A DNA stretch of 64,000 bases from Gammaproteobacteria bacterium. Lineage in GTDB: Bacteria > Pseudomonadota > Gammaproteobacteria > Pseudomonadales > Pseudomonadaceae. The notes under the pieces were generated by a model. It made no database searches. It saw only the letters and a list, made by a program, of their open reading frames with translations, and was not told the origin of the DNA. How positions within the stretch are numbered: position 1 is the first letter of the stretch; every line of letters begins with the position of its first letter. The translations under genes were made by a program, and so were the position numbers. The stretch is taken from NCBI GenBank assembly GCA_903970465.1, contig CAJCIO010000015.1, positions 1 to 64,000 on the forward strand. The letters are read 5' to 3'. This document shows positions 1 to 64,000 of this stretch, in pieces.

Positions 1-1673
1 AGCAGGCCGCCGCTGGTTTCAGCCTTTTTGTACCAGGCCTCGGCCGAGGTCTCGGGGTTCATCTTCGGCGCGCAACCGCTGGCGTCCTGCACCTTGGAGC
101 GCTCGATGCGCGTCATGATCGCGTCCTGGTCTTTCGCCAACCCGTCCAGCGCTGCCTGGGCCGACTTCTCGCCCGTGACGGCTTCGGCGACATGGCTCCA
201 CCACAGCTGAGCCAACTTCGGATAATCCGGTACGTTAGTGCCGGTGGGTGACCACTGCACACGGGCCGGGCTGCGATAAAACTCGACGAGGCCACCCAGC
301 TTAGGCGCCAACTCGGTCATCTCCTTGGAATTGATGTCCGACTCGCGAATAGGCGTCAAACCAACGATGGTTTTTTTCAGCGACACGGTTTTCGACGTCA
401 CAAACTGCGCATACAACCAGGCGGCCAGACGCTGTTTCTCCGGCGTCGCCTTGAGGAAGGTCCATGAACCCACATCCTGATAGCCCAGTTTCATGCCGTC
501 CTTCCAGTACGGGCCTTTTGGCGACGGTGCCATCCGCCATTTCGGCGTGCCATCGGCGTTCATCACCGGCAAGCCTGGTTTGGTCATGTCGGCGGTGAAA
601 GCGGTGTACCAGAAAATCTGCTGCGCAACATTGCCTTGTGAAGGCACCGGCCCCGACTCCGAGAAGGTCATGCCAGCCGCTTCAGGGGGCGCGTAGGCCT
701 TGAGCCAATCGATATATTTCTGCGTCGCGAATACCGCGGCAGGGCCATTGGTATCACCGCCGCGGGTAATGCTCGAACCCACTGGATGGCAATCCTCTAC
801 GCGGATGCCCCACTCGTCCACGGGCAAGCCGTTGGGCAGGCCCTTGTCGCCGCTGCCCGCCATGGAGAACCAGGCATCGGTGAAACGCCAACCGAGCGAA
901 GGGTCCTTCTTGCCATAATCCATGTGGCCATAAACCTTCTTGCCGTCAATTTCCTTGACGTCTTCGCTAAAGAACTTGGCGATGTCTTCATAGGCCGACC
1001 AGTTCACCGGCACGCCTAATTCATAACCGTACTTGGCTTTGAATTTTGCCTTGAGGTCTGCGCGCTCGAACCAGTCGGCACGGAACCAGTAAAGGTTGGC
1101 GAACTGCTGGTCGGGCAACTGATAGATTTTCTTGTCCGGGGCGGTGGTAAACGAGATGCCGATGAAGTCCTTGATGTCCAGCGTCGGCGAGGTGAAGTCC
1201 TTGCCTTCATTGGCCATCAAATCACTGAGCGCTTCAGCCTTGCCGTAGCGAAAGTGGGTACCGATCAAGTCGGAGTCGTTGACCCAGCCATCGTAGATGC
1301 TCTTGTCCGATTGCATGGCAGTCTGCAGCTTCTCGATCACATCGCCTTCCTGCAGCAGGTCGTGCGTGACTTCGATACCGGTAATTTCAGTAAAGGCCTT
1401 GGCCAGGGTCTTGGACTCGTACTCGTGGGTGGTCAAAGTCTCGGACACGACCTTGATCTTCATGCCACGAAAGGGTTCGGCTGCCTTGATGAACCACTTC
1501 AGCTCGTCGAGCTGCTGCTCGCTGGTCAGCGTCGATGGCTTGAACTCGTTGCCCACCCACTTCTTGGCCGCGTCTTCGTACGGGTCCGCCCAGGCCGAGA
1601 GACTCAGCCCACTGAGGGTCAGCAGGGTCGAAATGGTCACGCTATGTCGCAGCTTGTTTTTGTTATTGAACAT
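1..1673 (-). CDS. glpV: ABC transporter substrate-binding protein, GlpV-like (3' end cut by window edge)
   Basis: Periplasmic substrate-binding component of the ABC importer encoded just upstream. At least 557 residues are visible and no stop is reached, so the C-terminus lies outside the window. The start ATG at 1673 follows GGAGG six bases upstream. Residues 1-29 form a signal peptide (basic MFNNKNK, a hydrophobic stretch, then AWA before D30). The mature protein contains stretches such as VSETLTTHEYE, LPDQQFANLYWFR and MDYGKKDPSLGWRFTDAW, which I recall from the rhizobial glycerol-transporter protein GlpV. The size (well over 500 residues) also fits that family. It is the last gene of the operon ATPase-ATPase-permease-permease-DUF2160-SBP, the same gene set as rhizobial glpSTPQUV. 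The glycerol substrate is inferred by family and is unproven here; another small polyol or alcohol is possible. Confidence 0.8.
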   Translation of the reverse strand, partial: MFNNKNKLRHSVTISTLLTLSGLSLSAWADPYEDAAKKWVGNEFKPSTLTSEQQLDELKWFIKAAEPFRGMKIKVVSETLTTHEYESKTLAKAFTEITGIEVTHDLLQEGDVIEKLQTAMQSDKSIYDGWVNDSDLIGTHFRYGKAEALSDLMANEGKDFTSPTLDIKDFIGISFTTAPDKKIYQLPDQQFANLYWFRADWFERADLKAKFKAKYGYELGVPVNWSAYEDIAKFFSEDVKEIDGKKVYGHMDYGKKDPSLGWRFTDAWFSMAGSGDKGLPNGLPVDEWGIRVEDCHPVGSSITRGGDTNGPAAVFATQKYIDWLKAYAPPEAAGMTFSESGPVPSQGNVAQQIFWYTAFTADMTKPGLPVMNADGTPKWRMAPSPKGPYWKDGMKLGYQDVGSWTFLKATPEKQRLAAWLYAQFVTSKTVSLKKTIVGLTPIRESDINSKEMTELAPKLGGLVEFYRSPARVQWSPTGTNVPDYPKLAQLWWSHVAEAVTGEKSAQAALDGLAKDQDAIMTRIERSKVQDASGCAPKMNPETSAEAWYKKAETSGGL

Positions 1674-1736
1674 AGACACCTCCAGTGATGCTTCTTTTGT
1701 AGACCGCTCATTGTGTGTTGGATGGGTTGAAAGAGC

Positions 1737-2009
1737 TCAACCCCAGCGCATGACAACCACCAGCCATACCAGGGAAACTCCGGAGGCTATCCAGATATTC
1801 CAGTCGGTCGCGCCGATCACCAGCAGATGCAGGTAGGCACTTCCCAGTAGCCCGATGAACAACCGATCGCCACGCGTTGTGGAAATCGGCAGAAAACCCC
1901 GACGTGGGATGCTTGCCGAGCGCAGCTCCCAGGCGGTCATCGCCGTGAGTAACAAGGCGATGCCGGCAAAGAAGATCGCGGTGGGCAGTGTCCAGGCCAT
2001 CCAATCCAT
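1737..2009 (-). CDS. glpU: DUF2160 small membrane protein of the ABC importer (GlpU-like)
   Basis: A 90-residue integral membrane protein with about three hydrophobic segments (near residues 7-24, 45-65 and 68-86). It is a DUF2160-family protein, found between the permease and binding-protein genes in GlpSTPQUV-type transporters. Its molecular role is unknown; an accessory transmembrane part of the importer is a reasonable guess. The start is the ATG at 2009, because GAGGAG lies eight bases upstream; an in-frame GTG at 2018 overlaps that Shine-Dalgarno and is less likely. The stop of the upstream permease is 13 bases away, so co-transcription is expected. Confidence 0.8.
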   Translation of the reverse strand: MDWMAWTLPTAIFFAGIALLLTAMTAWELRSASIPRRGFLPISTTRGDRLFIGLLGSAYLHLLVIGATDWNIWIASGVSLVWLVVVMRWG

Positions 2010-2021
2010 TTTTACCACTCC

Positions 2022-2834
2022 TCAGACACGGCCAAGAGCGAAGCCCTTGACCACATGGTTGCGAACGAACCAGATCACCAGCATGCCCGGCAGGATGGTC
2101 AACACCCCCGCCGCCGCCAGCACGCCCCAATCGATGCCCGAGGCCGAAACCGTGCGCGTCATCACCGCAGCGATCGGCTTGGCATTGACCGAGGTCAGGG
2201 TGCGCGCCAGGAGCAGTTCCACCCACGAGAACATGAAGCAGAAAAATGCCGTGACGCCGATACCCGAGCCAATCAATGGGATAAAAATCTTGACGAAAAA
2301 TTTGGGAAAGCTGTAGCCATCGATGTAGGCCGTTTCGTCAATCTCTTTGGGCACCCCGGACATAAAGCCCTCCAGAATCCACACTGCCAGCGGTACGTTG
2401 AACAAGCAGTGAGCCAGGGCGACCGCAATGTGCGTGTCAAACAAACCAATAGACGAATACAGCTGGAAGAACGGCAGCAGAAACACCGCCGGTGGTGCCA
2501 TGCGGTTGGTCAACAACCAGAAGAACAGGTGCTTGTCGCCGAGAAAGCGGTAGCGCGAGAACGCGTAAGCGGCGGGCAACGCGACGCTCAGCGAAATCAC
2601 CGTGTTCAAACACACGTAATACAGCGAGTTGATATAGCCGCTGTACCAGCTCTCATCGGTAAAGATGACCTTGTAGTTGGCCCACGTGAAGTCCCGAGGG
2701 AAGAGCGTCAAGCCGCTGAGTATCTCGGTGTTGGTCTTGAACGACATATTGACGAGCCAATAGATGGGCAGCAGCAGAAACAGCAAATAGAGCCATAGCG
2801 GCACGAGTTTTCTGAACGACATGTTCTTGCGCAT
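2022..2834 (-). CDS. glpQ: Carbohydrate ABC transporter permease (MalG-type, GlpQ-like)
   Basis: Inner-membrane permease of the importer, 270 residues, with about six transmembrane helices. The cytoplasmic EAA loop is visible as EIDETAYIDGYS followed by FPKFFVKIFIPL, the contact point for the ATPases. The MalG-type N-terminus has the typical PIYWLVNMSFK stretch. The reading frame is open back to 2891, but the upstream permease ends at 2849 and the Shine-Dalgarno GGGAGG at 2848-2843 sits best for the ATG at 2834 (eight or nine bases). An ATG at 2840 is only two or three bases from it. The gene forms a heterodimeric pore with the next permease. Confidence 0.85.
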   Translation of the reverse strand: MRKNMSFRKLVPLWLYLLFLLLPIYWLVNMSFKTNTEILSGLTLFPRDFTWANYKVIFTDESWYSGYINSLYYVCLNTVISLSVALPAAYAFSRYRFLGDKHLFFWLLTNRMAPPAVFLLPFFQLYSSIGLFDTHIAVALAHCLFNVPLAVWILEGFMSGVPKEIDETAYIDGYSFPKFFVKIFIPLIGSGIGVTAFFCFMFSWVELLLARTLTSVNAKPIAAVMTRTVSASGIDWGVLAAAGVLTILPGMLVIWFVRNHVVKGFALGRV

Positions 2835-2848
2835 GCTCATGCCCTCCC

Positions 2849-3707
<859 letters not shown>

Positions 3708-3715
<8 letters not shown>

Positions 3716-4859
3716 GGGCTACCCCTTGGGCCGAGTCACTGGCAAGCGGGACGTCGCCTTCGACGAGGAAATCATCGGCATAGACCATCAGCCATTGTCC
3801 CGGAAAGCTGATCCAGGCCTGCCCTTGCGGCACCGGTTTGTCTTCTTGCAGGCGCACCTTCAGCAATTGTCCGGCGAGCTTCAAGGTAAGGATTTTGTAG
3901 GTCCCGAGGTCTTCGACATAGGTCACGTCAGCGCACCAGGCTTCGTCATAAGGACCGTCCCACACATGCACGAATTCGGGCCGGATACCCAGGGTCAGAC
4001 GAGTCCATCGAGTGGCTGCCAGGCGCTGTTGCACGCCCTCGGACAGTGGCACCACGACTTTGGCAGACCCTGCCTGACCAAACCCGACCCCACCCGGCTC
4101 GGGGGTGACGTCGATCAGGTTCATCCCCGGGCTGCCGATGAAATAGCCCACAAAGGTGTGCCGGGGCTTTTCGAATAATTCACGGGGGGTACCGAACTGC
4201 ACGATCTGGCCGCCGTACATCACCGCAATCTTGTCCGCGAAGGTCGAAGCCTCCAACTGATCATGGGTTACGTAGACCATGGTGATATTGAACTGCTCGT
4301 GGATCTGCTTGAGCTTGCGCCGCAGTTTCCACTTCAAGTGCGGGTCGATCACCGTCAGCGGCTCGTCGAAGAGAATCGCCGACACGTCGTCGCGCACCAG
4401 CCCACGGCCCATGGAGACCTTCTGCTTTTCATCAGCGGTGAGGTTCTTGGCCTTCTTTTTGAGCAGTGGCTGGAGATCAAGCACATCGGCGATTTCACTG
4501 ACCTTGGCGTGTACCCTTTTTTCATCCATGCCTTGGTTGCGCAGCGGAAACGCCAGGTTGTCGTACACCGTCATGGTGTCGTAGACCACCGGAAACTGAA
4601 ACACCTGGGCGATGTTGCGCTGTTCCGGGGACAGTGCGTTGACCACCTTGGCATCGAACATGACCTGGCCTTCCGATGGGCTCAGCAGGCCGGAGATGAT
4701 GTTCAGCAAGGTGGATTTGCCGCAGCCGGAAGGGCCGAGCAGTGCGTAGGCGCCGCCCTGCTCCCAGATGTGGCTCATTTCGCGGATCGCATAATCGTCG
4801 GGGCCGGTGGGCGCTGCGACGTAGCTGTGGGCCAGGTTCTGCAAGCGGATTTCAGCCAT
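3708..4859 (-). CDS. glpT: ABC transporter ATPase with degenerate signature motif (GlpT-like)
   Basis: Cytoplasmic ATPase of the importer, 383 residues: nucleotide-binding domain (about 1-240) followed by a MalK-type TOBE domain (about 280-365). Walker A is GPSGCGKST at 42-50, the Q-loop is at FQ 87-88, Walker B is ILFDEP at 162-167 and the switch histidine is H199 in YVTHD. In contrast, the ABC signature, normally LSGGQ, reads LTADE at 140-144, and the D-loop reads TVID instead of SNLD. Its own Walker side therefore looks intact but it offers a degenerate signature to its partner. The start ATG overlaps the stop of glpS by one base (TGATG). It probably forms a heterodimer with the GlpS-like protein. 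Confidence 0.86.
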
Positions 4860-5953
4860 CAGGCAACCCTCGCCATGCGCAGGCCGGGTGCCTGGATCAG
4901 GCTGCCGTGGGGATCGAACACAAACAATTTGTGGGTGGGGATGTACACGCGAATCGGCGCGTCCACTTCGTATCCATGCACGCCTGGCAGATGCAGCACC
5001 AACGAGAAATGCTCGTTGCGCACATGCAGGAAAGTCTCGGAGCCACTGATCTCCGCCAGTTCGACGGTGACCGCCAACTCCAGGTCGTCATCGTTGGAGG
5101 GCACGAGGCTCAGGTGGCTGGGCCGCACACCAAACTGGTAATTACCGTTACCGATTTTGCGCAGGTCAACGTTGAGCGGGAAGTGGGCGAAGTTGGCAAA
5201 GCTGACCTCGTTACCCTCGATGCTGCCGGGCATGAGATTGATAGGTGGCTCGGAAAACAGCTCGGCGGCCAGCACCGTTTTCGGCTGATGGTAGACCTTG
5301 GGGGTCAGGCCGCTCTGGATCACCCGCCCTTCGTGCAGAATGGTCGTGGTGCCTCCCAACGCCAAGGCCTCGTTGGGCTCGGTGGTGGCGTAGATGGCGA
5401 TGGTGTGGCGAGCTTCAAAGAGCAGGCGCATTTCCTGACGCAGCTCTTCGCGCAGTTTGTAGTCCAGGTTGACCAACGGCTCGTCGAAGAGAATCAGCTC
5501 CGCGTCCTTGACGAGTGCACGGGCCATGGCCGTGCGTTGTTGTTGGCCTCCGGACAATTCAAGAGGATAGCGACTGAGGAATTTTTCGATCCGCAGCATC
5601 GTGGCGGTTTCCAGCACCTTGCGCCTGATTTCGTCTTTCGAGACACCGGCCTGGCGCAGCGGCGAGGCGATATTGTCGTAAACGGTCATGCTGGGATAGT
5701 TGATGAACTGCTGGTAAACCATCGAGACGTTGCGATGGCGCACGGCAATCTGGCTGACATCGTTGCCATTCATCAGGATGCGCCCGCTGTCGGGCTTGTC
5801 CAGTCCGGCCATCAAGCGCATCAAGCTGGTTTTGCCCGACAAGGTACGCCCCAGCAAAACGTTGAATGAGCCCGGTTCGAAGCTCAACGATACATCGTCG
5901 ATCCAGACCTGGCCGTCGATCGAGCGGCTGACGTGCTCCAGCGTGAGAGACAT
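4859..5953 (-). CDS. glpS: ABC transporter ATPase lacking the switch histidine (GlpS-like)
   Basis: First gene of the operon, 364 residues, with an ATPase domain (about 1-235) and a C-terminal TOBE domain. Walker A is GRTLSGKT at 35-42, a GX4GKT match. The Q-loop is YQQ at 80-82, the signature LSGGQ is canonical at 133-137, Walker B is LILFDEP at 153-159 and the D-loop is VNLD. The H-loop, normally VTHD, reads ATTE at 189-192, so the switch histidine is replaced by threonine 191. It is the mirror image of its partner, which keeps the histidine but lacks LSGGQ. The ATG at 5953 has AAGGG six to seven bases upstream. Transcription probably starts from the sigma-54 promoter at 6031-6046. Confidence 0.86.
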   Translation of the reverse strand: MSLTLEHVSRSIDGQVWIDDVSLSFEPGSFNVLLGRTLSGKTSLMRLMAGLDKPDSGRILMNGNDVSQIAVRHRNVSMVYQQFINYPSMTVYDNIASPLRQAGVSKDEIRRKVLETATMLRIEKFLSRYPLELSGGQQQRTAMARALVKDAELILFDEPLVNLDYKLREELRQEMRLLFEARHTIAIYATTEPNEALALGGTTTILHEGRVIQSGLTPKVYHQPKTVLAAELFSEPPINLMPGSIEGNEVSFANFAHFPLNVDLRKIGNGNYQFGVRPSHLSLVPSNDDDLELAVTVELAEISGSETFLHVRNEHFSLVLHLPGVHGYEVDAPIRVYIPTHKLFVFDPHGSLIQAPGLRMARVA

Positions 5954-6030
5954 GGCGTGCCCTTTGGTCAGTGGCGTTTTTTATTAGAAGGCGGGTGCTG
6001 GTCGACACGTTCGTCGACTGCTGGTGATAT

Positions 6031-6046
6031 AGCGACAATCGTGCCA
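6031..6046 (-). promoter_or_regulatory. Sigma-54 (RpoN) promoter of the glpSTPQUV-like operon
   Basis: On the minus strand the sequence is TGGCACGATTGTCGCT. It matches the -24/-12 consensus TGGCACG-N4-TTGC with GG and GC exactly ten bases apart; the only deviation is TCGC for TTGC. The predicted start of transcription lies about 12 bases further, near 6020, giving a leader of about 65 bases before the glpS start. A sigma-54-dependent activator is encoded divergently, which strongly supports the assignment. Confidence 0.75.
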
Positions 6047-6143
6047 AGGCCCCTCCCGGCCGCCCTCATCCGCCTGGAATGCGCGCAGCAGGGGGTTGGC
6101 GGCAAACCATTGCCCGCAGGGATCGTTCGTTGGCGAAAACAAA

Positions 6144-6203
6144 TGAACAGAAAAAGCTGAACACCTGAACACAGTGAACATTGACTTTGAGCAATACTGA
6201 ACA
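6144..6203. promoter_or_regulatory. Cluster of five TGAACA hexamers, likely activator-binding sites
   Basis: The hexamer TGAACA occurs at 6144, 6158, 6166, 6175 and 6198, all in the same orientation within 60 bases. The cluster lies about 100-170 bases upstream of the sigma-54 promoter, the usual place for enhancer sites. Binding by the adjacent AcoR-like protein is inferred. Irregular spacing (14, 8, 9 and 23 bases) and same-strand orientation are unusual for a dimer operator. The cluster also overlaps a possible TTG start at 6181, arguing that the regulator begins further downstream. Confidence 0.5.
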
Positions 6204-6291
6204 ACACTGCACAGAAGTTTTCAGGTCGCACACGCTCGACCCACGCCCTACCCCCATAACAATAAAAGACGCTGCACGGAGCGATCTCGAT

Positions 6292-8133
6292 ATGGCCACA
6301 CCCGGCATTGCCATTGCGCACGACACCATGATCAAGGATTCCTGGGCCCGCTGCAGGGAGTTCGGCCTGGACCACCGTTCGCTTCCGGCCTTCGGCCAAT
6401 TACCGGCGCAGCAGGTTTCCCAGTTGCTCGAACGTCACCGAGTGCTGTCGCTGACGGCACACCAGCAGGTGTTGCCGTTCTACGAAAACATCCTGAGCAA
6501 TGCCAACTGCCTGATCCTGCTCGCGGATCATCAGGGGCAGGTGCTCAACTCGTGGGGCACTCAGCGCTTCCTCGAACCGGCCCAGGGGCTGGGCTTCGTA
6601 GCAGGCGCATGCTGGGTCGAACAGGCGGCCGGCACCAATGCCATCGGTACGGCGCTGGCCGGTGAGCAAGCGGTGCACATCGAGCACGACGAGCACTTCC
6701 TCAAGGCCAATCGCTTCATGACCGGCTCAGCAGCGCCAATCTTCGACGCCTCACGGCGTTTGATGGGAGTGCTGGACCTGTCCAGCGACAGTTTCCTCCC
6801 GCCCTCCTACACCCTGGGGATGGTGAAGATGATCAGTCAGACCATCGAAAACAGGCTGATTCTTGACCAGTTTCAGAACACCCATTTCCAGCTCATCTTC
6901 AACACGGGCCTGGACAACCTCGACAGCCAGTGGGCCGGCCTGCTGATTTTCGATGAGAGCGGGTACATCCTCTGTGCCAACCGTCGCGCTGACAGCCTGC
7001 TAGGGACGAGCAAGCTGCAGGCAAACATCGACGAGCTGTTCAGGACATCGGTGGCCGAGGTGCTCGATCAGTCAGGCGGGCAACCCTTCGCTCTGCAGGC
7101 CTCACGTGACAACCGCTTTTATGGTCAGCTCAAACATCCCAAAGCCCCCGTTCTGCCCCTGGCAAGCGTGCCTCAGGTGGCGCAGCCGGTGGCCTGCGCG
7201 TTGCCGATGACCGTGGGTTTTGGCGATCCGAAGATCGACAAAGCCCTCGCACAGGCACAACGGTTGCTTGAAAAGAACGTACCGCTGTTGATTCACGGTG
7301 AAACCGGTGCCGGCAAGGAAGTGTTCGTCAAGGCGCTGCATCAGGCCAGCTCGCGGGCCAGGCAGCCGTTGATCGCTGTGAACTGCGCGGCGATCCCTTC
7401 AGAGTTGGTGGAAGCGGAGCTATTTGGCTATGAAAAGGGCGCGTTCACTGGCGCGCACCATAAAGGCAGCATCGGCCTGATTCGCAAGGCACACAAGGCC
7501 ACACTGTTCCTGGACGAAATCGGCGACATGCCGCTTGCGGTTCAGGCCCGCTTGCTACGGGTCTTGCAGGAACGCTGCGTACAGCCTTTGGGCAGCAGCG
7601 AGCAACACCCGGTGGACATCCGGCTGATCTCTGCGACCCATTGTTCGCTGCGCGATCAGGTACATCGCGGGCTGTTCCGACAGGATCTGTATTACCGCAT
7701 CAGCGGTTTGAATCTGCAACTGCCCCCGCTACGCGAGCGTACTGACCTACCCGCACTGGTGCGCAGCATCTGGAACCAACACCGTGAACCCGAGCAAACG
7801 GCGGGGTTCGATCCGCAGGTGATGGCCCTGTTCGAGCGCCATCCCTGGCCCGGCAACCTTCGCCAGCTCAGCAATGTAATTCAGGTGGCCCTGGCCTTGG
7901 CCGACGGTGAGTTGATCAGGCCCGCGCATCTACCAGAGGATTTCTTCGCAGACCTGGAGTGCTCCAGGCGCAGCAGTGTGACTGTCAAAGCCTCTGACAG
8001 CCACGCGGTGTCGGGCTCGAGTGGGGATTTGAATGAACTGTTGCAAGCCTGTGGGGGAAATATCTCGCAGCTTGCCAAGCACTTGGGCGTGAGCCGCAAT
8101 ACGGTCTACAAGCGGTTGCGCGCAGGTGTGTGA
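6292..8133 (+). CDS. AcoR-like sigma-54-dependent transcriptional activator
   Basis: Enhancer-binding protein, 613 residues from the ATG at 6292. The N-terminal half has a GAF sensor (about 50-200) and a PAS-like region. The central AAA+ domain contains Walker A GETGAGKE, the sigma-54 contact loop GAFTGA and Walker B LFLDEIGDM. The C-terminus is a Fis-type helix-turn-helix (NISQLAKHLGVSRNTVYKRL). The architecture matches AcoR-type regulators that sense a small effector through GAF. The frame is open from a TTG at 6181, but that start lies in the TGAACA repeat cluster; GGAG ten bases before 6292 supports the ATG. Divergence from the ABC operon and the sigma-54 promoter there make that operon the likely target. 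The effector is unknown. Confidence 0.85.
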   Translation: MATPGIAIAHDTMIKDSWARCREFGLDHRSLPAFGQLPAQQVSQLLERHRVLSLTAHQQVLPFYENILSNANCLILLADHQGQVLNSWGTQRFLEPAQGLGFVAGACWVEQAAGTNAIGTALAGEQAVHIEHDEHFLKANRFMTGSAAPIFDASRRLMGVLDLSSDSFLPPSYTLGMVKMISQTIENRLILDQFQNTHFQLIFNTGLDNLDSQWAGLLIFDESGYILCANRRADSLLGTSKLQANIDELFRTSVAEVLDQSGGQPFALQASRDNRFYGQLKHPKAPVLPLASVPQVAQPVACALPMTVGFGDPKIDKALAQAQRLLEKNVPLLIHGETGAGKEVFVKALHQASSRARQPLIAVNCAAIPSELVEAELFGYEKGAFTGAHHKGSIGLIRKAHKATLFLDEIGDMPLAVQARLLRVLQERCVQPLGSSEQHPVDIRLISATHCSLRDQVHRGLFRQDLYYRISGLNLQLPPLRERTDLPALVRSIWNQHREPEQTAGFDPQVMALFERHPWPGNLRQLSNVIQVALALADGELIRPAHLPEDFFADLECSRRSSVTVKASDSHAVSGSSGDLNELLQACGGNISQLAKHLGVSRNTVYKRLRAGV

Positions 8134-8422
8134 GCGTTCCTTGATGTTTTCGGGCCAACATCGGGAGCACCTGCGTTGGCGTTTTCGATATTCCATCATG
8201 TCCTGCCTGGGGTCGGGCGGTGTGCAGTGACGTGCTCGCCCAACAACCTGTCCAGCTTGGCTTGCAGGCCCTGCCGTCAGGCATTCCAGTGAAACTTCCT
8301 GCCCCTCCTTCAGTCGGAACCACAGAGTCTGCTTATCTCCCAGAAGCGGCTCTGGCGTAAGCCACCCGACGCTCGTCGCCTGCCATGGCGCGACTGCGAA
8401 TGACCCGCCAGGAGCTTTACCC

Positions 8423-9235
8423 ATGCACACTCAGGATCTCGCCGACGCCGCCCAGTCGACGCCGGCCACGGCATTGCCCAAGGACGCCCCTGCGGTGACT
8501 GTCTTGCGGGTGTTGACGGTCAATACTCACAAAGGCTTCAGCCCCTTGAACCGGCGCTTTGTGCTGCCCGAGCTGCGCGAGGCCGTGCGGGCATTGTCCG
8601 CCGATGTGGTGTTCCTGCAGGAAGTACTCGGCACCCACCGCCAGCACGGCCAGCGCTACGACAACTGGTCCGACGTCCCACAGTACGAGTTTCTCGCCGA
8701 CAGCATGTGGCCGGTGTTCGCCTATGGACGCAACGCGGTGTATCCGGACGGCGAGCATGGCAATGCCCTGCTGTCGAAATTTCCCATCCTGCGTCACGAG
8801 AATCTCGACGTGTCGGTCAGCGATGGCACTGAGGACCGCGGCCTGCTGCATTCGGTGCTGGCGGTGCCCGGCCAGGGCGAAGTGCATACCATCTGCGTGC
8901 ACCTCGGGCTGCGAGAGGGACAACGCCAGCAGCAGTTGCGTTTGCTCTGCGATTTGCTGGCGCGCATTCCGGAGGGCGCGCCGGTGATCGTCGCTGGAGA
9001 CTTTAACGACTGGCGCCTGCGCGCCGACGGGATGCTGGCCGAGGCTGGCATGCATGAAGTCTTCGTCGATACCTTCGGCGCCCCTGCCCGCAGCTTCCCG
9101 GCGCGCTGGCCGCTGTTGTGCCTTGACCGCATCTATCTCCGCAACGCCAAGGCCGTTCTGCCTCAGGTGCTGTCTCGCAAGCCTTGGTCGCATCTGTCCG
9201 ACCATGTGCCGCTGGCCGTCGAGGTGCACCTATGA
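8423..9235 (+). CDS. ybhP: Endonuclease/exonuclease/phosphatase family protein, YbhP-like
   Basis: A 270-residue protein of the Mg-dependent DNase I-like fold. Visible motifs are TVNTHKG near the start of the domain (metal-site Asn), FLQEV (metal-binding Glu), GRNAVYPDGEHGNALLSK, GDFNDWR (Asp/Asn catalytic pair) and SDHVPL (catalytic Asp-His) at the end. Family members act on nucleic acids or phospholipid/inositol phosphates. Its role next to cardiolipin synthase, as in the E. coli ybhN-clsB-ybhP cluster, is not established. AGGAG lies about eight bases before the ATG. The stop overlaps the clsB start (ATGA), so translation is coupled. Confidence 0.85.
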   Translation: MHTQDLADAAQSTPATALPKDAPAVTVLRVLTVNTHKGFSPLNRRFVLPELREAVRALSADVVFLQEVLGTHRQHGQRYDNWSDVPQYEFLADSMWPVFAYGRNAVYPDGEHGNALLSKFPILRHENLDVSVSDGTEDRGLLHSVLAVPGQGEVHTICVHLGLREGQRQQQLRLLCDLLARIPEGAPVIVAGDFNDWRLRADGMLAEAGMHEVFVDTFGAPARSFPARWPLLCLDRIYLRNAKAVLPQVLSRKPWSHLSDHVPLAVEVHL

Positions 9236-10515
9236 GCCCGAATGGCAAGGACGCGCTAATGCAGGACTTTATCGCCAGCCCGGACGAGCATTGGCGTGCC
9301 GATAACGAAGCGCAACTGCTGATCAACGGCGAGGAATTCTTCCCCAGCGTGTTCGCCGCCATCCGCGGCGCCCGTGAAGAAGTCTTGATCGAGACCTTTA
9401 TCTTTCGTGACGACAAGGTCGGCCGTGAACTGCAAGAGGTGTTGATCGATGCGGCGCAACGCGGCGTGCGCGTGGAAATGCTGGTCGACGGCTATGGCAG
9501 CGACGAGTTGCAAGCGCCGTTTATCCGCGCCATGACGGATGCCGGCGTCCATCTGCTGGCCTTCGATCCGCAACCTCGTCGTTTCGGCGTGCGCACCAAC
9601 CTGTTCCGCCGCCTGCACCGCAAACACGTGATAGTGGACGGTGAAATTGGCTTCATTGGCGGCATCAATTACTGCGCCGACCACTTGGCAGATTACGGCC
9701 CGATGGCCAAACAGGATTACGCCATGCGGGTCCGCGGGCCGATCGTCACCAACCTGCACGCCGCCACGTTGAAGTTGATGGACGAGACCAGCCGGTTGGC
9801 TCGTACCGCCAAGCCCTGGCTGTCGCGCGGCCCGGCGCCAGACGCCGATACTGCCAAAGCGCGGATGTTGCTTAGCGTGCGCGACAACACCCAGCACACC
9901 AACGATATCGAACAGCATTATCTGCATGCGGTGACGCACGCGCGTCAACGCATCATTATCGCCAACGCCTATTTCTTCCCGGGCTATCGACTCTTGCGCG
10001 AATTGCGCAATGCCGCGCGGCGTGGCGTCGCTGTGACGCTGATCCTGCAAGGCATGCCGGATATACCGCTGATGCGCTTGTGCTCGCGGCTGCTTTACAA
10101 CTACCTGCTGCGCGACGGCGTGGTCATTCGTGAATACATCGAGCGTCCCCTGCACGGCAAGGTCGCGTTGGTGGACGAGCGCTGGTCGACAGTAGGGTCG
10201 AGCAATCTCGATCCCCTGAGCCTTTCGCTGAACCTGGAAGGTAATCTGATCATCGATGATCGCGCCTTCAACGCCCGGCTGCATGAGCACTTGCACGAAC
10301 TCTCAGAGACGAAATGCAAGTCTATCCCTCTGGAACGCGTACTGCGCGGTTATTGGTGGCGCGCGCCGATCATCTTTGTGTGCTTCCACTTCTTGCGTCA
10401 TTTTCCGGCGATTGTCGGCCTGCTGCCCGCCCATTCCCCGAAACTCAAGCCGATGTTGCCAACGCCCGGCGAGACACCCGTCACGCCTGCGTTTGACCAG
10501 GAGAAAGCCTCATGA
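9232..10515 (+). CDS. clsB: Cardiolipin synthase ClsB
   Basis: Phospholipase D-superfamily cardiolipin synthase of 427 residues acting at the inner membrane to condense phosphatidyl groups. Two HKD motifs are present: HRKHVIVDGEIGFIGG and HGKVALVDERWSTVGSSNLD. There is no N-terminal transmembrane pair, matching ClsB rather than ClsA. The gene is the middle member of a three-gene operon with ATGA overlaps at both ends (ybhP and ybhN), the same trio as in E. coli. Confidence 0.9.
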   Translation: MSPNGKDALMQDFIASPDEHWRADNEAQLLINGEEFFPSVFAAIRGAREEVLIETFIFRDDKVGRELQEVLIDAAQRGVRVEMLVDGYGSDELQAPFIRAMTDAGVHLLAFDPQPRRFGVRTNLFRRLHRKHVIVDGEIGFIGGINYCADHLADYGPMAKQDYAMRVRGPIVTNLHAATLKLMDETSRLARTAKPWLSRGPAPDADTAKARMLLSVRDNTQHTNDIEQHYLHAVTHARQRIIIANAYFFPGYRLLRELRNAARRGVAVTLILQGMPDIPLMRLCSRLLYNYLLRDGVVIREYIERPLHGKVALVDERWSTVGSSNLDPLSLSLNLEGNLIIDDRAFNARLHEHLHELSETKCKSIPLERVLRGYWWRAPIIFVCFHFLRHFPAIVGLLPAHSPKLKPMLPTPGETPVTPAFDQEKAS

Positions 10516-11483
10516 AAGCGAGCGCCGCTGAACACGACGCTGCGCCCACCACGAGCCGCCAGCGCAATCTGTGGCGCTGGCTGAAACGCGGTATGGCCGT
10601 ATTCTGTTTCGTCATGGTGCCGGTGCTGTTGTTCATGTTGGTGCGCAACATGGATTGGCAGGAGGTCAGCCACGCCTTGCGCTCTTACAAGCTGAGCACC
10701 TTGCTGCTGGGTGCGGGCATCACGTTGGCAAGCTATCTGGTCTTCGCCAGTTATGATCTGTTATCCAAACGCTACACCGGCCACGAGGTGCCCGCTACCA
10801 AGGTGCTGCCGCTGGCGTTCGTCTGCTATGCATTCAACCTCAACCTGAGCAGTTGGGTAGGCGGCATCGCCCTGCGCTATCGGCTGTACGGCAAGCTGGG
10901 CCTCAAGGCGGCGACCATCACTCAGATTCTCAGCCTTGGACTGATCACCAACTGGCTAGGGTATCTGCTGATTGGCGGAGCAGTCTTCGCATCGGGCTTC
11001 CCCGACCTGCCCGAGGGCATGAAGATAGGCTCCACTGGCCTCCGCCTGATCGGCGTGGCCATGGTGCTGGCTGGGGTGGGGTATCTGCTGGCGTGCGCCT
11101 TTGCGCGCAAACGGACCTGGCAAGTACGTGGCAATGAAATTACCTTGCCGTCGCTGCGCTTTGCCCTCCTGCAAGCCTCGACCGGAGCGCTGAACTGGGC
11201 GTTGATGGGCTCGCTGATCTATCTCCTGCTGCCGGCCAAGGCGAGCTACTTCGAGGTGCTGGCGATTCTATTGATCAGCAGCATTGCCGGGGTTATCACC
11301 CATATCCCCGCAGGGCTGGGGGTGCTGGAAACGATCTTCATCACCCTGCTGCAGGGCGAGTATTCCAAGGGGGCGCTGCTGGCCGCGCTGATCGGTTATC
11401 GGGCGCTGTATTTCCTGCTGCCGTTGGCGATTTCCTGCGTGATCTACCTGGTGCTGGAGCAGCGTACGCGCAAATCTGGGTGA
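10512..11483 (+). CDS. ybhN: Lysylphosphatidylglycerol synthase-like transmembrane protein, YbhN family
   Basis: A 323-residue integral membrane protein of the UPF0104/LPG synthase transmembrane family with about eight hydrophobic helices. Family hallmarks are FNLNLSSWVGGIALRYRLY and the late ITHIPAGLGVLETIF stretch. It lacks the cytoplasmic aminoacyl-transferase domain of MprF, so lipid aminoacylation is not expected; a lipid transport role is possible. Its start overlaps the clsB stop by four bases. Confidence 0.84.
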   Translation: MKASAAEHDAAPTTSRQRNLWRWLKRGMAVFCFVMVPVLLFMLVRNMDWQEVSHALRSYKLSTLLLGAGITLASYLVFASYDLLSKRYTGHEVPATKVLPLAFVCYAFNLNLSSWVGGIALRYRLYGKLGLKAATITQILSLGLITNWLGYLLIGGAVFASGFPDLPEGMKIGSTGLRLIGVAMVLAGVGYLLACAFARKRTWQVRGNEITLPSLRFALLQASTGALNWALMGSLIYLLLPAKASYFEVLAILLISSIAGVITHIPAGLGVLETIFITLLQGEYSKGALLAALIGYRALYFLLPLAISCVIYLVLEQRTRKSG

Positions 11484-11490
11484 AGTTTAT

Positions 11491-11558
11491 GGCCCTTTCG
11501 CGGGCAAGCCTTGCTCCCACAGGGTGGGCAGAACCATTGTCGTACAGCTCTGCCCGCC
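11491..11558. repeat. Single REP-like element plus hairpin between convergent genes
   Basis: 11491-11521 carries one REP-type arm (GGCCCTTTCGCGGGCAAGCC followed by TTGCTCCCACA). A separate hairpin follows with arms GGTGGGCAGA at 11523-11532 and TCTGCCCGCC at 11549-11558. The element lies between the convergent ybhN and baeR genes, where it may also act as a bidirectional terminator, although no T-tract follows. Confidence 0.6.
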
Positions 11559-11580
11559 AAGGTGATCGATCACCCTCACA

Positions 11581-12252
11581 TCACAGCTCGAACCGATACC
11601 CCACACCATAGATCGACTGAATCGGCGTGCAACTGGGATCGATCTGTTCCAGTTTGCGACGCACGTTCTTGACGTGACTGTCGACCGTGCGGTCGGTTAC
11701 CACGCGGTGGTCCGGGTACAGTCGATCCAGCAACTGGTCACGGGAAAACACTCTGCCAGGCGCGCTGGCCAGGCAATTGAGCAAGCGAAATTCAACCGGG
11801 GTGAGGTCGATCTCGACCCCGCGATAGCTGGCCTTCCAGCTGCCTTCGTCCAGCACCAGGGCAGTGTTGGCGCTGGCCACACGCGGCTCGCGGCGACGCA
11901 GAATCGCCCGCACCCGCGCCACCACTTCTCGCGGGCTGAAGGGCTTGCAGATGTAATCATCGGCGCCGCTGTCGAGCCCCAGCAAACGATCGATCTCTTC
12001 AACCCGCGCGGTAATCATCATGATCGGTACGTCGCTGAATTCACGCAGTTCTCGGCACAGCGACAGACCGTCGCGGCCCGGCAGCATCAGATCGAGCAGG
12101 ATCAAGTCCGGCTCGCGGCCCTGCACCGAGGGGATCACCTGCAGACCGTTGCCCAGGCACTCGACAGTGTGGCCGGCCGCCAGCAGGTAGTCGCGTAACA
12201 GCGCTGCCAGCTTGGGTTCATCTTCGACCACCAGAATGTGCGCGGCGTCCAT
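11581..12252 (-). CDS. baeR: OmpR-family response regulator, BaeR-like
   Basis: A 223-residue two-component regulator: receiver with ILVVEDEP, phospho-acceptor Asp in LILLDLMLP, and the K of CKPF. It ends in an OmpR-type winged helix ([13 protein letters not shown] ... [10 protein letters not shown]). The ATG at 12252 overlaps the stop of the kinase gene (TAATG), so the pair is coupled. A longer in-frame extension to 12288 lies inside the kinase and is not favoured. It may control the divergent alcohol dehydrogenase or envelope-stress genes elsewhere; no target is shown. Confidence 0.85.
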
Positions 12253-13649
12253 TACGCGGCTCCTTTGGGCAAACGAATACTCAGCCACAACCCGCCAAGC
12301 GGCGAGCGTTGGGCAGTCAAGGTGCCGCCGTGGGCGGCCACGATGCTTTCACAGATCGCCAGGCCCAGGCCCGCCCCGCCGCTTTCGCGGTTGCGCGAGC
12401 CTTCGGTGCGGTAGAAGCGCTCAAACAGTCGAGGCAGTTGGTGGTCGTCCACGCCGGGCGAGGAATCGATGAAATCAATACGGATCAGCTCGGGGTCCTC
12501 ATGGAGGATCACCCGCAGCTCGCCGCCGGGATCGGTGTAGCGCAGGCTGTTTTCGAGCAGATTGGCGAACAGTTGCTGCAGGCGATCGGCATCGGCGGGC
12601 AGCCATTGCGCCAGGGGCGGCGCCTCGATGCTCAGGTGCAGTTGGCGCTGGCGAAAACGCTCGACCTGAGACGCCACCGCGCGCCGCACTTCGTCCTGCA
12701 CGTCGATGATTTCCTTGCGATAGCTCAGAGCACCGACATCGGTCAGCGACAACTCGTAGAGGTCATTCACCAGCTTGCCCAACCGAGCAACCTCGCCCTG
12801 CAGTGACTGCAACGCCGCGCGATCAGGCTTGCGCACGCCATCTTCAAGCGCTTCAAGTTCGCCGCGCAGCACCGATAATGGCGTTCGCAGCTCGTGGGAA
12901 ACATCGGCCATGAATTCGCGCCGCAAACGCTCGTTGCGCTCCAGCGTATGGGCCAGCAGGTTGAAATCTCGCGCCAGTTGCCCGGCTTCATCGTCGGTAA
13001 TGACGTGCACGCGCTCGGCATAGTCGCCAGCAGCCAGACGATGGGTCGCGGCTGCCACCTGACGCACCGGAGCCAGCAGGCGCCGCGCTACCCACCAGGC
13101 GATCAGCCCGGCCAGCAGCACGCAGAGGCTGCCGATCGCCAGGCTCCAGATCATCTGATTGTGGAAGAAACGCTGGCCACCCGCTTCGGTGACACTTTGG
13201 AATGGCGTCATCGCCAGCCAGCCGACAGTGCGCCCGTCGACGTCGATCGGCAGGCGAATGGCATCCTTGCTGATCTGGTAATAGCCCATCACCCGCTCGC
13301 CGGCGGCGTCCAGCAAGGTGATGCGAAACACAGCGCCGGTCAGGTCGGACACCGGCGTCTGACGGCCGAAACGATTGGCGTCGAGTTCGTTGATTGGTCG
13401 ATCAGGGCGGATCAGCTCGAACCAGGCGGGTGGTTTGTCATGCACAAAGCCCCAATCCTGATGCAGCCGCCAGGCCGCCACGAAGCGCGGCTGAACCGAC
13501 TCCATGCGCTGCACGCTGAGCTCGTTGAGGTAGCCGAGAAATCCGCGTGAAAAGCTGACTCCGTTGGCCACCCCCATGGCCAGCACCACTGAAATCATGG
13601 TGGCCAGTACGGCGATAAAGAGCTTGGTCGAGAGGCTGTTTCTGATCAT
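12252..13649 (-). CDS. baeS: Sensor histidine kinase, BaeS-like
   Basis: Membrane histidine kinase of 465 residues. It has an N-terminal helix ([19 protein letters not shown]), a periplasmic sensor of about 130 residues with [18 protein letters not shown], a second helix ([19 protein letters not shown]) and a HAMP segment. Then follow the H-box [17 protein letters not shown]-box LLENSLRY, and G-box [14 protein letters not shown]. The BaeS-type periplasmic region and gene order support the name. The ATG at 13649 gives the natural start before the first membrane helix. Upstream in-frame starts at 13694 and 13679 also lack a convincing Shine-Dalgarno. Confidence 0.82.
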
Positions 13650-13837
13650 CAAAGCGGCCGGCGGGGTACAGAGTCGAGCCATTAAGGCCGCCAAGGCCGG
13701 GTTTTACAAGGGCTGGGAGCAAACTTCAAATTTTCTGCACATTTGCGCCGCGGTGTTTTCATACACAGTAACCATTGTTGGCGTAGGCTTGTCCTTTGCC
13801 GTTTCCCCCATGAGACTTCCTTTCAAGGAGCCACTAA

Positions 13838-14902
13838 ATGACCCAGGCCTTAACCTACGCAGCGCAAAATGCCAGTGATCGCCTCAAGCCGTTCAAGATC
13901 GAGCGGCGTGCTCCGGGCGCTGACGATGTGCAGATCGACATTCTGTTTTGCGGCGTTTGTCACTCTGACCTGCATACCGCGCGCAACGAATGGCAGAACA
14001 CGTTGTACCCGTCGGTCCCCGGCCATGAAATCGTCGGCAAGGTGACGGCCGTCGGCTCGGCCGTCACTCGCTTCAAGGTCGGTGACCTCGCTGGCGTTGG
14101 CTGCATGGTCGACAGCTGCCAGCACTGTGCTTCTTGCGCCGAAGGCGAAGAGCAGTACTGCGAAAACGGCTTTACCGGCACCTACAACGGGCCAGTGTTC
14201 GGCGGTGAAAACACCTTCGGTGGCTACAGCGACAGCGTGGTGGTGAAGGAAAAGTTCGTCCTGCATATCGCCCCTACCGATAACCTCGCGGCCATCGCGC
14301 CCTTGTTGTGCGCGGGTATTACCACCTTCTCGCCGCTCAACCACTGGAAAGTCGGCCCCGGCAAGAAGGTAGGCGTCGTCGGCCTTGGCGGTCTGGGCCA
14401 CATGGCAGTCAAGATCGCCCATGCCATGGGGGCTCACGTGGTGCTGTTCACCACCTCGGAAAGCAAGCGCGAAGACGGTCTGCGCCTGGGCGCCGATGAA
14501 GTCGTCGTATCGCGTAATCCGGACGAGATGGCCACTCAGGCCAATCGCCTGGACTTCATCCTCAATACCGTGGCCGCACCCCACGATCTGGATGCCTTCC
14601 TGAGTCTGCTCAAGCGTGACGGCACCATGACCCTGGTTGGCGCCCCGGACCATCCGCACCCGTCGCCGACCGTGTTCAATCTGATCTTCAAGCGCCGCAG
14701 CCTGGCCGGGTCGTTGATCGGCGGGATTCGTGAGACCCAGGAAATGCTGGATTTCTGCGCCAAGCACGGGATCGTTTCGGATATCGAGATCATTGCCATG
14801 AAGGACATCAACGAGGCCTACGAGAGGATGATCAAGGGCGATGTGAAGTACCGCTTCGTGATCGATATGGCGACGCTGAAGGCCGAAGCCGACGCCGCGT
14901 AA
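13838..14902 (+). CDS. Zinc-dependent NAD(P) alcohol dehydrogenase, YahK/cinnamyl-alcohol type
   Basis: A 354-residue medium-chain dehydrogenase/reductase. The catalytic zinc site is seen in CGVCHSD and PGHEIVG. The structural zinc loop has the cysteines CQHCASCAEGEEQYC. The Rossmann motif GLGGLGHMAVKIA binds the nucleotide. The sequence style (FGGYSDSVVV, LNTVAAPHDLD) matches YahK-like broad aldehyde reductases. AAGGAG lies seven to eight bases upstream of the ATG. It is divergent from the BaeSR pair. Physiological substrate unknown. Confidence 0.87.
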   Translation: MTQALTYAAQNASDRLKPFKIERRAPGADDVQIDILFCGVCHSDLHTARNEWQNTLYPSVPGHEIVGKVTAVGSAVTRFKVGDLAGVGCMVDSCQHCASCAEGEEQYCENGFTGTYNGPVFGGENTFGGYSDSVVVKEKFVLHIAPTDNLAAIAPLLCAGITTFSPLNHWKVGPGKKVGVVGLGGLGHMAVKIAHAMGAHVVLFTTSESKREDGLRLGADEVVVSRNPDEMATQANRLDFILNTVAAPHDLDAFLSLLKRDGTMTLVGAPDHPHPSPTVFNLIFKRRSLAGSLIGGIRETQEMLDFCAKHGIVSDIEIIAMKDINEAYERMIKGDVKYRFVIDMATLKAEADAA

Positions 14903-14913
14903 ATCCGTGCACC

Positions 14914-14991
14914 GAGGGGGCTGGCCCCCGACTGCGCTAGATCAGCCCCGACGAAGTGGCTGATACGGCGCAATCGGGGACTCGCCCCCTC
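14914..14991. repeat. Long imperfect inverted repeat (REP-like)
   Basis: Two arms of about 34 bases face each other across a ten-base loop. The left arm begins GAGGGGGCTGGCCCCCGA and the right arm ends TCGGGGACTCGCCCCCTC. Mismatches cluster in the middle of each arm. The element sits just after the dehydrogenase stop and could stop transcription or stabilise the mRNA 3' end. Related GC-rich sequence recurs at 16595 and 56339. Confidence 0.65.
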
Positions 14992-15135
14992 AATGCATGA
15001 GCCTGCGACAATTTGCTCCGTGCCAATAATTGGAGCAATGCCATTTAGCGTTGAACGTCTACGTCACGGCGCGATCCATTGACCACAGGGGCACCCCTAC
15101 TGCACCTGTCTTCTGAAATAAGGATCGTGTCTGCC

Positions 15136-16587
15136 ATGCTTGCCTCCACCCCTTCCCCGCTCGCTGCGGGCGTCGAAACCGACGACGCTGCCGCCAAGCG
15201 CGCCAACCGTTTGATCATCCGCGTCGCTGTGATTGCCACCATGGGCGCCCTCGCCTTTGGCTATGACACCGGGGTGATTTCCGGTGCGCTGCCGTTCATG
15301 ACCCTGCCTGCCGACCAAGGCGGCCTGGGCCTCAACCCCGTGACCGAAGGTCTGGTGGCCTCGTCGTTGATCTGCGGCGCTGCCCTGGGGTCGCTGTTCG
15401 CCGGCCATCTTGCGGATCGCTTCGGTCGCCTGACCGCACTCAAGGGCTTGGCCATTCTGTTCATGATCGGCGCCTTGGGCAGCACCCTGGCGCCAGATGT
15501 GACGGTCATGGTGATCACCCGTTTCATCCTCGGCATGGCCGTGGGCGGTGCATCCGCGACGGTACCGATGTTTCTGGCGGAGATGGCCGGGCCCAAGCGG
15601 CGAGGTCGGCTGGTCAGCCAGAACGAACTGATGATCGTGCTGGGGCAGTTCCTGGCTTATTCATCCAACGCCCTGCTCGCCTATTTCGCCCATACACCCC
15701 ACGTTTGGCGCTACATGCTGGCAATCGCCATGCTGCCGGCGGCATTGCTGTATGTCGGTATGCACTTCGTGCCCAAATCGCCGCGCTGGTTGGCCTCCAA
15801 GGACCGCTACGACGAAGCGCGGGAGGTGCTGCTGGAAATCCGTGCCGACCCCGAGCAGGCCGAGCGGGAAATGAAAGAAATCATCCGACAGAACGAGATC
15901 GATCACGAGCAATCGGGTTGGTTCGCGGCGTTTGGTGAAGCCTGGACGCGCAAGCTGCTTTATATAGGCATGGCCCTGGGCTTTGTCGCCCAGTTCACGG
16001 GGGTCAACGCGTTCATGTATTTCACCCCGATCATCCTCAAGTCTACGGGCCTGGGCACCAATGCCGCCCTGACCGCCACCATCGGTAACGGCGTGGTGTC
16101 GGTACTGGCCACCGTGCTGGGGATCTGGCTCGTGGGGCGTATCGGCCGACGCCCGATGCTGATCAGTGGCTTGAGTTTCGTGGTGCTTGCTCAAGTAGCA
16201 CTGGGGCTGGTGCTCAGCCTGGTGCCGAGCGGGCCGATGCAAAGCTATCTGGCACTGGGTTGCATCTTGATGTTCCTGCTGTTCATGCAGACTTTCATCG
16301 CCCCGGTTTACTGGCTACTGATGTCGGAGCTGTTCCCGTCGCACCTGCGTGGTTCGATGACCGGTATGGCGGTGTGTTTCCAGTGGATCTGCAACGCCAC
16401 CGTGGCGTTCCTGTTCCCCCTGTCGTTGAGTCTGTTCGGCAGCGCCACCTTTCTGGTATTTGCCGGCATCAACGTGCTCTCGCTCATATTCGTGATGATC
16501 TGGGTACCGGAGACCAAGGGCAAGTCGTTGGAGCAGATCGAACGGCACCTGGAAAAACATCTGGCCGAGGACGAAGTGCCTGCCTGA
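15136..16587 (+). CDS. Sugar porter family MFS transporter
   Basis: A 483-residue, twelve-helix proton symporter of the GalP/XylE/IolT-like family. The family signatures are GYDTGVISGAL in helix 1, GHLADRFGRL, the loop VPKSPRWLASKDRYDEA, and the terminal PETKGKSLEQIERHLE. The long ORF begins at 15079, but the ATG at 15136, preceded by AAGGA at 15120-15124, gives the expected N-terminus. The sugar or polyol cannot be told from sequence alone. No catabolic gene follows. Confidence 0.87.
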   Translation: MLASTPSPLAAGVETDDAAAKRANRLIIRVAVIATMGALAFGYDTGVISGALPFMTLPADQGGLGLNPVTEGLVASSLICGAALGSLFAGHLADRFGRLTALKGLAILFMIGALGSTLAPDVTVMVITRFILGMAVGGASATVPMFLAEMAGPKRRGRLVSQNELMIVLGQFLAYSSNALLAYFAHTPHVWRYMLAIAMLPAALLYVGMHFVPKSPRWLASKDRYDEAREVLLEIRADPEQAEREMKEIIRQNEIDHEQSGWFAAFGEAWTRKLLYIGMALGFVAQFTGVNAFMYFTPIILKSTGLGTNAALTATIGNGVVSVLATVLGIWLVGRIGRRPMLISGLSFVVLAQVALGLVLSLVPSGPMQSYLALGCILMFLLFMQTFIAPVYWLLMSELFPSHLRGSMTGMAVCFQWICNATVAFLFPLSLSLFGSATFLVFAGINVLSLIFVMIWVPETKGKSLEQIERHLEKHLAEDEVPA

Positions 16588-16594
16588 TCTGACC

Positions 16595-16620
16595 GTAGCG
16601 AGGGGGCCAGCCCCCCTTGC
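16595..16620. repeat. Short REP-like hairpin between convergent genes
   Basis: GTAGCGAGGGGGCCAGCCCC and the following CCTTGC fold as GGGGG/CCCCC around a short loop. It begins with the GTAG tetranucleotide typical of REP elements and lies between the convergent transporter and MocR genes. Confidence 0.5.
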
Positions 16621-16634
16621 GATCTGTTGAAACG

Positions 16635-18044
16635 TCAAAACCGTTGCAATAGCTCGCCCAACGTCTGCATCGCAGCCTCGCTGTGTTCATCCCACGGATA
16701 GCCGTGATTGAGCCGCGCGCAGTGACCGAAGCGCCCGGTTGCGGAAAAGATCGGTCCGGGCGCGAGGCTGACGTTGCGCTCCAGCGCCTGGTGAAACAGC
16801 TGCAACGAGTCCACTTCACGCGGGAACTCGAACCACAGGAAATAGCCGCCCGCCGGGCGTGTCACCCGCGTTTGCGCCGGGAAATGCCGTGCAGCCGATG
16901 CCAGCATCGCGCTTTGCTGCATTTCCAGGTTGTCGCGCAGCTTGCGCAAGTGCCGGTCATAGCCACCGTGCTGCAAGTAATCGGCAATGGCCGCCTGGGC
17001 AGGCACCGATGGCGAGATTGTGGTCATCAACTGTTGCCGCCTGATCCGCTCGGCGAAGCGCCCGCCCGCTACCCAGCCCACTCGATAACCGGGTGCCAGG
17101 CATTTGGAAAACGAGCCGCAATGCATCACCAGGCCTTCACGGTCGAAGCCCTTGACCGGCTTGCGCGGCTGCACGCCGTAATACAACTCGGCATAAACGT
17201 CATCCTCTACCAGTGGCACCTGATGCTCGCACAGCAGGTTGTAAAGGCCCTGCCTGGTCTCGTCGCTCATGCTCGCCCCGAGAGGGTTCTGCAGACTGCT
17301 CATGAACCAGCACGCCTTGATCGGCCATTGTTGCAGGCTCTGCGCGAGCACCTGCAGATCGATGCCCTCGCGCGGATGCACGGGGATTTCCACGGCCTTG
17401 AGCTTGAGGCGCTCCAGCACCTGCAACGTCGCATAGAACGCCGGCGCCTCGATCGCCACCAGATCTCCTGGCTGGGTGACTGCCTGCAGGCAGAGGTTCA
17501 AGGCTTCCATGGCGCCGTTGGTAATGATCAACTCGTCGACCGGCGAATGCACACCGCTGACCCCATAGCGCAGGGCAATCTGGCGACGCAGGTCGGCGTT
17601 GCCAGCGGTCATGTCAGCGACGATGGCGTGAGGCGACAGCGCTTTGAGGCTCTGGGCCATGGACCGCGCCAACCGGGCCAGGGGGAACAGTTCCGGGCTG
17701 GGGAAGGCCGAGCCGAAGGGCACGGTCGCGGGGTTCTTCAGCGACCCCAGCACCGAAAACACCAACTCGCTGACGTCCACCTCGGTGGTGTGTGCCTGGC
17801 CACCACCGGCGTCGGCTTCAGGCAGCGGCTGCACGGCATGTTCACGGACAAAATAGCCGGAACGCGCGCGCGCCTGGATCAGCCCGCGATCCTCCAGCAG
17901 GTAGTAAGCCTGGAACACCGTCGACGGGCTGACTCCATAGGTGCGGCTGGCATGGCGTACCGAGGGCACCCGGGTGTTGGCGGCGAGTACCCCGGAGCGG
18001 ATCATTTCGGCGATCTGGTCAGCGAATTTTTCGTAGCGTTTCAT
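16635..18044 (-). CDS. MocR-family regulator: GntR DNA-binding domain fused to PLP aminotransferase-like domain
   Basis: A 469-residue protein. Residues 1-70 are a GntR winged helix (RYEKFADQIAEMIRSG, VPSVRHASRTYGVSPSTVFQAYYLLEDRGLI). The rest is an aminotransferase class I-like domain with the PLP-lysine motif GSFSKCLAPGYRVGW and the NGAMEALNL cofactor contact. MocR regulators bind PLP and usually control transport or metabolism of vitamins, amines or amino acids. The ORF is open to 18275, but the ATG at 18044 starts the GntR domain directly. The target is unclear: the neighbours are a sugar porter (convergent) and a SulP transporter (divergent). Confidence 0.86.
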   Translation of the reverse strand: MKRYEKFADQIAEMIRSGVLAANTRVPSVRHASRTYGVSPSTVFQAYYLLEDRGLIQARARSGYFVREHAVQPLPEADAGGGQAHTTEVDVSELVFSVLGSLKNPATVPFGSAFPSPELFPLARLARSMAQSLKALSPHAIVADMTAGNADLRRQIALRYGVSGVHSPVDELIITNGAMEALNLCLQAVTQPGDLVAIEAPAFYATLQVLERLKLKAVEIPVHPREGIDLQVLAQSLQQWPIKACWFMSSLQNPLGASMSDETRQGLYNLLCEHQVPLVEDDVYAELYYGVQPRKPVKGFDREGLVMHCGSFSKCLAPGYRVGWVAGGRFAERIRRQQLMTTISPSVPAQAAIADYLQHGGYDRHLRKLRDNLEMQQSAMLASAARHFPAQTRVTRPAGGYFLWFEFPREVDSLQLFHQALERNVSLAPGPIFSATGRFGHCARLNHGYPWDEHSEAAMQTLGELLQRF

Positions 18045-18171
18045 GGACGATCCGCAGGCAGGCAAACAGCCGCAATCATGGCGGACGGGGGGTAAAAAGA
18101 ACAGATGCAGGGTCGGATGATATTTGCGGATCAGATGGTTTTTGACCCTGCCGATGGGGGTGGAATCATGC

Positions 18172-18249
18172 GGCCTCTTCGCGGGCAAGCCTTGCTCCCA
18201 CACTGCAATGCCGAGCCCTGTGGGAGCAAGGCTTGCCCGCGAAGAGGCC
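18172..18249. repeat. Perfect 31-bp REP inverted pair
   Basis: The arms at 18172-18202 and 18219-18249 are exact reverse complements (starting GGCCTCTTCGCGGGCAAGCC), with a 16-base loop. The core GCGGGCAAGCCTTGCTCCCAC is the common Pseudomonas REP sequence. It lies in the divergent gap between the MocR and SulP genes (18045-18394), where the remaining sequence shows no gene. An AT-richer stretch near 18303-18345 is the likely sulP promoter region. Confidence 0.85.
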
Positions 18250-18394
18250 CGCACAGACACCCCCTCTGATGGCAAGATCCCGGCCCGTCAGACACATCCG
18301 CTTTCAATTCTGTTAGAATCCCCCTTCCCTCTTATTAACAACTGCCTTACGCGCCCCGGTGCCCGTGAGGTCTGTGTGCTGATCCAGGTTGCCC

Positions 18395-19855
18395 ATGTCC
18401 TTGACCGCTTTGCGCAGTAACGTCCTCGCTGGCTTGACCTCCTCCTTTGCTCTGGTGCCCGAATGCATCGCCTTTGCCCTGGTGGCCCAGGTGAACCCGC
18501 TGATGGGCCTGTACGGCGCGTTTATCATCTGCACCCTGACGGCACTGTTTGGCGGCCGTCCGGCGATGATTTCGGGCGCCGCGGGTTCCATGGCCGTGGT
18601 CATCGTCGCACTGGTAGTGCAACACGGGGTCGAGTACCTGCTGGCAACCGTGGTGCTCGGTGGCGTGATCATGGTGCTGTTCGGCCTGCTCAGGCTCGGC
18701 AAGCTGGTCCGCATGGTGCCGCATCCGGTGATGCTGGGCTTCGTCAACGGCCTGGCCATCATCATCGCCATGGCTCAGCTGGATCACTTCAAGTTGCCGG
18801 ATGGACATTGGCTGAGTGGCCAGCCTTTAGCGGTGATGCTCGGGCTGGTGGCACTGACCATGGCGGTCGTCTATGTATTACCCCGCTTCACTAAAGCCCT
18901 GCCGGGCGCACTGGTGGCGATCGTCGGCGTCAGCTTGGTGGTCGCCCTCACCGGTCTGCCGACCCGCACCCTGGCAGACATGGCCACCATTGCGGGCGGC
19001 TTGCCCACCTTTCACTGGCCCAGCGTGCCGCTGAACCTGGCAACCCTGAAGATCATCGCCCCTTACGCGACGCTGATGGCCATGGTCGGGTTGCTGGAGA
19101 CGCTGCTGACCTTCAACCTTACCGACGAACTGACTGAAACCCGCGGCCAGCCCAACCGCGAGTGCGTGGCCCTCGGCGCCGCCAACGTAGTGTCGGGCCT
19201 GTTCGGCGGCATGGGCGGCTGCGCGATGATTGGCCAGACCGTCATCAACCTTAGCTCCGGGGGGCGTGGGCGGCTGTCTGGCGTGGTCAGCGGCATCATG
19301 ATTCTGCTGTTCATCCTGTTTCTGTCGCCCTGGATCGAGCGCATTCCCCTCGCAGCTCTCGCCGGGGTGATGTTCGTGGTCGCTCAGCAGACGTTTGCCT
19401 GGGGTTCCTTGCGGGTCTTGGGCAAGGTGCCGCTCAACGACGCCGTGGTGGTGGTCGCGGTGACAGTGATCACCGTGCTTACCGATCTGGCCACTGCCGT
19501 ACTCTGCGGCATTCTCATCGCCGCCTTGGCATTCGCCTGGCAGCACTCGCGGGACATGCGCAGCGAGGCTGATGACAGCGTCCCCGGGCGCAAGGTCTAC
19601 ACGCCCCACGGCACCCTGTTTTTCGCGTCTACCACGCATTTTCAGGCACTGTTCGATCCCCAGCACGACCCCGATTCGGTAGTGGTCGATTGCCGGTATC
19701 TGCACGTCGTCGATCACTCAGCCGTTGCCGCCCTGGAAGGACTTGCCGCGCGCTACGAGAAGTTCGGCAAGGGCTTTGTGCTCACTCACCTGTCGCCCCG
19801 TTGCGAGCGATTGCTGACCCGTGCCGGGCTGGCAGCGAAAATCGGGGTCAATTAA
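18395..19855 (+). CDS. SulP family inorganic anion transporter with STAS domain
   Basis: A 486-residue membrane carrier. Family signatures are ALVPECIAFALVAQVNPLMGLYGAF near the start and TRGQPNRECVALGAANVVSGLFGGMGGCAMIGQT in the middle. About 10-12 helices are followed by a C-terminal STAS domain (about 395-480; VVVDCRYLHVVDHSAVAALE). SulP proteins carry sulfate, bicarbonate or dicarboxylates; no carbonic anhydrase gene is adjacent, so the substrate is open. The ATG at 18395 is chosen over a TTG six bases upstream. Confidence 0.87.
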   Translation: MSLTALRSNVLAGLTSSFALVPECIAFALVAQVNPLMGLYGAFIICTLTALFGGRPAMISGAAGSMAVVIVALVVQHGVEYLLATVVLGGVIMVLFGLLRLGKLVRMVPHPVMLGFVNGLAIIIAMAQLDHFKLPDGHWLSGQPLAVMLGLVALTMAVVYVLPRFTKALPGALVAIVGVSLVVALTGLPTRTLADMATIAGGLPTFHWPSVPLNLATLKIIAPYATLMAMVGLLETLLTFNLTDELTETRGQPNRECVALGAANVVSGLFGGMGGCAMIGQTVINLSSGGRGRLSGVVSGIMILLFILFLSPWIERIPLAALAGVMFVVAQQTFAWGSLRVLGKVPLNDAVVVVAVTVITVLTDLATAVLCGILIAALAFAWQHSRDMRSEADDSVPGRKVYTPHGTLFFASTTHFQALFDPQHDPDSVVVDCRYLHVVDHSAVAALEGLAARYEKFGKGFVLTHLSPRCERLLTRAGLAAKIGVN

Positions 19856-19950
19856 TCCGTTCTGGGGCAGATACACTCACAAGGACGGCTTTTTTGCCTT
19901 CCGCTGGAAATTGCCTATCGTTGGTTAATCTGTCGCAGAAGGTAGCCCCC

Positions 19951-20769
19951 ATGGAACTCGAACAACTCTTCAAGTCGCTGCATGCCCTTCCCAGCATTCC
20001 CAAGGTCGCCCAGGATCTGCTCCAGCAATTCGACAGCCCGAAAACCAGCCTCGACAGTGTGGCCAAGAACATCGAGAAAGACCCGGTCATCGCGGCCAAG
20101 ATTCTGCGTCTGGCCAACTCGGCGCGCTTTCGGGGTTCTCGGGAATCCTCAAGTATCGACGACGCCGCCATGCGGCTGGGCTTCGAGACCCTGCGCACGC
20201 TAGTGCTGTCCTCGGCAGTCACTGGAGCATTCCAGGCCGGTCCCAACTTCGATCTCAAGGGTTTCTGGCACAAAAGCTTTCAGGTGGCGGGCATCTGCAG
20301 GCTGTTGGCCAAGCAAACCGGCGCCGATGCCGAGATCGCCTTTACCTGCGGGGTAATGCACAACATCGGTGAATTGCTGATCCAGACCGGCGCGCCCGAG
20401 ATCGCGGCCCGCATCAACAGCGGGCACGGTGGTGCCGGTCGGGTGGCCAACGAAACCCTGCAACTGGGCTTCGGCTACCCGGAAGTCGGCGCTGAACTGG
20501 CCAAACGCTGGCAATTGCCGAAGGTGATTCAAAATGCCATCGCCTACCAGGCTCAGCCACTGAAAGCACCGGACAACGAACCACAGCCAAGAATCGTCGC
20601 TCAGGCGATCCTGATTGCCGATGCTCTCGAAGAGCATGGCGGCGTGACGCCAGAGGCGCAGGAAGCCGTCAACGGTCCGTTGTTCGAGGAGATCAACCTA
20701 GAAGCGCTGTTCAAGGCGCTGCCCGGCGTACTGGAAGCGGACAAGGCGTTCTCCGAGCTGTTGACCTGA
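19951..20769 (+). CDS. HDOD domain protein
   Basis: A 272-residue cytoplasmic protein that is almost entirely one HDOD domain, a non-catalytic relative of HD hydrolases used in signalling. Seen features are LPSIPKVAQDLLQQF at the start, ILRLANSARFRG, and GVMHNIGELLI where active HD proteins have the HD pair. The frame extends upstream to 19690 inside the sulP gene; the ATG at 19951 fits the family N-terminus. HDOD proteins often link c-di-GMP or two-component signals to motility; no partner is evident here. Confidence 0.82.
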   Translation: MELEQLFKSLHALPSIPKVAQDLLQQFDSPKTSLDSVAKNIEKDPVIAAKILRLANSARFRGSRESSSIDDAAMRLGFETLRTLVLSSAVTGAFQAGPNFDLKGFWHKSFQVAGICRLLAKQTGADAEIAFTCGVMHNIGELLIQTGAPEIAARINSGHGGAGRVANETLQLGFGYPEVGAELAKRWQLPKVIQNAIAYQAQPLKAPDNEPQPRIVAQAILIADALEEHGGVTPEAQEAVNGPLFEEINLEALFKALPGVLEADKAFSELLT

Positions 20770-20777
20770 TCATTCTC

Positions 20778-20799
20778 AGCGAGGGGATTTCCCCTCGCT
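20778..20799. terminator. Hairpin after the HDOD gene
   Basis: AGCGAGGGG, four bases ATTT, then CCCCTCGCT: a perfect nine-bp stem nine bases after the HDOD stop. No T-tract follows, so it may be a weak terminator or 3'-end stabiliser. Confidence 0.45.
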
Positions 20800-20950
20800 G
20801 CCTGGACGTTTAGCAACACCCGCAATCATTTTCAATGATGTGCTGTATTGACCAGTAGTATTTCTGCGATTCGAAACGCACGCCTAAACTTCAGTTATCG
20901 GAGCGAAGCATCTCATTCGCTCCAGACTTAAACTAACTGGAGTCATCCTC

Positions 20951-21229
20951 ATGAAAGTTGCCCTGTTTGCCGCTCTGTCGATGTTCAGCGTATTGGCTGC
21001 GGCCGCCGAGCCTGCCACATTGGCGCCCGCGACAGTGAATGCCGCAAAAGTCCCTACCGTTCAATATAGCTACACACAACACCTGGATATTGCCAAAGTG
21101 CTGAGCATCAAGGCCGATAACCCCGAGTCGTGCGGCCTGACCAACGCCAACATGGTCTATGTTGACAGCAAAGGCGTGACCCATAGCCTTGAATATACTC
21201 GCCTGGGTAATGGCTGCCAGAATGGCTGA
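20951..21229 (+). CDS. DUF2790 periplasmic protein (PtrA-like family)
   Basis: A 92-residue exported protein. Residues 1-19 are a signal peptide (MKVALFAALSMFSVLAAAA then EPA). The mature part has the DUF2790 pattern YSYTQHLDIAKVLSI, then one cysteine in ESCGL and a second in NGCQNG that could form a disulfide. Pseudomonads carry several paralogues; the best known, PtrA of P. aeruginosa, is induced by copper. No copper regulator is adjacent here, so metal response is only a suggestion. TGGAG is about nine bases before the ATG. Confidence 0.78.
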   Translation: MKVALFAALSMFSVLAAAAEPATLAPATVNAAKVPTVQYSYTQHLDIAKVLSIKADNPESCGLTNANMVYVDSKGVTHSLEYTRLGNGCQNG

Positions 21230-21311
21230 ATACTCAGAATGGCCGGTGGCCAACCAGATTAGATATTCGACAGCGCCCCACCGAACACGTTGTCATCGCA
21301 AAACTTCAAAT

Positions 21312-21356
21312 AAAAACCGCTGGCAATTATTCTTCAGTAATTAACAGCGGTTTTTT
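21312..21356. terminator. Rho-independent terminator after the DUF2790 gene
   Basis: AAAAACCGCTG pairs with CAGCGGTTTTTT around a 22-base loop that can itself pair AATTA with TAATT. The final T6 gives a normal intrinsic terminator on the plus strand; the A5 on the other side would let it act in reverse as well. It lies about 80 bases after the DUF2790 gene and 126 before transketolase. Confidence 0.75.
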
Positions 21357-21482
21357 ATCGCGTTTATATTGCATATTTATCCAAGCTTTCATGATCCCGA
21401 GGCAACTCAGGGCAGCAGGAGTGGTCAGCTTTACGAGCTGAATCATTTTTTCTACCCGTTCCAAGGCTAAAGGATCATTGTC

Positions 21483-23564
21483 ATGCCCTCTTCTGCCCCA
21501 TCGAACACCGAGCACAGCAGCGCTCAAGAACTCCTCGCCATCAATACCATCCGCACCTTGTCCATGGACGCCGTGCAGAAAGCCAATTCCGGCCACCCTG
21601 GCACGCCGATGGCGCTGGCGCCGGTGGGCTACACCCTGTGGAGCCGATTCCTGCGCTACCACCCGCAGCATCCCGACTGGCCCAACCGTGACCGCTTCGT
21701 GCTGTCGGTCGGCCATGCTTCGATGCTGCTGTACTCGTTGCTGCATCTGGCCGGCGTGGACGAGATCGACGCCGACGGCAAACTCACTGGCAAGCCCGCC
21801 GTCAGCCTTGATGACATCAAGCAATTCCGGCAGCTCGACTCCAAGACCCCCGGCCACCCCGAATACCGCATGACCACCGGCGTCGAGACCACCACCGGAC
21901 CGTTGGGCCAAGGCTGCGCCAACAGCGTCGGCATGGCCATGGCCGAGCGCTGGCTCGGCGAGCGCTTCAACCGCCCCGATGCCACGCTGTTCGATTACAA
22001 GGTCTATACCCTGTGCGGTGACGGCGACATGATGGAAGGCATCAGCTCCGAGGCCGCCTCGATAGCCGGGCACCTGAAGCTGGCCAATCTGTGCTGGATC
22101 TACGACAACAACACCATCAGCATCGAAGGCCACACCGAGCTGGCCTTCAGTGACGACGTGGCCGCGCGCTTTCGCGCCTACGGCTGGCACACCTTGCACG
22201 TGACCGATGCCAATGACACCGAGGCGCTGGCCAAGGCTCTGGAGACCTTCCGCAACACGTCGGATGCGCCGACTTTGATTGTGGTCGACAGCCTCATTGG
22301 CTACGGCGCGCCACACAAACAAAACACCGCCGCTGCCCACGGTGAGCCGTTGGGCGAAGACGAGATCCGCCTGGCCAAAGCCGCCTACGGCGTCAACCCG
22401 GATGTCAGCTTCGATGTCCCAGAGCAGATCCGCACTGTGCTGCACGATACGCTGGTGCAGCGTGCCGACAGCCAGTTCAGCGCCTGGACCCAGGCACTGG
22501 ACAGCCTGACCAAAGCAGAGCCCGATCTGGCCGAAGAACTCAAGCGCATGCGTGCTGGTGAAATGCCAGAAGATTGGGCGGCAAAACTGCCGGTATTCGA
22601 GGCGGATGAAAAAGGCATCGCCACCCGTGCTTCGGGCGGCAAGGTGCTGAACGCTTTCGCCGAACAGATTCCGTGGGTGATCGGTGGGTCTGCCGACCTG
22701 TCGCCTTCGACCAAGACCAACCTGACGTTCGACGGCGCTGGCAGCTTCAGCGCGGCCAATTACAGCGGCCGCAACCTGCATTTCGGCGTGCGCGAGCATG
22801 CGATGGGTGCCATTGCCAACGGCTTGGCGCTGTCCTATCTACGTTCGTACACCTCGACTTTCCTGGTGTTCAGCGACTACATGAAGCCGCCCATCCGCCT
22901 CGCGGCGATCATGGAAATCCCGGTGGTGTTCGTGTTTACTCACGATTCCATTGGCGTCGGCGAAGACGGTCCGACCCACCAGCCCATCGAGCACCTGACT
23001 CAACTGCGCGCCACCCCAGGCTTGCTGACCCTGCGCCCGGGTGACGCCAATGAGGCCGCCGAAGCCTGGAAGGTCGCCCTTGGCCAGACCCACAAGCCGT
23101 CATGCCTGATTCTGTCTCGACAGAATCTGCCGACCCTGGACCGCAGTCGCTATGCCCCGGCGTCCGGGGTGGCCAAGGGTGGCTACGTGCTGGCGGATGC
23201 CGAGAATGGCCAGCCGCAGGTCATTCTGCTGGCCACGGGCAGCGAATTAAGCCTCGCGGTAGACGCCTATGAGCAGCTGCAAAGCCAAGGTATTGCGGCG
23301 CGTGTGGTGTCGCTGCCGTGCTGGGAATTGTTTGAAGAGCAGGAGGCCGCCTACCGCGAGCAGGTGCTGCCCGAGGCTATCAAGGCGCGGGTCGCGATCG
23401 AGCAGGCCGGCCCGCTGGGCTGGGATCGCTATGTCGGGCAAAGCGGCGCCAAGGTGGTGATGAACAGCTTTGGCGGCTCGGCGCCGCTGGCCAAGCTGCA
23501 GGCCAAGTTCGGCTTCAATGTCGAGAATGTCGTGAAGCTAGCCAAGCAGCAGCTCGGCGAGTAA
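21483..23564 (+). CDS. tkt: Transketolase
   Basis: A 693-residue thiamine-diphosphate enzyme of the pentose phosphate pathway, moving two-carbon units between sugar phosphates. Seen are the N-terminal SGHPGTPM, TTTGPLGQG, the ThDP motif GDGDMMEG to NNTISIEGHT, the pyrimidine-domain catalytic Glu in FGVREHAMG, and HDSIGVGEDGPTHQPIE. Full length. It is not next to epd-pgk-fba, where a pseudomonad tkt is usually found, so it may be a second copy. AAGGATC precedes the ATG. Confidence 0.93.
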   Translation: MPSSAPSNTEHSSAQELLAINTIRTLSMDAVQKANSGHPGTPMALAPVGYTLWSRFLRYHPQHPDWPNRDRFVLSVGHASMLLYSLLHLAGVDEIDADGKLTGKPAVSLDDIKQFRQLDSKTPGHPEYRMTTGVETTTGPLGQGCANSVGMAMAERWLGERFNRPDATLFDYKVYTLCGDGDMMEGISSEAASIAGHLKLANLCWIYDNNTISIEGHTELAFSDDVAARFRAYGWHTLHVTDANDTEALAKALETFRNTSDAPTLIVVDSLIGYGAPHKQNTAAAHGEPLGEDEIRLAKAAYGVNPDVSFDVPEQIRTVLHDTLVQRADSQFSAWTQALDSLTKAEPDLAEELKRMRAGEMPEDWAAKLPVFEADEKGIATRASGGKVLNAFAEQIPWVIGGSADLSPSTKTNLTFDGAGSFSAANYSGRNLHFGVREHAMGAIANGLALSYLRSYTSTFLVFSDYMKPPIRLAAIMEIPVVFVFTHDSIGVGEDGPTHQPIEHLTQLRATPGLLTLRPGDANEAAEAWKVALGQTHKPSCLILSRQNLPTLDRSRYAPASGVAKGGYVLADAENGQPQVILLATGSELSLAVDAYEQLQSQGIAARVVSLPCWELFEEQEAAYREQVLPEAIKARVAIEQAGPLGWDRYVGQSGAKVVMNSFGGSAPLAKLQAKFGFNVENVVKLAKQQLGE

Positions 23565-23572
23565 ACCCCTGT

Positions 23573-23600
23573 GTAGCGAGGCGTCCAAGCGCCTTGCTAC
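23573..23600. repeat. REP-like GTAG hairpin after transketolase
   Basis: GTAGCGAGGCG and CGCCTTGCTAC form an 11-bp stem with one mismatch and a six-base loop, nine bases after the tkt stop. It has the GTAG head of REP elements and could act as transcript-end structure. Confidence 0.55.
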
Positions 23601-23657
23601 CGCCCATCCACATGGCACAATAGCGCATCCCCCAGCGCTGCCCACGTCGAGAGCCCA

Positions 23658-24842
23658 GTGACCGATTTGCCTGCTCGCCCTTCGATCCTCCATTCCAGTT
23701 TGCTTGGCATCGCCCAGATCATCGCCTGGGGCGGGTCTTTTTATCTCACTGCCGTACTCGCCGCCGCCGTCGTTCGCGATACCGGATGGGCGCAGTCCTG
23801 GGTGTATGGTTCGTTATCGGTAGGCATCCTGATCTCGGGCCTGCTGGCACCCGCAGTGGGGAAGCTGATCACCCGGTTTGGTGGCCGGCCGATGCTGTTG
23901 ACCAGCAGCCCGATTCTGGCGATAGGCCTGTTGCTGCTGGCGATAGCGCCCAACCTGCCGTGCTTCGTCGCCGCCTGGCTGATCATCGGTACGGGAATGG
24001 CAGCCGGTCTTTACGATCCGCTGTTCGCGACCTTGGGCCAGCGTTACGGCAAGGAGGCTCGTGGCGCGATCACGCAGGTCACCCTGGTGTCGGGTTTCTG
24101 CACCAGCATTACCTGGCCGCTGGTGGCGCTGCTGGTCGAGCATCTCGGCTGGCGCGGTGCCTGCCTGGCCTACAGCGCAATGCTGTTGGTACTGGTGCTG
24201 CCGATCTACTTGTTCACCTTGCCGTCCCAGGCCGTCAAGGCGTCCAGCACCGAGGCCGCTGGCGTGCCCACCGAAGAGCAGCATCTGCCAGCACCAGAGG
24301 GTCGGGTCTATTGGCTGATGACCGCCAGCTTCATTCTCGCTGCGGTCATCATGACAGCCATCTCCGTGCAACTGATCAGCCTGTTGCAGGCACGCGGGGC
24401 GACCTTGGTAACGGCCTTGGCCATCGCCGCGCTGATCGGCCCCAGTCAGGTCGGCGCGCGGGTGGTCGAGGTGCTGTTCGCCCGCAAGGCACACCCGATC
24501 TGGAGCATGCTGGGCTCCACCGCCATGGTCGCCATCGGCTTGATCATGATCATGGCCGATCCTGGCCTGGCGGTGCTGGGCATGATTCTCTACGGCACGG
24601 GCAGCGGCATTCGCTCGATCGTGCGCGGCACCTTGCCGCTGGCGCTGTTCGGCGCCAAGGTCTATCCGTTGGTGCTGGGCCGCGTCGCCCGGCCCACCTT
24701 GATCGGCCAAGCGCTGACGCCCATCGTGGGCGGGCTGATTCAGCAGCACTTCGGTGCGACTGTGACTTTCGCGGTGCTGGTAGCGCTGGCACTGTCCAAT
24801 ATTGCCCTGGTCGCGCTGCTCAGACGTGAAATCGCGCGTTAA
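23658..24842 (+). CDS. MFS transporter of unknown substrate
   Basis: A 394-residue major facilitator with twelve predicted helices. The N-terminal helix GIAQIIAWGGSFYL and the conserved GKLITRFGGRPML loop (motif A-like) are clear. It starts at GTG 23658, with GAGAG about seven bases before it; no better ATG exists in frame. The 3' end faces the sirtuin gene with only 13 bases between stops. Export of a metabolite or drug is possible but nothing identifies a substrate. Confidence 0.78.
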   Translation: MTDLPARPSILHSSLLGIAQIIAWGGSFYLTAVLAAAVVRDTGWAQSWVYGSLSVGILISGLLAPAVGKLITRFGGRPMLLTSSPILAIGLLLLAIAPNLPCFVAAWLIIGTGMAAGLYDPLFATLGQRYGKEARGAITQVTLVSGFCTSITWPLVALLVEHLGWRGACLAYSAMLLVLVLPIYLFTLPSQAVKASSTEAAGVPTEEQHLPAPEGRVYWLMTASFILAAVIMTAISVQLISLLQARGATLVTALAIAALIGPSQVGARVVEVLFARKAHPIWSMLGSTAMVAIGLIMIMADPGLAVLGMILYGTGSGIRSIVRGTLPLALFGAKVYPLVLGRVARPTLIGQALTPIVGGLIQQHFGATVTFAVLVALALSNIALVALLRREIAR

Positions 24843-24855
24843 GCACTGTACTCGG

Positions 24856-25698
24856 TCAATCCTCCCATCGCTCGGTCAGCAACGGCAGCACCTGCTCGCA
24901 CGGCGCCTGCACCTTGACCGTCAGCAGCGCATCGGCGCGGGTTCTGCCGAGGTTGATCGCCATCAACGGCTTGCCTTGACGCGACAGCTCCTGGCACAAC
25001 CGATAGCTGGAATAGGCCATCAACGAGCTGCCGACCACCAGCATGGCATCAGCCTGCTCGACCGCCTGCAGCGCCGCTTCAGCGGTGGCCGGGGCGACAC
25101 CATCACCGAAAAACACCACATCCGGCTTGAGCCGATCACTGCCGCAGCTGGGGCAGATGGGCATCACGAATTGATCGAGAAAGTGCGCAGCCAGTTGCGC
25201 GTCGCCATCGGGGGCCAGCACGGCATGCACATTGAGCAGGCTGGGGTTCTGTTCTTCAAGGAGCGCCTGCACGTCCGTACGCGCCAGGCAGCGACCGCAA
25301 TCCAGGCACACGACGCGGTGCAGATTGCCGTGCAATTCGATGACGCCCCGGCTGCCGGCCAGATCATGCAAGGCATCGACATTCTGGGTGACGATGGCGC
25401 TGACCCGCCCCTGCTGCTGCAAGGTGGCCAACGCCTGGTGCGCGGGGTTGGGCCGCGCCTGACCGACGCCGTGCCAGCCGAACATGGCCCGCGCCCAGTA
25501 GCGCTTGCGGGCGCTGGCCGAACCGATGAACTCCTGATGCATCATCGGTGCATTGCCACGGCGTACGCCTTCGGTATCGCGATAGTCAGGGATGCCGGAC
25601 GCGGTGCTGATGCCCGCGCCGGTCAGCACCAGCACCGAGCGGTGGGCCATGCGCTCGCAGAGCCCGCTGAGCGCTGCCTGGACGTCATTATCGAGCAT
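24856..25698 (-). CDS. Sir2 family NAD-dependent protein deacylase (class II-like)
   Basis: A 280-residue sirtuin that removes acyl groups from lysine with NAD. Motifs: GAGISTASGIPDYRDTEGVRRG (NAD site), TQNVDALHDLAG, the catalytic histidine in ELHGN, and four zinc cysteines in CLDCGRC and CPSCGSD. The DTEG-VRRG pattern points to class II (SIRT4-like) rather than the E. coli CobB class, which carries an Ala-Tyr-Arg pocket. No partner gene is adjacent. Confidence 0.87.
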   Translation of the reverse strand: MLDNDVQAALSGLCERMAHRSVLVLTGAGISTASGIPDYRDTEGVRRGNAPMMHQEFIGSASARKRYWARAMFGWHGVGQARPNPAHQALATLQQQGRVSAIVTQNVDALHDLAGSRGVIELHGNLHRVVCLDCGRCLARTDVQALLEEQNPSLLNVHAVLAPDGDAQLAAHFLDQFVMPICPSCGSDRLKPDVVFFGDGVAPATAEAALQAVEQADAMLVVGSSLMAYSSYRLCQELSRQGKPLMAINLGRTRADALLTVKVQAPCEQVLPLLTERWED

Positions 25699-26023
25699 GG
25701 GGAGTCTCCGTCACTGCGTCGGATACTGCGTGATACACGTGACAGAGAGGTTAAACCATCCACGGCGATGCTGCCGCGTCTGTCGACCATTACCCCGCCG
25801 AGGCGTCGGCATCCAACCGCGAGCAGCCGCCGGGCACGGGCCGGCAGCGCTGCGTCGATCTTCTGCCCGTCCAGCTGAAAGGCCCCGGCGTTTTGCGCCG
25901 CTGCCTGATGGACCCTGGCCGGCCTGAGCCAGGGCCCCGAACGGGCTTCACGGGCAATTGACTACAGCCCAAGACTGGCCGAAGCTTGCCGACTCGCTCT
26001 CAGCGCCCCTTCATGGATTGTGC
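25699..26023. other. 325-base gap between sirtuin and HEAT/TPR gene: no gene recognised
   Basis: The divergent gap must hold promoters for both flanking genes. Short open frames run through it on both strands, but none has a Shine-Dalgarno or recognisable content. No heme-binding CxxCH codons were found that would extend the downstream gene into a cytochrome. Confidence 0.4.
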
Positions 26024-27139
26024 ATGCTCAAGCTGCAACGCTTAATGATCGTGTGTCTCGCCCTGCTGGCGCTGGCCGCCGCTGTGGTGGTCTGGCGCCA
26101 TAGCGGACCGTTGCAGGCGCCCACGGTACAGCAGGAGATTTTCGGCAAGGCCCTGCGCCAGGCCCGCAATGGCGAGGCCGGCGCGGCTCGGGTGCTGTAC
26201 CAGCAACTCGCCCGGGATGATCTGCTGCCCACGCAACGCGCGGTGTTGTACGGCTTGCTGGCCGATTATCCGTCACCCCGGGCATTGAAACTGGCCCGCG
26301 CCGACCTGCACCACGACGATCCCGAGGTTCGGCAGGCGGCTATCAATGCCGTGGTCGGGCTGGTGCCTGCGGCCCAACGCAGCCTGATACTCGGCCCCTT
26401 GCTCGACGACCCGCTCGCCAACCTGCGCTACGCCGCCGCCACTGCCATGCTCGACCTGTCACCGGATGAAGCCGGGCTGTATTTCGGTCCGCTGGACAAG
26501 GCCCTCGATGAATACCGGCAAGTGCTGGTGTCGCAAAGCGCTTCGGGCAGCGCTGCGGATGACACTGCCGACAGGACCTCGGCCAGCGCTGAAGCAGGCC
26601 CCGACCTGGCCAGGCAACTGTTGCTCGCGCAAATCCTCATCCATCAGGGCGACCGCGCCAATGCGGGCACGGTGTTGAAGCGAGTGCTGACGCGACAACC
26701 CGATAACGTTCACGCCATTGCCTTGCAGGTGCGCCTGCTCGATCAGCAAGGCAACGCCGATGGCGCCCGCCAGTGGCTCGCCGAGCAACTGCGCCAGTAC
26801 CCACAGTCGGCGGCGCTGCAACATGAGCTAGGGCTATGGCTGGTCGATCACAAGCAGGACGAATACGCGTTGCTCGCCCTGACCCGGGCGGTCGAACTGG
26901 CACCGGACAACAGCACCTTCCGCTACAGCCTGGCCATGACCCTGCATGCCATGGAACAGGTGGACGCGGCGCAACGCCAGTTGCAGGAAATCGTTCAGCG
27001 TCACCCGCAGGATCGCCGTGCTCGCGTATTGCTGATCAACTATTGGAAGGAAACCGGCCAGCTGCAGAACGTCCAGGTGCTGCTCGCTCAACTGGAGCAA
27101 CAGAACCCGGATGATCCACTGGTGCAACAAGGTCTCTAG
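26024..27139 (+). CDS. Membrane-anchored HEAT/TPR repeat protein
   Basis: A 371-residue protein. One N-terminal helix (LMIVCLALLALAAAVVVW) anchors it, with the rest probably periplasmic. Residues about 65-165 hold HEAT-like repeats (DDPEVRQAAINAVVGLVP, DPLANLRYAAATAMLDLSP). After a low-complexity Ser/Ala linker, residues about 190-370 hold TPRs (LLAQILIHQGDRANAGTVLK and ALLALTRAVELAPDNSTFRYSLA). As I recall, this HEAT-linker-TPR order resembles the C-terminal module of large multiheme c-type cytochromes, but no CxxCH motif is present. Start is uncertain: ATG at 26024 or 26045. Function unknown; probably a protein-interaction scaffold. Confidence 0.72.
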   Translation: MLKLQRLMIVCLALLALAAAVVVWRHSGPLQAPTVQQEIFGKALRQARNGEAGAARVLYQQLARDDLLPTQRAVLYGLLADYPSPRALKLARADLHHDDPEVRQAAINAVVGLVPAAQRSLILGPLLDDPLANLRYAAATAMLDLSPDEAGLYFGPLDKALDEYRQVLVSQSASGSAADDTADRTSASAEAGPDLARQLLLAQILIHQGDRANAGTVLKRVLTRQPDNVHAIALQVRLLDQQGNADGARQWLAEQLRQYPQSAALQHELGLWLVDHKQDEYALLALTRAVELAPDNSTFRYSLAMTLHAMEQVDAAQRQLQEIVQRHPQDRRARVLLINYWKETGQLQNVQVLLAQLEQQNPDDPLVQQGL

Positions 27140-27253
27140 GCCAGAGCGCCGCCCGTGCGGCGACCCTGCAATTGCGCATCATCAGCAACTGAACCCCCTC
27201 CTGCCGGACAGGTCCGTATTCAATAAGAATGCAGTTTTTCGGAGGCTCGGCCC

Positions 27254-28519
27254 TTGTCCAGTTCAGAGCAACAACTGCATGACGCTCACCGGCAGATCGA
27301 GCAGCTACACGGCCATATCGCGGCGCTCGAACTGCAGATCGAGCAGCGCTCGGCGCAAGCGCGTGACAGTGAACAAGCACTGCGCCAGGCGCAGAAGATG
27401 GAAGCTGTCGGGCAGTTGACCGGCGGCATCGCTCACGACTTCAACAATATCCTCACCGGCATCATCGGCAGCCTCGAAATGATGCGCCGGCGCATCGCCA
27501 AGGGACGGATTCATGATCTGGAGGAGCTGATCGAGCAAGGCGTCAGCTCTGCCCACCGCGCTGCGAACCTCACCCACCGCTTGCTGGCCTTTTCCCGTCG
27601 TCAGTCGTTGGATGCCCAACCCATGGAACTCAATGCGCTGATCGGGCAGATGAGCGACCTGCTGGCGCGCAGCCTGCCACCGTCGATCGAGCTGTCGTTC
27701 GACACCGAGCCACGGCTGTGGACGGCGGTGGCCGATGCCCATCAGGTCGAGAGCGCCCTGCTCAACCTCGTGCTCAACGCCCGTGATGCCATGCCGTGTG
27801 GCGGCAAGCTGCGCGTTCAGACGCTCAATCAACACATCGACGCGGTGCAGCCGGACACAGCCAGCCACCTGCGCGCGGGAGATTATGTGGTACTGAGCGT
27901 CACCGACAATGGTGGTGGCATGCCGCAAAGCGTGGTTGACCGCGCTTTCGATCCATTCTTCACCACCAAGCCGATCGGCCAAGGCTCCGGCCTCGGGTTG
28001 TCGATGATCTACGGGTTCTGCAAGCAGTCCCAGGGGCATGTCAGCATCGACAGTGCCTTGGGCAAAGGCACCACGGTCAATCTCTTCCTGCCCCGAGGGA
28101 AGCGCATGCCAACGGCTACCGCCGCGCCCCCACGGGTGCGGGCGCCGAAGGCACGCGAAGGCGAGTCGGTGTTGATCGTCGAAGATGATCCAGCGGTGCG
28201 CCAACTGGTGCGCTCGGTGCTCGAAGAGCAAGGTTATCAGTGCCTGGTCGCCATCGACGCTGACAGCGCCCAGCCGATCTTCTGCTCGGACGCGCGCATC
28301 GATCTGCTGATCAGCGACGTCGGCCTGCCGGGCATGAATGGCCGGCAACTGGCCGAGGTCGGTCGCCACCACCGGCCGGGTCTGAAAGTGCTGTTCATTA
28401 CCGGTTATGCCGAGCACGCCGCGGTGCGCGATGGATTTTTAGGTGCCGACATGCAGATGATCACCAAGCCGTTCCCGTTCGATCTGCTGACCGCCAAGGT
28501 TCATGAGATGATCGGTTGA
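27254..28519 (+). CDS. Hybrid histidine kinase with C-terminal receiver
   Basis: A 421-residue soluble protein. It begins with a short coiled coil (residues 1-45), then an NtrB/CckA-type H-box (GQLTGGIAHDFNNILTGI), the ATPase domain (N-box NLVLNARDAM, G-box GSGLGLSMIYGF) and a receiver (VLIVEDDPAVRQ, phospho-Asp in LLISDVGLPG). No sensory domain is present, so input must come from a partner. It starts at TTG 27254: GGAGG lies eight bases upstream and no ATG fits. It converges with the five-gene signalling operon. Confidence 0.83.
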   Translation: MSSSEQQLHDAHRQIEQLHGHIAALELQIEQRSAQARDSEQALRQAQKMEAVGQLTGGIAHDFNNILTGIIGSLEMMRRRIAKGRIHDLEELIEQGVSSAHRAANLTHRLLAFSRRQSLDAQPMELNALIGQMSDLLARSLPPSIELSFDTEPRLWTAVADAHQVESALLNLVLNARDAMPCGGKLRVQTLNQHIDAVQPDTASHLRAGDYVVLSVTDNGGGMPQSVVDRAFDPFFTTKPIGQGSGLGLSMIYGFCKQSQGHVSIDSALGKGTTVNLFLPRGKRMPTATAAPPRVRAPKAREGESVLIVEDDPAVRQLVRSVLEEQGYQCLVAIDADSAQPIFCSDARIDLLISDVGLPGMNGRQLAEVGRHHRPGLKVLFITGYAEHAAVRDGFLGADMQMITKPFPFDLLTAKVHEMIG

Positions 28520-28538
28520 GGTATCGGCCAGCGGCGCC

Positions 28539-28571
28539 GACCCTTTCGCGGGCAGAGCCCGCGAAAGGGTC
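28539..28571. terminator. Perfect 15-bp hairpin between convergent signalling genes
   Basis: GACCCTTTCGCGGGC, loop AGA, GCCCGCGAAAGGGTC. It lies between the stops of two convergent genes and carries the REP core CTTTCGCGGGC. It probably halts transcription from both sides although no T-tract is present. Confidence 0.65.
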
Positions 28572-28586
28572 ATCAGCATCGCCGCA

Positions 28587-28964
28587 TCAAGCCAGCTGCT
28601 TGTCCACCAACTCCTTCAAATGATCCAGATCGAATGGCTTGGCCAGAATCGGCGCCCGCTTGGCGATTGGACTGCCCGACTCGGCGATTTCCTGCGGGTA
28701 CCCGCTGATAAAGATCACCTTCAACTCCGGACGCAGCTTCACGGCCGGCTCGGCAATCATCACCCCAGTCACACCGTCGGGCAGTCGATAATCGGTAATC
28801 ATCAAATCAAGGTGGGGTTTAGTGGCCAGGATATCGAAAGCCTGCTTCGAATCCTTGGCTTGCAGCACCCGGTAACCCTTATCTGCCAAGTAAGTAGAGA
28901 GGATCATCAAAATACTCGGTTCGTCCTCAACGATCAGGACAACGTCTTGCGCATCTTCACTCAT
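28587..28964 (-). CDS. Single-domain response regulator
   Basis: A 125-residue CheY-like receiver without output domain. Acidic pair EDEPS, phospho-acceptor Asp in LMITDYRLPDG, Ser/Thr at FISGYP, and Lys in LAKPFD are all present. It is the last gene of the operon kinase-cheR-cheB-hybrid kinase-receiver, 21 bases after the hybrid kinase stop. It probably relays phosphate within the island. Confidence 0.83.
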   Translation of the reverse strand: MSEDAQDVVLIVEDEPSILMILSTYLADKGYRVLQAKDSKQAFDILATKPHLDLMITDYRLPDGVTGVMIAEPAVKLRPELKVIFISGYPQEIAESGSPIAKRAPILAKPFDLDHLKELVDKQLA

Positions 28965-28985
28965 GGAAAGCCTATTCAGGTAGGT

Positions 28986-30224
28986 CTAGCTGCCAATACG
29001 ACCATGGGGCGTGACAGAGGTTGCGTCCGGGCTGCAAGATTCGTCGAGTGGCAACGTGACGCGGAACATCGCGCCCTCGCCCACCGCGCTGTGAACGCTG
29101 ATCGTGCCGCTGTGGGCGGTCACGATCTGTTCAGAAATGAACAGCCCCAGGCCCAGGCCGGAGACCACATGCTTGGCTGAAACACGCTCGAACTGCTGGA
29201 AAATCCGCGCCTGGTTCTCTGCGCTGATCCCGATGCCGTGATCCTGTACCTCGATGCGCGCGCTGCTCGCGACGCTGGCCACACGCACCTCGATCGGACT
29301 TTTACCGCCGTAGCGCAACGCGTTGGACAACAGGTTGACTACCACTTGCTCAATGCGAAACTCATCCCAGATACCCACCACCGCCTTGTCGCCGGCGAAG
29401 CTGATGTGGGTACCGACGGCTGCCGCCTGGGGCTCGAAACGCTCCACCACGTTGGCGACCATCTTTGTCAGGTTGAAACGCGTCGGCCGGATCGACAGCT
29501 TGCCGGTACGGATGCGCGACACATCGAGCATGTCCTCGATCAGCCGGATCAGGCTGAGGATCTGCCGCTCGTCGCGGTCGACCATGGCCCGGAGCTTGTC
29601 AGGCGCGAAGGCGTCGAAGTTGTCCTTGGCCAGGTGCAGCTTGCGCAACTGAGTCTCCAGGATCAGCCCGTTCAAGGGCGTACGCACTTCGTGGGAGACG
29701 ATCGACATGAAGTCATCGCGCATGCGCACCGCGTGCTCGAGCTCGCTCTGGGTCACCTGCAGGCGGCGCAGCAGCACTTCCTGTTCCTGACGGGCGCGCT
29801 CCAGTGCATCGAGTTGCTCCTTGAGGGCTTTGCGCTGGCGATACAGGTCGACGAATACGCTGACCTTGCTCTTCACCGCCTGCATGTCCAGCGGCTTGTG
29901 GAGGAAATCCACGGCGCCGCTTTCATAGCCCTTGAAGGCGTAGTTCATTTCGCGCCCGGCGGCGCTGACGAACACGATAGGAATGTGTTTGGTCTTTTCG
30001 GTGCTGCGCATCAGCTCCGCGAGTTCGAAGCCGTTCATGCCGGGCATCTGCACGTCGAGGATGGCCAAAGCGAATTCGTGTTGCAACAGCAGGGACAGCG
30101 CGGCGTCGGCCGACAAGGCCTTGTAGACCGCACGATCCTCACGCTGGATCAAGGCTTCGAGGGCCAGCAGATTTTCCGGCAGATCATCGACGATCAGCAA
30201 TTTTGCCTGGAGGTGAATTAGCAT
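28986..30224 (-). CDS. Receiver-histidine kinase hybrid (REC N-terminal)
   Basis: A 412-residue soluble protein. The N-terminal receiver (1-120; LLIVDDLPEN, phospho-Asp in LAILDVQMPGMNG, LHKPLD) is followed by a coiled coil (about 125-165). The kinase core has the H-box MSIVSHEVRTPLNGL, N-box VVNLLSNALRYG and G-box GLGLGLFISEQIV. The receiver probably gates the kinase. The start overlaps cheB by seven bases. Confidence 0.85.
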   Translation of the reverse strand: MLIHLQAKLLIVDDLPENLLALEALIQREDRAVYKALSADAALSLLLQHEFALAILDVQMPGMNGFELAELMRSTEKTKHIPIVFVSAAGREMNYAFKGYESGAVDFLHKPLDMQAVKSKVSVFVDLYRQRKALKEQLDALERARQEQEVLLRRLQVTQSELEHAVRMRDDFMSIVSHEVRTPLNGLILETQLRKLHLAKDNFDAFAPDKLRAMVDRDERQILSLIRLIEDMLDVSRIRTGKLSIRPTRFNLTKMVANVVERFEPQAAAVGTHISFAGDKAVVGIWDEFRIEQVVVNLLSNALRYGGKSPIEVRVASVASSARIEVQDHGIGISAENQARIFQQFERVSAKHVVSGLGLGLFISEQIVTAHSGTISVHSAVGEGAMFRVTLPLDESCSPDATSVTPHGRIGS

Positions 30225-30793
30225 TTACTTCGTTCCAGCTTGGCGAGCAAAGAGCCTATGCCGTTCAATGAAAGAATATGGTCTGGCTGCTGCAACTTCA
30301 GCGCAGCCAGTGGCATGGTCGGCATCCGCGCTTCAGCCGGATCCTGCACGATCGTCAGGCCGCCCTGACGCTTGATTGCAGCCAGCCCTTTGGCGCCGTC
30401 CTCGTTGGCACCGGTCATCAATACCCCCACCAGGTCGGGCCCGTAGGCATCGGCAGCGGAGTCGAACAACATATCGATGGCCGGACGGGAAAAATGCACC
30501 CGTTCTTCCTGGCTCAGCGACAGGGTGAAATCCCGCTCCACCGACAGGTGATAGCTCGGTCCGGCGAAATAGATCACCCCGGGTTCGATTGCCGCCTTGT
30601 CGCTGCCTTCGCGTACAGGGCGACCCAGCCTTGTTGCAAACACCTCGGACAACTGGCTGCGGCGCTCATCAGGCAGATGCAGCACCGTCAGAATGGGGAT
30701 ATCGAACGCTTTGGGCAGCGCACCAAAGACGTGCAGCAGCGCCTCTACGCCACCGGCAGATGCGCCTACAACGATCGCTCCATACCGGTTCAT
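30218..30793 (-). CDS. cheB: Stand-alone CheB methylesterase domain
   Basis: A 191-residue protein consisting only of the CheB catalytic domain. The triad is recognisable as Ser12 in VVGASAGG, His39 in LTVLHLP and Asp132 in MTGANEDGAKG. The usual N-terminal receiver is missing, so phosphorylation cannot switch it directly; separate receivers are encoded downstream. It overlaps cheR by four bases. With no chemoreceptor in the operon, the substrate is unclear and could be the hybrid kinase upstream. Confidence 0.87.
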   Translation of the reverse strand: MNRYGAIVVGASAGGVEALLHVFGALPKAFDIPILTVLHLPDERRSQLSEVFATRLGRPVREGSDKAAIEPGVIYFAGPSYHLSVERDFTLSLSQEERVHFSRPAIDMLFDSAADAYGPDLVGVLMTGANEDGAKGLAAIKRQGGLTIVQDPAEARMPTMPLAALKLQQPDHILSLNGIGSLLAKLERSKC

Positions 30794-31611
30794 TTTTTTC
30801 GGTAGATCCGTTCTTGCTTAACCAGCGCTTCGAATTTATCGCTGTACGCGGAAAAATCCACCGTTTCCTTGCTGCCCAGCACCATGAAGCCGCGGTGACA
30901 CAGGGACTCGTGAAACAGTCCGAACGCGCGCTCCTGCAGGCCCTTGTTGAAATAGATCAGCACGTTGCGACACGACACCAGCTGCGTCTCCGAAAACACG
31001 CTGTCGGTCGCCAGGCTATGGTCGGCAAAGGTCACGTTCTCGCGCAGGCTGCCGTCCATGATCGCGTGGCCATAGGCGGCGGTGTAGTAGTCGCTGAAAT
31101 CACGCTTGCCGCCAGCACGCTGGTAGCTGTTGCCGTAGATACGCATCGCTTCCATCGAATACACGCCCTTTTTGGCCTTTTCCAGCGATGTGGGGTTGAT
31201 GTCCGTGGCGTAAATGATGGTGCGTTCCAGCAATCCCTCTTCTCGCAGCAGGATGGCCATGGAATAGACCTCCTCGCCTGTACTGCACCCGGCGATCCAC
31301 ACCTTGATGGACGGGTAGGTACTCAGCAGCGGAACCACTTCACGGCGAATCGCCAGGAAGTGGTCCGGGTCGCGGAACATTTCGCTCACCGGAATCGTCA
31401 GGTATTGCAGCAACTGCATGAACGCCGTCGGGTCATGGATGACGCGCTCCTGCAACGCCGAGACCGTCTTGCACTCCATTTGCGTCAATGCGTGCTGGAC
31501 TCGGCGCTTGACCGAAGCCCCGGCGTATTCGCGAAAATCGTAGCTGTATTTGAGGTAGATCGCCTCGATCAGCAGTCGAATCTCGATGTCGGTGTTCTGT
31601 TGCACTATCAA
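30790..31611 (-). CDS. cheR: CheR methyltransferase
   Basis: A 273-residue SAM-dependent glutamate O-methyltransferase. The N-terminal helical domain (about 1-80) precedes FRDPDHF, the SAM motif IAGCSTGEEVYSMAILL, TDINPTSLEKAKKGVYS, and the late CRNVLIYFNKGLQ. The start is uncertain: TTG at 31611 overlaps the kinase stop (TTGA) with GGAG five bases upstream, whereas GTG at 31605 is eleven bases from it. It lacks the C-terminal TPR or PAS extensions of some relatives. Confidence 0.87.
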   Translation of the reverse strand: MIVQQNTDIEIRLLIEAIYLKYSYDFREYAGASVKRRVQHALTQMECKTVSALQERVIHDPTAFMQLLQYLTIPVSEMFRDPDHFLAIRREVVPLLSTYPSIKVWIAGCSTGEEVYSMAILLREEGLLERTIIYATDINPTSLEKAKKGVYSMEAMRIYGNSYQRAGGKRDFSDYYTAAYGHAIMDGSLRENVTFADHSLATDSVFSETQLVSCRNVLIYFNKGLQERAFGLFHESLCHRGFMVLGSKETVDFSAYSDKFEALVKQERIYRKK

Positions 31612-34600
31612 ATACGCTCCAGTTGCGGCAGCCACACACGAATCAACGAAAACAGCCGGTCCAGCTCGATCGGCTTGGCCAGGTAGTCGTTCGCGCCGGC
31701 CTGCAGGCAGCGCTCCTGATCATCCTTCATGGCCTTGGCGGTCACAGCGATGATCGGCAACTTGCGCCAGCGTGGATCCTTGCGAATTTCCCGGGTGGCT
31801 TCGAAACCATCCATTTCCGGCATCATCACGTCCATCAAGACCAAGTCGATGTCACCCACCGAGTTGAGCCGTTCGATGGCCTCCAGGCCATTGCGACCGA
31901 TCTCCACGACCGCACCCTTGTGCTCAAGGGCGCTGGTCAGGGCAAAGATGTTGCGCACATCGTCGTCGACCACAAGGATCTTGCGACCTTCGAAAACCTT
32001 GTCGCGGCTGCGGGCGGTTTTCAACATTTTCTGCCGTTCAGTGGACAGCTGGGATTCGACTTTGTGCAGAAAGAGTGTGACCTCGTCGAGCAGGCGCTCG
32101 GGGGAGCGCGCGCCCTTGATGATGATCGAGCGCGAATACTTGAGCAGTTCGGCCTCTTCTTCACGCGTCAGGTTGCGCCCGGTGTAGACGATGACCGGCG
32201 GGAAGGCCTTGATTTCCTCGGTGGACATACGCTTGAGCAGGTCGTTGCCGAGCATGTCGGGGAGCTTGAGGTCGATGATCATGCAGTCGTAAACGTTGGC
32301 GTGCAGCAGGTCGAGGGCCTCTTGGGCGAAGCCGACGGCGGTGATTTCGATGTCGTCGTCGCCGATCAACCGAGCGATGCTGTCGCGCTGCAGATCGTCA
32401 TCCTCGACCAGCAGGATGCGCTTGAGCTTTTGCGTGAGCTTGGCCTCGAGCTTGCCGAACACTTGCTTGAGCTCCTCGCGGCTGGTGGGTTTGACCGCAT
32501 AGCCGACGGCGCCCATGTGCATCGCCGCTTCGACGCGATCCTCCACCGAGATGATATGCACCGGGATATGCCGGGTAGCGGGCAGTTCCTTGAGGCGCTG
32601 CAGCACGGTGAGCCCGGAATGATCGGGCAGGCGCATGTCGAGCAATACTGCGTCGGGAATGAACTGCGCCGCCAGGTCGAAGCCTTCATCGGCGGCATGG
32701 GCCACCAGGCAGTGGTAGTCCAGTTCGTGGGCCAGGTCGAAGAGAATGCGGGCGAAGTTCGGCTCGTCCTCCACCACCAGGATGCATCGCTTGCTGAACG
32801 GGCCCAGCTCGCGGTCATCGGCAAAAGGCGGTGCGCGCACTACGGGCGCTTCAAGTGGCACCACGGGGGGGATTTCGATCGGTGCGTGCTGGGTGGAAAA
32901 GGTTGTCGCCTGTAGGGTGGCAGCTGCGCTTTCCGGGCGCGGCGATGCATCGAAATGTTCCGGCAGCACCAAGGTAAAGGTACTGCCCTGCCCCAGTGCG
33001 CTGGTGACGCTGATATAGCCGCCCAGCAACGCCGCCAGGTCGCGGGAAATCGACAGCCCCAGGCCGGTGCCGCCATAGCGGCGGTTGGTGGTGCCGTCGG
33101 CCTGGCGGAAGGCCTCGAAGATACCTTGCTGCTGGTCGGCGGCAATGCCGATGCCGGAGTCGCGGACATGGAAGGCGATGCCTTCGCCAGGCTGCGCGGC
33201 GATCTTGACGCTCACACTGCCCAGCTCGGTGAACTTGAACGCGTTGGACAGCAGGTTCTTGAGGATCTGCTCGACGCGCTGGCGATCGGTATAAAGGCTG
33301 GCCGGTGCATCCTCGCTGATGGTGATGCTGAAGCCCAGGCCCTTGTCGGCCGCCAGGGGCGTGAACAGGGTGCGCAGGCTGTCAACCAGCCCGGCCACCC
33401 GAGTGTTCTCCGGGCGGACTTCGAGCTTGCCGGCTTCGACCTTGGAAATATCCAGAATGTCGTTGATCAGGTGCAGCAGGTCGTTACCGGCCGAATAGAT
33501 CGATTCAGCGAACTTGACTTGCTCGGCGGTGAGGGTCTGCTCGGCGTTTTCGGCCAGCAGCTTTGCCAGGATCAGGGTGCTGTTGAGCGGCGTACGCAGC
33601 TCGTGGGACATATTGGCCAGGAACTCGGATTTGTACTTGCTCGAACGCTGCAGCTCGTTGGCGCGCTCCTCGAGCTGGATCTGCGCCTGATTCAGTTCGG
33701 TGTTCTTGCGGTCCAGCGCATCGCGCTGATCGGCCAGTGCATCGGTACGCTCGGCCAGTTGTTCGTTGGTCTGCTCGAGTTCGGCCTGCTGGGTTTCCAG
33801 ATGGGCCTGGGACTCCTTGAGCACCCGCGACTGCTCTTCAAGCTCTTCGTTGGCGGTTTTCAGTTCTTCCTGCTGGACCTGCAGCTCTTCGTTGAGCTGC
33901 TGGGTCTCGGCCAGCACTTCCTGCAGGCGCTGGCGATAACGGGCCGCTTCGATGGAAGTACCGACGTTGTTGCCTACCAGTTCGAGGAACTCGACATCAC
34001 GATCGCTCAGTTCACGCAGGAAACCCAGTTCAACCACACCATTAACGCCGTCATCGTTACGGGCCGGCATCACCAGCACGCTGCGCGGTGCGCCATCGCC
34101 CAGGCCGGAGGCGACCTTGAAGTAATCGCCAGGCAGGTTGTCGAGGCGTTGCACGCGGGCGTGCTGGGCCACTTGCCCAGTCACGCCTTCACCCGGCAAA
34201 AGGTTCTGCTCGGTGTTTTCCTGTTCGGCTGAAAATCCGTAGGTGGCCACGCGGCGCAAGCCACCTTGTTCGTTGCGCACATAGACGGCGCCCACTACAG
34301 CGCCCAGATAGTGCGCAAAAAACTCCAGGATATTGCGCCCCAGCAACTGCACGCTAAGCTGGCCGATGACCTGCTCGGCCAGCGCGGTCTGCCCTGTACG
34401 CAGCCACGCCTGGCCTTGCAGGCGTTCGGCGCTGGCACTCAATGCGTCTAGATTGCTGCCGTACTGGCGGGATAGACCCAACAGATCCCGACGACCGAAC
34501 CAGGCAAGCAGGCTGCTCAGCAACACCACGAAAATCAAGTAACTGGTGATCGATACCGTGACCGTGTTGGTGACCGCTTCGGAGCGCGCCACCCGTAGCT

Positions 34601-35111
34601 GCTGTTCGGCGCTGATGAAATCACTGTACTCGTTACGCATTTCGTCGGTCAGGCGCTTGCCTTGACCTTTATGGACGATACTGCGGAAGTCGCCGTCGAC
34701 CTTGCGCACATCGATCAGACTTTTAGCCAGGTCGTTCCATTCTTTCTGCACGGCCAGGATGCGCGTAAGGCGATCGACCTGAGACGGATTGTCCGAAACC
34801 AGTGCCTGCAAGGCTTCGAGCTCGGCGGTGACCCGCGGCCGGGCTATCTCGTAGGGGCCTAGGTAATCAACCTCCCCCGTCAGCAGATAGCCACGCATGC
34901 CGGTTTCCATGTCCACCGACAGGCGTGCCACTTCGTTAGCGTTGTTGATGACCCGGTCGGTGTGGTCGACCCAGCGCATCACCGAAATCAGATACATCAG
35001 GATGACGATGAACACCACCACGCTCAGCACGCCCACACCCAGCGGCAAGCTGATATTGCGCTGGAGGACCTTGCGGAAGCCTTGTTCGTCGACAGATGAG
35101 TTTTTGGTCAT
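31608..35111 (-). CDS. Large hybrid histidine kinase: CHASE3-GAF-coiled coil-kinase-three receivers
   Basis: A 1167-residue membrane sensor, first gene of the operon. Order: helix (about 25-45), periplasmic CHASE3 domain (METGMRGYLLTGE), helix (about 190-208), GAF (about 255-390), and a 110-residue Glu/Gln-rich coiled coil (about 395-505). The kinase core has [14 protein letters not shown]-box LLSNAFKF and GTGLGLSISRDL. Three receivers follow, with Asp in LLDMRLPD, IIDLKLPD and LMDVMMPEMDG. All phosphorylation residues look intact. The start is given as ATG 35111; its Shine-Dalgarno (AAGG) is only two bases away, so a TTG at 35141 remains possible. Confidence 0.85.
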   Translation of the reverse strand: MTKNSSVDEQGFRKVLQRNISLPLGVGVLSVVVFIVILMYLISVMRWVDHTDRVINNANEVARLSVDMETGMRGYLLTGEVDYLGPYEIARPRVTAELEALQALVSDNPSQVDRLTRILAVQKEWNDLAKSLIDVRKVDGDFRSIVHKGQGKRLTDEMRNEYSDFISAEQQLRVARSEAVTNTVTVSITSYLIFVVLLSSLLAWFGRRDLLGLSRQYGSNLDALSASAERLQGQAWLRTGQTALAEQVIGQLSVQLLGRNILEFFAHYLGAVVGAVYVRNEQGGLRRVATYGFSAEQENTEQNLLPGEGVTGQVAQHARVQRLDNLPGDYFKVASGLGDGAPRSVLVMPARNDDGVNGVVELGFLRELSDRDVEFLELVGNNVGTSIEAARYRQRLQEVLAETQQLNEELQVQQEELKTANEELEEQSRVLKESQAHLETQQAELEQTNEQLAERTDALADQRDALDRKNTELNQAQIQLEERANELQRSSKYKSEFLANMSHELRTPLNSTLILAKLLAENAEQTLTAEQVKFAESIYSAGNDLLHLINDILDISKVEAGKLEVRPENTRVAGLVDSLRTLFTPLAADKGLGFSITISEDAPASLYTDRQRVEQILKNLLSNAFKFTELGSVSVKIAAQPGEGIAFHVRDSGIGIAADQQQGIFEAFRQADGTTNRRYGGTGLGLSISRDLAALLGGYISVTSALGQGSTFTLVLPEHFDASPRPESAAATLQATTFSTQHAPIEIPPVVPLEAPVVRAPPFADDRELGPFSKRCILVVEDEPNFARILFDLAHELDYHCLVAHAADEGFDLAAQFIPDAVLLDMRLPDHSGLTVLQRLKELPATRHIPVHIISVEDRVEAAMHMGAVGYAVKPTSREELKQVFGKLEAKLTQKLKRILLVEDDDLQRDSIARLIGDDDIEITAVGFAQEALDLLHANVYDCMIIDLKLPDMLGNDLLKRMSTEEIKAFPPVIVYTGRNLTREEEAELLKYSRSIIIKGARSPERLLDEVTLFLHKVESQLSTERQKMLKTARSRDKVFEGRKILVVDDDVRNIFALTSALEHKGAVVEIGRNGLEAIERLNSVGDIDLVLMDVMMPEMDGFEATREIRKDPRWRKLPIIAVTAKAMKDDQERCLQAGANDYLAKPIELDRLFSLIRVWLPQLERI

Positions 35112-35404
35112 ATCCTTGGCCTGGGCGGGGGAAATATTCAAGGCTGGGATTCTGCCGTAAATCCGTCCAAAAGTTCTAAGTTTCCTACGCCAAGTTAAGA
35201 AAATTCTTACGGAAATCAGGTTTTCCGATAGGCTTCACCCTCGCCAGCGCGAAGGAATGGCCAGGAGCCAACCTTCGAGCAACGCCGCAGCCTGGAGTTT
35301 TTGCGCGGGTAGGGGAACTTGTCGGGGCCCACCACGTACTCATAGTGAGCAAGGGTGGCATCCTGCCCTCATCACCGATCATCCGTTTTCAGGAAAGCCT
35401 TTTA

Positions 35405-35779
35405 ATGTCCGAAGCCAAGCCCGTCACTATCCTCGTCGTTGAAGATGATCCCATCGTGCGCATGTTGATCGTCGATGTACTCGAAGAACTTGAGTACAAG
35501 GTGCTTGAGGCCGAGGACAAGAAAGGTGCGATGAACGTATTGAATGACGTCGCGCAGCCACTGGGGCTGATGATGACCGATGTCGGGCTCCCGGACGGTA
35601 ACGGCATTGACTTGGCGCGCGAGGCGCTGGACCTGCGCACCGGCCTGCCCATACTGATCGCCAGCGGGTACGGCGATTCGGCTGACAACCCGGCCGGCAC
35701 CGAGGTACTGGGCAAGCCCTTCTCCATCGACCAGTTGCGCGACAAGGTGCGTGACATGCTGGGCGGCGGCGTTAAATGA
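35405..35779 (+). CDS. Single-domain response regulator
   Basis: A 124-residue CheY-like receiver. ILVVEDDPIVR, phospho-Asp in LMMTDVGLPDGNG, ASGYGD and LGKPFS are present. The ATG at 35405 is preceded by AGGA about eleven bases upstream. It is divergent from the large hybrid kinase and converges with the hpt gene (nine bases between stops). It resembles the receivers paired with CckA/NtrB-type kinases. Confidence 0.83.
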   Translation: MSEAKPVTILVVEDDPIVRMLIVDVLEELEYKVLEAEDKKGAMNVLNDVAQPLGLMMTDVGLPDGNGIDLAREALDLRTGLPILIASGYGDSADNPAGTEVLGKPFSIDQLRDKVRDMLGGGVK

Positions 35780-35788
35780 TCGACATAG

Positions 35789-36142
35789 CTAGCGCTGCTG
35801 GTATTGCACTAGCTGCTGTCGCAAGCGAATCAGGCGTTCCTGGCAGTCGACCGGAATCTGCGCCGCCTCTCTGAGGACTTTCTCGAAACACTCCAGCTCC
35901 GCCAGCATCGGCGTAGCGCCCACAGTCAGCGCCGCACCGTGCAAGCGGTGAACCCTGTGAAGCACCTCGCCTGGCTCGGCACCGAGCAAAGCACATTCCA
36001 GCAATCGCAAGTCCTCATGGCTGGTCTCCAGGAACAGGCGAGCCAGGGTGCGCTTGTCCTCGGCCGACAGCTCGAATGATAAGGGCGCGTCCGGCCGATG
36101 TTGCGCTGAACCCTCGAGACCACGGCCCCTTGGCGCTTTCAT
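35789..36142 (-). CDS. Hpt domain phosphotransfer protein
   Basis: A 117-residue helical protein. The motif VHRLHGAALTVGA around residues 64-76 corresponds to the Hpt consensus HxLKGAA; His65 is the predicted phosphorylated residue and the usual Lys is His68. It probably carries phosphate from a hybrid kinase receiver to the RcsB-like regulator, whose gene it overlaps by four bases (ATGA). Confidence 0.75.
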   Translation of the reverse strand: MKAPRGRGLEGSAQHRPDAPLSFELSAEDKRTLARLFLETSHEDLRLLECALLGAEPGEVLHRVHRLHGAALTVGATPMLAELECFEKVLREAAQIPVDCQERLIRLRQQLVQYQQR

Positions 36143-36834
36143 CGCTGCTCCAGTTGCGAGCGGATCTTGAACAATTCGTTATCGCTGCCCAACCCCAACT
36201 TGCGAAACGCCGACTGTTTTTGCGTGCTGATGGTCTTGATGCTGCGCGAGAATTTCCCGGCGACCTGGGTGACCGACATGCCGGCCAGGCAACAGCGCAG
36301 TACCTCCCGTTCGCGCAGGGTCAGGTTGTTGGTCCTGACCAACGCTTCAATCGCTGACTTGTTGCCTTTGATCGCCGAATCGGGCGCTTGCGTGGCGATA
36401 TCCCGATCCTCCAGCAACGCGGCCATCTTGGGCTCCAGATAGATCGTCCCGGTCGCCAGTGTGCGCACGCCTTCGAGCAAGTGCACCGGGTCGCTGTCCT
36501 TGCCGATGAAACCCATCGCGCCACAGCGTAGCGCCAGGCTCACGGTGGCTGGGGTGTGGGTGGCCGAGATCACCAGCAGATGTACGGCAGGAAACTTTAT
36601 CCGCAGCGCTCGAATAAGGTTCAAGCCATCGGTTTCTTCGGGACCCAGGGCAAAATCCATGACCACCACATCGACGGGAGCCTGTTTGAGCGCCATTAGC
36701 AGATCACGGCTGCGCGTAAAACACCCGACGATGTCGAATTCAGCATAGGTACCGAGTACATGCTGCATGCCGCACAACACGAATTCGTGGTCGTCGAGCA
36801 GCATCAAGCGAATAGGATTGCTGGTTTCACACAT
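36139..36834 (-). CDS. LuxR-type response regulator resembling RcsB
   Basis: A 231-residue regulator. The N-terminal receiver has LLDDHEFV and the phospho-Asp in VVVMDFALGPEET. The C-terminal helix-turn-helix reads TLREREVLRCCLAGMSVTQV and FSRSIKTISTQKQSAFRKLG, close to the recognition helix of RcsB (RSIKTISSQK). With the adjacent Hpt gene it recalls the RcsD-RcsB branch of a phosphorelay. A strict palindrome upstream at 37029-37047 could be part of its control region. Confidence 0.85.
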   Translation of the reverse strand: MCETSNPIRLMLLDDHEFVLCGMQHVLGTYAEFDIVGCFTRSRDLLMALKQAPVDVVVMDFALGPEETDGLNLIRALRIKFPAVHLLVISATHTPATVSLALRCGAMGFIGKDSDPVHLLEGVRTLATGTIYLEPKMAALLEDRDIATQAPDSAIKGNKSAIEALVRTNNLTLREREVLRCCLAGMSVTQVAGKFSRSIKTISTQKQSAFRKLGLGSDNELFKIRSQLEQR

Positions 36835-37159
36835 GGTGTAGTGACGCCCTGCGTTAGATATGGGGTTACACCTGCCGGTGCGATGAAGCGAGGTTCTGGC
36901 TGAGATGAATGTCGCGGGAGCCGCTCTGCGCCTGGACGCTGCTGGCTTTGTCCACGGGGCGGGATCTTAACGGCGGGAGGCGTGGAGCCCTATAGGAAAA
37001 GTCTGAAAGACGTAACTGCATGTGTTTAATCGATAAACGCTATCGATACAGGTGATGAGGGTATCGACGCTAAGGATGTTACTTTTTACCTCGAAGCACG
37101 AATCCACTCACGCAGCCTGGTTTTCCCCCGACCTCCAGTGCCTGTCGAGCGGTTCCACT
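36835..37159. other. 325-base intergenic region with palindrome and possible promoter
   Basis: No convincing coding frame. It holds a perfect palindrome ATCGATA-aacgc-TATCGAT at 37029-37047 with another half-site GTATCGA near 37061, and a weak plus-strand promoter-like pair TTAACG (36967) and TATAGG (36991) spaced 18 bases. It must contain the promoter of the RcsB-like gene on the minus strand. Confidence 0.45.
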
Positions 37160-38209
37160 TCAGTCCTTTGGTGAAACTCCTCTGACCGCCTTCCCCGCAG
37201 ATGGCGGTCTTTTTTTTGTCCCGCTTTTGGCGGCACCGGCTGGCAGCGCAGCAGCTTGAGCCTCGTTGACCGCAATCTCGATCCGCTGTTGCTCCCGAGC
37301 CTGGAGCTCGAGCACCTGCTGCTGGAGCACCGCCTGGGCACCTTCAGCCAGTGCAGCGCGCCGGCCCCAGTCGCTGGCCAATTCACGCTGCCGAGTCAAC
37401 TCCACGTCCTGCTGCTCGGCAAGCCGCCGCCCACTGGCTTGTTCCGCGACATGGGTTTCGTGCTGCAACTGCAACTGACGCTCGCTCTGTGCCACCTCGG
37501 CAAGCAGACGTTCATTACTGCGGTTTAGACGGGTCAGCTCATCCTGGCGGACGATGGCCGATTGCTGCAGCTGGCGCACTTCGACCTGAATCATTTGCAC
37601 CTGCGCTTCATGGCGCCGCTGCTCTTGTTCCCGCTGTTCGCGCACCGAATCGCGATAGTGCTGCAAGGCATCGCGGCTGTGCCGATGCTGCTCCTCCAGT
37701 GATTGCACCCGCTGCAACTGGTCCTCAAGGCGTAACTGCAGATCGTCGCAGGCCTGACTCAATCTTGCGTTACGGGTCTGCTCGGTCTGCAGGCTGCTTT
37801 GGCTGACCTGCAACTGTTCGTTGGTCTGGCCCAGTGCCGACTGCAGCACTGCCTCCCGTGCCAGGGCCTGGTCGAGTTGCGTTTCCGCGGCCTGAATACG
37901 AGCTTCCAGCGCTGCAGCCTTGCCGTCCAGATCGGCCTGGGCTTGATCGAGGTACGCCTGGCTATCGTCGCGCAATTGCTGGGCCAGGCTGGCGACCAAC
38001 CCGCTCAGGGCGTCGGTCAATGCCGGCGCGCTCTGCGCCATGGCCGGCATCACCTCTTCGATCTCGCGCAGATAGCGATGAATAGTACTTTTTGAACCGG
38101 TATTGCCCAGTTCGATACGTATCGCATCGATGCTCGGACGCTCTCCGCGCGCAAGCAGGCTTTCTCGGGCCTTTTGTACAAGCGCCTTGTTGATACCGCC
38201 GCGGGCCAT
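37160..38209 (-). CDS. KfrA-like coiled-coil DNA-binding protein
   Basis: A 349-residue protein. Residues 1-60 match the KfrA N-terminal DNA-binding domain (GGINKALVQKARESLL, PSIDAIRIELGNTGSKSTIHRYL). Residues about 65-320 are an almost unbroken Gln/Glu/Arg-rich coiled coil. The basic tail includes SGTKKRPPSAGK. KfrA is best known from plasmids, where it binds its own promoter and forms filament-like assemblies linked to segregation; this copy is chromosomal. The ATG at 38209 has CGGAG five bases upstream. The tyrosine recombinase is encoded about 1.3 kb away. Confidence 0.8.
   Translation of the reverse strand: MARGGINKALVQKARESLLARGERPSIDAIRIELGNTGSKSTIHRYLREIEEVMPAMAQSAPALTDALSGLVASLAQQLRDDSQAYLDQAQADLDGKAAALEARIQAAETQLDQALAREAVLQSALGQTNEQLQVSQSSLQTEQTRNARLSQACDDLQLRLEDQLQRVQSLEEQHRHSRDALQHYRDSVREQREQEQRRHEAQVQMIQVEVRQLQQSAIVRQDELTRLNRSNERLLAEVAQSERQLQLQHETHVAEQASGRRLAEQQDVELTRQRELASDWGRRAALAEGAQAVLQQQVLELQAREQQRIEIAVNEAQAAALPAGAAKSGTKKRPPSAGKAVRGVSPKD
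37184..37217 (+). terminator. Plus-strand intrinsic terminator inside the 3' end of the KfrA-like gene
   Basis: GACCGCC (37184-37190), a 12-base loop and GGCGGTC (37203-37209) are followed by T8 (37210-37217). It reads as a strong terminator on the plus strand, opposite to the KfrA-like gene, whose last codons it overlaps. No annotated plus-strand gene ends here, so it may terminate an unannotated RNA. Confidence 0.65.
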
Positions 38210-38555
38210 GGTCACTCCGGATGATTTCGTACTGTGGTATGTATTATGTATTTTCCCACGATCTTTGGGGAATTGATTTTTAGAAATGTAGAAAGTCTGG
38301 CATTCAATAATTGAGCATTATCGAATGTCAGGCGCGAAATGACCTAGCCAGCAGGCGCTGACCTGTACAGAGAGGGGGGTCGAAGAGAAGTCGAAAAAAT
38401 CGGGAGAAAGTGCGTTGGCAGGGTTCTGCGCCCTCGCCTACCTGCGGATCTGCTGGATAGACGGTCCACGCCAAGCCTTCTAGCGTCTACCGGGCAAAAC
38501 GACGCGCAACGCTGGAGTCTAGTGCTGCACCGACAGGCAAGACTGTCGAGCGAGT
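38210..38555. promoter_or_regulatory. AT-rich promoter region of the KfrA-like gene
   Basis: No gene is recognised. The part next to the KfrA-like start is markedly AT-rich (38221-38335). It has a tandem TATGTAT-TATGTAT at about 38239-38252 and a near-palindrome TGGCATTC...GAATGTCA at about 38298-38330. KfrA proteins usually repress themselves, so these repeats are candidate operators. The remainder to 38555 shows nothing clear. Confidence 0.4.
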
Positions 38556-39449
38556 TCAAGCCGGCACATCCAGCCATCGATGACTGATCCGCAACAAATG
38601 CGCAGTGAGTGCCACCAGCAACTCACCGCCATTACGCCAGTGATGCCAGTACAGCGGCACTTCGAGCGGCTTGTTTGGCAGTAATTCGACCAACGCCCCC
38701 GCTCCCAGCTGTGCACCGATCTGCAACTCCGGGATCAAGCCCCAGCCCATTCCCGCCTCGGCCATGCGGATAAAGCCTTCCGAAGAAGGGCACAGATGGT
38801 ATTGAAAGCTGCCCGCGGCCTGCAGAGAGGCCATATAGCGATGCTGCAAGCTGTCATCCGGACCGAACACCACTGCGGGCGAACGCTCCAGCCGTTCAAC
38901 CGTGACGCCCTGGGGGAAATGGCTGGCCATGAATGCCGGGCTGGCCACAGCCCTATAGCGCATGACCCCCAACAACACGCTGCGTGCCCCAGCCACGGGT
39001 CGTTCGCTGGCACACAGGCAGGCCGCCACTTCACCGGCACGCATGCGCTTGAGCGCCACCTCCTGATCCTCGACCACCAGGTCCAGCAGCAACCGCTGTT
39101 CTCGGCAGAAATCCCCCACCGCCGCAGCCCACCAAGTGGCGAGGCTATCGGCATTCAGCGCAATGCGCAGACGATCGGGCAAGCCATCCTCGTTCAGTGT
39201 CGGCACTTGACCGAGCAGGTCGCGCTCCAGCAAACGCACCTGCTGTACATGGTTGAGCAGGCTCATGCCCACGGGGGTGGGGCTCGGCGGACTGCTCCGC
39301 ACCAGGACCGGCTGCCCGACCCGCGCTTCGAGCAGTTTGATCCGCTGCGACACCGCCGATTGCGATAGATTGAGCGCCTGCGCGGCACGCTCGAAACCAC
39401 CCTGCTCGATCACCGCGCTCAGGGCGGCCAGCAGTTTGTAGTCGATCAT
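38556..39449 (-). CDS. argP: LysR family regulator, ArgP-like
   Basis: A 297-residue LysR-type regulator. The N-terminal helix-turn-helix reads LLAALSAVIEQGGFERAAQALNLSQSAVSQRIKLLEA, followed by the effector domain. The DYKLLAALSAVIEQGGFERAA opening and length match ArgP (IciA), which responds to lysine/arginine and usually controls a LysE/ArgO exporter. Here the divergent neighbour is a recombinase rather than an exporter. The ATG at 39449 has AGGA six to seven bases upstream; the longer ORF to 39560 is rejected. Confidence 0.82.
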   Translation of the reverse strand: MIDYKLLAALSAVIEQGGFERAAQALNLSQSAVSQRIKLLEARVGQPVLVRSSPPSPTPVGMSLLNHVQQVRLLERDLLGQVPTLNEDGLPDRLRIALNADSLATWWAAAVGDFCREQRLLLDLVVEDQEVALKRMRAGEVAACLCASERPVAGARSVLLGVMRYRAVASPAFMASHFPQGVTVERLERSPAVVFGPDDSLQHRYMASLQAAGSFQYHLCPSSEGFIRMAEAGMGWGLIPELQIGAQLGAGALVELLPNKPLEVPLYWHHWRNGGELLVALTAHLLRISHRWLDVPA

Positions 39450-39510
39450 CGATTTTCCTGATGTGCGATACTTTGAATTCATAGCCCTTATACAGGTATT
39501 GCCGACAGAC

Positions 39511-40437
39511 ATGAACGAGCGGATCGAGCGATACCTCAAGGCCGGCACCCGCGACAACACCCGGCGCAGCTACCAGGCGGCGGTCGAGCACTTCGAAGTC
39601 AGTTGGGGCGGTTTTCTGCCGGCGACCGCCGACAGTATCGCGCGCTATCTGGTGGACCATGCCGAGCGCCACTCCATCAATACCCTCAAGCAACGCCTCG
39701 CCGCCCTCGCCCAATGGCACGTCAGCCAGGGATTTCCAGACCCGACCAAGGCGCCGATGGTCAAACAGTTGCTCAAAGGCATCCGCGCCACGCACCCGGT
39801 GCAGCAGAAACAGGCCGCCCCGTTGCTGCTCACACAACTGGAGCAAGTGGTCAGCGCGCTTGAGGCCAGCGCAGCCTCAGCGGCTGAACAGCAGAACCTC
39901 CCAGCGCTGTTACGTGCTCGACGCGATATCGCACTGCTATTGATCGGCTTCTGGCGTGGTTTTCGCGGTGAAGAGCTGGCGCGCCTGCGCATCGAACACA
40001 TCCAGGCCGAGCCCGGGACCGGCATGACGCTTTACCTGCCCCATAGCAAGGGCGATCGACTCAACCAAGGTGTCAGCTACCGCGCGCCAGCCCTCAAACG
40101 CCTTTGCCCGGTGCAGGCCTATGGCAACTGGATCACCGTGGCCGGCATCGCTCATGGCCCAGTGTTCCGGGGCATTGATCGCTGGGGCAACCTCGCGGAG
40201 CAGGGTCTCAACGCCAACAGCCTGATCCCTTTGCTGCGCGGCGTACTGGAGCGCGGCGGGCTGCCCGCCGACCTTTATAGCAGCCACTCGCTGCGCCGCG
40301 GCTTCGCCACCTGGGCAAGCGCCAACGGCTGGGATATCAAGGCGCTGATGACCTACGTCGGCTGGAAGGACATGAAATCGGCGTTGCGCTATATCGATCC
40401 GGCGATGTCGTTTGCCAACCTGCAGCTGTTGCCGTGA
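39511..40437 (+). CDS. Tyrosine recombinase/integrase
   Basis: A 308-residue site-specific recombinase. The N-terminal SAM-like domain (1-90; RRSYQAAVEHFEV) precedes the catalytic domain with Arg152 in GFRGEELARL, Lys180 in LPHSKGD, His259 and Arg262 in SSHSLRRGF, Trp285 in YVGWKD (the His/Trp position) and nucleophile Tyr294 in ALRYIDP. All catalytic positions are filled. No phage, att repeat or cargo was seen nearby. The start is ATG 39511; an in-frame ATG at 39463 would leave only 13 bases to argP. Confidence 0.85.
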   Translation: MNERIERYLKAGTRDNTRRSYQAAVEHFEVSWGGFLPATADSIARYLVDHAERHSINTLKQRLAALAQWHVSQGFPDPTKAPMVKQLLKGIRATHPVQQKQAAPLLLTQLEQVVSALEASAASAAEQQNLPALLRARRDIALLLIGFWRGFRGEELARLRIEHIQAEPGTGMTLYLPHSKGDRLNQGVSYRAPALKRLCPVQAYGNWITVAGIAHGPVFRGIDRWGNLAEQGLNANSLIPLLRGVLERGGLPADLYSSHSLRRGFATWASANGWDIKALMTYVGWKDMKSALRYIDPAMSFANLQLLP

Positions 40438-40462
40438 ATTCGTTGGCAGGGTGCACTACCTG

Positions 40463-40487
40463 AAGGCCCCTTCACGGGCAAACCTTG
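40463..40487. repeat. Degenerate REP half-element
   Basis: AAGGCCCCTTCACGGGCAAA followed by CCTTG resembles one arm of the REP sequence seen at 18172, with several changes and no partner arm. It lies in the 110-base gap before the MaoC gene. Confidence 0.35.
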
Positions 40488-40547
40488 GTATTGCAAGCAT
40501 CATCCAATATGCTGCACTGGCCAACAAAATCTTTTCGGAGACTACTG

Positions 40548-40997
40548 ATGACCACCCCCGCCCCCCTCTACCTCGAATCTTTCAATATTGGTGACACCTT
40601 TACCAGCGCAAGCAAAGTGATCACGCTCGACCAGATCAAGGCCTTCGCCCGCGAATTCGATCCGCAGCCCTTCCATCTTGATGAGGACGCTGCCCGAGAC
40701 ACCCTCTTCGCCGGGCTGGCCGCCAGTGGCTGGCACACCGCCGCGCTGTCCATGCGCCTGCTGGTCGACAGCCTGCCGCTGGGCGACGGCCTGATCGGTG
40801 CTGGCAGCGATCTGCGCTGGCCCACCCCGACGCGCCCCGGCGATGAATTGCACGTGCGCAGCGAAGTACTGGAAGTCAGACCCTCACAATCCAAACCCGA
40901 CCGCGGCATCGTCGTAGTGCAATGCGACACCCTCAATCAGCGGGGCGACTGCGTGCAACGCGCCATCAGCAAATTGCTGGTTTTTCGTCGCCGCTGA
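40548..40997 (+). CDS. MaoC family dehydratase
   Basis: A 149-residue hot-dog fold protein. The hydratase motif is seen as AFAREFDPQPFHLDEDAARDTLFAGLAASGWHTAAL, including the Asp and His that activate water in (R)-specific enoyl-CoA hydratases. The exact acyl-CoA substrate is unknown and no fatty acid gene is adjacent. The ATG at 40548 has CGGAG seven bases upstream; the frame is open back to 40485. Confidence 0.83.
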   Translation: MTTPAPLYLESFNIGDTFTSASKVITLDQIKAFAREFDPQPFHLDEDAARDTLFAGLAASGWHTAALSMRLLVDSLPLGDGLIGAGSDLRWPTPTRPGDELHVRSEVLEVRPSQSKPDRGIVVVQCDTLNQRGDCVQRAISKLLVFRRR

Positions 40998-41081
40998 GCA
41001 TTGCGCCGGCGCGTCAGCACCGACCTAGAGCAGTTGGCTGCGAACTGTGCGTTTATCGCCCGGATTGCACGGCGGTGGTGC

Positions 41082-41108
41082 TCAAGTTTCCAGACGGACG
41101 GTGGATAA
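41082..41108 (+). promoter_or_regulatory. Sigma-28 (FliA) promoter of the chemoreceptor gene
   Basis: TCAAGTTT, 11 bases, GTGGATAA. The FliA consensus is TAAAGTTT-N11-GCCGATAA, so the spacing is exact and 12 of 16 key bases agree. It lies 41 bases before the start of a methyl-accepting chemotaxis protein, a usual member of the flagellar regulon. Confidence 0.65.
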
Positions 41109-41149
41109 CGTGATGACAATTACTTCATCCGTAATCCGGAGTGCAACCC

Positions 41150-42775
41150 ATGTTCGCCCACCTTAAAGTCCGCACCGGCATGATCGGCGTCTTGCTGCTA
41201 TTCGTTGTGGCGCTGCTGTTTTCCACCGTCAATAGTTGGTGGTCGGCCGTGCGCAGCCATGACCAGATCGACGAGCTGAGCCGCACCTCGCGCCAGATCG
41301 ATGGCATCAACAACGCCCTGCTCCTGGCGATTCGTACCAGCGCCAATGTGTCGTCGGCATTTATCGAAACCGTGGGCGGACGCTTCGACGATGCGGAGGC
41401 ACGCCTGGTGCGCAGCGAAGGCATCTGGAACGATGCCATCGCCAAGGTCAATGCATCGACGACCGACCTGCGCGATCCGCAGCTCAAGGCGCTGGCCGAA
41501 GACCTCAAAGGCGCGTTCGCCGAATACGGCGCGGCAATCGTCGGCCAACGGGCTGCGACCCGCGCGCGCTCGGCAGACCAATATTTTGTGGTCAATATCG
41601 CCGCCGGTAACGGCATGACCAAGCTCCAGGAAATTCGCGTCAAGCTGGTGGGCGCGCTGGACGCCCGAGCCGCCGAGATCAATCAGGAGTCCACGGCCCG
41701 CCTGGCCACCGCCAAGCTGCTGTCCATAGCCTTGGGCGTGATCACGCTGGCGCTGGCGGTGCTTTGCTGGATATTCATCTCCGGTCGCGTGTTGCGGCCG
41801 CTGCGCGACGCCGGCGAGCATTTCAGGCGCATTGCCAATGGCGACCTGACCCGCGAAGTCATCTCCCCAAGCCGCAACGAGATCGGCGAGCTGTTCGTCG
41901 AGCTGCAGCGCATGCAGGCCAGCCAGCGCGAAACGCTGATCCAGATCGCCGGCTCCGCGACGCAGCTTGCCTCGGCCGCCGAAGAACTCAATGCGGTCAC
42001 CGAAGAAAGCAACCGCGGTCTGCAGCAACAGGACATGCAGCTAGAACAAGCCGCCACGGCGGTCAATCAGATGACCAGCGCCGTTGAAGAGGTGGCGCGC
42101 AACGCGGTGTCCACCTCGCAAGCGGCCACCGCCTCCAACACGCTGTCGGAAAAGAGCCGCCAGCAGGTGCGCGAGAACATCGCCGGCACCCAGTCCATGG
42201 CCGCCGAAATCCAGGGCAGCGCCGAGCGCATCCAGCACTTGGCCGACGAAGTGCGCAATATCGGCAAGGTCCTCGATGTGATCCGCGCCGTCTCTGAACA
42301 GACCAACCTGCTGGCCCTCAACGCCGCCATCGAAGCCGCGCGTGCCGGTGAGGCCGGTCGCGGCTTCGCGGTCGTTGCCGATGAAGTGCGCACCCTCGCC
42401 TACCGCACCCAGGAATCGACCCGCGAGATCGAACAGATGATCGCCAACGTGCAAGGCACTGCCGAGCAAGCCGTGGACTCGATGCGCAGCAGCACCACCC
42501 GGGCCCAGGGCACTCTGGAAATCACCCAGGCCTCTGGCGCTGTGCTTGAGGACATTTTCGCCGCCATCGGCCAGATCAACGAGCGCAATCTGGTGATCGC
42601 CAGCGCGGCGGAAGAACAGGCCCAGGTGGCGCGGGAGGTGGACACCAACCTGGTGGCGATCCGCGATCTGTCGGCGCAGTCGGCGGCCGGCGCCCTGCAG
42701 ACCAATGCCGCCAGCCACGAACTTTCGCGTCTGGCCGCCGAACTCAGCGGCCTGGTGGGGCGTTTCCGGACCTGA
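41150..42775 (+). CDS. Methyl-accepting chemotaxis protein
   Basis: A 541-residue membrane chemoreceptor. Helix 1 (about 12-32), a periplasmic four-helix-type ligand domain (about 33-190), helix 2 (about 192-213), HAMP (about 214-265), and a cytoplasmic signalling domain follow. The hairpin tip IRAVSEQTNLLALNAAIEAARAGEAGRGFAVVADEVR is canonical. There is no C-terminal CheR pentapeptide. Ligand unknown. The ATG at 41150 is used because CCGGAG lies eight bases before it; a GTG at 41141 overlaps that site. Confidence 0.9.
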   Translation: MFAHLKVRTGMIGVLLLFVVALLFSTVNSWWSAVRSHDQIDELSRTSRQIDGINNALLLAIRTSANVSSAFIETVGGRFDDAEARLVRSEGIWNDAIAKVNASTTDLRDPQLKALAEDLKGAFAEYGAAIVGQRAATRARSADQYFVVNIAAGNGMTKLQEIRVKLVGALDARAAEINQESTARLATAKLLSIALGVITLALAVLCWIFISGRVLRPLRDAGEHFRRIANGDLTREVISPSRNEIGELFVELQRMQASQRETLIQIAGSATQLASAAEELNAVTEESNRGLQQQDMQLEQAATAVNQMTSAVEEVARNAVSTSQAATASNTLSEKSRQQVRENIAGTQSMAAEIQGSAERIQHLADEVRNIGKVLDVIRAVSEQTNLLALNAAIEAARAGEAGRGFAVVADEVRTLAYRTQESTREIEQMIANVQGTAEQAVDSMRSSTTRAQGTLEITQASGAVLEDIFAAIGQINERNLVIASAAEEQAQVAREVDTNLVAIRDLSAQSAAGALQTNAASHELSRLAAELSGLVGRFRT

Positions 42776-42790
42776 GTGATGGCCTCGCCA

Positions 42791-42845
42791 GGGTCCTTGG
42801 TTTAGGTCAAGATAGCCGGCAGAATCCGCGCTCGACCAAGGACCC
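42791..42845 (+). promoter_or_regulatory. Inverted repeat covering the ribosome binding site of the GlxA-family gene
   Basis: GGGTCCTTGG at 42791-42800 and CCAAGGACCC at 42836-42845 are perfect 10-base reverse complements, 35 bases apart. The right arm contains the Shine-Dalgarno AAGGA and ends two bases before the ATG at 42848. In RNA the arms could pair and hide the ribosome site; in DNA they could be an operator. Confidence 0.5.
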
Positions 42846-42847
42846 CC

Positions 42848-43885
42848 ATGCAATCCGCTTTCGAAAGCGTACTGGCCAACAAGAACATGGCGCACCAGGC
42901 CAAGCGCGGCCTGGCGCAAGCCGGCGGCAACCGCCAGCGTGTCGCCCTGGTGCTGTTCGAGCACTTCTCGATGATGGCGTTCACCGGCGCCGTCGACGCC
43001 CTTGTCACCGCCAACCTGCTCAATCCCGAACCGCTGTACGAGCTCTGCTCCTTCGGGCTGACCGCTACCCAAGTGACCAGCGATCTGGGGATCGTCATCT
43101 CGGCCGACCAGGCGTTGAGCGCGCTTGAAGAAAAGTCCTGGGACCTGATCATTCTGTGCGGTGGCTTTCGTGTGGCCCTGCGCGAACACGCAGGGCTGCG
43201 CGTCAAATTGCGTGCCGCAGCAGCCAAGGGCGCGATGCTCGGCGGCCTGTGGAACGGCGCCTGGTTCCTCGCCCAGGCGCAGTTGCTGGATGGTTACGAA
43301 TGCGCCTTTCATCCCGAAGGCCGGGCGATGATGGCGGAGGATTACCCCAATGTGCAGCTGAGTTCGCGAAGCTTCGTCATCGACCGCCAGCGCATCAGCT
43401 GCGCGGGCGCGAACAGTTCGTTGCGCATGATGCTGGAGGTCATGCGCCGCCAAGGCGCCGAGCACCTGATCAGCGCTGTGGAGGAGATTCTGGCCTGTGA
43501 TCAGAGCAGCGATGTCCGAGACATTTCGGTCATGGCCATCGATTCGGACCCGACCCTGCCACAGCCCTTGAAATCCGCTCTGGAGCTGATGCACAACAAT
43601 ATCGACGAGCCTTTGAGCGTCGACGAAATCGCCCGCTGCGTGAAGCTTTCCAAACGCCACCTGGAGCGCCAGTTCTGCAGCTTCATGAAGGCCACGCCGA
43701 CCCGCTATTACCTGGAGTTACGCCTGACCCGCGCGCGGCAATTGATCCAGCAATCGAATCGGCCGATCGCGGATATCGCGGTCGCCACTGGTTTTGTCAG
43801 CCTCTCGCATTTTCAGCGGCGCTTTCGCGAATTTTTCGACATCGCCCCCGGGCGCTTGCGCACGGCCGGGCGCAACGCTCAGTAG
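42848..43885 (+). CDS. GlxA family transcriptional regulator (DJ-1/PfpI plus AraC domain)
   Basis: A 345-residue regulator. The N-terminal DJ-1/PfpI domain (about 28-210; VALVLFEHFSMMAFTGAVDAL, LIILCGGF) lacks the catalytic Cys: the elbow reads GGLWNGAWFLA. The C-terminal AraC domain (about 240-335) has two helix-turn-helices (LSVDEIARCVKLSKRHLERQF and PIADIAVATGFVSLSHFQRRFREFF). Relatives such as ArgR, CdhR and GbdR in Pseudomonas control use of arginine, carnitine and betaine. The target here is unknown. Confidence 0.87.
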   Translation: MQSAFESVLANKNMAHQAKRGLAQAGGNRQRVALVLFEHFSMMAFTGAVDALVTANLLNPEPLYELCSFGLTATQVTSDLGIVISADQALSALEEKSWDLIILCGGFRVALREHAGLRVKLRAAAAKGAMLGGLWNGAWFLAQAQLLDGYECAFHPEGRAMMAEDYPNVQLSSRSFVIDRQRISCAGANSSLRMMLEVMRRQGAEHLISAVEEILACDQSSDVRDISVMAIDSDPTLPQPLKSALELMHNNIDEPLSVDEIARCVKLSKRHLERQFCSFMKATPTRYYLELRLTRARQLIQQSNRPIADIAVATGFVSLSHFQRRFREFFDIAPGRLRTAGRNAQ

Positions 43886-43891
43886 AGAGGT

Positions 43892-45850
43892 TCATGACAA
43901 CAGCGGGCTCTGGTTCTTTTCCAGCCACTCCAGCGTTTGCGCGAACGGCATGGGCCTGGAGAACAGATAGCCTTGTACGGTCCGACAGCCAAGGCTCAGC
44001 AAGGCGTTCATCTCTTCAGTGGTCTCGACACCTTCGATGATGCAGTCCAGGCCCATGTCCTGACTCAACGCCACCAGTGACTTGACGATCTTGTAGCTGG
44101 CGGGGTTTTCATGAATGCCGGTGACGAAACTGCGGTCGACCTTCAATTTGGTCAGCGCCAAGGCATGCAATTGGCTGAGGCTCGAATAGCCCGTGCCGAA
44201 GTCATCCAGCGAAACCCCGCAGCCCATCCGGCGGAACAGCCCGATGGCCCGCTGAACCTGGACGATATCCTGCATCACTGCAGTTTCGGTGATTTCCAGA
44301 TCCAACTGCGCCGGATCGAAGTGGCTTGCCAGAATGGTATCGATGATTTGCTGGACGTTTTCCTCAGACCCGCAATCGTGGGCCGACAGATTGAACGACA
44401 AACGCACTTCGGACGGCCATTGTTCCGCTGCACGCAGGGCTTTGCGCAACAACGGCAAGGTCAGGCGGTTGATAAAGCCGATGCGCTCGGCAATCGGGAT
44501 GAACTGGCTCGGCGGCACGCTGCCGAGGTCCGGGCTGGCCCAGCGTGCCAAGGCCTCGAAGGCTACCGTTCGCCCCGTGTGCAGGTCGACGATGGGCTGA
44601 AACAGCACGCTGAATTCCAGATCCAGCTTGGCGCGGCGCAACGCTTGTTCGGTCAGTGTGTCGCGTTGCAATTGCTGGTGGTGTGCTGCACAAAATAGAC
44701 TCAAGGCCCCAGGGTGATTGCGTTTGCTCTGGTACAGAGCGTAGTCGGCGTACTCGTAGACGCTGGTGGCGCTGGAGGCCAGGTCCGGGTAAGTGGCGAT
44801 GCCCAGCGATGCGCTGATCTGCACGGGCACGTCGATGAGGGTAAAGGGTTTTTTCAGCTCTGCGCAGATGCTGTCGCCGAACGCCTGCAACTGCTGGTTA
44901 TCGCGCACATGGGTGAAGATCAAGGCGAACTCGTCCCCCCCCAGCCGTGCCACCTGCATGGTCGCATCCATCGATGCCGTCAGGCGCTGGCCGACCTGCA
45001 CCAGCAAACGGTCGCCCACGCTATGCCCGTACACATCATTGACCGGCTTGAAACCATCCAGATCCAGAATGCCCACCGCCAGCCGTTGGCCCGTGGCCTG
45101 CGCCTGGGCCAAGGCACTCTCCAACGCGGTGAAAAACTGCCGCCGGTTGGGCAAGCCGGTCAAGCTGTCCTGGTTGGCCAGGCGCAGGTTCTCGTCGCTG
45201 AGTTTTTCGGTTTCGGCCTGGGCGTTGACCAGCCGCGTGAAATCGCCGTAGTGATTCTGCAGGATCACCAGCATGGCCACCGTCACCAGCACCACGTTGA
45301 CGGCAGTGGCAACAAAGGTGGTGATATGGGTCGAGGCGAAAAACCCGACGAATGCCAGGTTGACCACCGCCGCCGTGATCAACGCCGCCGACCGCAACTG
45401 CATCAGGCAAAAGATGCAGCCAATGACGGTAATACCCATATAGAACGCGACATGCGCCTGCTCATACGCCCCACCATAGGGGAACAAGGCCAGTGCCCAC
45501 TGGGCGAATCCCGCCGCGATGAATCCGGTCATGCGGCTGGTGCGAGTCAGGGCCTGGTAGATGACTTGCGGCTCGGGCAGCGGCCGACTCTGGCGCTGGT
45601 GCCAGACCCAACTACGCACCATGCACACCAGCGTCAGGACCACCGGCACGGTCAGGGTCAACCAACCCGGGGCCTGGCTATAGTGCGTCCAGGCCAAGGC
45701 CCAACTGTTGACCAGCAGAATGAAGTACATCATGGGGATCTGTCGGGACAGCACGCGGTACTGCGCCTGCAACAATTTCGGGTTGTCGCGGGGCACAGAC
45801 ATCAAGGTCCGCCACTTGGTGGCCAGTCCTGTCTTCATAGGTGATGGCAT
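43892..45850 (-). CDS. GGDEF-EAL c-di-GMP protein with membrane sensor
   Basis: A 652-residue protein with about six N-terminal helices (residues 30-210, no periplasmic domain of note), GGDEF (about 230-390) and EAL (about 400-645). The GGDEF active site RLGGDEFALI is intact. The EAL site shows FEALARW, the Asn in FNLSAHD, EITET, DDFGTGYSSLSQL, KVD and EGVET, so both synthesis and breakdown of c-di-GMP are possible. The ATG at 45850 is used; the frame extends to 45970 without a better start. Confidence 0.85.
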   Translation of the reverse strand: MPSPMKTGLATKWRTLMSVPRDNPKLLQAQYRVLSRQIPMMYFILLVNSWALAWTHYSQAPGWLTLTVPVVLTLVCMVRSWVWHQRQSRPLPEPQVIYQALTRTSRMTGFIAAGFAQWALALFPYGGAYEQAHVAFYMGITVIGCIFCLMQLRSAALITAAVVNLAFVGFFASTHITTFVATAVNVVLVTVAMLVILQNHYGDFTRLVNAQAETEKLSDENLRLANQDSLTGLPNRRQFFTALESALAQAQATGQRLAVGILDLDGFKPVNDVYGHSVGDRLLVQVGQRLTASMDATMQVARLGGDEFALIFTHVRDNQQLQAFGDSICAELKKPFTLIDVPVQISASLGIATYPDLASSATSVYEYADYALYQSKRNHPGALSLFCAAHHQQLQRDTLTEQALRRAKLDLEFSVLFQPIVDLHTGRTVAFEALARWASPDLGSVPPSQFIPIAERIGFINRLTLPLLRKALRAAEQWPSEVRLSFNLSAHDCGSEENVQQIIDTILASHFDPAQLDLEITETAVMQDIVQVQRAIGLFRRMGCGVSLDDFGTGYSSLSQLHALALTKLKVDRSFVTGIHENPASYKIVKSLVALSQDMGLDCIIEGVETTEEMNALLSLGCRTVQGYLFSRPMPFAQTLEWLEKNQSPLLS

Positions 45851-46078
45851 CTCGTTTTCCAACAGCGTCTGGGCAGTGGCCACGCTGACGTCGACGACTA
45901 GCGTCAGGCTTGCTTTTGTATCGGCACAAGCCCCGGATTCTGTAGGCGTGGCGATCAACAGCAGGCCCATCGCGCGCTTGCGTGCAGTGCGATCTCAGGA
46001 ACCACCGACCTGAGCGCTTGTCGCACATCCAGTGCCTGCACTTTCTGGCCGCCTCCTCATTCGTGACAGGAACCCTCT

Positions 46079-47155
46079 ATGCCCAGCCTTTTCGAACCGC
46101 TCAACATCGGCGCCCTGACCGCCCCTCATCGCGTGTTCATGGCGCCGCTGACGCGCGGCCGCTCGAGCCGAACCCATGTGCCCAGCGAACTGATGATCGA
46201 GTACTACACCCAGCGTGCCAGCGCGGGGCTGATCATTACCGAAGCCACCGGTATCTCCCAGCAAGGCATGGGCTGGCCCTACGCGCCCGGGATCTGGAGC
46301 GACGAGCAGGTCGAAGCCTGGAAGCCGGTGACCGACGCGGTGCACGCCGCAGGTGGGCGTATCGATCTGCAGCTCTGGCACATGGGCCGCATCGTGCATC
46401 CAAGTTTTATCGGCGGCGCGACGCCGGTGTCGGCTTCGGCGACCACCGCGCCGGGCAGCGCCCACACCTACGACGGCAAACAACCGTACGTGCAGGCACG
46501 GCCATTGACCCTGGACGAGATCAAGCGCCTGCTCGACGATTATGAGAAGGCCGCAGCCAACGCCTTGGCGGCGGGTTTCGACGGGGTGCAGATTCATGCC
46601 GCCAATGGGTATCTGATCGATCAGTTCCTGCGCGACAACAGCAACTTTCGTCAGGATCAATATGGCGGCTCGGTGGACAATCGCATTCGCTTGCTGCTGG
46701 AGGTCGCTGAACGCGTGGTGCACACCGTCGGCGCCGAGCGTACCGGCGTACGGCTGTCACCCAATGGCGACTCGCAGGGGGTCAACGACAGTGATCCGAA
46801 TACCCTGTTCAGCGCCGCGGCGGCAGGCCTCGACAAGATCGGTATCGCCTACCTGGAGCTGCGCGAACCCGGCTTCGACGGCACCTTCGGCAAGGCCGAC
46901 CGCCCGCCCGTGCACCCGGTGATTCGCAAGGCATTCAGCGGCCCGCTGATCCTTAACTCCGATTACACCCTTGAGCGCGCGCAAGCGGCGCTGGATGCCG
47001 GTGAGGCTGACGCCATCACCTTTGGACGGCCGTTCCTCGCCAATCCGGACCTGCCCTATCGGCTGTCCAAGGGCTTGGCGCTGAACGAGGATGTCATGGC
47101 CACCTGGTACAGCCAAGGGCCCGAGGGCTATATCGATTATCCGTTCGCCGACTGA
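46079..47155 (+). CDS. Old Yellow Enzyme family alkene reductase
   Basis: A 358-residue FMN-dependent NADPH oxidoreductase of the NemA/XenB type. It begins with LFEPLNIGALTAPHRVFMAPLTRGRS, has the substrate pair His-Asn in IHAANGYLIDQFL, the DQYGGSVDNRIRLL signature and the flavin-phosphate site in FGRPFLANPDLP. It reduces activated alkenes or nitro compounds; the natural substrate is unknown. AGGA lies about seven bases before the ATG. It is divergent from the c-di-GMP gene. Confidence 0.88.
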   Translation: MPSLFEPLNIGALTAPHRVFMAPLTRGRSSRTHVPSELMIEYYTQRASAGLIITEATGISQQGMGWPYAPGIWSDEQVEAWKPVTDAVHAAGGRIDLQLWHMGRIVHPSFIGGATPVSASATTAPGSAHTYDGKQPYVQARPLTLDEIKRLLDDYEKAAANALAAGFDGVQIHAANGYLIDQFLRDNSNFRQDQYGGSVDNRIRLLLEVAERVVHTVGAERTGVRLSPNGDSQGVNDSDPNTLFSAAAAGLDKIGIAYLELREPGFDGTFGKADRPPVHPVIRKAFSGPLILNSDYTLERAQAALDAGEADAITFGRPFLANPDLPYRLSKGLALNEDVMATWYSQGPEGYIDYPFAD

Positions 47156-47197
47156 ACGCAAGCGATCGAGGCCTCCCGCACGGAGGCCTCATTGCAT

Positions 47198-47842
47198 TCA
47201 GAACCAGCGATCCTTGCGTTTGCGCCCACGGCTCAGGGCAGGCAGGATCAACCCGGCCAGCAGACCCGCGCCGGCGATGCTGCCGCCATAGACCATGTAG
47301 CTCATCATCACTTGCTTGTTCTCGTCACCCAGCTTGGCCTGGGCGGTGCGCAGATCCGATTGCGCTTCGGACAACTGATCGTTGAGGGCCTTGGTGCGCG
47401 TCTGCAACTCGTCGATCAGCGATTTGCGTGTGTCCAGTGTTTCCTGCATGCCTTGCACGCGTTGCTTCCAGCTGTCGTCGATGGTCTTGAGCTGGGTACT
47501 CAGCTCGGTCACCTGCTGGGTCAATTGCGGGACACGCTCCACGGGGCCGGGCACATCCTGCAGGTTGCTGCTGGGCAACCATACTGTATCGCCCGACTCG
47601 CCCTTGACCTGGCTGTAGTCGCCCTGCGTATTGATCAGCTCGAGCTTTTGCCCGGACTTGACCGTGCCGACGATTCGATAACCATCGGTAGGACCGCTGC
47701 GTACATAGGTGCTGAGGTTGTCACTGACCCAGCGCTCGTTGGTGGCACCCTGAGCCTCGCCGGCCGCAACGGTGATGAGCAGGCCAGCCAACAGACAGGT
47801 CATTGGCGAGCGGCGAAAAACGGAACGATGGATCAGCGACAT
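47198..47842 (-). CDS. SH3 domain protein of the TIGR04211/YgiM type
   Basis: A 214-residue envelope protein. A signal peptide (about 1-32) is followed by a bacterial SH3 domain (about 38-100; STYVRSGPTDGYRIVGTVKSG), a coiled coil (about 105-180) and a C-terminal helix (about 183-205) with a basic tail RGRKRKDRWF. This layout matches E. coli YgiM. Start choice: ATG at 47842 or GTG at 47854; neither has a strong ribosome site. An attenuator-like structure lies directly upstream. Confidence 0.8.
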   Translation of the reverse strand: MSLIHRSVFRRSPMTCLLAGLLITVAAGEAQGATNERWVSDNLSTYVRSGPTDGYRIVGTVKSGQKLELINTQGDYSQVKGESGDTVWLPSSNLQDVPGPVERVPQLTQQVTELSTQLKTIDDSWKQRVQGMQETLDTRKSLIDELQTRTKALNDQLSEAQSDLRTAQAKLGDENKQVMMSYMVYGGSIAGAGLLAGLILPALSRGRKRKDRWF

Positions 47843-47858
47843 AATGGTATTCACTTGA

Positions 47859-47950
47859 AAAAATAAATAAAAAAGCCCCGATGACCGGGCCGATGACCAT
47901 AAGGATTGAATATCGACGTGGCCCCGTCAGTACGGACGGGCATATCGCTA
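47859..47950 (-). promoter_or_regulatory. Attenuator-like leader before the SH3 gene
   Basis: On the minus strand CCCGTC-cgtact-GACGGG (47940-47923) forms one hairpin. GGCCCGGTC-at-CGGGGC (47891-47875) followed by TTTTTT forms a terminator 30-odd bases before the SH3 start. The 3' side of the first hairpin, GACGGGGCC, can also pair with GGCCCGGTC (eight of nine bases), which would break the terminator. A 30-codon frame starting MPVRTDGATS begins at 47943 and ends overlapping the GTG at 47854, but it has no visible ribosome site. Confidence 0.45.
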
Positions 47951-48093
47951 CGACTGCCACGCACGGTGGCCAACTGCGAGGGAAAACGCCTGGAACCTGG
48001 CTGACAGCCAACGCCGGGCAGCCTAAATTGCTGCCAGCACAAAGACCGTTTTATTGGCGCAAGGTTCCGTAAAGGAGGGAGATGAGGATGAAA

Positions 48094-48111
48094 GCGTCAG
48101 ACCGCTGACGC
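48094..48111 (-). terminator. Terminator after the TSUP gene
   Basis: GCGTCAG-cggt-CTGACGC on the minus strand is a perfect seven-bp stem starting 13 bases after the TSUP stop. It is followed by TTTCATCC, a short T-tract. The gap to the SH3 gene (47843-48123) otherwise holds only the structured leader. Confidence 0.55.
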
Positions 48112-48123
48112 CTGGGCGGTGCG

Positions 48124-48909
48124 TCAGAACGCCAGTTTGACACCAACCAGCAGCAACATGACCGCCAGACAGGGACGCAGCACTTTATCTGGCACGCGAC
48201 CCGTCAATTGGCTGCCGATATAGATGCCCGGCAGCGAACCCAGCAACAGAAAGCCGAGAACGCCCCAATCCATATTGCCCATGCTAGCGTGGCCCAGGCC
48301 CGCGACTAGTTTCAGGGGCACCGCATGGGCGATCTCGGTGCCGACCAGGCGTCGAGTCGGCAAAAACGGATAGAGGATGAACAACGCTACGGTCCCCAGA
48401 GCGCCCGCGCCGATGGAGGTCAGCGCGACCATGGTGCCCAGTATCAGGCCGGTGATCACGGTCATTACATTGAGCCGCGGGCCACTGGGCTGGTAACGAC
48501 CACCCGCGCGGCGATGGGCGAAATCGAGCAGTTGTTGCTTGAACAGCACGGCCAGCGCGGTCAGCAGCAACACCACCCCCAGGCCCTGCTTGATGATGGC
48601 GTTCATTGCCTCGGGGGCGGTGTGCAGCGAGCTGAGGTACCACAGGGTCACGGCCACCGCCGGGACACTGCCCAGGGTCAGCCAGCCGGTCACGACCCAA
48701 TCGATATTGTCGTTCTTGCGGTGCACCAGCACCCCACCGGATTTGGTGATGGCGGCATACAACAGGTCGGTACCTACAGCGGTCGCAGGGTTGATGCCGA
48801 ACCACAGCAGGATCGGCGTCATGAAGGACCCGCCTCCTACCCCGGTCATGCCCACGATAAAACCGACCACCAAGCCTGCCACTACGAAACCGACGTTACC
48901 GAAATCCAT
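48124..48909 (-). CDS. TauE/SafE (TSUP) family transporter
   Basis: A 261-residue integral membrane protein with seven to eight helices. Both halves carry the family motif: VGFIVGMTGVGGGSFMTPIL near the start and LGTMVALTSIGAGALGTVAL in the middle. Relatives export sulfite, sulfoacetate or other sulfur compounds. The ATG at 48909 is preferred over 48930. No sulfur gene is adjacent. Confidence 0.85.
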   Translation of the reverse strand: MDFGNVGFVVAGLVVGFIVGMTGVGGGSFMTPILLWFGINPATAVGTDLLYAAITKSGGVLVHRKNDNIDWVVTGWLTLGSVPAVAVTLWYLSSLHTAPEAMNAIIKQGLGVVLLLTALAVLFKQQLLDFAHRRAGGRYQPSGPRLNVMTVITGLILGTMVALTSIGAGALGTVALFILYPFLPTRRLVGTEIAHAVPLKLVAGLGHASMGNMDWGVLGFLLLGSLPGIYIGSQLTGRVPDKVLRPCLAVMLLLVGVKLAF

Positions 48910-49070
48910 CAACAGTCCTACATGCCGCACGCGGCCTTATGAAAAAACTGGCGCAGCATAGCGATTTTTCTTATAACGGCTATATATCGATGTGATCTAT
49001 TGTTATTCCAGATCTGCAGTTAGCAGTCCTCAGGAGACAGCAGGTCTCGCGCCATGGGCTGCCTCTCCAA

Positions 49071-49466
49071 TTACTTGACGTCCTGGTTCGCCTGCAACCA
49101 CGCCAGCAGGTCGTCCAGCTTTTGCGCATCGCTGATCCCCCAGAAGTGCATGTTGGTGCCAGGCACCACATCAGTGGGATCCTTGATAAAGGCGATCAGC
49201 GTGTCGCGCTGCCAGGTGATGCCCGAGGCTTTCATGGCGCTGGAGTACACGTAGCCGCTGGTGCTGCCCGCCAATCGGCCGAAAATGCCGTTCAGTTGCG
49301 GCGCGAATGCGGCCTGTGCATAGCGGCCGATCTTGTGGCAGCCACCGCAGGTCTTGGCGAACAAGGCTTCGCCAGCCTTGGGATCGCCATCCGCCCAGGC
49401 ATGGGCCGAGGCCACTGAAAGCATCAATGCGGTGACCGCCAAACGGCGCAGTGAGGAGCGCTTCAC
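49071..49466 (-). CDS. Class I cytochrome c
   Basis: A 131-residue exported monoheme cytochrome. The signal peptide ends at AHAWA, the heme site is CGGCHK, and the axial Met is likely in PGTNMHFWG. It resembles small c2-type electron carriers. It starts with GTG at 49466, with GAGGG seven bases upstream. An intrinsic terminator separates it from the sugar operon upstream. Confidence 0.85.
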   Translation of the reverse strand: MKRSSLRRLAVTALMLSVASAHAWADGDPKAGEALFAKTCGGCHKIGRYAQAAFAPQLNGIFGRLAGSTSGYVYSSAMKASGITWQRDTLIAFIKDPTDVVPGTNMHFWGISDAQKLDDLLAWLQANQDVK

Positions 49467-49480
49467 AAAGGAACCCTCGC

Positions 49481-49516
49481 AAAAAGCCGCCAGCGTAGCG
49501 CAAACGCGGCGGCTTT
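49481..49516 (-). terminator. Intrinsic terminator of the sugar operon
   Basis: AAAAGCCGCC, a 15- to 16-base loop and GGCGGCTTTTT on the minus strand, about 40 bases after the stop of the GguC-like gene. The structure has A- and T-runs on both sides and would work in either direction. Confidence 0.75.
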
Positions 49517-49556
49517 TCCTTACTCTTCAGAGGGTTTTGAACGACTTGCGTATCGA

Positions 49557-50555
49557 TCAAAGGGTCGTCACATCACCCGGGCGAAACACCTCGCGGCTGA
49601 CCTGCACCGTATTGCGCAGCGGCGCGCCGAACTCGCTGATGCTGATCTCGAACTCATCATCCGCCTGCGTACGGATATTGTCGGCGACGGACAGGGTTGC
49701 GGTGCCGAAGAAATGCACGTGCACATCACCCGGGCGCAAGAATTGCTGGTACTTGAAGTGGTGGTACTCAAGGTTCTCCAAGCTGTGGCACATGTTGTCC
49801 TCACCGCTGAGGAACTCCTTCTCCCAGATCACCTCGCCGCCGCGGCGGATCCGACTGGTGCCGGCCAGATGGCTCGGCAAGGCGCCGACGCGCAGTTCCG
49901 GCCCGTAGGAGCAGTTGCGCAGCTTGGAGTGCGCCAGGTACAGGTAGCTGCGCCGCTCCAGCACGTGGTCGGAAAACTCGTTGCCCAAGGCAAAGCCGAC
50001 TCGGTACGGACGACCATCATCGCCGATCACGTAGAGCCCGGTGAGCTCCGGCTCCTCGCCACCGTCTTCCGCGAATGGGGGTTGCTGCAACGCGGCACCT
50101 GGGCGTACCACGCAGGAACCATCGCCCTTGTAGAACCACTCCGGTTGCGCGCCCGGGGTGCCGGGTTGCGGCTTGCCACCCTCGATACCCCACTGGAACA
50201 TCTTCGCCGAGTCAGTCAGGGTGCCGGGCTCGGCGGCCTTTTGCTGGTGCATCTGGTCGCGGGTAGAAGCGCTGCCCAGGTGGGTCAAGCCGGTACCGGT
50301 GACCAGGCAGTGGGCTGGGTCCTGGTGATCGAGGGGCGGCAGCACGCGGCCTTGCTTCAAGGCAACCGCGTAGTTTTCGTCGCTGGGTTCCGTACCCCGC
50401 GCGATCACCTCTTCCTGCAACTGGCGCTTGTTGCGAATGGCGGCAAGCGCCAGTTCACGGGTCGATGTGGTATCGACGACGATATGGATCTGCTCACCCT
50501 CGACGACACCGACCCGACGCTGCCCTTGGCTATTTTCGAACTGAACGAGACGCAT
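49557..50555 (-). CDS. AraD1/GguC family protein (fumarylacetoacetate hydrolase fold)
   Basis: A 332-residue protein of the FAH-like group known as AraD1 or GguC. Family stretches are VTGTGLTHLGSASTRDQMH, FALGNEFSDHVLERRSYLYLAHSKL and the metal-site Glu-rich region GGEEPELTGLYVI. Members are thought to act as dehydratases on 2-keto-3-deoxy sugar acids. It is the last gene of an operon with a lactonase and ribose-type importer, which supports sugar-acid breakdown. AGGGAG precedes the ATG. Confidence 0.8.
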   Translation of the reverse strand: MRLVQFENSQGQRRVGVVEGEQIHIVVDTTSTRELALAAIRNKRQLQEEVIARGTEPSDENYAVALKQGRVLPPLDHQDPAHCLVTGTGLTHLGSASTRDQMHQQKAAEPGTLTDSAKMFQWGIEGGKPQPGTPGAQPEWFYKGDGSCVVRPGAALQQPPFAEDGGEEPELTGLYVIGDDGRPYRVGFALGNEFSDHVLERRSYLYLAHSKLRNCSYGPELRVGALPSHLAGTSRIRRGGEVIWEKEFLSGEDNMCHSLENLEYHHFKYQQFLRPGDVHVHFFGTATLSVADNIRTQADDEFEISISEFGAPLRNTVQVSREVFRPGDVTTL

Positions 50556-50725
50556 GGAATACTCCCTTTTTATGATTATCGAGCTGGACCTTTGCAGCTT
50601 GCCGCGCTCGGCGCCGACTTGCCTAATGACAACCGCTTATGGAGCGATAACTTCCAGTCATCCCCCCACGCCGCCAGATCGGCATCCCGACCTCATCACC
50701 GTTTTGCGCCTGCGCAGCACGCCTC

Positions 50726-51637
50726 TCACGGCAACTGCGCTCCTGCCACCGCCACATGGATCATGTACAGCGACGTATTGGCTGCAATGAACAGCCGATT
50801 GCGCCGCGGGCCGCCGAACGTCAGGTTGGCGACTTTCTCGGGCAGACGGATCTTGCCAAGCAAGGTGCCGTCAGGGGCAAAGCACTGAATCCCATCCCCG
50901 GCGCTGGTCCAGAGGTTGCCCTGCACGTCGATACGAAAACCATCAGGGATACCCGGTTCGATCACGGCGAACACCCTAGAAGCCCCCAGTCGACTGGCAT
51001 CGATCACCTCGAACGCACGAATGTGATGGGGTGCTTGCGGGTCGTGGCTTCGGGCCGAATCCGCGACGTAGAGCGTCTTGCCATCCGGGCTGAAGGCCAG
51101 GCCGTTGGGCTGTACAAAATCGCTGGCCACGCAGGCGATAACGCCACTGAGCGGGTCGATGCGGTACACGAAACTGCCCTCCTGCTCCGGTTCCGCCTGG
51201 AAGCCTTCATAATCACTGAGGATGCCGTACGTGGGGTCGGTGAACCACACCCCGCCATCGCGATGCACGACCACATCGTTGGGCGAATTGAGGCGCTTGC
51301 CCTGGAACTGATCGGCCAGCACGGTGATGCTGCCGTCGGCTTCGGTGCGGGTCACTCGCCGGGTCCCGTGCTCGCAGGTCACCAATCGCCCTTGCAGGTC
51401 GCGGGTATTGCCGTTGGCGAAGTTGGAGTTGGCCCTGAACACCGACACCCCATGTTCAGGGATCCAGCGCAGGATGCGTTCGTTGGGGATATCACTCCAC
51501 AACAGGTAGCCGCCGTCGTTGAACCACACCGGGCCTTCGGCCCAGCGGCATTTGTCGTACAGCCGCTCGAGCTGGGTATTGGGGATGGTCAATGCGCGAA
51601 AGCGCGGGTCAAGGTGTTCATAAAGTTCGTCGGACAC
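50726..51637 (-). CDS. SMP-30/gluconolactonase family lactonase
   Basis: A 303-residue six-bladed beta-propeller lactonase. The metal site is suggested by Glu in WAEGPVWF, Asn in RLNSPNDVVV, and Asp/Asn in FVQPNGLAFSPDGKTLYVADS. It would open a sugar lactone to the acid, between a dehydrogenase and dehydratase step. It starts with GTG 51637; GAGG lies nine bases upstream. Longer frame to 51811 lies inside the permease gene. 170 bases separate it from the GguC-like gene; that gap shows no feature. Confidence 0.85.
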   Translation of the reverse strand: MSDELYEHLDPRFRALTIPNTQLERLYDKCRWAEGPVWFNDGGYLLWSDIPNERILRWIPEHGVSVFRANSNFANGNTRDLQGRLVTCEHGTRRVTRTEADGSITVLADQFQGKRLNSPNDVVVHRDGGVWFTDPTYGILSDYEGFQAEPEQEGSFVYRIDPLSGVIACVASDFVQPNGLAFSPDGKTLYVADSARSHDPQAPHHIRAFEVIDASRLGASRVFAVIEPGIPDGFRIDVQGNLWTSAGDGIQCFAPDGTLLGKIRLPEKVANLTFGGPRRNRLFIAANTSLYMIHVAVAGAQLP

Positions 51638-51666
51638 TGCGGCGATCCTCGTAAAAAATGGACTAT

Positions 51667-52626
51667 TCAGCCACGCGCCGTTTGACGGCCACTCATGGCA
51701 GTGATCACGGCGATGATGATGACGCCGGTCAGGATCAGGCGGACCCCGGCACTGGCGCCGAAACTGTTGAGCATGCTCACCAGCAGGTACAGAAACAGCG
51801 CTGCGCCCCATATCCCCGGCACGTTGGCGAAGCCGCCAGCAACCGAGGTGCCGCCGATCACCACCACGGCAATCGAGGCCAGCAGGTATTCATCACCCAT
51901 GCTCAGCGAAGCCCCCCCAGAGAAACCGGCCAGCAGCAGGCCGCAGAGGCTGGCAAACAAGGCGCTCAGTACATAGGTGACGAACCGCACTCGGGCCACC
52001 CGCACCCCGGCCAGTTCCGCCGCGCGGGGGTTCTGACCAATAGCCAACACCCAGCGGCCGTACAGGGTGCGGGTCAGGACCACGCCCATCAGCACCGCCA
52101 GCAGCATCACCGCCAAGGCGACATAGGGCACCCCCAGCACCTTGCCTGTGGCGAAGGCGTAAAAATCGTCCGGTGGTTGAATACGCACACTGCGCCCGTA
52201 GGCGATCGCCAGGGATTGCAGGAGGAAGCTCGCCGACAAGGTGGCGATGATCGGTGGGATACGCAGCAGCCGAATCAGCGCGTAGTTGCCACACCCCACC
52301 ACTACCCCGGTGGCCAGCGCGCCGAGCACGCCCAGCCAGATCAGCTCGTTCTGGCTGTCCATCAGCTTCATTGCCACCGCGCCGCTCAGCGCTACGTTGG
52401 CGGGGATCGACAGATCGATATTGCCGGGGCCGGTGCTGATCACGAACATCTGACCGATACCGACGATCACGAAAAATGCCGAAAACCCCAACGCCCCGGA
52501 CAGCAGCGCACCGCTCCCCGCGCCGCGATTGAAGACCAACGTCGCAGCCCAGATCAGCAGCGCTGCAAGAAACGACCACAGCCAGGGTTTGTCGAGTACC
52601 CGTTTGACCAAGGTGAAGTCCTTCAT
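51667..52626 (-). CDS. Ribose-type sugar ABC transporter permease
   Basis: A 319-residue permease of the RbsC/AraH family with about ten helices. The family motif GQMFVISTGPGNIDLSIPANVALSGAVA lies near residue 58, and the late motif AVVVIGGTSVAGGFANVPG follows. The open frame reaches 53133 within the preceding permease, but the ATG at 52626 overlaps that gene's stop by four bases (ATGA) and starts the domain. It pairs with the upstream permease. Confidence 0.88.
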   Translation of the reverse strand: MKDFTLVKRVLDKPWLWSFLAALLIWAATLVFNRGAGSGALLSGALGFSAFFVIVGIGQMFVISTGPGNIDLSIPANVALSGAVAMKLMDSQNELIWLGVLGALATGVVVGCGNYALIRLLRIPPIIATLSASFLLQSLAIAYGRSVRIQPPDDFYAFATGKVLGVPYVALAVMLLAVLMGVVLTRTLYGRWVLAIGQNPRAAELAGVRVARVRFVTYVLSALFASLCGLLLAGFSGGASLSMGDEYLLASIAVVVIGGTSVAGGFANVPGIWGAALFLYLLVSMLNSFGASAGVRLILTGVIIIAVITAMSGRQTARG

Positions 52627-53648
52627 GGCTGACGTGCCTCCATACGATTGACGGCAGCCCGCAGGGCCAGCACCAGAATCAGAATTGCGCCCTGGGCACC
52701 GATCTGCCAGTCCGGCGAAATGCGGATGAACGACAGCAGGGAGCCCGCCAGCACCAAGGTCAAAGCCCCCAGCACCGCGCCGATCGGCGACACCCGTCCA
52801 CCGACGAATTCGCCCCCGCCCAGGATCACCCCGGCGATCGACAACAAGGTGTAGCGCAGCGCCACGCTGGCATCGGCCGACGTGGTCAGCCCGACCAGAA
52901 ACAGCCCGGACAACACGCCAAAGCCGCCAGCCATGGCGTACAAGGTGACCTTGATGCGCAACAGCGACCAACCCGCCTTGGCGATCGCCAGCGGGTTGCC
53001 GCCCGCGCCGCGCAACACCACGCCCAACGTCGAGCGCATCAGAAACAGGTGCACCAACAGTGCCAGAGCGATGCACACGATGATCGCGAACGGCAGCAGC
53101 GGCGGCTTGATCCGTACCAGTGTCTGCAACCATTGCGGCGCGCTGCCGCCTGGGGCCGGGAGCAACAGCACCGCAGCGCCGGTCCAGATGAACGACATGC
53201 CCAGGGTCACCACGATCGACGGCAGGCGACGGGTGTGAATCAAGGCGCCGAGCAGCGCGTAGACCAACACGCAGCCCAGCAGCGCCAATACCCCCAGCAC
53301 CGGGTGATCATTGAGCAGCGTCGCGGCGACGCAGGCAACGAAGCTGATATAGCTGCCCAGCGACAGGTCCAGGTCGTTGACGGTGATGATCAGCATCTGC
53401 GCGATAGTCGCCAAGGCGATCGGCACTGCCAGGTTGAGCATCAGGTTCATGCCCATGTAGCTCATCGCCCGCGGCTGCAGGATAAAGATGGTGCCCAGCA
53501 GCACCACGAGCGACAACGCCGGCAAAGCGCTGCGCAGCCAGCGAGCCCGATTCACCGCCGACGCCCTGGTGGGTGCAGCGAGAGGGGGTGCCCCTGATCC
53601 GCTTGGGTCAGCCACCGCGGCCTCCTCGATACGCGTCGGCATATTCAT
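52623..53648 (-). CDS. Ribose-type sugar ABC transporter permease
   Basis: A 341-residue permease of the same family. A 40-residue hydrophilic N-terminus precedes about ten helices; [21 protein letters not shown] matches the family motif and [23 protein letters not shown] the late one. The two permeases differ considerably, so the pore is probably a heterodimer. It overlaps the ATPase gene by four bases. Confidence 0.88.
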
Positions 53649-55096
53649 GCCACCTCCTCGGCGAAGGAGCCGCGCAGAATGCGCTCCTCGCTCAGTTCGT
53701 CACGGGGCAGGTCGAGTACCGCCCGACCATCGCGAAAGACATAAATGTGGTCGCAGTAGTCCAGCTCTTCGAGCTCGGTGGTGTACCAGATGAAGGTGCG
53801 CCCGCGGGCTGCTTCTTCGAGGATGATCGAGTACACCTCGCGCTTGGTGCCGACATCGACGCCACGCATGGGGTCATCCATCAGGATCACTGGCGCTGTT
53901 GTCGCGAGGGCTCTGGCGAATAGCGCTTTTTGCTGATTGCCACCCGACAGCGACAGAATCGGCGCATTCATGTCCGGCGTGCGGATCGCCATGCGCTGCT
54001 GCCATTGGGTCGCCAATGTTGCGCAGGCCAGGGGGTCGATCAGCCCGCCACGCTTGAGTTGCCTGAGGGCACTCAGGTCGAGGTTCTGCGCGATCGACCA
54101 GAGTGGGAACACGCCATCGCTCTGCCGATCACCGGCCACCAGCGCTGCGCCTTCACCACTGGCGATGCGGCGGCGCAGGATCTGCGTCAGCAGTTGGCTC
54201 TGGCCATGCCCGGCGAGCCCTGCCAAACCGATGATTTCGCCGCGCCAGGCACTCACGCACAGACCATCGCGCTGGGCCGCCGGGCGCTGCTCGAGCATGG
54301 CGGCGCCTTGCAGGCGTTTGCTGCTGTAGGCCTCGGCCTTTGCCTTGGCGTGGCTGGCAGCGCTGCCCATGGATTCGACCAGGGTCGCATGGGTGAAGGC
54401 ACTGGCGGCGCGGGTATCGACGACCTTGCCGTCGCGCATCACCGCAATGCGGTCACAGGTGCCAAGCATCTCGCCGAGGATATGGCTGATCAGCACAATG
54501 CTGCCGCCCTGCCCCACGAATCGGCGAACGAACGCCAGCAGTTGCGCCGACACGCGCGAGTCCAGCGACGAGGTGGGTTCATCGAGAATCACCAGATCCA
54601 GACGTTCGTCGACGCACACAAAGGCGCGCGCAATCTCGACCATCTGCCGCTTGCCGATCGGCAGGTCGGCGACAATGTCGTCGGCGCTGATGCCGTGCTG
54701 GGGAAAGATCTCATCGAGGCTCGCTTCTATCAGCGTTCGGGCCTGGCGCCGCCAGCCGAAGCCGCGAATCGCCGGACACATCAACCGAGTGTTCTCGGCA
54801 ACGCTCAGGTTGGGGCACAACGACAGTTCCTGAAACACGCAACGAATCGCGCACTGGCGAGCGATCTGCACGCTGTAGTCGTTGCGCCTGTCCTGGCCCC
54901 CGATCAGCAGGCTGCCGCAGTCCGCAGCCAAGGTACCGGCGAGCACCTGCATCAGGGTCGATTTACCGGCACCGTTGTGGCCGATCAGGCCCAGGCATTC
55001 GCCGGCCTTCACGCTGAGGTCGACGCCATCCAGGGCCCGCACGGCGCCAAAAGACTTGCCGATACCCACGAAGGTCACTCGTTGCGCTGTAGACAT
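53645..55096 (-). CDS. Ribose-type sugar ABC transporter ATPase (two fused domains)
   Basis: A 483-residue RbsA-like protein. The first domain has Walker [10 protein letters not shown], signature LPIGKRQM and Walker [13 protein letters not shown] with H in LISHIL. The second has a degenerate Walker A ([11 protein letters not shown]), signature LSGGNQQK, and Walker B ILMDDP where Asp replaces the catalytic Glu; its H-loop reads YTTELEE. Such asymmetry is normal for RbsA-type ATPases. The ATG at 55096 has GGAGG five to six bases upstream. Confidence 0.88.
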
Positions 55097-55110
55097 GACA
55101 GCCTCCGGGC

Positions 55111-56133
55111 TCAATGAGTGGCGGGTGCTTGCAGCTTGGCGACGTCATCGACGCTGTATACCTGGCTGACCAGATCGCCCTTGGCCAGGCCTTTGAGCTG
55201 TTGTTCGAGGGTGTCCTGGGTCACGCTTACTGCTGGCGATACCAGGTCATGTGGCAATTGCTTGCCATCAAGCAGTTGCTGGGCGACCCAAAAGGCCAGG
55301 CTGGAGATGCTAGGCGCACTGGAGATGGAGAAGCTCTGGTAGCCATTGAGGTCTTTTTGTTTTTTCCACCAGGAGAGTTCTTCTTCGCGGTTGCCGAAGA
55401 CGATGGTCGGCGTTGGCCGGCCCGCTGCAGTAAAGGCCTGCGCGGTGCCATAGCCGTCATCACCCTGGGTGACCACCGCGTCGATCTTCGGCAGGCTCGG
55501 CAGCACACCGGCGACAGCTTTTTGCGCGGCCGTCTGTGACCAGTTGCCGTTGACCGCAGCGACTATTTTCAGATTGGGGTGCTTGGCGGCGCCGGCAGCG
55601 ATGCCGGAGTGGATCAGCTCGTCTACCGAGACGCCTGCCAGCCCGCGCACTTCCAGTACGTTGGCGCCGTTGGGGTAGCGGCTGGCGATGTAGTCCATCT
55701 GATCGATGCCGCTTTGCTTGAAGTCCATCGAGATGCGGTAGGCGCAGGGCTCGGTGACCACGCCATCGAAGGACACGACGATGATACCGGCGTCGCAGGC
55801 CTGTTTGACTGCGCCATTGAGCGCTGTGGGCGAGGCGGCGTCGATGACGATCGCATTGTAGCCCTGCAGGATCAGATTCTGAATTTGCGCGGCTTGTTCG
55901 GTGGCCTGGTTTTCACCGGTGGTGAACGAGTCCGCCGAAGCGATGGTGCCGGTCTTGACCGCCTGATCGGTGGTCTGTTGCCAGCTGTTGAGCATGTTCT
56001 GGCGCCAGGCGTTGCCGGCGTAATTGTTGGACAAAGCGATGGTCTTGTCGGCTGTGGCGGCCTGGGCCAGCATCAGCGGCGCCATTACCAGAGCGCTGGA
56101 CAGCAGCGCGCAACGAAGCGTGTCGAGTTTCAT
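55111..56133 (-). CDS. Ribose-type sugar ABC transporter substrate-binding protein
   Basis: A 340-residue periplasmic binding protein, first gene of the operon. The signal peptide ends at AQA near residue 25. The mature protein begins [21 protein letters not shown] and has the family stretches [31 protein letters not shown] and [16 protein letters not shown]. Sugar unknown; the downstream lactonase and GguC-like enzyme suggest a pentose or hexose oxidised to its acid. The ATG at 56133 has AAGGG eight bases upstream. Confidence 0.87.
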
Positions 56134-56338
56134 GTCGTGACCCTTGTTATTGTTGTGGGGCATCGTAAGTGACCGCAGGCACCGACCTGAGGCCTGGTGC
56201 AGCTGCAGGGCCAGTCTGCACCGCGGATACCGATGCGTCTGTGGGCATTGGCGCAGATCGCTTGCGGGATCCCGCAGGTCAAAGGCGGGGATGTGCAGTT
56301 TTTAAGGGTAGCTGGCGATTAATCTGAATATCGATCTT

Positions 56339-56412
56339 TGTAGCGAGCGGCCTTGCCCCCGAAAAAAAATCGTGCCGGCGCACAGAAATCCGGGGCGAGC
56401 CCCCTCTCTACA
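56339..56412. repeat. Imperfect REP-like inverted repeat between the transporter operon and the kinase
   Basis: TGTAGCGAGCGGCCTTGCCC at the left and CGGGGCGAGCCCCCTCTCTA at the right pair imperfectly over about 22 bases. The loop includes an A8 run. It has the GTAG start of REP elements. The divergent gap 56134-56473 holds this repeat plus the promoters; no other feature is evident. Confidence 0.55.
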
Positions 56413-56473
56413 GCGGCTCGGCGCTATGATGGCCGCAACCCGTATTCCCACTACAAAAAACCTGGGAAGCACC

Positions 56474-57721
56474 GTGCAAAGACCCCTGATTTCTGCGGAA
56501 CACGTCCTTCAGCATTTCCTCGGCATTTCCCGCGCCCTGGCCGGACAGCTTGACCTGCAATCGATGGTCAACGCGGTGTCCGACGAGATCCGCTTCATCC
56601 TGCCCCACGACCACATCGACGTGAGCCTGCTGCTCGACGGCGAAAACCACTTGCACGCTTATGAAACTGGGGTGCAAACCGCCTGGAGCCACTTCGTCGA
56701 TCATCCTTTGCCAATCGCCGAGAGCCCGATCCGCACCCTGCTGTCGGGCCAGGTTCCGTTCATTCTCAGCGACGACGCGATGCTCGATCCACGTTTCCGG
56801 TTCCCCGGGGCGTTCAATGGACCGATCTTCGACGCGCAACTGCGCAGCCGCCTGCACGTGCCATTGCGCGCCCGCGGCGAGATCATCGGCGCGCTGAGCT
56901 GCTCCACGCACAGCGCTCACTTCTACACGCAGGCGGATGTCGACCACACTCAGCACGTCGCCGACTTGCTGGCTTCCTACCTGTACGCCCTGCGCCAGGC
57001 CGATGCGGCCAAACACCTCGAAATCGCCCAGGCCCAGACCCGCGCCCGCGAGGAGGGTCTGCGCCTGGGCGCGCTGCGTTTGACCGAAGAGCTGGAAAGC
57101 GAACGCCAGCGCATCGGCATGGACCTGCACGATCAAACGCTGGCCGACATGACCCGCCTGCACCGGCGCATCGCCCGTCTGCAGTTGCAGGCGCCGGTCT
57201 CGGCCGACGCCTTGCAGCCGGTCAGCACCGCGTTGCAGGAGAGCATGCAGGAACTGCGGCGCATCATCGATGCGGTCAAGCCCACGGTGCTGCACCTGTT
57301 CGGCTTCGCCGAAGGGCTCGAAGACCTGCTGCTGCGCAGCGTGCGCAACAGTGGCCTGAGCATCGAGACTCACCTGTTCGATCACAGCGATGGCGTCGCC
57401 GGGCAGCTCAGTGAAGCACAGCAGATTGCCCTGTTTCGTATCGTCCAGGAAGCCGTCAACAACGCCATCAAGCATGCCTCGCCGGCGTCCATCACCGTGC
57501 AGATCAGCCGCGTCGCCGAACGGCTGCAGTTGACCATCGTGGATGACGGCCAAGGCCTGGATGGCAGCAACCGTATGGACACCGGCGGTATCAAGAACAT
57601 GCAGACACGTGCGCAATTGCTGGGTGCACAGGTGCAGATCGACAAGGGCCCGTCCAGCCGAGGCACCCAGGTGTGCGTGAGTCTGCCGCTGCCTGTCGCG
57701 CCATTGACGGAGCACGCCTGA
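56474..57721 (+). CDS. GAF-domain sensor histidine kinase (HisKA_3 type)
   Basis: A soluble kinase of about 415 residues. A GAF domain (about 10-165) is followed by a coiled coil and a NarX/DegS-type dimerisation helix (SERQRIGMDLHDQTLADM, His in LHDQ), then an ATPase domain (VQEAVNNAIKHA, VDDGQGL). With no membrane segment, it should sense a cytoplasmic signal. Start uncertain: GTG at 56474 (GGGAAG about six bases upstream) is chosen, but ATGs at 56426 and 56429 are in frame. It probably controls the divergent sugar operon. Confidence 0.8.
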   Translation: MQRPLISAEHVLQHFLGISRALAGQLDLQSMVNAVSDEIRFILPHDHIDVSLLLDGENHLHAYETGVQTAWSHFVDHPLPIAESPIRTLLSGQVPFILSDDAMLDPRFRFPGAFNGPIFDAQLRSRLHVPLRARGEIIGALSCSTHSAHFYTQADVDHTQHVADLLASYLYALRQADAAKHLEIAQAQTRAREEGLRLGALRLTEELESERQRIGMDLHDQTLADMTRLHRRIARLQLQAPVSADALQPVSTALQESMQELRRIIDAVKPTVLHLFGFAEGLEDLLLRSVRNSGLSIETHLFDHSDGVAGQLSEAQQIALFRIVQEAVNNAIKHASPASITVQISRVAERLQLTIVDDGQGLDGSNRMDTGGIKNMQTRAQLLGAQVQIDKGPSSRGTQVCVSLPLPVAPLTEHA

Positions 57722-58452
57722 TGGACATCTTGCTGGTCGAAGACGATCCCGTGCACCGGGCGTTTCTCAAGGAAATCATCGAAATGGCAATGCCGGAGTG
57801 CTCACAGCTGTGGGAGGCCGAAGATGGCCGGGCCGGCGAGCGCCTGGCCCATGAACATCAGGTGGCCGCAGTGGTCATGGACCTGCAGATGCCTCGGCAT
57901 ACCGGGGTCGAGGCCGCCAAGACCATCTGGCGCGAACGGCCTGACACCTCGATTCTGTTCTGGTCCAACTACGCCGATGAGGCCTACGTGCGGGGCATCT
58001 CGCGCATCGTGCCGGAAGGCGCCGCGTACGGTTACATCCTCAAGACCGCCTCAGAGGAGCGCCTGCGCCTGGCGTTGCGCAGCCTGTTCATCGAACAGCA
58101 ATGCGTGATCGACCGGGAGATTCGCGGCGTACAGCAAAAGGCCCAAGACCATCTCCAGGGTCTCAACGATTCGGAATATGAGGTACTGCAGGACATCGCC
58201 CTGGGCCTGACCGACCGTGCCATCGCCAGCCGTCGCAACCTGTCGTTGCGCAGTGTGCAGAATCGCCTGCAGCAGTTGTACGAAAAGCTCGGGGTGTATC
58301 AGCCGGATGTCAGCGGCGAGCGTAGCGCAGCGTTCAATCTGCGCTCGCGAGCGGTCAATGTGGCGATGCTGCGTAAAGTCCTCAACCGCACTGCCATGGA
58401 GCAGGCCGAAGCCGAATTGCAGGAGTGGCTGCGCGATCCGCGCAACCGCTGA
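57721..58452 (+). CDS. Response regulator with LuxR-like C-terminal domain
   Basis: A 243-residue regulator coupled to the kinase by a TGATG overlap. The receiver has ILLVEDDPVHRA, phospho-Asp in VVMDLQMPRHTG, and Lys in ILKTAS. The C-terminal DNA-binding domain reads LNDSEYEVLQDIALGLTDRAIASRRNLSLRSVQNRLQQLYEKLG, a divergent LuxR-type helix-turn-helix. A further 45-residue C-terminal extension follows. Likely target is the divergent ribose-type operon. Confidence 0.83.
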   Translation: MDILLVEDDPVHRAFLKEIIEMAMPECSQLWEAEDGRAGERLAHEHQVAAVVMDLQMPRHTGVEAAKTIWRERPDTSILFWSNYADEAYVRGISRIVPEGAAYGYILKTASEERLRLALRSLFIEQQCVIDREIRGVQQKAQDHLQGLNDSEYEVLQDIALGLTDRAIASRRNLSLRSVQNRLQQLYEKLGVYQPDVSGERSAAFNLRSRAVNVAMLRKVLNRTAMEQAEAELQEWLRDPRNR

Positions 58453-58473
58453 AGCCCTGGGCCTGGAGCCGGG

Positions 58474-59193
58474 TCAGTTACGCACCCGGCCCACCCATTC
58501 CAGCGCCGTGCGCCAGAAGCACACCAGCAGGAAGTACGCCGACATCAGTGACCAGACCACCAGGATCGCCGTGCCGTTATTGGGCTGATTGACCACCATC
58601 GACAGGCTGCACAGCAGCCAGATGGCGGTGACCGCGATGTTGATCGGCATGAACTTGCGCACGCGAAACGGGTGCAGGAACTTCATCCGGGTCAGGGTCA
58701 GCAGACCCAGGCCGATGATCGTCACCACGTTGACCCAGGCTGAAGAATCGAGGATGTACATGCACAGCGCGACGACGTTCCAGGCCGCCGGGAAGCCGAC
58801 GAAGTAGTTGTCCTTGCTCTTCATGTTGACGTTGCAGAAGCAGAACAACGACGACACCAGGATGATCGACACGCACAGCAGCAAGGTGTAGTGCGGCAGC
58901 GGGATGTAGAAATAGATGAACAGCGCGGGGATGAACACGTACGTCAGGTAGTCGATGACCAGGTCCAGTGTGGACCCGTCAAAATGCGCCAGCACCGTCT
59001 GCACGTTGACCTTGCGCGCCAGCGCGCCATCCAGGCCGTCGACCACCAGCGCGACGCCCAGCCAGAGCAGGCAGGTCTTGGGATGACCTTCGAACAGCGC
59101 GATGGTCGCCATAAAGGCCAGGACCACGCCGGTGGCGGTAAAACCGTGTGCCCCCCAGGCCTTGAGTCTGGCTGTGGATCTAAGTGTTATCAC
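58474..59193 (-). CDS. pcs: Phosphatidylcholine synthase
   Basis: A 239-residue integral membrane enzyme joining choline to CDP-diacylglycerol. The CDP-alcohol phosphotransferase motif is complete: Asp52, Asp55 and Gly56 in DGLDGALAR, then Gly73, Asp77 and Asp81. About eight helices and the length match bacterial Pcs. It starts at GTG 59193 with GGAGAG about six bases upstream. Pcs uses choline taken from the surroundings, often from a eukaryotic host, and is typical of plant- and animal-associated pseudomonads. Confidence 0.88.
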   Translation of the reverse strand: MITLRSTARLKAWGAHGFTATGVVLAFMATIALFEGHPKTCLLWLGVALVVDGLDGALARKVNVQTVLAHFDGSTLDLVIDYLTYVFIPALFIYFYIPLPHYTLLLCVSIILVSSLFCFCNVNMKSKDNYFVGFPAAWNVVALCMYILDSSAWVNVVTIIGLGLLTLTRMKFLHPFRVRKFMPINIAVTAIWLLCSLSMVVNQPNNGTAILVVWSLMSAYFLLVCFWRTALEWVGRVRN

Positions 59194-59375
59194 AAAAGGC
59201 TCTCCAAAAATAAACGGGCCGTGCCGGGCGCCTAATCAACAGCGCCGCAGCTATCGACCGAACCGAACGGCAGAAGGTTCAGGAACCCACCGCGCTGAAT
59301 GGCCATCAGTGTAATTGCAACCGTCGCTTGGCGCCGGTCGTTTGTATCCGAAAACGTGCTGAACGCTACCGCCTG

Positions 59376-59855
59376 TCAGTTCAGGAACGCCAGGCTGTCG
59401 CCTACCTGTGCGACCTCATACCAGGCCATCACCTGCTCGGTACCGGGTTCGCCCTCTGCCGGCGAACCCGGCCAGAAGTCCTCGGCGGCCACCGGTTGGT
59501 AGGCGCCCTGCTTGACCTCGAAGATAACACCGCTGACATCCAGCGACAGCACGGCGTGCCAGGTATTGGCTGGGGTTTCGAGCACGGCGCTGTCTTCGCC
59601 GAGGATGGTGCGGGCGGTCACTTGTCCCTCGTCATCGAAGTTCAGCACCACGAAGCGCCCGTTCAAAGGCGTGAGCAGCTCGAAGGTGTGCGGGTGACGG
59701 TGCACCCGCACGTAGGTGCCGGGCTCCATGGCAATCGCCAGGCGCTGGACTGGATCTTGCAGCTCGGGATGCAGATTACGGTTGGCGCGCAGGCGCGGGG
59801 CCTGGCTGGCCTGGGCTGCGAGTTCAACCAGCTCGACGCGGGTAATCTGCTTCAT
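59376..59855 (-). CDS. WbuC family cupin protein
   Basis: A 159-residue cupin. The metal-binding histidines are in VRVHRHPHTFELLTPL and the late ETPANTWHAVLSL. WbuC proteins are often encoded with polysaccharide genes, but none is nearby and their reaction is unknown. The ATG at 59855 gives MKQITRVELV, the usual family N-terminus; an ATG at 59870 is an alternative and neither has a clear Shine-Dalgarno. Confidence 0.78.
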   Translation of the reverse strand: MKQITRVELVELAAQASQAPRLRANRNLHPELQDPVQRLAIAMEPGTYVRVHRHPHTFELLTPLNGRFVVLNFDDEGQVTARTILGEDSAVLETPANTWHAVLSLDVSGVIFEVKQGAYQPVAAEDFWPGSPAEGEPGTEQVMAWYEVAQVGDSLAFLN

Positions 59856-59990
59856 CGGGGAAAACGCCATAGGGAAAGATCACGGGGGGAAGTACCCGCA
59901 TTATGCCCAATGACTGCGCAGCCGTCATCGGCGACCCTGCACAGACCGCCCTGCGGTGAATTCGCCAACTGCGCGCGGTGTCCGAGGTGA

Positions 59991-61196
59991 TCAGCGCGGC
60001 CGCTGCACGAAAGTCACCACCGCACATCCGGCCATGAGCACGAAAGTGGCAAGAAACACCCAGCGCATCCCCAGGTGGCCACCGACAAAGCCACCGGCAA
60101 CAGGCCCCAGGACCTGACCGATGTATTGACTGGACGTAGAGTAGCCCAGCATGCGTCCGGCGATGCCCTCCGGCACGTTATGACGGATGATGCTGGCGAT
60201 GCACGGCATCAGGCCGCCGAGAGCCAGGCCTATCAGGAACCGCAGGACCACCAGTTGCCAGGGGTGGGTGACCAGTGCCTGGGGAATCAGCAGCACCGCC
60301 GCTGCCGCCAGGCACAGGGTCACGACCCGCCAGTGCCCCACGCGATCGGCGACCTTGCCCAAGCGCGACGCCGACAGGACGCTGCCCAGCGCCGTGGCCG
60401 ACATTACCACCCCTGCCATCAGGGTCAGATGATCAGCGTGCAGTTGCATCAAGTAGACGGTGATGATCGGCTCGATCGACATGGTCGAAAACATCAGCAC
60501 CCCGGCAATCACGAACATCGTCACCACCGGGCTGGGATTGTTCAGCTGCCGCCACACGGAGACCTGTTCCGCCTGCCGCTGACCGGCGGTGCGTGCCGGC
60601 CGGGGTACTTCCTTGAGCAGGAACAAGGTGGCCAGGAAGGTGATGAAAATCACCCCGCCCGCCAGGAAGAACGTATTGCGAATGCCCATCAAGGGCGGCA
60701 ACAGCCCGCCGATCAGCGGACCGGCCAGACTGCCCGCCATGATGCCCGACGACAACACTCCCAGTGCCCAACCGGAACGGGCCTTGGGGGTCTGCGTGGC
60801 GACGAGGATGGTGGCCCCCGAGGCGTAACCCCCAAGCAGGCCGGCAAGCAAGCGCAACAACACCAGTTGCCAGATGTTCTCCGCCAGGCCGATCAGCGAC
60901 ATCGCGATAGCCATGCCCAAGCTGGCGCGGATCAACATCAGCTTGCGCCCATAGCGATCACCCAGGCGACCCCAGAGCGGCGCGGTCAGTGCCGCCGACA
61001 GGAAGGTGGCGCCAAAGGCGATGCCGGACCATTGCACCACGGCGGCGGGATCACTTACGCCCAGATGCTCGACGTACAGCGGCAGGAATGGCAGCAGCAA
61101 GGTCATGGCGACGATCGTGGTGAAGGCACCGAATACGCAGACGGTGAGATTGCGCTGCCAGTGACGCTCGGCGGGGGTGTCGGCTTCGGTGCTCAT
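59991..61196 (-). CDS. MFS efflux transporter, MdtG-like
   Basis: A 401-residue twelve-helix antiporter. The loop-2/3 motif GRLGDRYGRKLMLIR and the motif C-like GSLAGPLIGGLLP are typical of drug/proton antiporters; general sequence style resembles MdtG. AAGGAG lies seven bases before the ATG at 61196. It is divergent from mltA across a 204-base gap that holds both promoters. Confidence 0.83.
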   Translation of the reverse strand: MSTEADTPAERHWQRNLTVCVFGAFTTIVAMTLLLPFLPLYVEHLGVSDPAAVVQWSGIAFGATFLSAALTAPLWGRLGDRYGRKLMLIRASLGMAIAMSLIGLAENIWQLVLLRLLAGLLGGYASGATILVATQTPKARSGWALGVLSSGIMAGSLAGPLIGGLLPPLMGIRNTFFLAGGVIFITFLATLFLLKEVPRPARTAGQRQAEQVSVWRQLNNPSPVVTMFVIAGVLMFSTMSIEPIITVYLMQLHADHLTLMAGVVMSATALGSVLSASRLGKVADRVGHWRVVTLCLAAAAVLLIPQALVTHPWQLVVLRFLIGLALGGLMPCIASIIRHNVPEGIAGRMLGYSTSSQYIGQVLGPVAGGFVGGHLGMRWVFLATFVLMAGCAVVTFVQRPR

Positions 61197-61400
61197 GGGC
61201 GGCTCCTTGATGGGAATGGCGCTACGCTACCGGGCCTTGTGACATAAATAAAATTCATGTTTCTTATGCAATGCAGTCTCCTTGGGAATAGCGCAAGGAA
61301 TCTCTATCGCTGATGACCCAATGTGCCCATGGCGATTTGACTCACCGCACCGCTTTGCTCAAGCTAGCGGCCTGAAATTCATAAGCCAAGGTTGCTTCGC

Positions 61401-62555
61401 GTGCTTGATCTCCGTTTTTCGTGGCGCGCTCTGCGTCTGTGCACCCTGCCCCTGCTCGTGCTGCTGGCCAGCTGCGAAAAAAACGCTCCGCCCACTGCCC
61501 CCGCGCCCAAACCGCCTACCTATGTGAGTGTCGATTGGTCTGCGCTGCCCGCCGTCAGCGATGCCGATCTGCTGGCAGGCTTCACCGCCTGGTCCTCGGC
61601 CTGCACGCGGCTGGCCAAGGACCCGGTCTGGGGAGCTACCTGCAGCGCCGCCAGCCAGGTACCGGCCAATGCGCCAGCGGTGCGCGGCTTTCTGCAGCAG
61701 AACCTGCAAGCCTACAGCCTGCGCTCGGGCGGCGATGACAAGGGCCTGATCACCGGCTACTACGAACCGGTCTACCCTGGCAGCCTGCAGCGCACCGATC
61801 GCGATACAGTGCCGGTGTATGGCGTGCCCGATGACCTGATCATCGTCAACCTGGACAGCATCTACCCCGAGCTCAAGGGCAAGCGCTTGCGCGGGCGTCT
61901 TGAAGGCAGGGTGCTCAAGCCCTATGACGATGCCGCAACCATTCAGGGCAAGGGCGCCAATGCCCCGGTGCTGGCCTGGCTGAGCAATCAGATCGACTTG
62001 CAGTTTCTGCAGATTCAAGGCTCGGGCAGGATTCGTCTGGACAACGGCCGCCAGGTACGCATCGCCTATGCCGATCAGAACGGCTATCCGTACAAACCGG
62101 TCGGCCGCTGGCTGGTGGAGCAAGGGCAGCTGAAGAAAGAAGAAGTCAGCATGGGCAAGATCCGCGACTGGGCGTTGGCCAACCCGCAGCGCCTGCCGGA
62201 AATGCTCGCGAGCAACCCCAGCTATGTGTTCTTCACCACTCGTCCGGACAGTGACGAAGGGCCACGCGGTTCGTTGAACGTGCCGCTGACCACCGGCTAC
62301 AGCGTGGCCATCGATCGCAAGGTGATTCCGTTGGGCAGCCTGCTGTGGCTCAACACCACCCGCCCGGACGGCACCCCTGTGGTACGGCCGGTGGCCGCGC
62401 AGGATACCGGTGGTGCCATTGCCGGCGAAGTGCGTGCGGATTTGTTCTGGGGCACCGGCGACCAGGCAGGCGAGTTGGCGGGCAACATGAAGCAGCAGGG
62501 GCAGATCTGGTTGCTGTGGCCCAAGGGGATGGCCTTGCCGGCAGTACAGCCTTGA
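61401..62555 (+). CDS. mltA: Membrane-bound lytic murein transglycosylase A
   Basis: A 384-residue outer-membrane lipoprotein that cuts peptidoglycan between MurNAc and GlcNAc. The lipobox LLASC ends the signal peptide. Typical stretches are GLITGYYEPVYPGS, QIQGSGRIRLDNG and the catalytic region AAQDTGGAIAGEVRADLFWG with the essential Asp. It starts at GTG 61401: AAGG lies nine bases upstream; a TTG at 61392 overlaps the end of that site. Confidence 0.9.
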   Translation: MLDLRFSWRALRLCTLPLLVLLASCEKNAPPTAPAPKPPTYVSVDWSALPAVSDADLLAGFTAWSSACTRLAKDPVWGATCSAASQVPANAPAVRGFLQQNLQAYSLRSGGDDKGLITGYYEPVYPGSLQRTDRDTVPVYGVPDDLIIVNLDSIYPELKGKRLRGRLEGRVLKPYDDAATIQGKGANAPVLAWLSNQIDLQFLQIQGSGRIRLDNGRQVRIAYADQNGYPYKPVGRWLVEQGQLKKEEVSMGKIRDWALANPQRLPEMLASNPSYVFFTTRPDSDEGPRGSLNVPLTTGYSVAIDRKVIPLGSLLWLNTTRPDGTPVVRPVAAQDTGGAIAGEVRADLFWGTGDQAGELAGNMKQQGQIWLLWPKGMALPAVQP

Positions 62556-62573
62556 ACTTGATATAAAACCACT

Positions 62574-62664
62574 GGCGCCTTCGCGAGCAGAGCTTGCTCC
62601 CAGAGTTCACAGCGCAAGTTCACGGCGTACCTCTGTGGGAGCCGGCTCCGGCCGCAAAGAGGCC
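62574..62664. repeat. Diverged REP pair between mltA and RNase T2
   Basis: The left arm GGCGCCTTCGCGAGCAGAGC followed by TTGCTCCCAGAG faces the right arm CTCTGTGGGAGCCGGCTCCG followed by GCCGCAAAGAGGCC. The arms match the REP core with several changes. It lies between the convergent stops. Confidence 0.55.
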
Positions 62665-62683
62665 ATCAAGATCGGCGACGATT

Positions 62684-63340
62684 TCAGCGCACCGCGGGGA
62701 TGCGCACCTCACCGCTGCGACACTGGTTGCGCACGCCACTGTCACAGGCCTTGAATGTCAAATCCTTGCTCATGCATACCCACACCTCGGCCAATTCAGG
62801 GCCATTGCAGCGCACCGCAATGGCATTGCCTGGCAGGCCGGGATTGGACTGCTGGAACAGTTCGACGATTGCCCTGGGCGCCAGGCTCTGGGACACAGTC
62901 GAGGGTTGCAGCGCCGGCGGAATCTTCACCACAGCCAGTGCCTTGTCCGCCTGGCTGAAATAGCCAGCACCGCCCAAACCTGTGCATGTGCCGTGCTTCT
63001 TCCACTCATGGCTGAGCAACGGGCCGCTGACGTACAAGCTGCGTCCCTGCGCCCGCTCCGCTGCCGTCAACGGCGCCTGGCCCTTACAGAATTGCGGCCA
63101 GCCACCGCGATCGTACTGAGGCCACAACCCGTGCAAGACGAATCCGTAGCCCTTACCTGTGCATTGCTCATTGTCGGCATGGGTCAGACAAAACGTCGGC
63201 GACCAACTCAGGGCCAACAGGTAATAGTCGAACACGCCCGCCACCGAATCATCAGAGCGCCGGTCATTGCGGGCTTCGGCCAAAGGGACGGTGGCGAGCA
63301 AGACGGCCAGTAGCAGCCAAGGCATCAGTTTATTGTTCAA
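62684..63340 (-). CDS. Ribonuclease T2 family protein
   Basis: A 218-residue exported RNase. The signal peptide ends at LAEA near residue 23. Both catalytic segments are present: FVLHGLWPQY and SHEWKKHGTC. Six or more cysteines suggest disulfides. The start is probably TTG 63340, which keeps a lysine before the hydrophobic core; ATG at 63325 is the alternative. Periplasmic RNA scavenging is the likely role. Confidence 0.86.
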   Translation of the reverse strand: MNNKLMPWLLLAVLLATVPLAEARNDRRSDDSVAGVFDYYLLALSWSPTFCLTHADNEQCTGKGYGFVLHGLWPQYDRGGWPQFCKGQAPLTAAERAQGRSLYVSGPLLSHEWKKHGTCTGLGGAGYFSQADKALAVVKIPPALQPSTVSQSLAPRAIVELFQQSNPGLPGNAIAVRCNGPELAEVWVCMSKDLTFKACDSGVRNQCRSGEVRIPAVR

Positions 63341-63374
63341 GCGGCATCATCCGAAGGGGCATCTGCCGTGCACT

Positions 63375-64000
63375 TTAGAACAAGCCCATCTGCCCGCCAA
63401 TCAAAGTAGCGAAATCATCCCCTACAAAGGGCAGGATGGCATCGGCCACTGGCTGCAACTGCTTGTTGACGTAATGCTCGTAATCGATCGCGGACGCCCG
63501 CGTCTCCAATGGTTCGGGCCCGGCCACGGTGATCACGTAACTGATCCAGCCGCCGCGCTGGTACTGCAGCGGTCGGCCACGCAAGGCGTTGTATTGATCA
63601 GCGATGCGCGCGGCCCTCACTGGCGGCGGCACATTGACTTGATACTGATCGAGCGGTCGCCGCACCCGCTTGCGGTAAATCAACAGTTCATCGAACTCTC
63701 CGTCCTGGGTGCGCCGCACATAATCGCGCACGAACTGGCGATATTCCTGGCGTAAGAAAATTCGCTCATACAGTGCTTGCTGGAATTCCCGGGCCAAAGG
63801 TGACCAATCGCTGCGTACGGTTTCCAGGCCCTTGTAGACCATCCTCATGCTGCCATCGGCCTGCGTGACCATCCCGGCGTAGCGTTTCTTGCTGCCCTCC
63901 TCGGCGCCGCGAATGGTTGGCATCAGAAAACGCTGGTAATGGGTTTCGAACTGCAGTTCGAGCGCACTGACCAGACCGTACTCGGCCTGCAGATGCTCAC
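63375..64000 (-). CDS. polB: DNA polymerase II, C-terminal part (5' end cut by window edge)
   Basis: The last 208 codons of a family B polymerase; the gene continues past the right edge. The thumb region is recognised from GAEEGSKKRYAG, EFDELLIYRKRVRRPLDQY, NVPPPVRAARIAD, GPEPLE, IDYEHYVNKQLQPVADAILPF and the terminal GQMGLF. Pol II works in DNA damage bypass and replication restart. An apparent ATG at 63923 is internal. Confidence 0.88.
   Translation of the reverse strand, partial: EHLQAEYGLVSALELQFETHYQRFLMPTIRGAEEGSKKRYAGMVTQADGSMRMVYKGLETVRSDWSPLAREFQQALYERIFLRQEYRQFVRDYVRRTQDGEFDELLIYRKRVRRPLDQYQVNVPPPVRAARIADQYNALRGRPLQYQRGGWISYVITVAGPEPLETRASAIDYEHYVNKQLQPVADAILPFVGDDFATLIGGQMGLF

Follow-up and report, generated by a model that had tools for sequence, protein, structure and literature searches.

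A conserved row of same-direction TGAACA hexamers as a probable enhancer for the sigma-54 activator of a GlpSTPQUV-like importer in Pseudomonas

Promoters of the sigma-54 class have the consensus TGGCAC-N5-TTGCW, and transcription from them starts approximately 12 bases after the GC and is lost without RpoN. Same-direction sites bound by a sigma-54 activator are known from PilR, which has four tandem (C/G)TGTC copies, all in one direction, at pilA. The locus described here is similar in having same-direction copies, but it differs in motif and gene, and its TGAACA array also covers the promoter of the activator itself. A description of the PilR site layout was not found in the available part of PMC10418997. 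The nearest precedent that we found in the literature, as far as the accessible text of the report goes, was CbrB of P. putida, whose targets crcZ, crcY and PP2810 contain three TGTTAC subsites, of which one is forward and two are reverse, located on one face and 20-25 bp apart (PMC6296734). Both cases involve a sigma-54 activator, several six-base subsites per promoter and a GG-N10-GC promoter; the CbrB subsites lie on one DNA face with IHF in between, as may hold here, and two of the three share a direction (PMC6296734). In contrast to these three subsites, the arrays considered here have five to seven hexamers that mostly run in one direction and are largely spaced by 8-14 bp; moreover, CbrB acts at many promoters, and an overlap with its own promoter is not described in the available part of PMC6296734. 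A further example involves Clostridiales, in which the accessible text of one study assigned TGT/ACA inverted repeats, likened to those of FhlA and NifA, to fifteen activator groups and distinct motifs to fifteen others (PMC6615313). These TGT/ACA sites are also upstream sites of AAA+ activators serving -24/-12 promoters, but they are inverted repeats, whereas the hexamers considered here run in the same direction and have a recurrent inverted partner only at the array end. For the Desulfovibrio activator DVU2956, three conserved half-sites were reported, with no orientation given, in the part of the source available (PMC4641369). Five to seven mostly one-direction hexamers over the activator's own promoter would be a variant of known enhancer layouts.

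The window, i.e., the whole stretch of DNA analyzed, comprised the first 64,000 nt of a contig in a 5.5-Mb genome. A 339-bp region (5954-6292) lay between an importer operon on the minus strand and a divergent activator gene on the plus strand. ORF and domain searches identified two importer ATP-binding proteins (4859-5953 and 3708-4859) and two permeases (2849-3715 and 2022-2891), and domain matches indicated a small DUF2160 membrane protein (1737-2009), which we take to be GlpU-like, and a solute-binding protein (SBP_bac_8, 1-1673) that continues past the window edge, all encoded on the minus strand. No relative with a solved structure was found for the solute-binding protein. The rhizobial GlpSTPQUV glycerol importer is encoded by two ATPase genes, two permease genes, a DUF2160 protein gene and a solute-binding protein gene in a row, and all six components were present in a row in this operon. 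By its layout, the importer is most likely GlpSTPQUV-like, with glycerol as a possible cargo.

The divergent gene (6292-8133), which the preliminary description had assigned to a sigma-54 activator, proved by ORF analysis and domain search to encode an N-terminal DhaR-like region, an AAA+ domain with the GAFTGA loop and a C-terminal Fis-type HTH, the features expected of a bacterial enhancer-binding protein. Its product has 613 residues, and the ATG at 6292 agreed with the starts of relatives in an alignment. Residues 13-238 resembled the DhaR structure 4lrx (E 6.3e-11); the score against the DhaR profile NF008485 was 266 bits, below the curated cut-off of 551. A structure model (mean pLDDT 68.8) and a fold search confirmed the sigma-54 activator fold and went no further than that. 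Among the matches listed, the named proteins most similar to the activator were from Pseudomonas species, with a maximum of 75% identity in P. graminis. Behind the activator gene (8423-11483), we noticed by eye ORFs resembling an exo/endonuclease-phosphatase, a phospholipase D/cardiolipin-synthase-like protein and a membrane protein.

The importer operon had been predicted to have a near-consensus -24/-12 promoter, and this prediction held. The site, TGGCACGATTGTCGCT (minus strand, 6046 down to 6031), agreed with 11 of 12 consensus positions, contained an exact GG-N10-GC and scored best among the exact GG-N10-GC sites in the 64-kb window; transcription is expected to start near 6021. TGGCA was present in 168/168 of the loci compared below and TCGC in 150/168, the site in L119 being set by hand. 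Five same-direction TGAACA hexamers had also been claimed, and we recovered five exact copies, all on the plus strand, designated slots b (6144-6149), c (6158-6163), d (6166-6171), e (6175-6180) and g (6198-6203, within the spacer of the activator promoter). Slot e was exact in 23/168 loci. Two further plus-strand slots are degenerate in this genome: slot a (6134-6139, CGAAAA, two mismatches) was exact in 98/168 loci and slot f (6188-6193, TGAGCA, one mismatch) in 156/168, and the fullest arrays thus have about seven slots. A possible but weak outer inverted half-site occurs on the minus strand at 6124-6129 (CGTTCG on the plus strand, two mismatches to TGTTCA).

In a Markov control of the region, none of 20,000 sequences contained five TGAACA, and any hexamer was found five times in 0.7% of them. 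The pattern TGAACA-N2-4-TGAACA occurred at five places in the same genome, two of them in the array. We further scanned 99 genomes of the genus for a triple pattern (TGAACA-N2-18-TGAACA-N2-18-TGAACA) and found it, among the matches listed, in 81, i.e., in all 72 with the activator and in 9 of the 27 without it. The strings listed for these nine were simple repeats or had layouts unlike the array; further triple matches, again among those listed, were located elsewhere in several activator-bearing genomes, including the one studied here. A literature search found no paper on TGAACA direct repeats in Pseudomonas.

We then examined 199 genomes of the genus, of which 141 contained the activator (E 1e-150) and 143 the first importer ATPase (E 1e-100). 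As stated beforehand, relatives that had lost the repeats and yet retained the operon would speak against the array. Such a loss was not seen: the array was kept in all 140 genomes read of the 143 with the ATPase, those set apart being G035 and G167, whose contigs end at the locus, and G069, which was treated separately. The contig of G069 contains 217 bp of leader, in which TGAACA was absent, and this genome had no activator match either. In G161 (L140), which had the ATPase and no activator at the cut-off, the activator gene was apparently frameshifted and the array was kept. Activator genes that look broken or shortened were also noticed in L143 and L144 (G034 and G052), with the array still there. 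All of the first 129 loci (the locus studied here and 128 relatives) had a divergent ATPase gene and at least four TGAACA (129/129). The full set contained 168 Pseudomonadaceae loci, one per genome, 150 from the genus and 18 from six other genera of the family; L139 (G146), without an activator match, was replaced by L151. Each of these loci contained 2-8 TGAACA, with fewer than four in seven of the 168. Beyond the family, a homologue of the activator (E 1e-110, 36-43% identity) was found in 8 of 320 genomes from other families of the class, with no importer ATPase in the flanks available and no array.

The hexamers occupied recurrent positions, at about -32, -22, -8, 0, 9, 22 and 32 relative to slot d (6166 in the window), the slot at 9 being used in a minority of loci. 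Column information was calculated for those of the 129 loci in which slots d and f were both exact (118 loci); because the alignment was anchored on both, these two slots are complete by construction. Hexamer columns carried 0.8 to 2 bits, and most spacer columns less than 0.6, with the exception of TTGACA and ACACT. A row of mostly same-direction hexamers in strict spacing is kept by many Pseudomonas species. The dyad layout that is usual for upstream activating sequences of enhancer-binding proteins was not found in the array. The earlier statement that the hexamers are not inverted repeats is correct for this genome, in which the 339-bp region (5954-6292) contained no copy of TGTTCA, but it does not extend fully to the relatives, where 50 TGTTCA were counted vs 878 TGAACA in the 168 loci (75 bases before to 50 bases after the -35 element). 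At least 26 of these 50 were situated at the two array ends, and the fullest form, in genus g2, read inverted, direct, direct, direct, direct, inverted. When hidden inverted partners were searched for at each slot, the sole recurrent one was located 10 bp before the slot (19% of the places counted); a signal at 20 bp (9.7%) is probably the same site viewed from the next slot. Phasing of the hexamers on one face within the array was suggestive and not significant (resultant 0.78 at 10.5 bp, P = 0.14 vs random gaps of 8-14 bp).

The array also overlapped a sigma-70 promoter that points toward the activator gene (plus strand, 6181-6208), with the -35 element TTGACT at 6181-6186, a 16-bp spacer and the -10 element AACACT at 6203-6208. 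Slots f and g fill its spacer. The 118 loci had been anchored solely on hexamers d and f; in them, TTGAC did not vary at 15 bases beyond slot d, and ACACT was strongly conserved at +38. In the 168 loci, for which the scoring of the anchor already included TTGACA and the -10 element, TTGACA or TTGACT was found in 167, and AACACT followed a 16-bp spacer in 112, with mostly close variants in the others. The description of the array as an enhancer was supported and yet incomplete, in that its overlap with the near-invariant promoter of the activator had been missed. From this overlap, autorepression is predicted, i.e., occupancy of the array should hold back the activator gene.

An upstream activating sequence is expected to keep its distance to the promoter in helical phase, and this was observed. 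Measured between the -24 and -35 elements, the latter of which shifts together with the array, the distance was near 80, 90-91, 101-102, 112, 120-125 or 132-137 bases. With a tree built from the initial 600 bases of the ATPase gene, we inferred 57 changes in this distance; approximately 34 of at least 5 bases were used, changes of 1-4 bases (approximately 23 of the 57) being set aside and L119 and L131 having been re-anchored by hand beforehand, and these had a mean cosine of 0.75 at 10.5 bp, a value higher than any seen in 20,000 draws with uniform phase. Two control distances gave a mean cosine of -0.07 (array to activator start, approximately 90 changes, P 0.83) and 0.12 (promoter to importer start, approximately 22 changes, P 0.21). 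With a second tree, the corresponding values were 0.68 for the promoter-to-array distance and 0.00 and 0.14 for the controls. Since the distance changes by whole helical turns, the array appears to act on the -24/-12 promoter, and we consider the phasing the strongest evidence for such an action through a contact that would need one DNA face. In addition, matches to the IHF consensus with at most one mismatch were present between promoter and array in 90/168 loci vs 8.6 expected; 86 of the 90 shared a strand, and almost all of these 86 were 6-7, 17-18 or 28-29 bases in, again in whole-turn steps. In the window itself, no recognizable IHF site was found between 6046 and 6134, where the best candidate had 3 mismatches.

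To compare hexamers with the DNA-binding domain, we used 150 loci, in which some genomes are present twice. All 72 loci with the importer ATPase in view had at least three hexamers and a Y-K pair in the recognition helix. Of the 78 with no importer in view, 76 had two hexamers or fewer; 67 had Y-R, ten fell outside the search pattern and one had Y-K. The latter, L209, comes from a close relative in which the neighbour is truncated by the end of the contig, and the two loci with three hexamers were L217 and L243. The importer-less relatives (34-41% identity, e.g., L159 and L161) shared the AAA+ domain and Fis-type HTH where checked but differed in having few TGAACA and Y-R instead of Y-K. By eye, TGTCAC/GTGACA palindromes were noticed upstream in a few importer-less relatives (which include most of L157-L164, L197-L200 and L217-L282), and some neighbours of such relatives resembled aldehyde dehydrogenase genes. 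A shortened DNA-binding domain was considered as the cause of the direct repeats and dropped, as importer-less L221 matched the HTH profile over the same range.

Among the 80 named homologues retained from 593 matching stretches, three outside the family adjoined an importer ATPase gene: Psychromonas (51% identity), Natronospirillum (49%) and Alginatibacterium (47%). The Psychromonas leader contained three TGAACA 21 bp apart, and that of Alginatibacterium one TGTTCA and two TGAACA at intervals of 22 and 23 bp, with one more TGTTCA farther away; a sigma-54-like site matching 10/12 positions was present on the operon strand in both. In Natronospirillum (L214), the array was reversed, with six same-direction TGTTCA at spacings of 11, 23, 11, 12 and 12 bp plus one TGAACA; no good -24/-12 site was found there on the operon strand, and a sigma-70 site was located beside the array and not under it. 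Because the hexamers follow the activator, its pairing with the importer and the Y-K helix, the activator is likeliest to bind the TGAACA array. Together, this correlation and the phasing to the -24/-12 promoter support the proposal that the array is an enhancer for this activator.

Both leaders contained a further conserved motif, AANAANAA, which is the motif of Hfq-Crc catabolite repression. It was present as AACAATAA in the activator leader (6258-6265, plus strand; 154/168 loci vs 19.5 expected) and as AATAAAAA in the importer leader (5978-5985, minus strand; 140/168 vs 19.5 expected), and on the opposite strand it did not occur in the activator leader, for which alone this count was made (0/168). 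Its occurrence in both leaders suggests that translation of both activator and importer may be restrained when a preferred carbon source is present.

Published expression data bear on a likely counterpart of the importer in P. putida KT2440, PP_2260-PP_2263, as judged from gene order and annotation only. According to the available part of the report, these genes were up 17, 40, 11 and 10 fold in the wild type under nitrogen limitation, while an rpoN mutant still had them up 7, 8, 6 and 8 fold, and PP_2259 showed no significant change (PMC7801951). This persistence counts against strict RpoN dependence, and RpoN may therefore not be the sole route. In the same text, urtA, which is listed under NtrB/NtrC, was likewise still induced in the rpoN mutant (12.7 and 11.1 fold; PMC7801951), and these data are ambiguous.

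We propose, with good confidence, that the hexamers form a same-direction enhancer for the DhaR/AcoR-like sigma-54 activator of the GlpSTPQUV-like importer and that the region is a two-way switch. The divergent activator would bind the TGAACA array, as suggested by conservation, slot pattern and the helix correlation, and the array-bound activator would contact sigma-54 polymerase at the -24/-12 promoter by looping, which would need the array on one helix face and to which the evolutionary phasing points. ATP-driven opening would then switch on the importer operon. In the opposite direction, the array extends over the spacer of the sigma-70 promoter of the activator and over its flank, and occupancy would dampen the activator gene. 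Given the DhaR-like sensor region and the importer layout, the signal is probably a polyol or a compound resembling glycerol, or else a product of one of these.

Could the array belong to another protein? A regulator such as a DeoR/GlpR-type repressor might occupy it, with the activator acting elsewhere or without sequence specificity. Direct repeats suit some DeoR-type repressors, and the leader of G069, which has the ATPase without an activator match, contained CGAACATAAACGAACA, a direct repeat that keeps the 10-bp layout and differs by one base in each hexamer. The start of a DeoR-like gene was also seen by eye on that contig (L141/L201, G069:C44, about 1-217). This leader and gene start, together with the missing activator match, suggest that the importer in G069 has been rewired to another regulator. 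For the TGAACA array itself, we consider a foreign regulator unlikely: the hexamers track the presence of the activator and its recognition helix, and phasing to the sigma-54 promoter fits an enhancer more than a repressor. In addition, CGAACA-N4-CGAACA had 2 exact places in the genome studied here and, with at most one mismatch, 34 vs 21 for the reversed control, so that no rich regulon of such a layout is visible.

The position of slots f and g inside the near-invariant sigma-70 spacer is also what would be seen if the array only repressed the activator's own promoter, the importer promoter being served from solution or from other sites. It is improbable, however, that repression accounts for the whole array, which is kept in phase with the -24/-12 promoter and not with the activator start and whose slots a to d extend past the sigma-70 promoter. 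As for a functionless product of chance or mutation, TGAACA repeats of the simple-repeat type do occur elsewhere in some genomes, but the recurrence of the slots despite spacer turnover, the conservation of the pattern across several genera and the Markov control speak strongly against it, and we give this reading almost no weight.

Within the preferred reading, that of an enhancer bound by the divergent activator, we tentatively suggest a non-dyad mode of action, which on balance we doubt more than we favour. One DNA-binding domain would occupy each TGAACA, and the five to seven half-sites would line up AAA+ subunits and template the ring, instead of holding resting dimers on palindromes. Such an enhancer might have arisen with the change from Y-R to Y-K, as activator and importer became paired, and the reversed array in Natronospirillum suggests that it may work in either direction.

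If the proposed enhancer role is right, the array would be a sigma-54 enhancer that departs from the usual inverted repeats and is yet kept in many species, among which the number, spacing and direction of its sites vary naturally. The distance between promoter and array, which changes by whole turns, would provide a natural record of how the DNA loops. According to the available part of a review from 2020, it remained unknown how binding to upstream sites influences the activity of AAA+ activators (PMC7175178). As one clear unit repeated, the array would provide a handle on how upstream-site binding affects these proteins.
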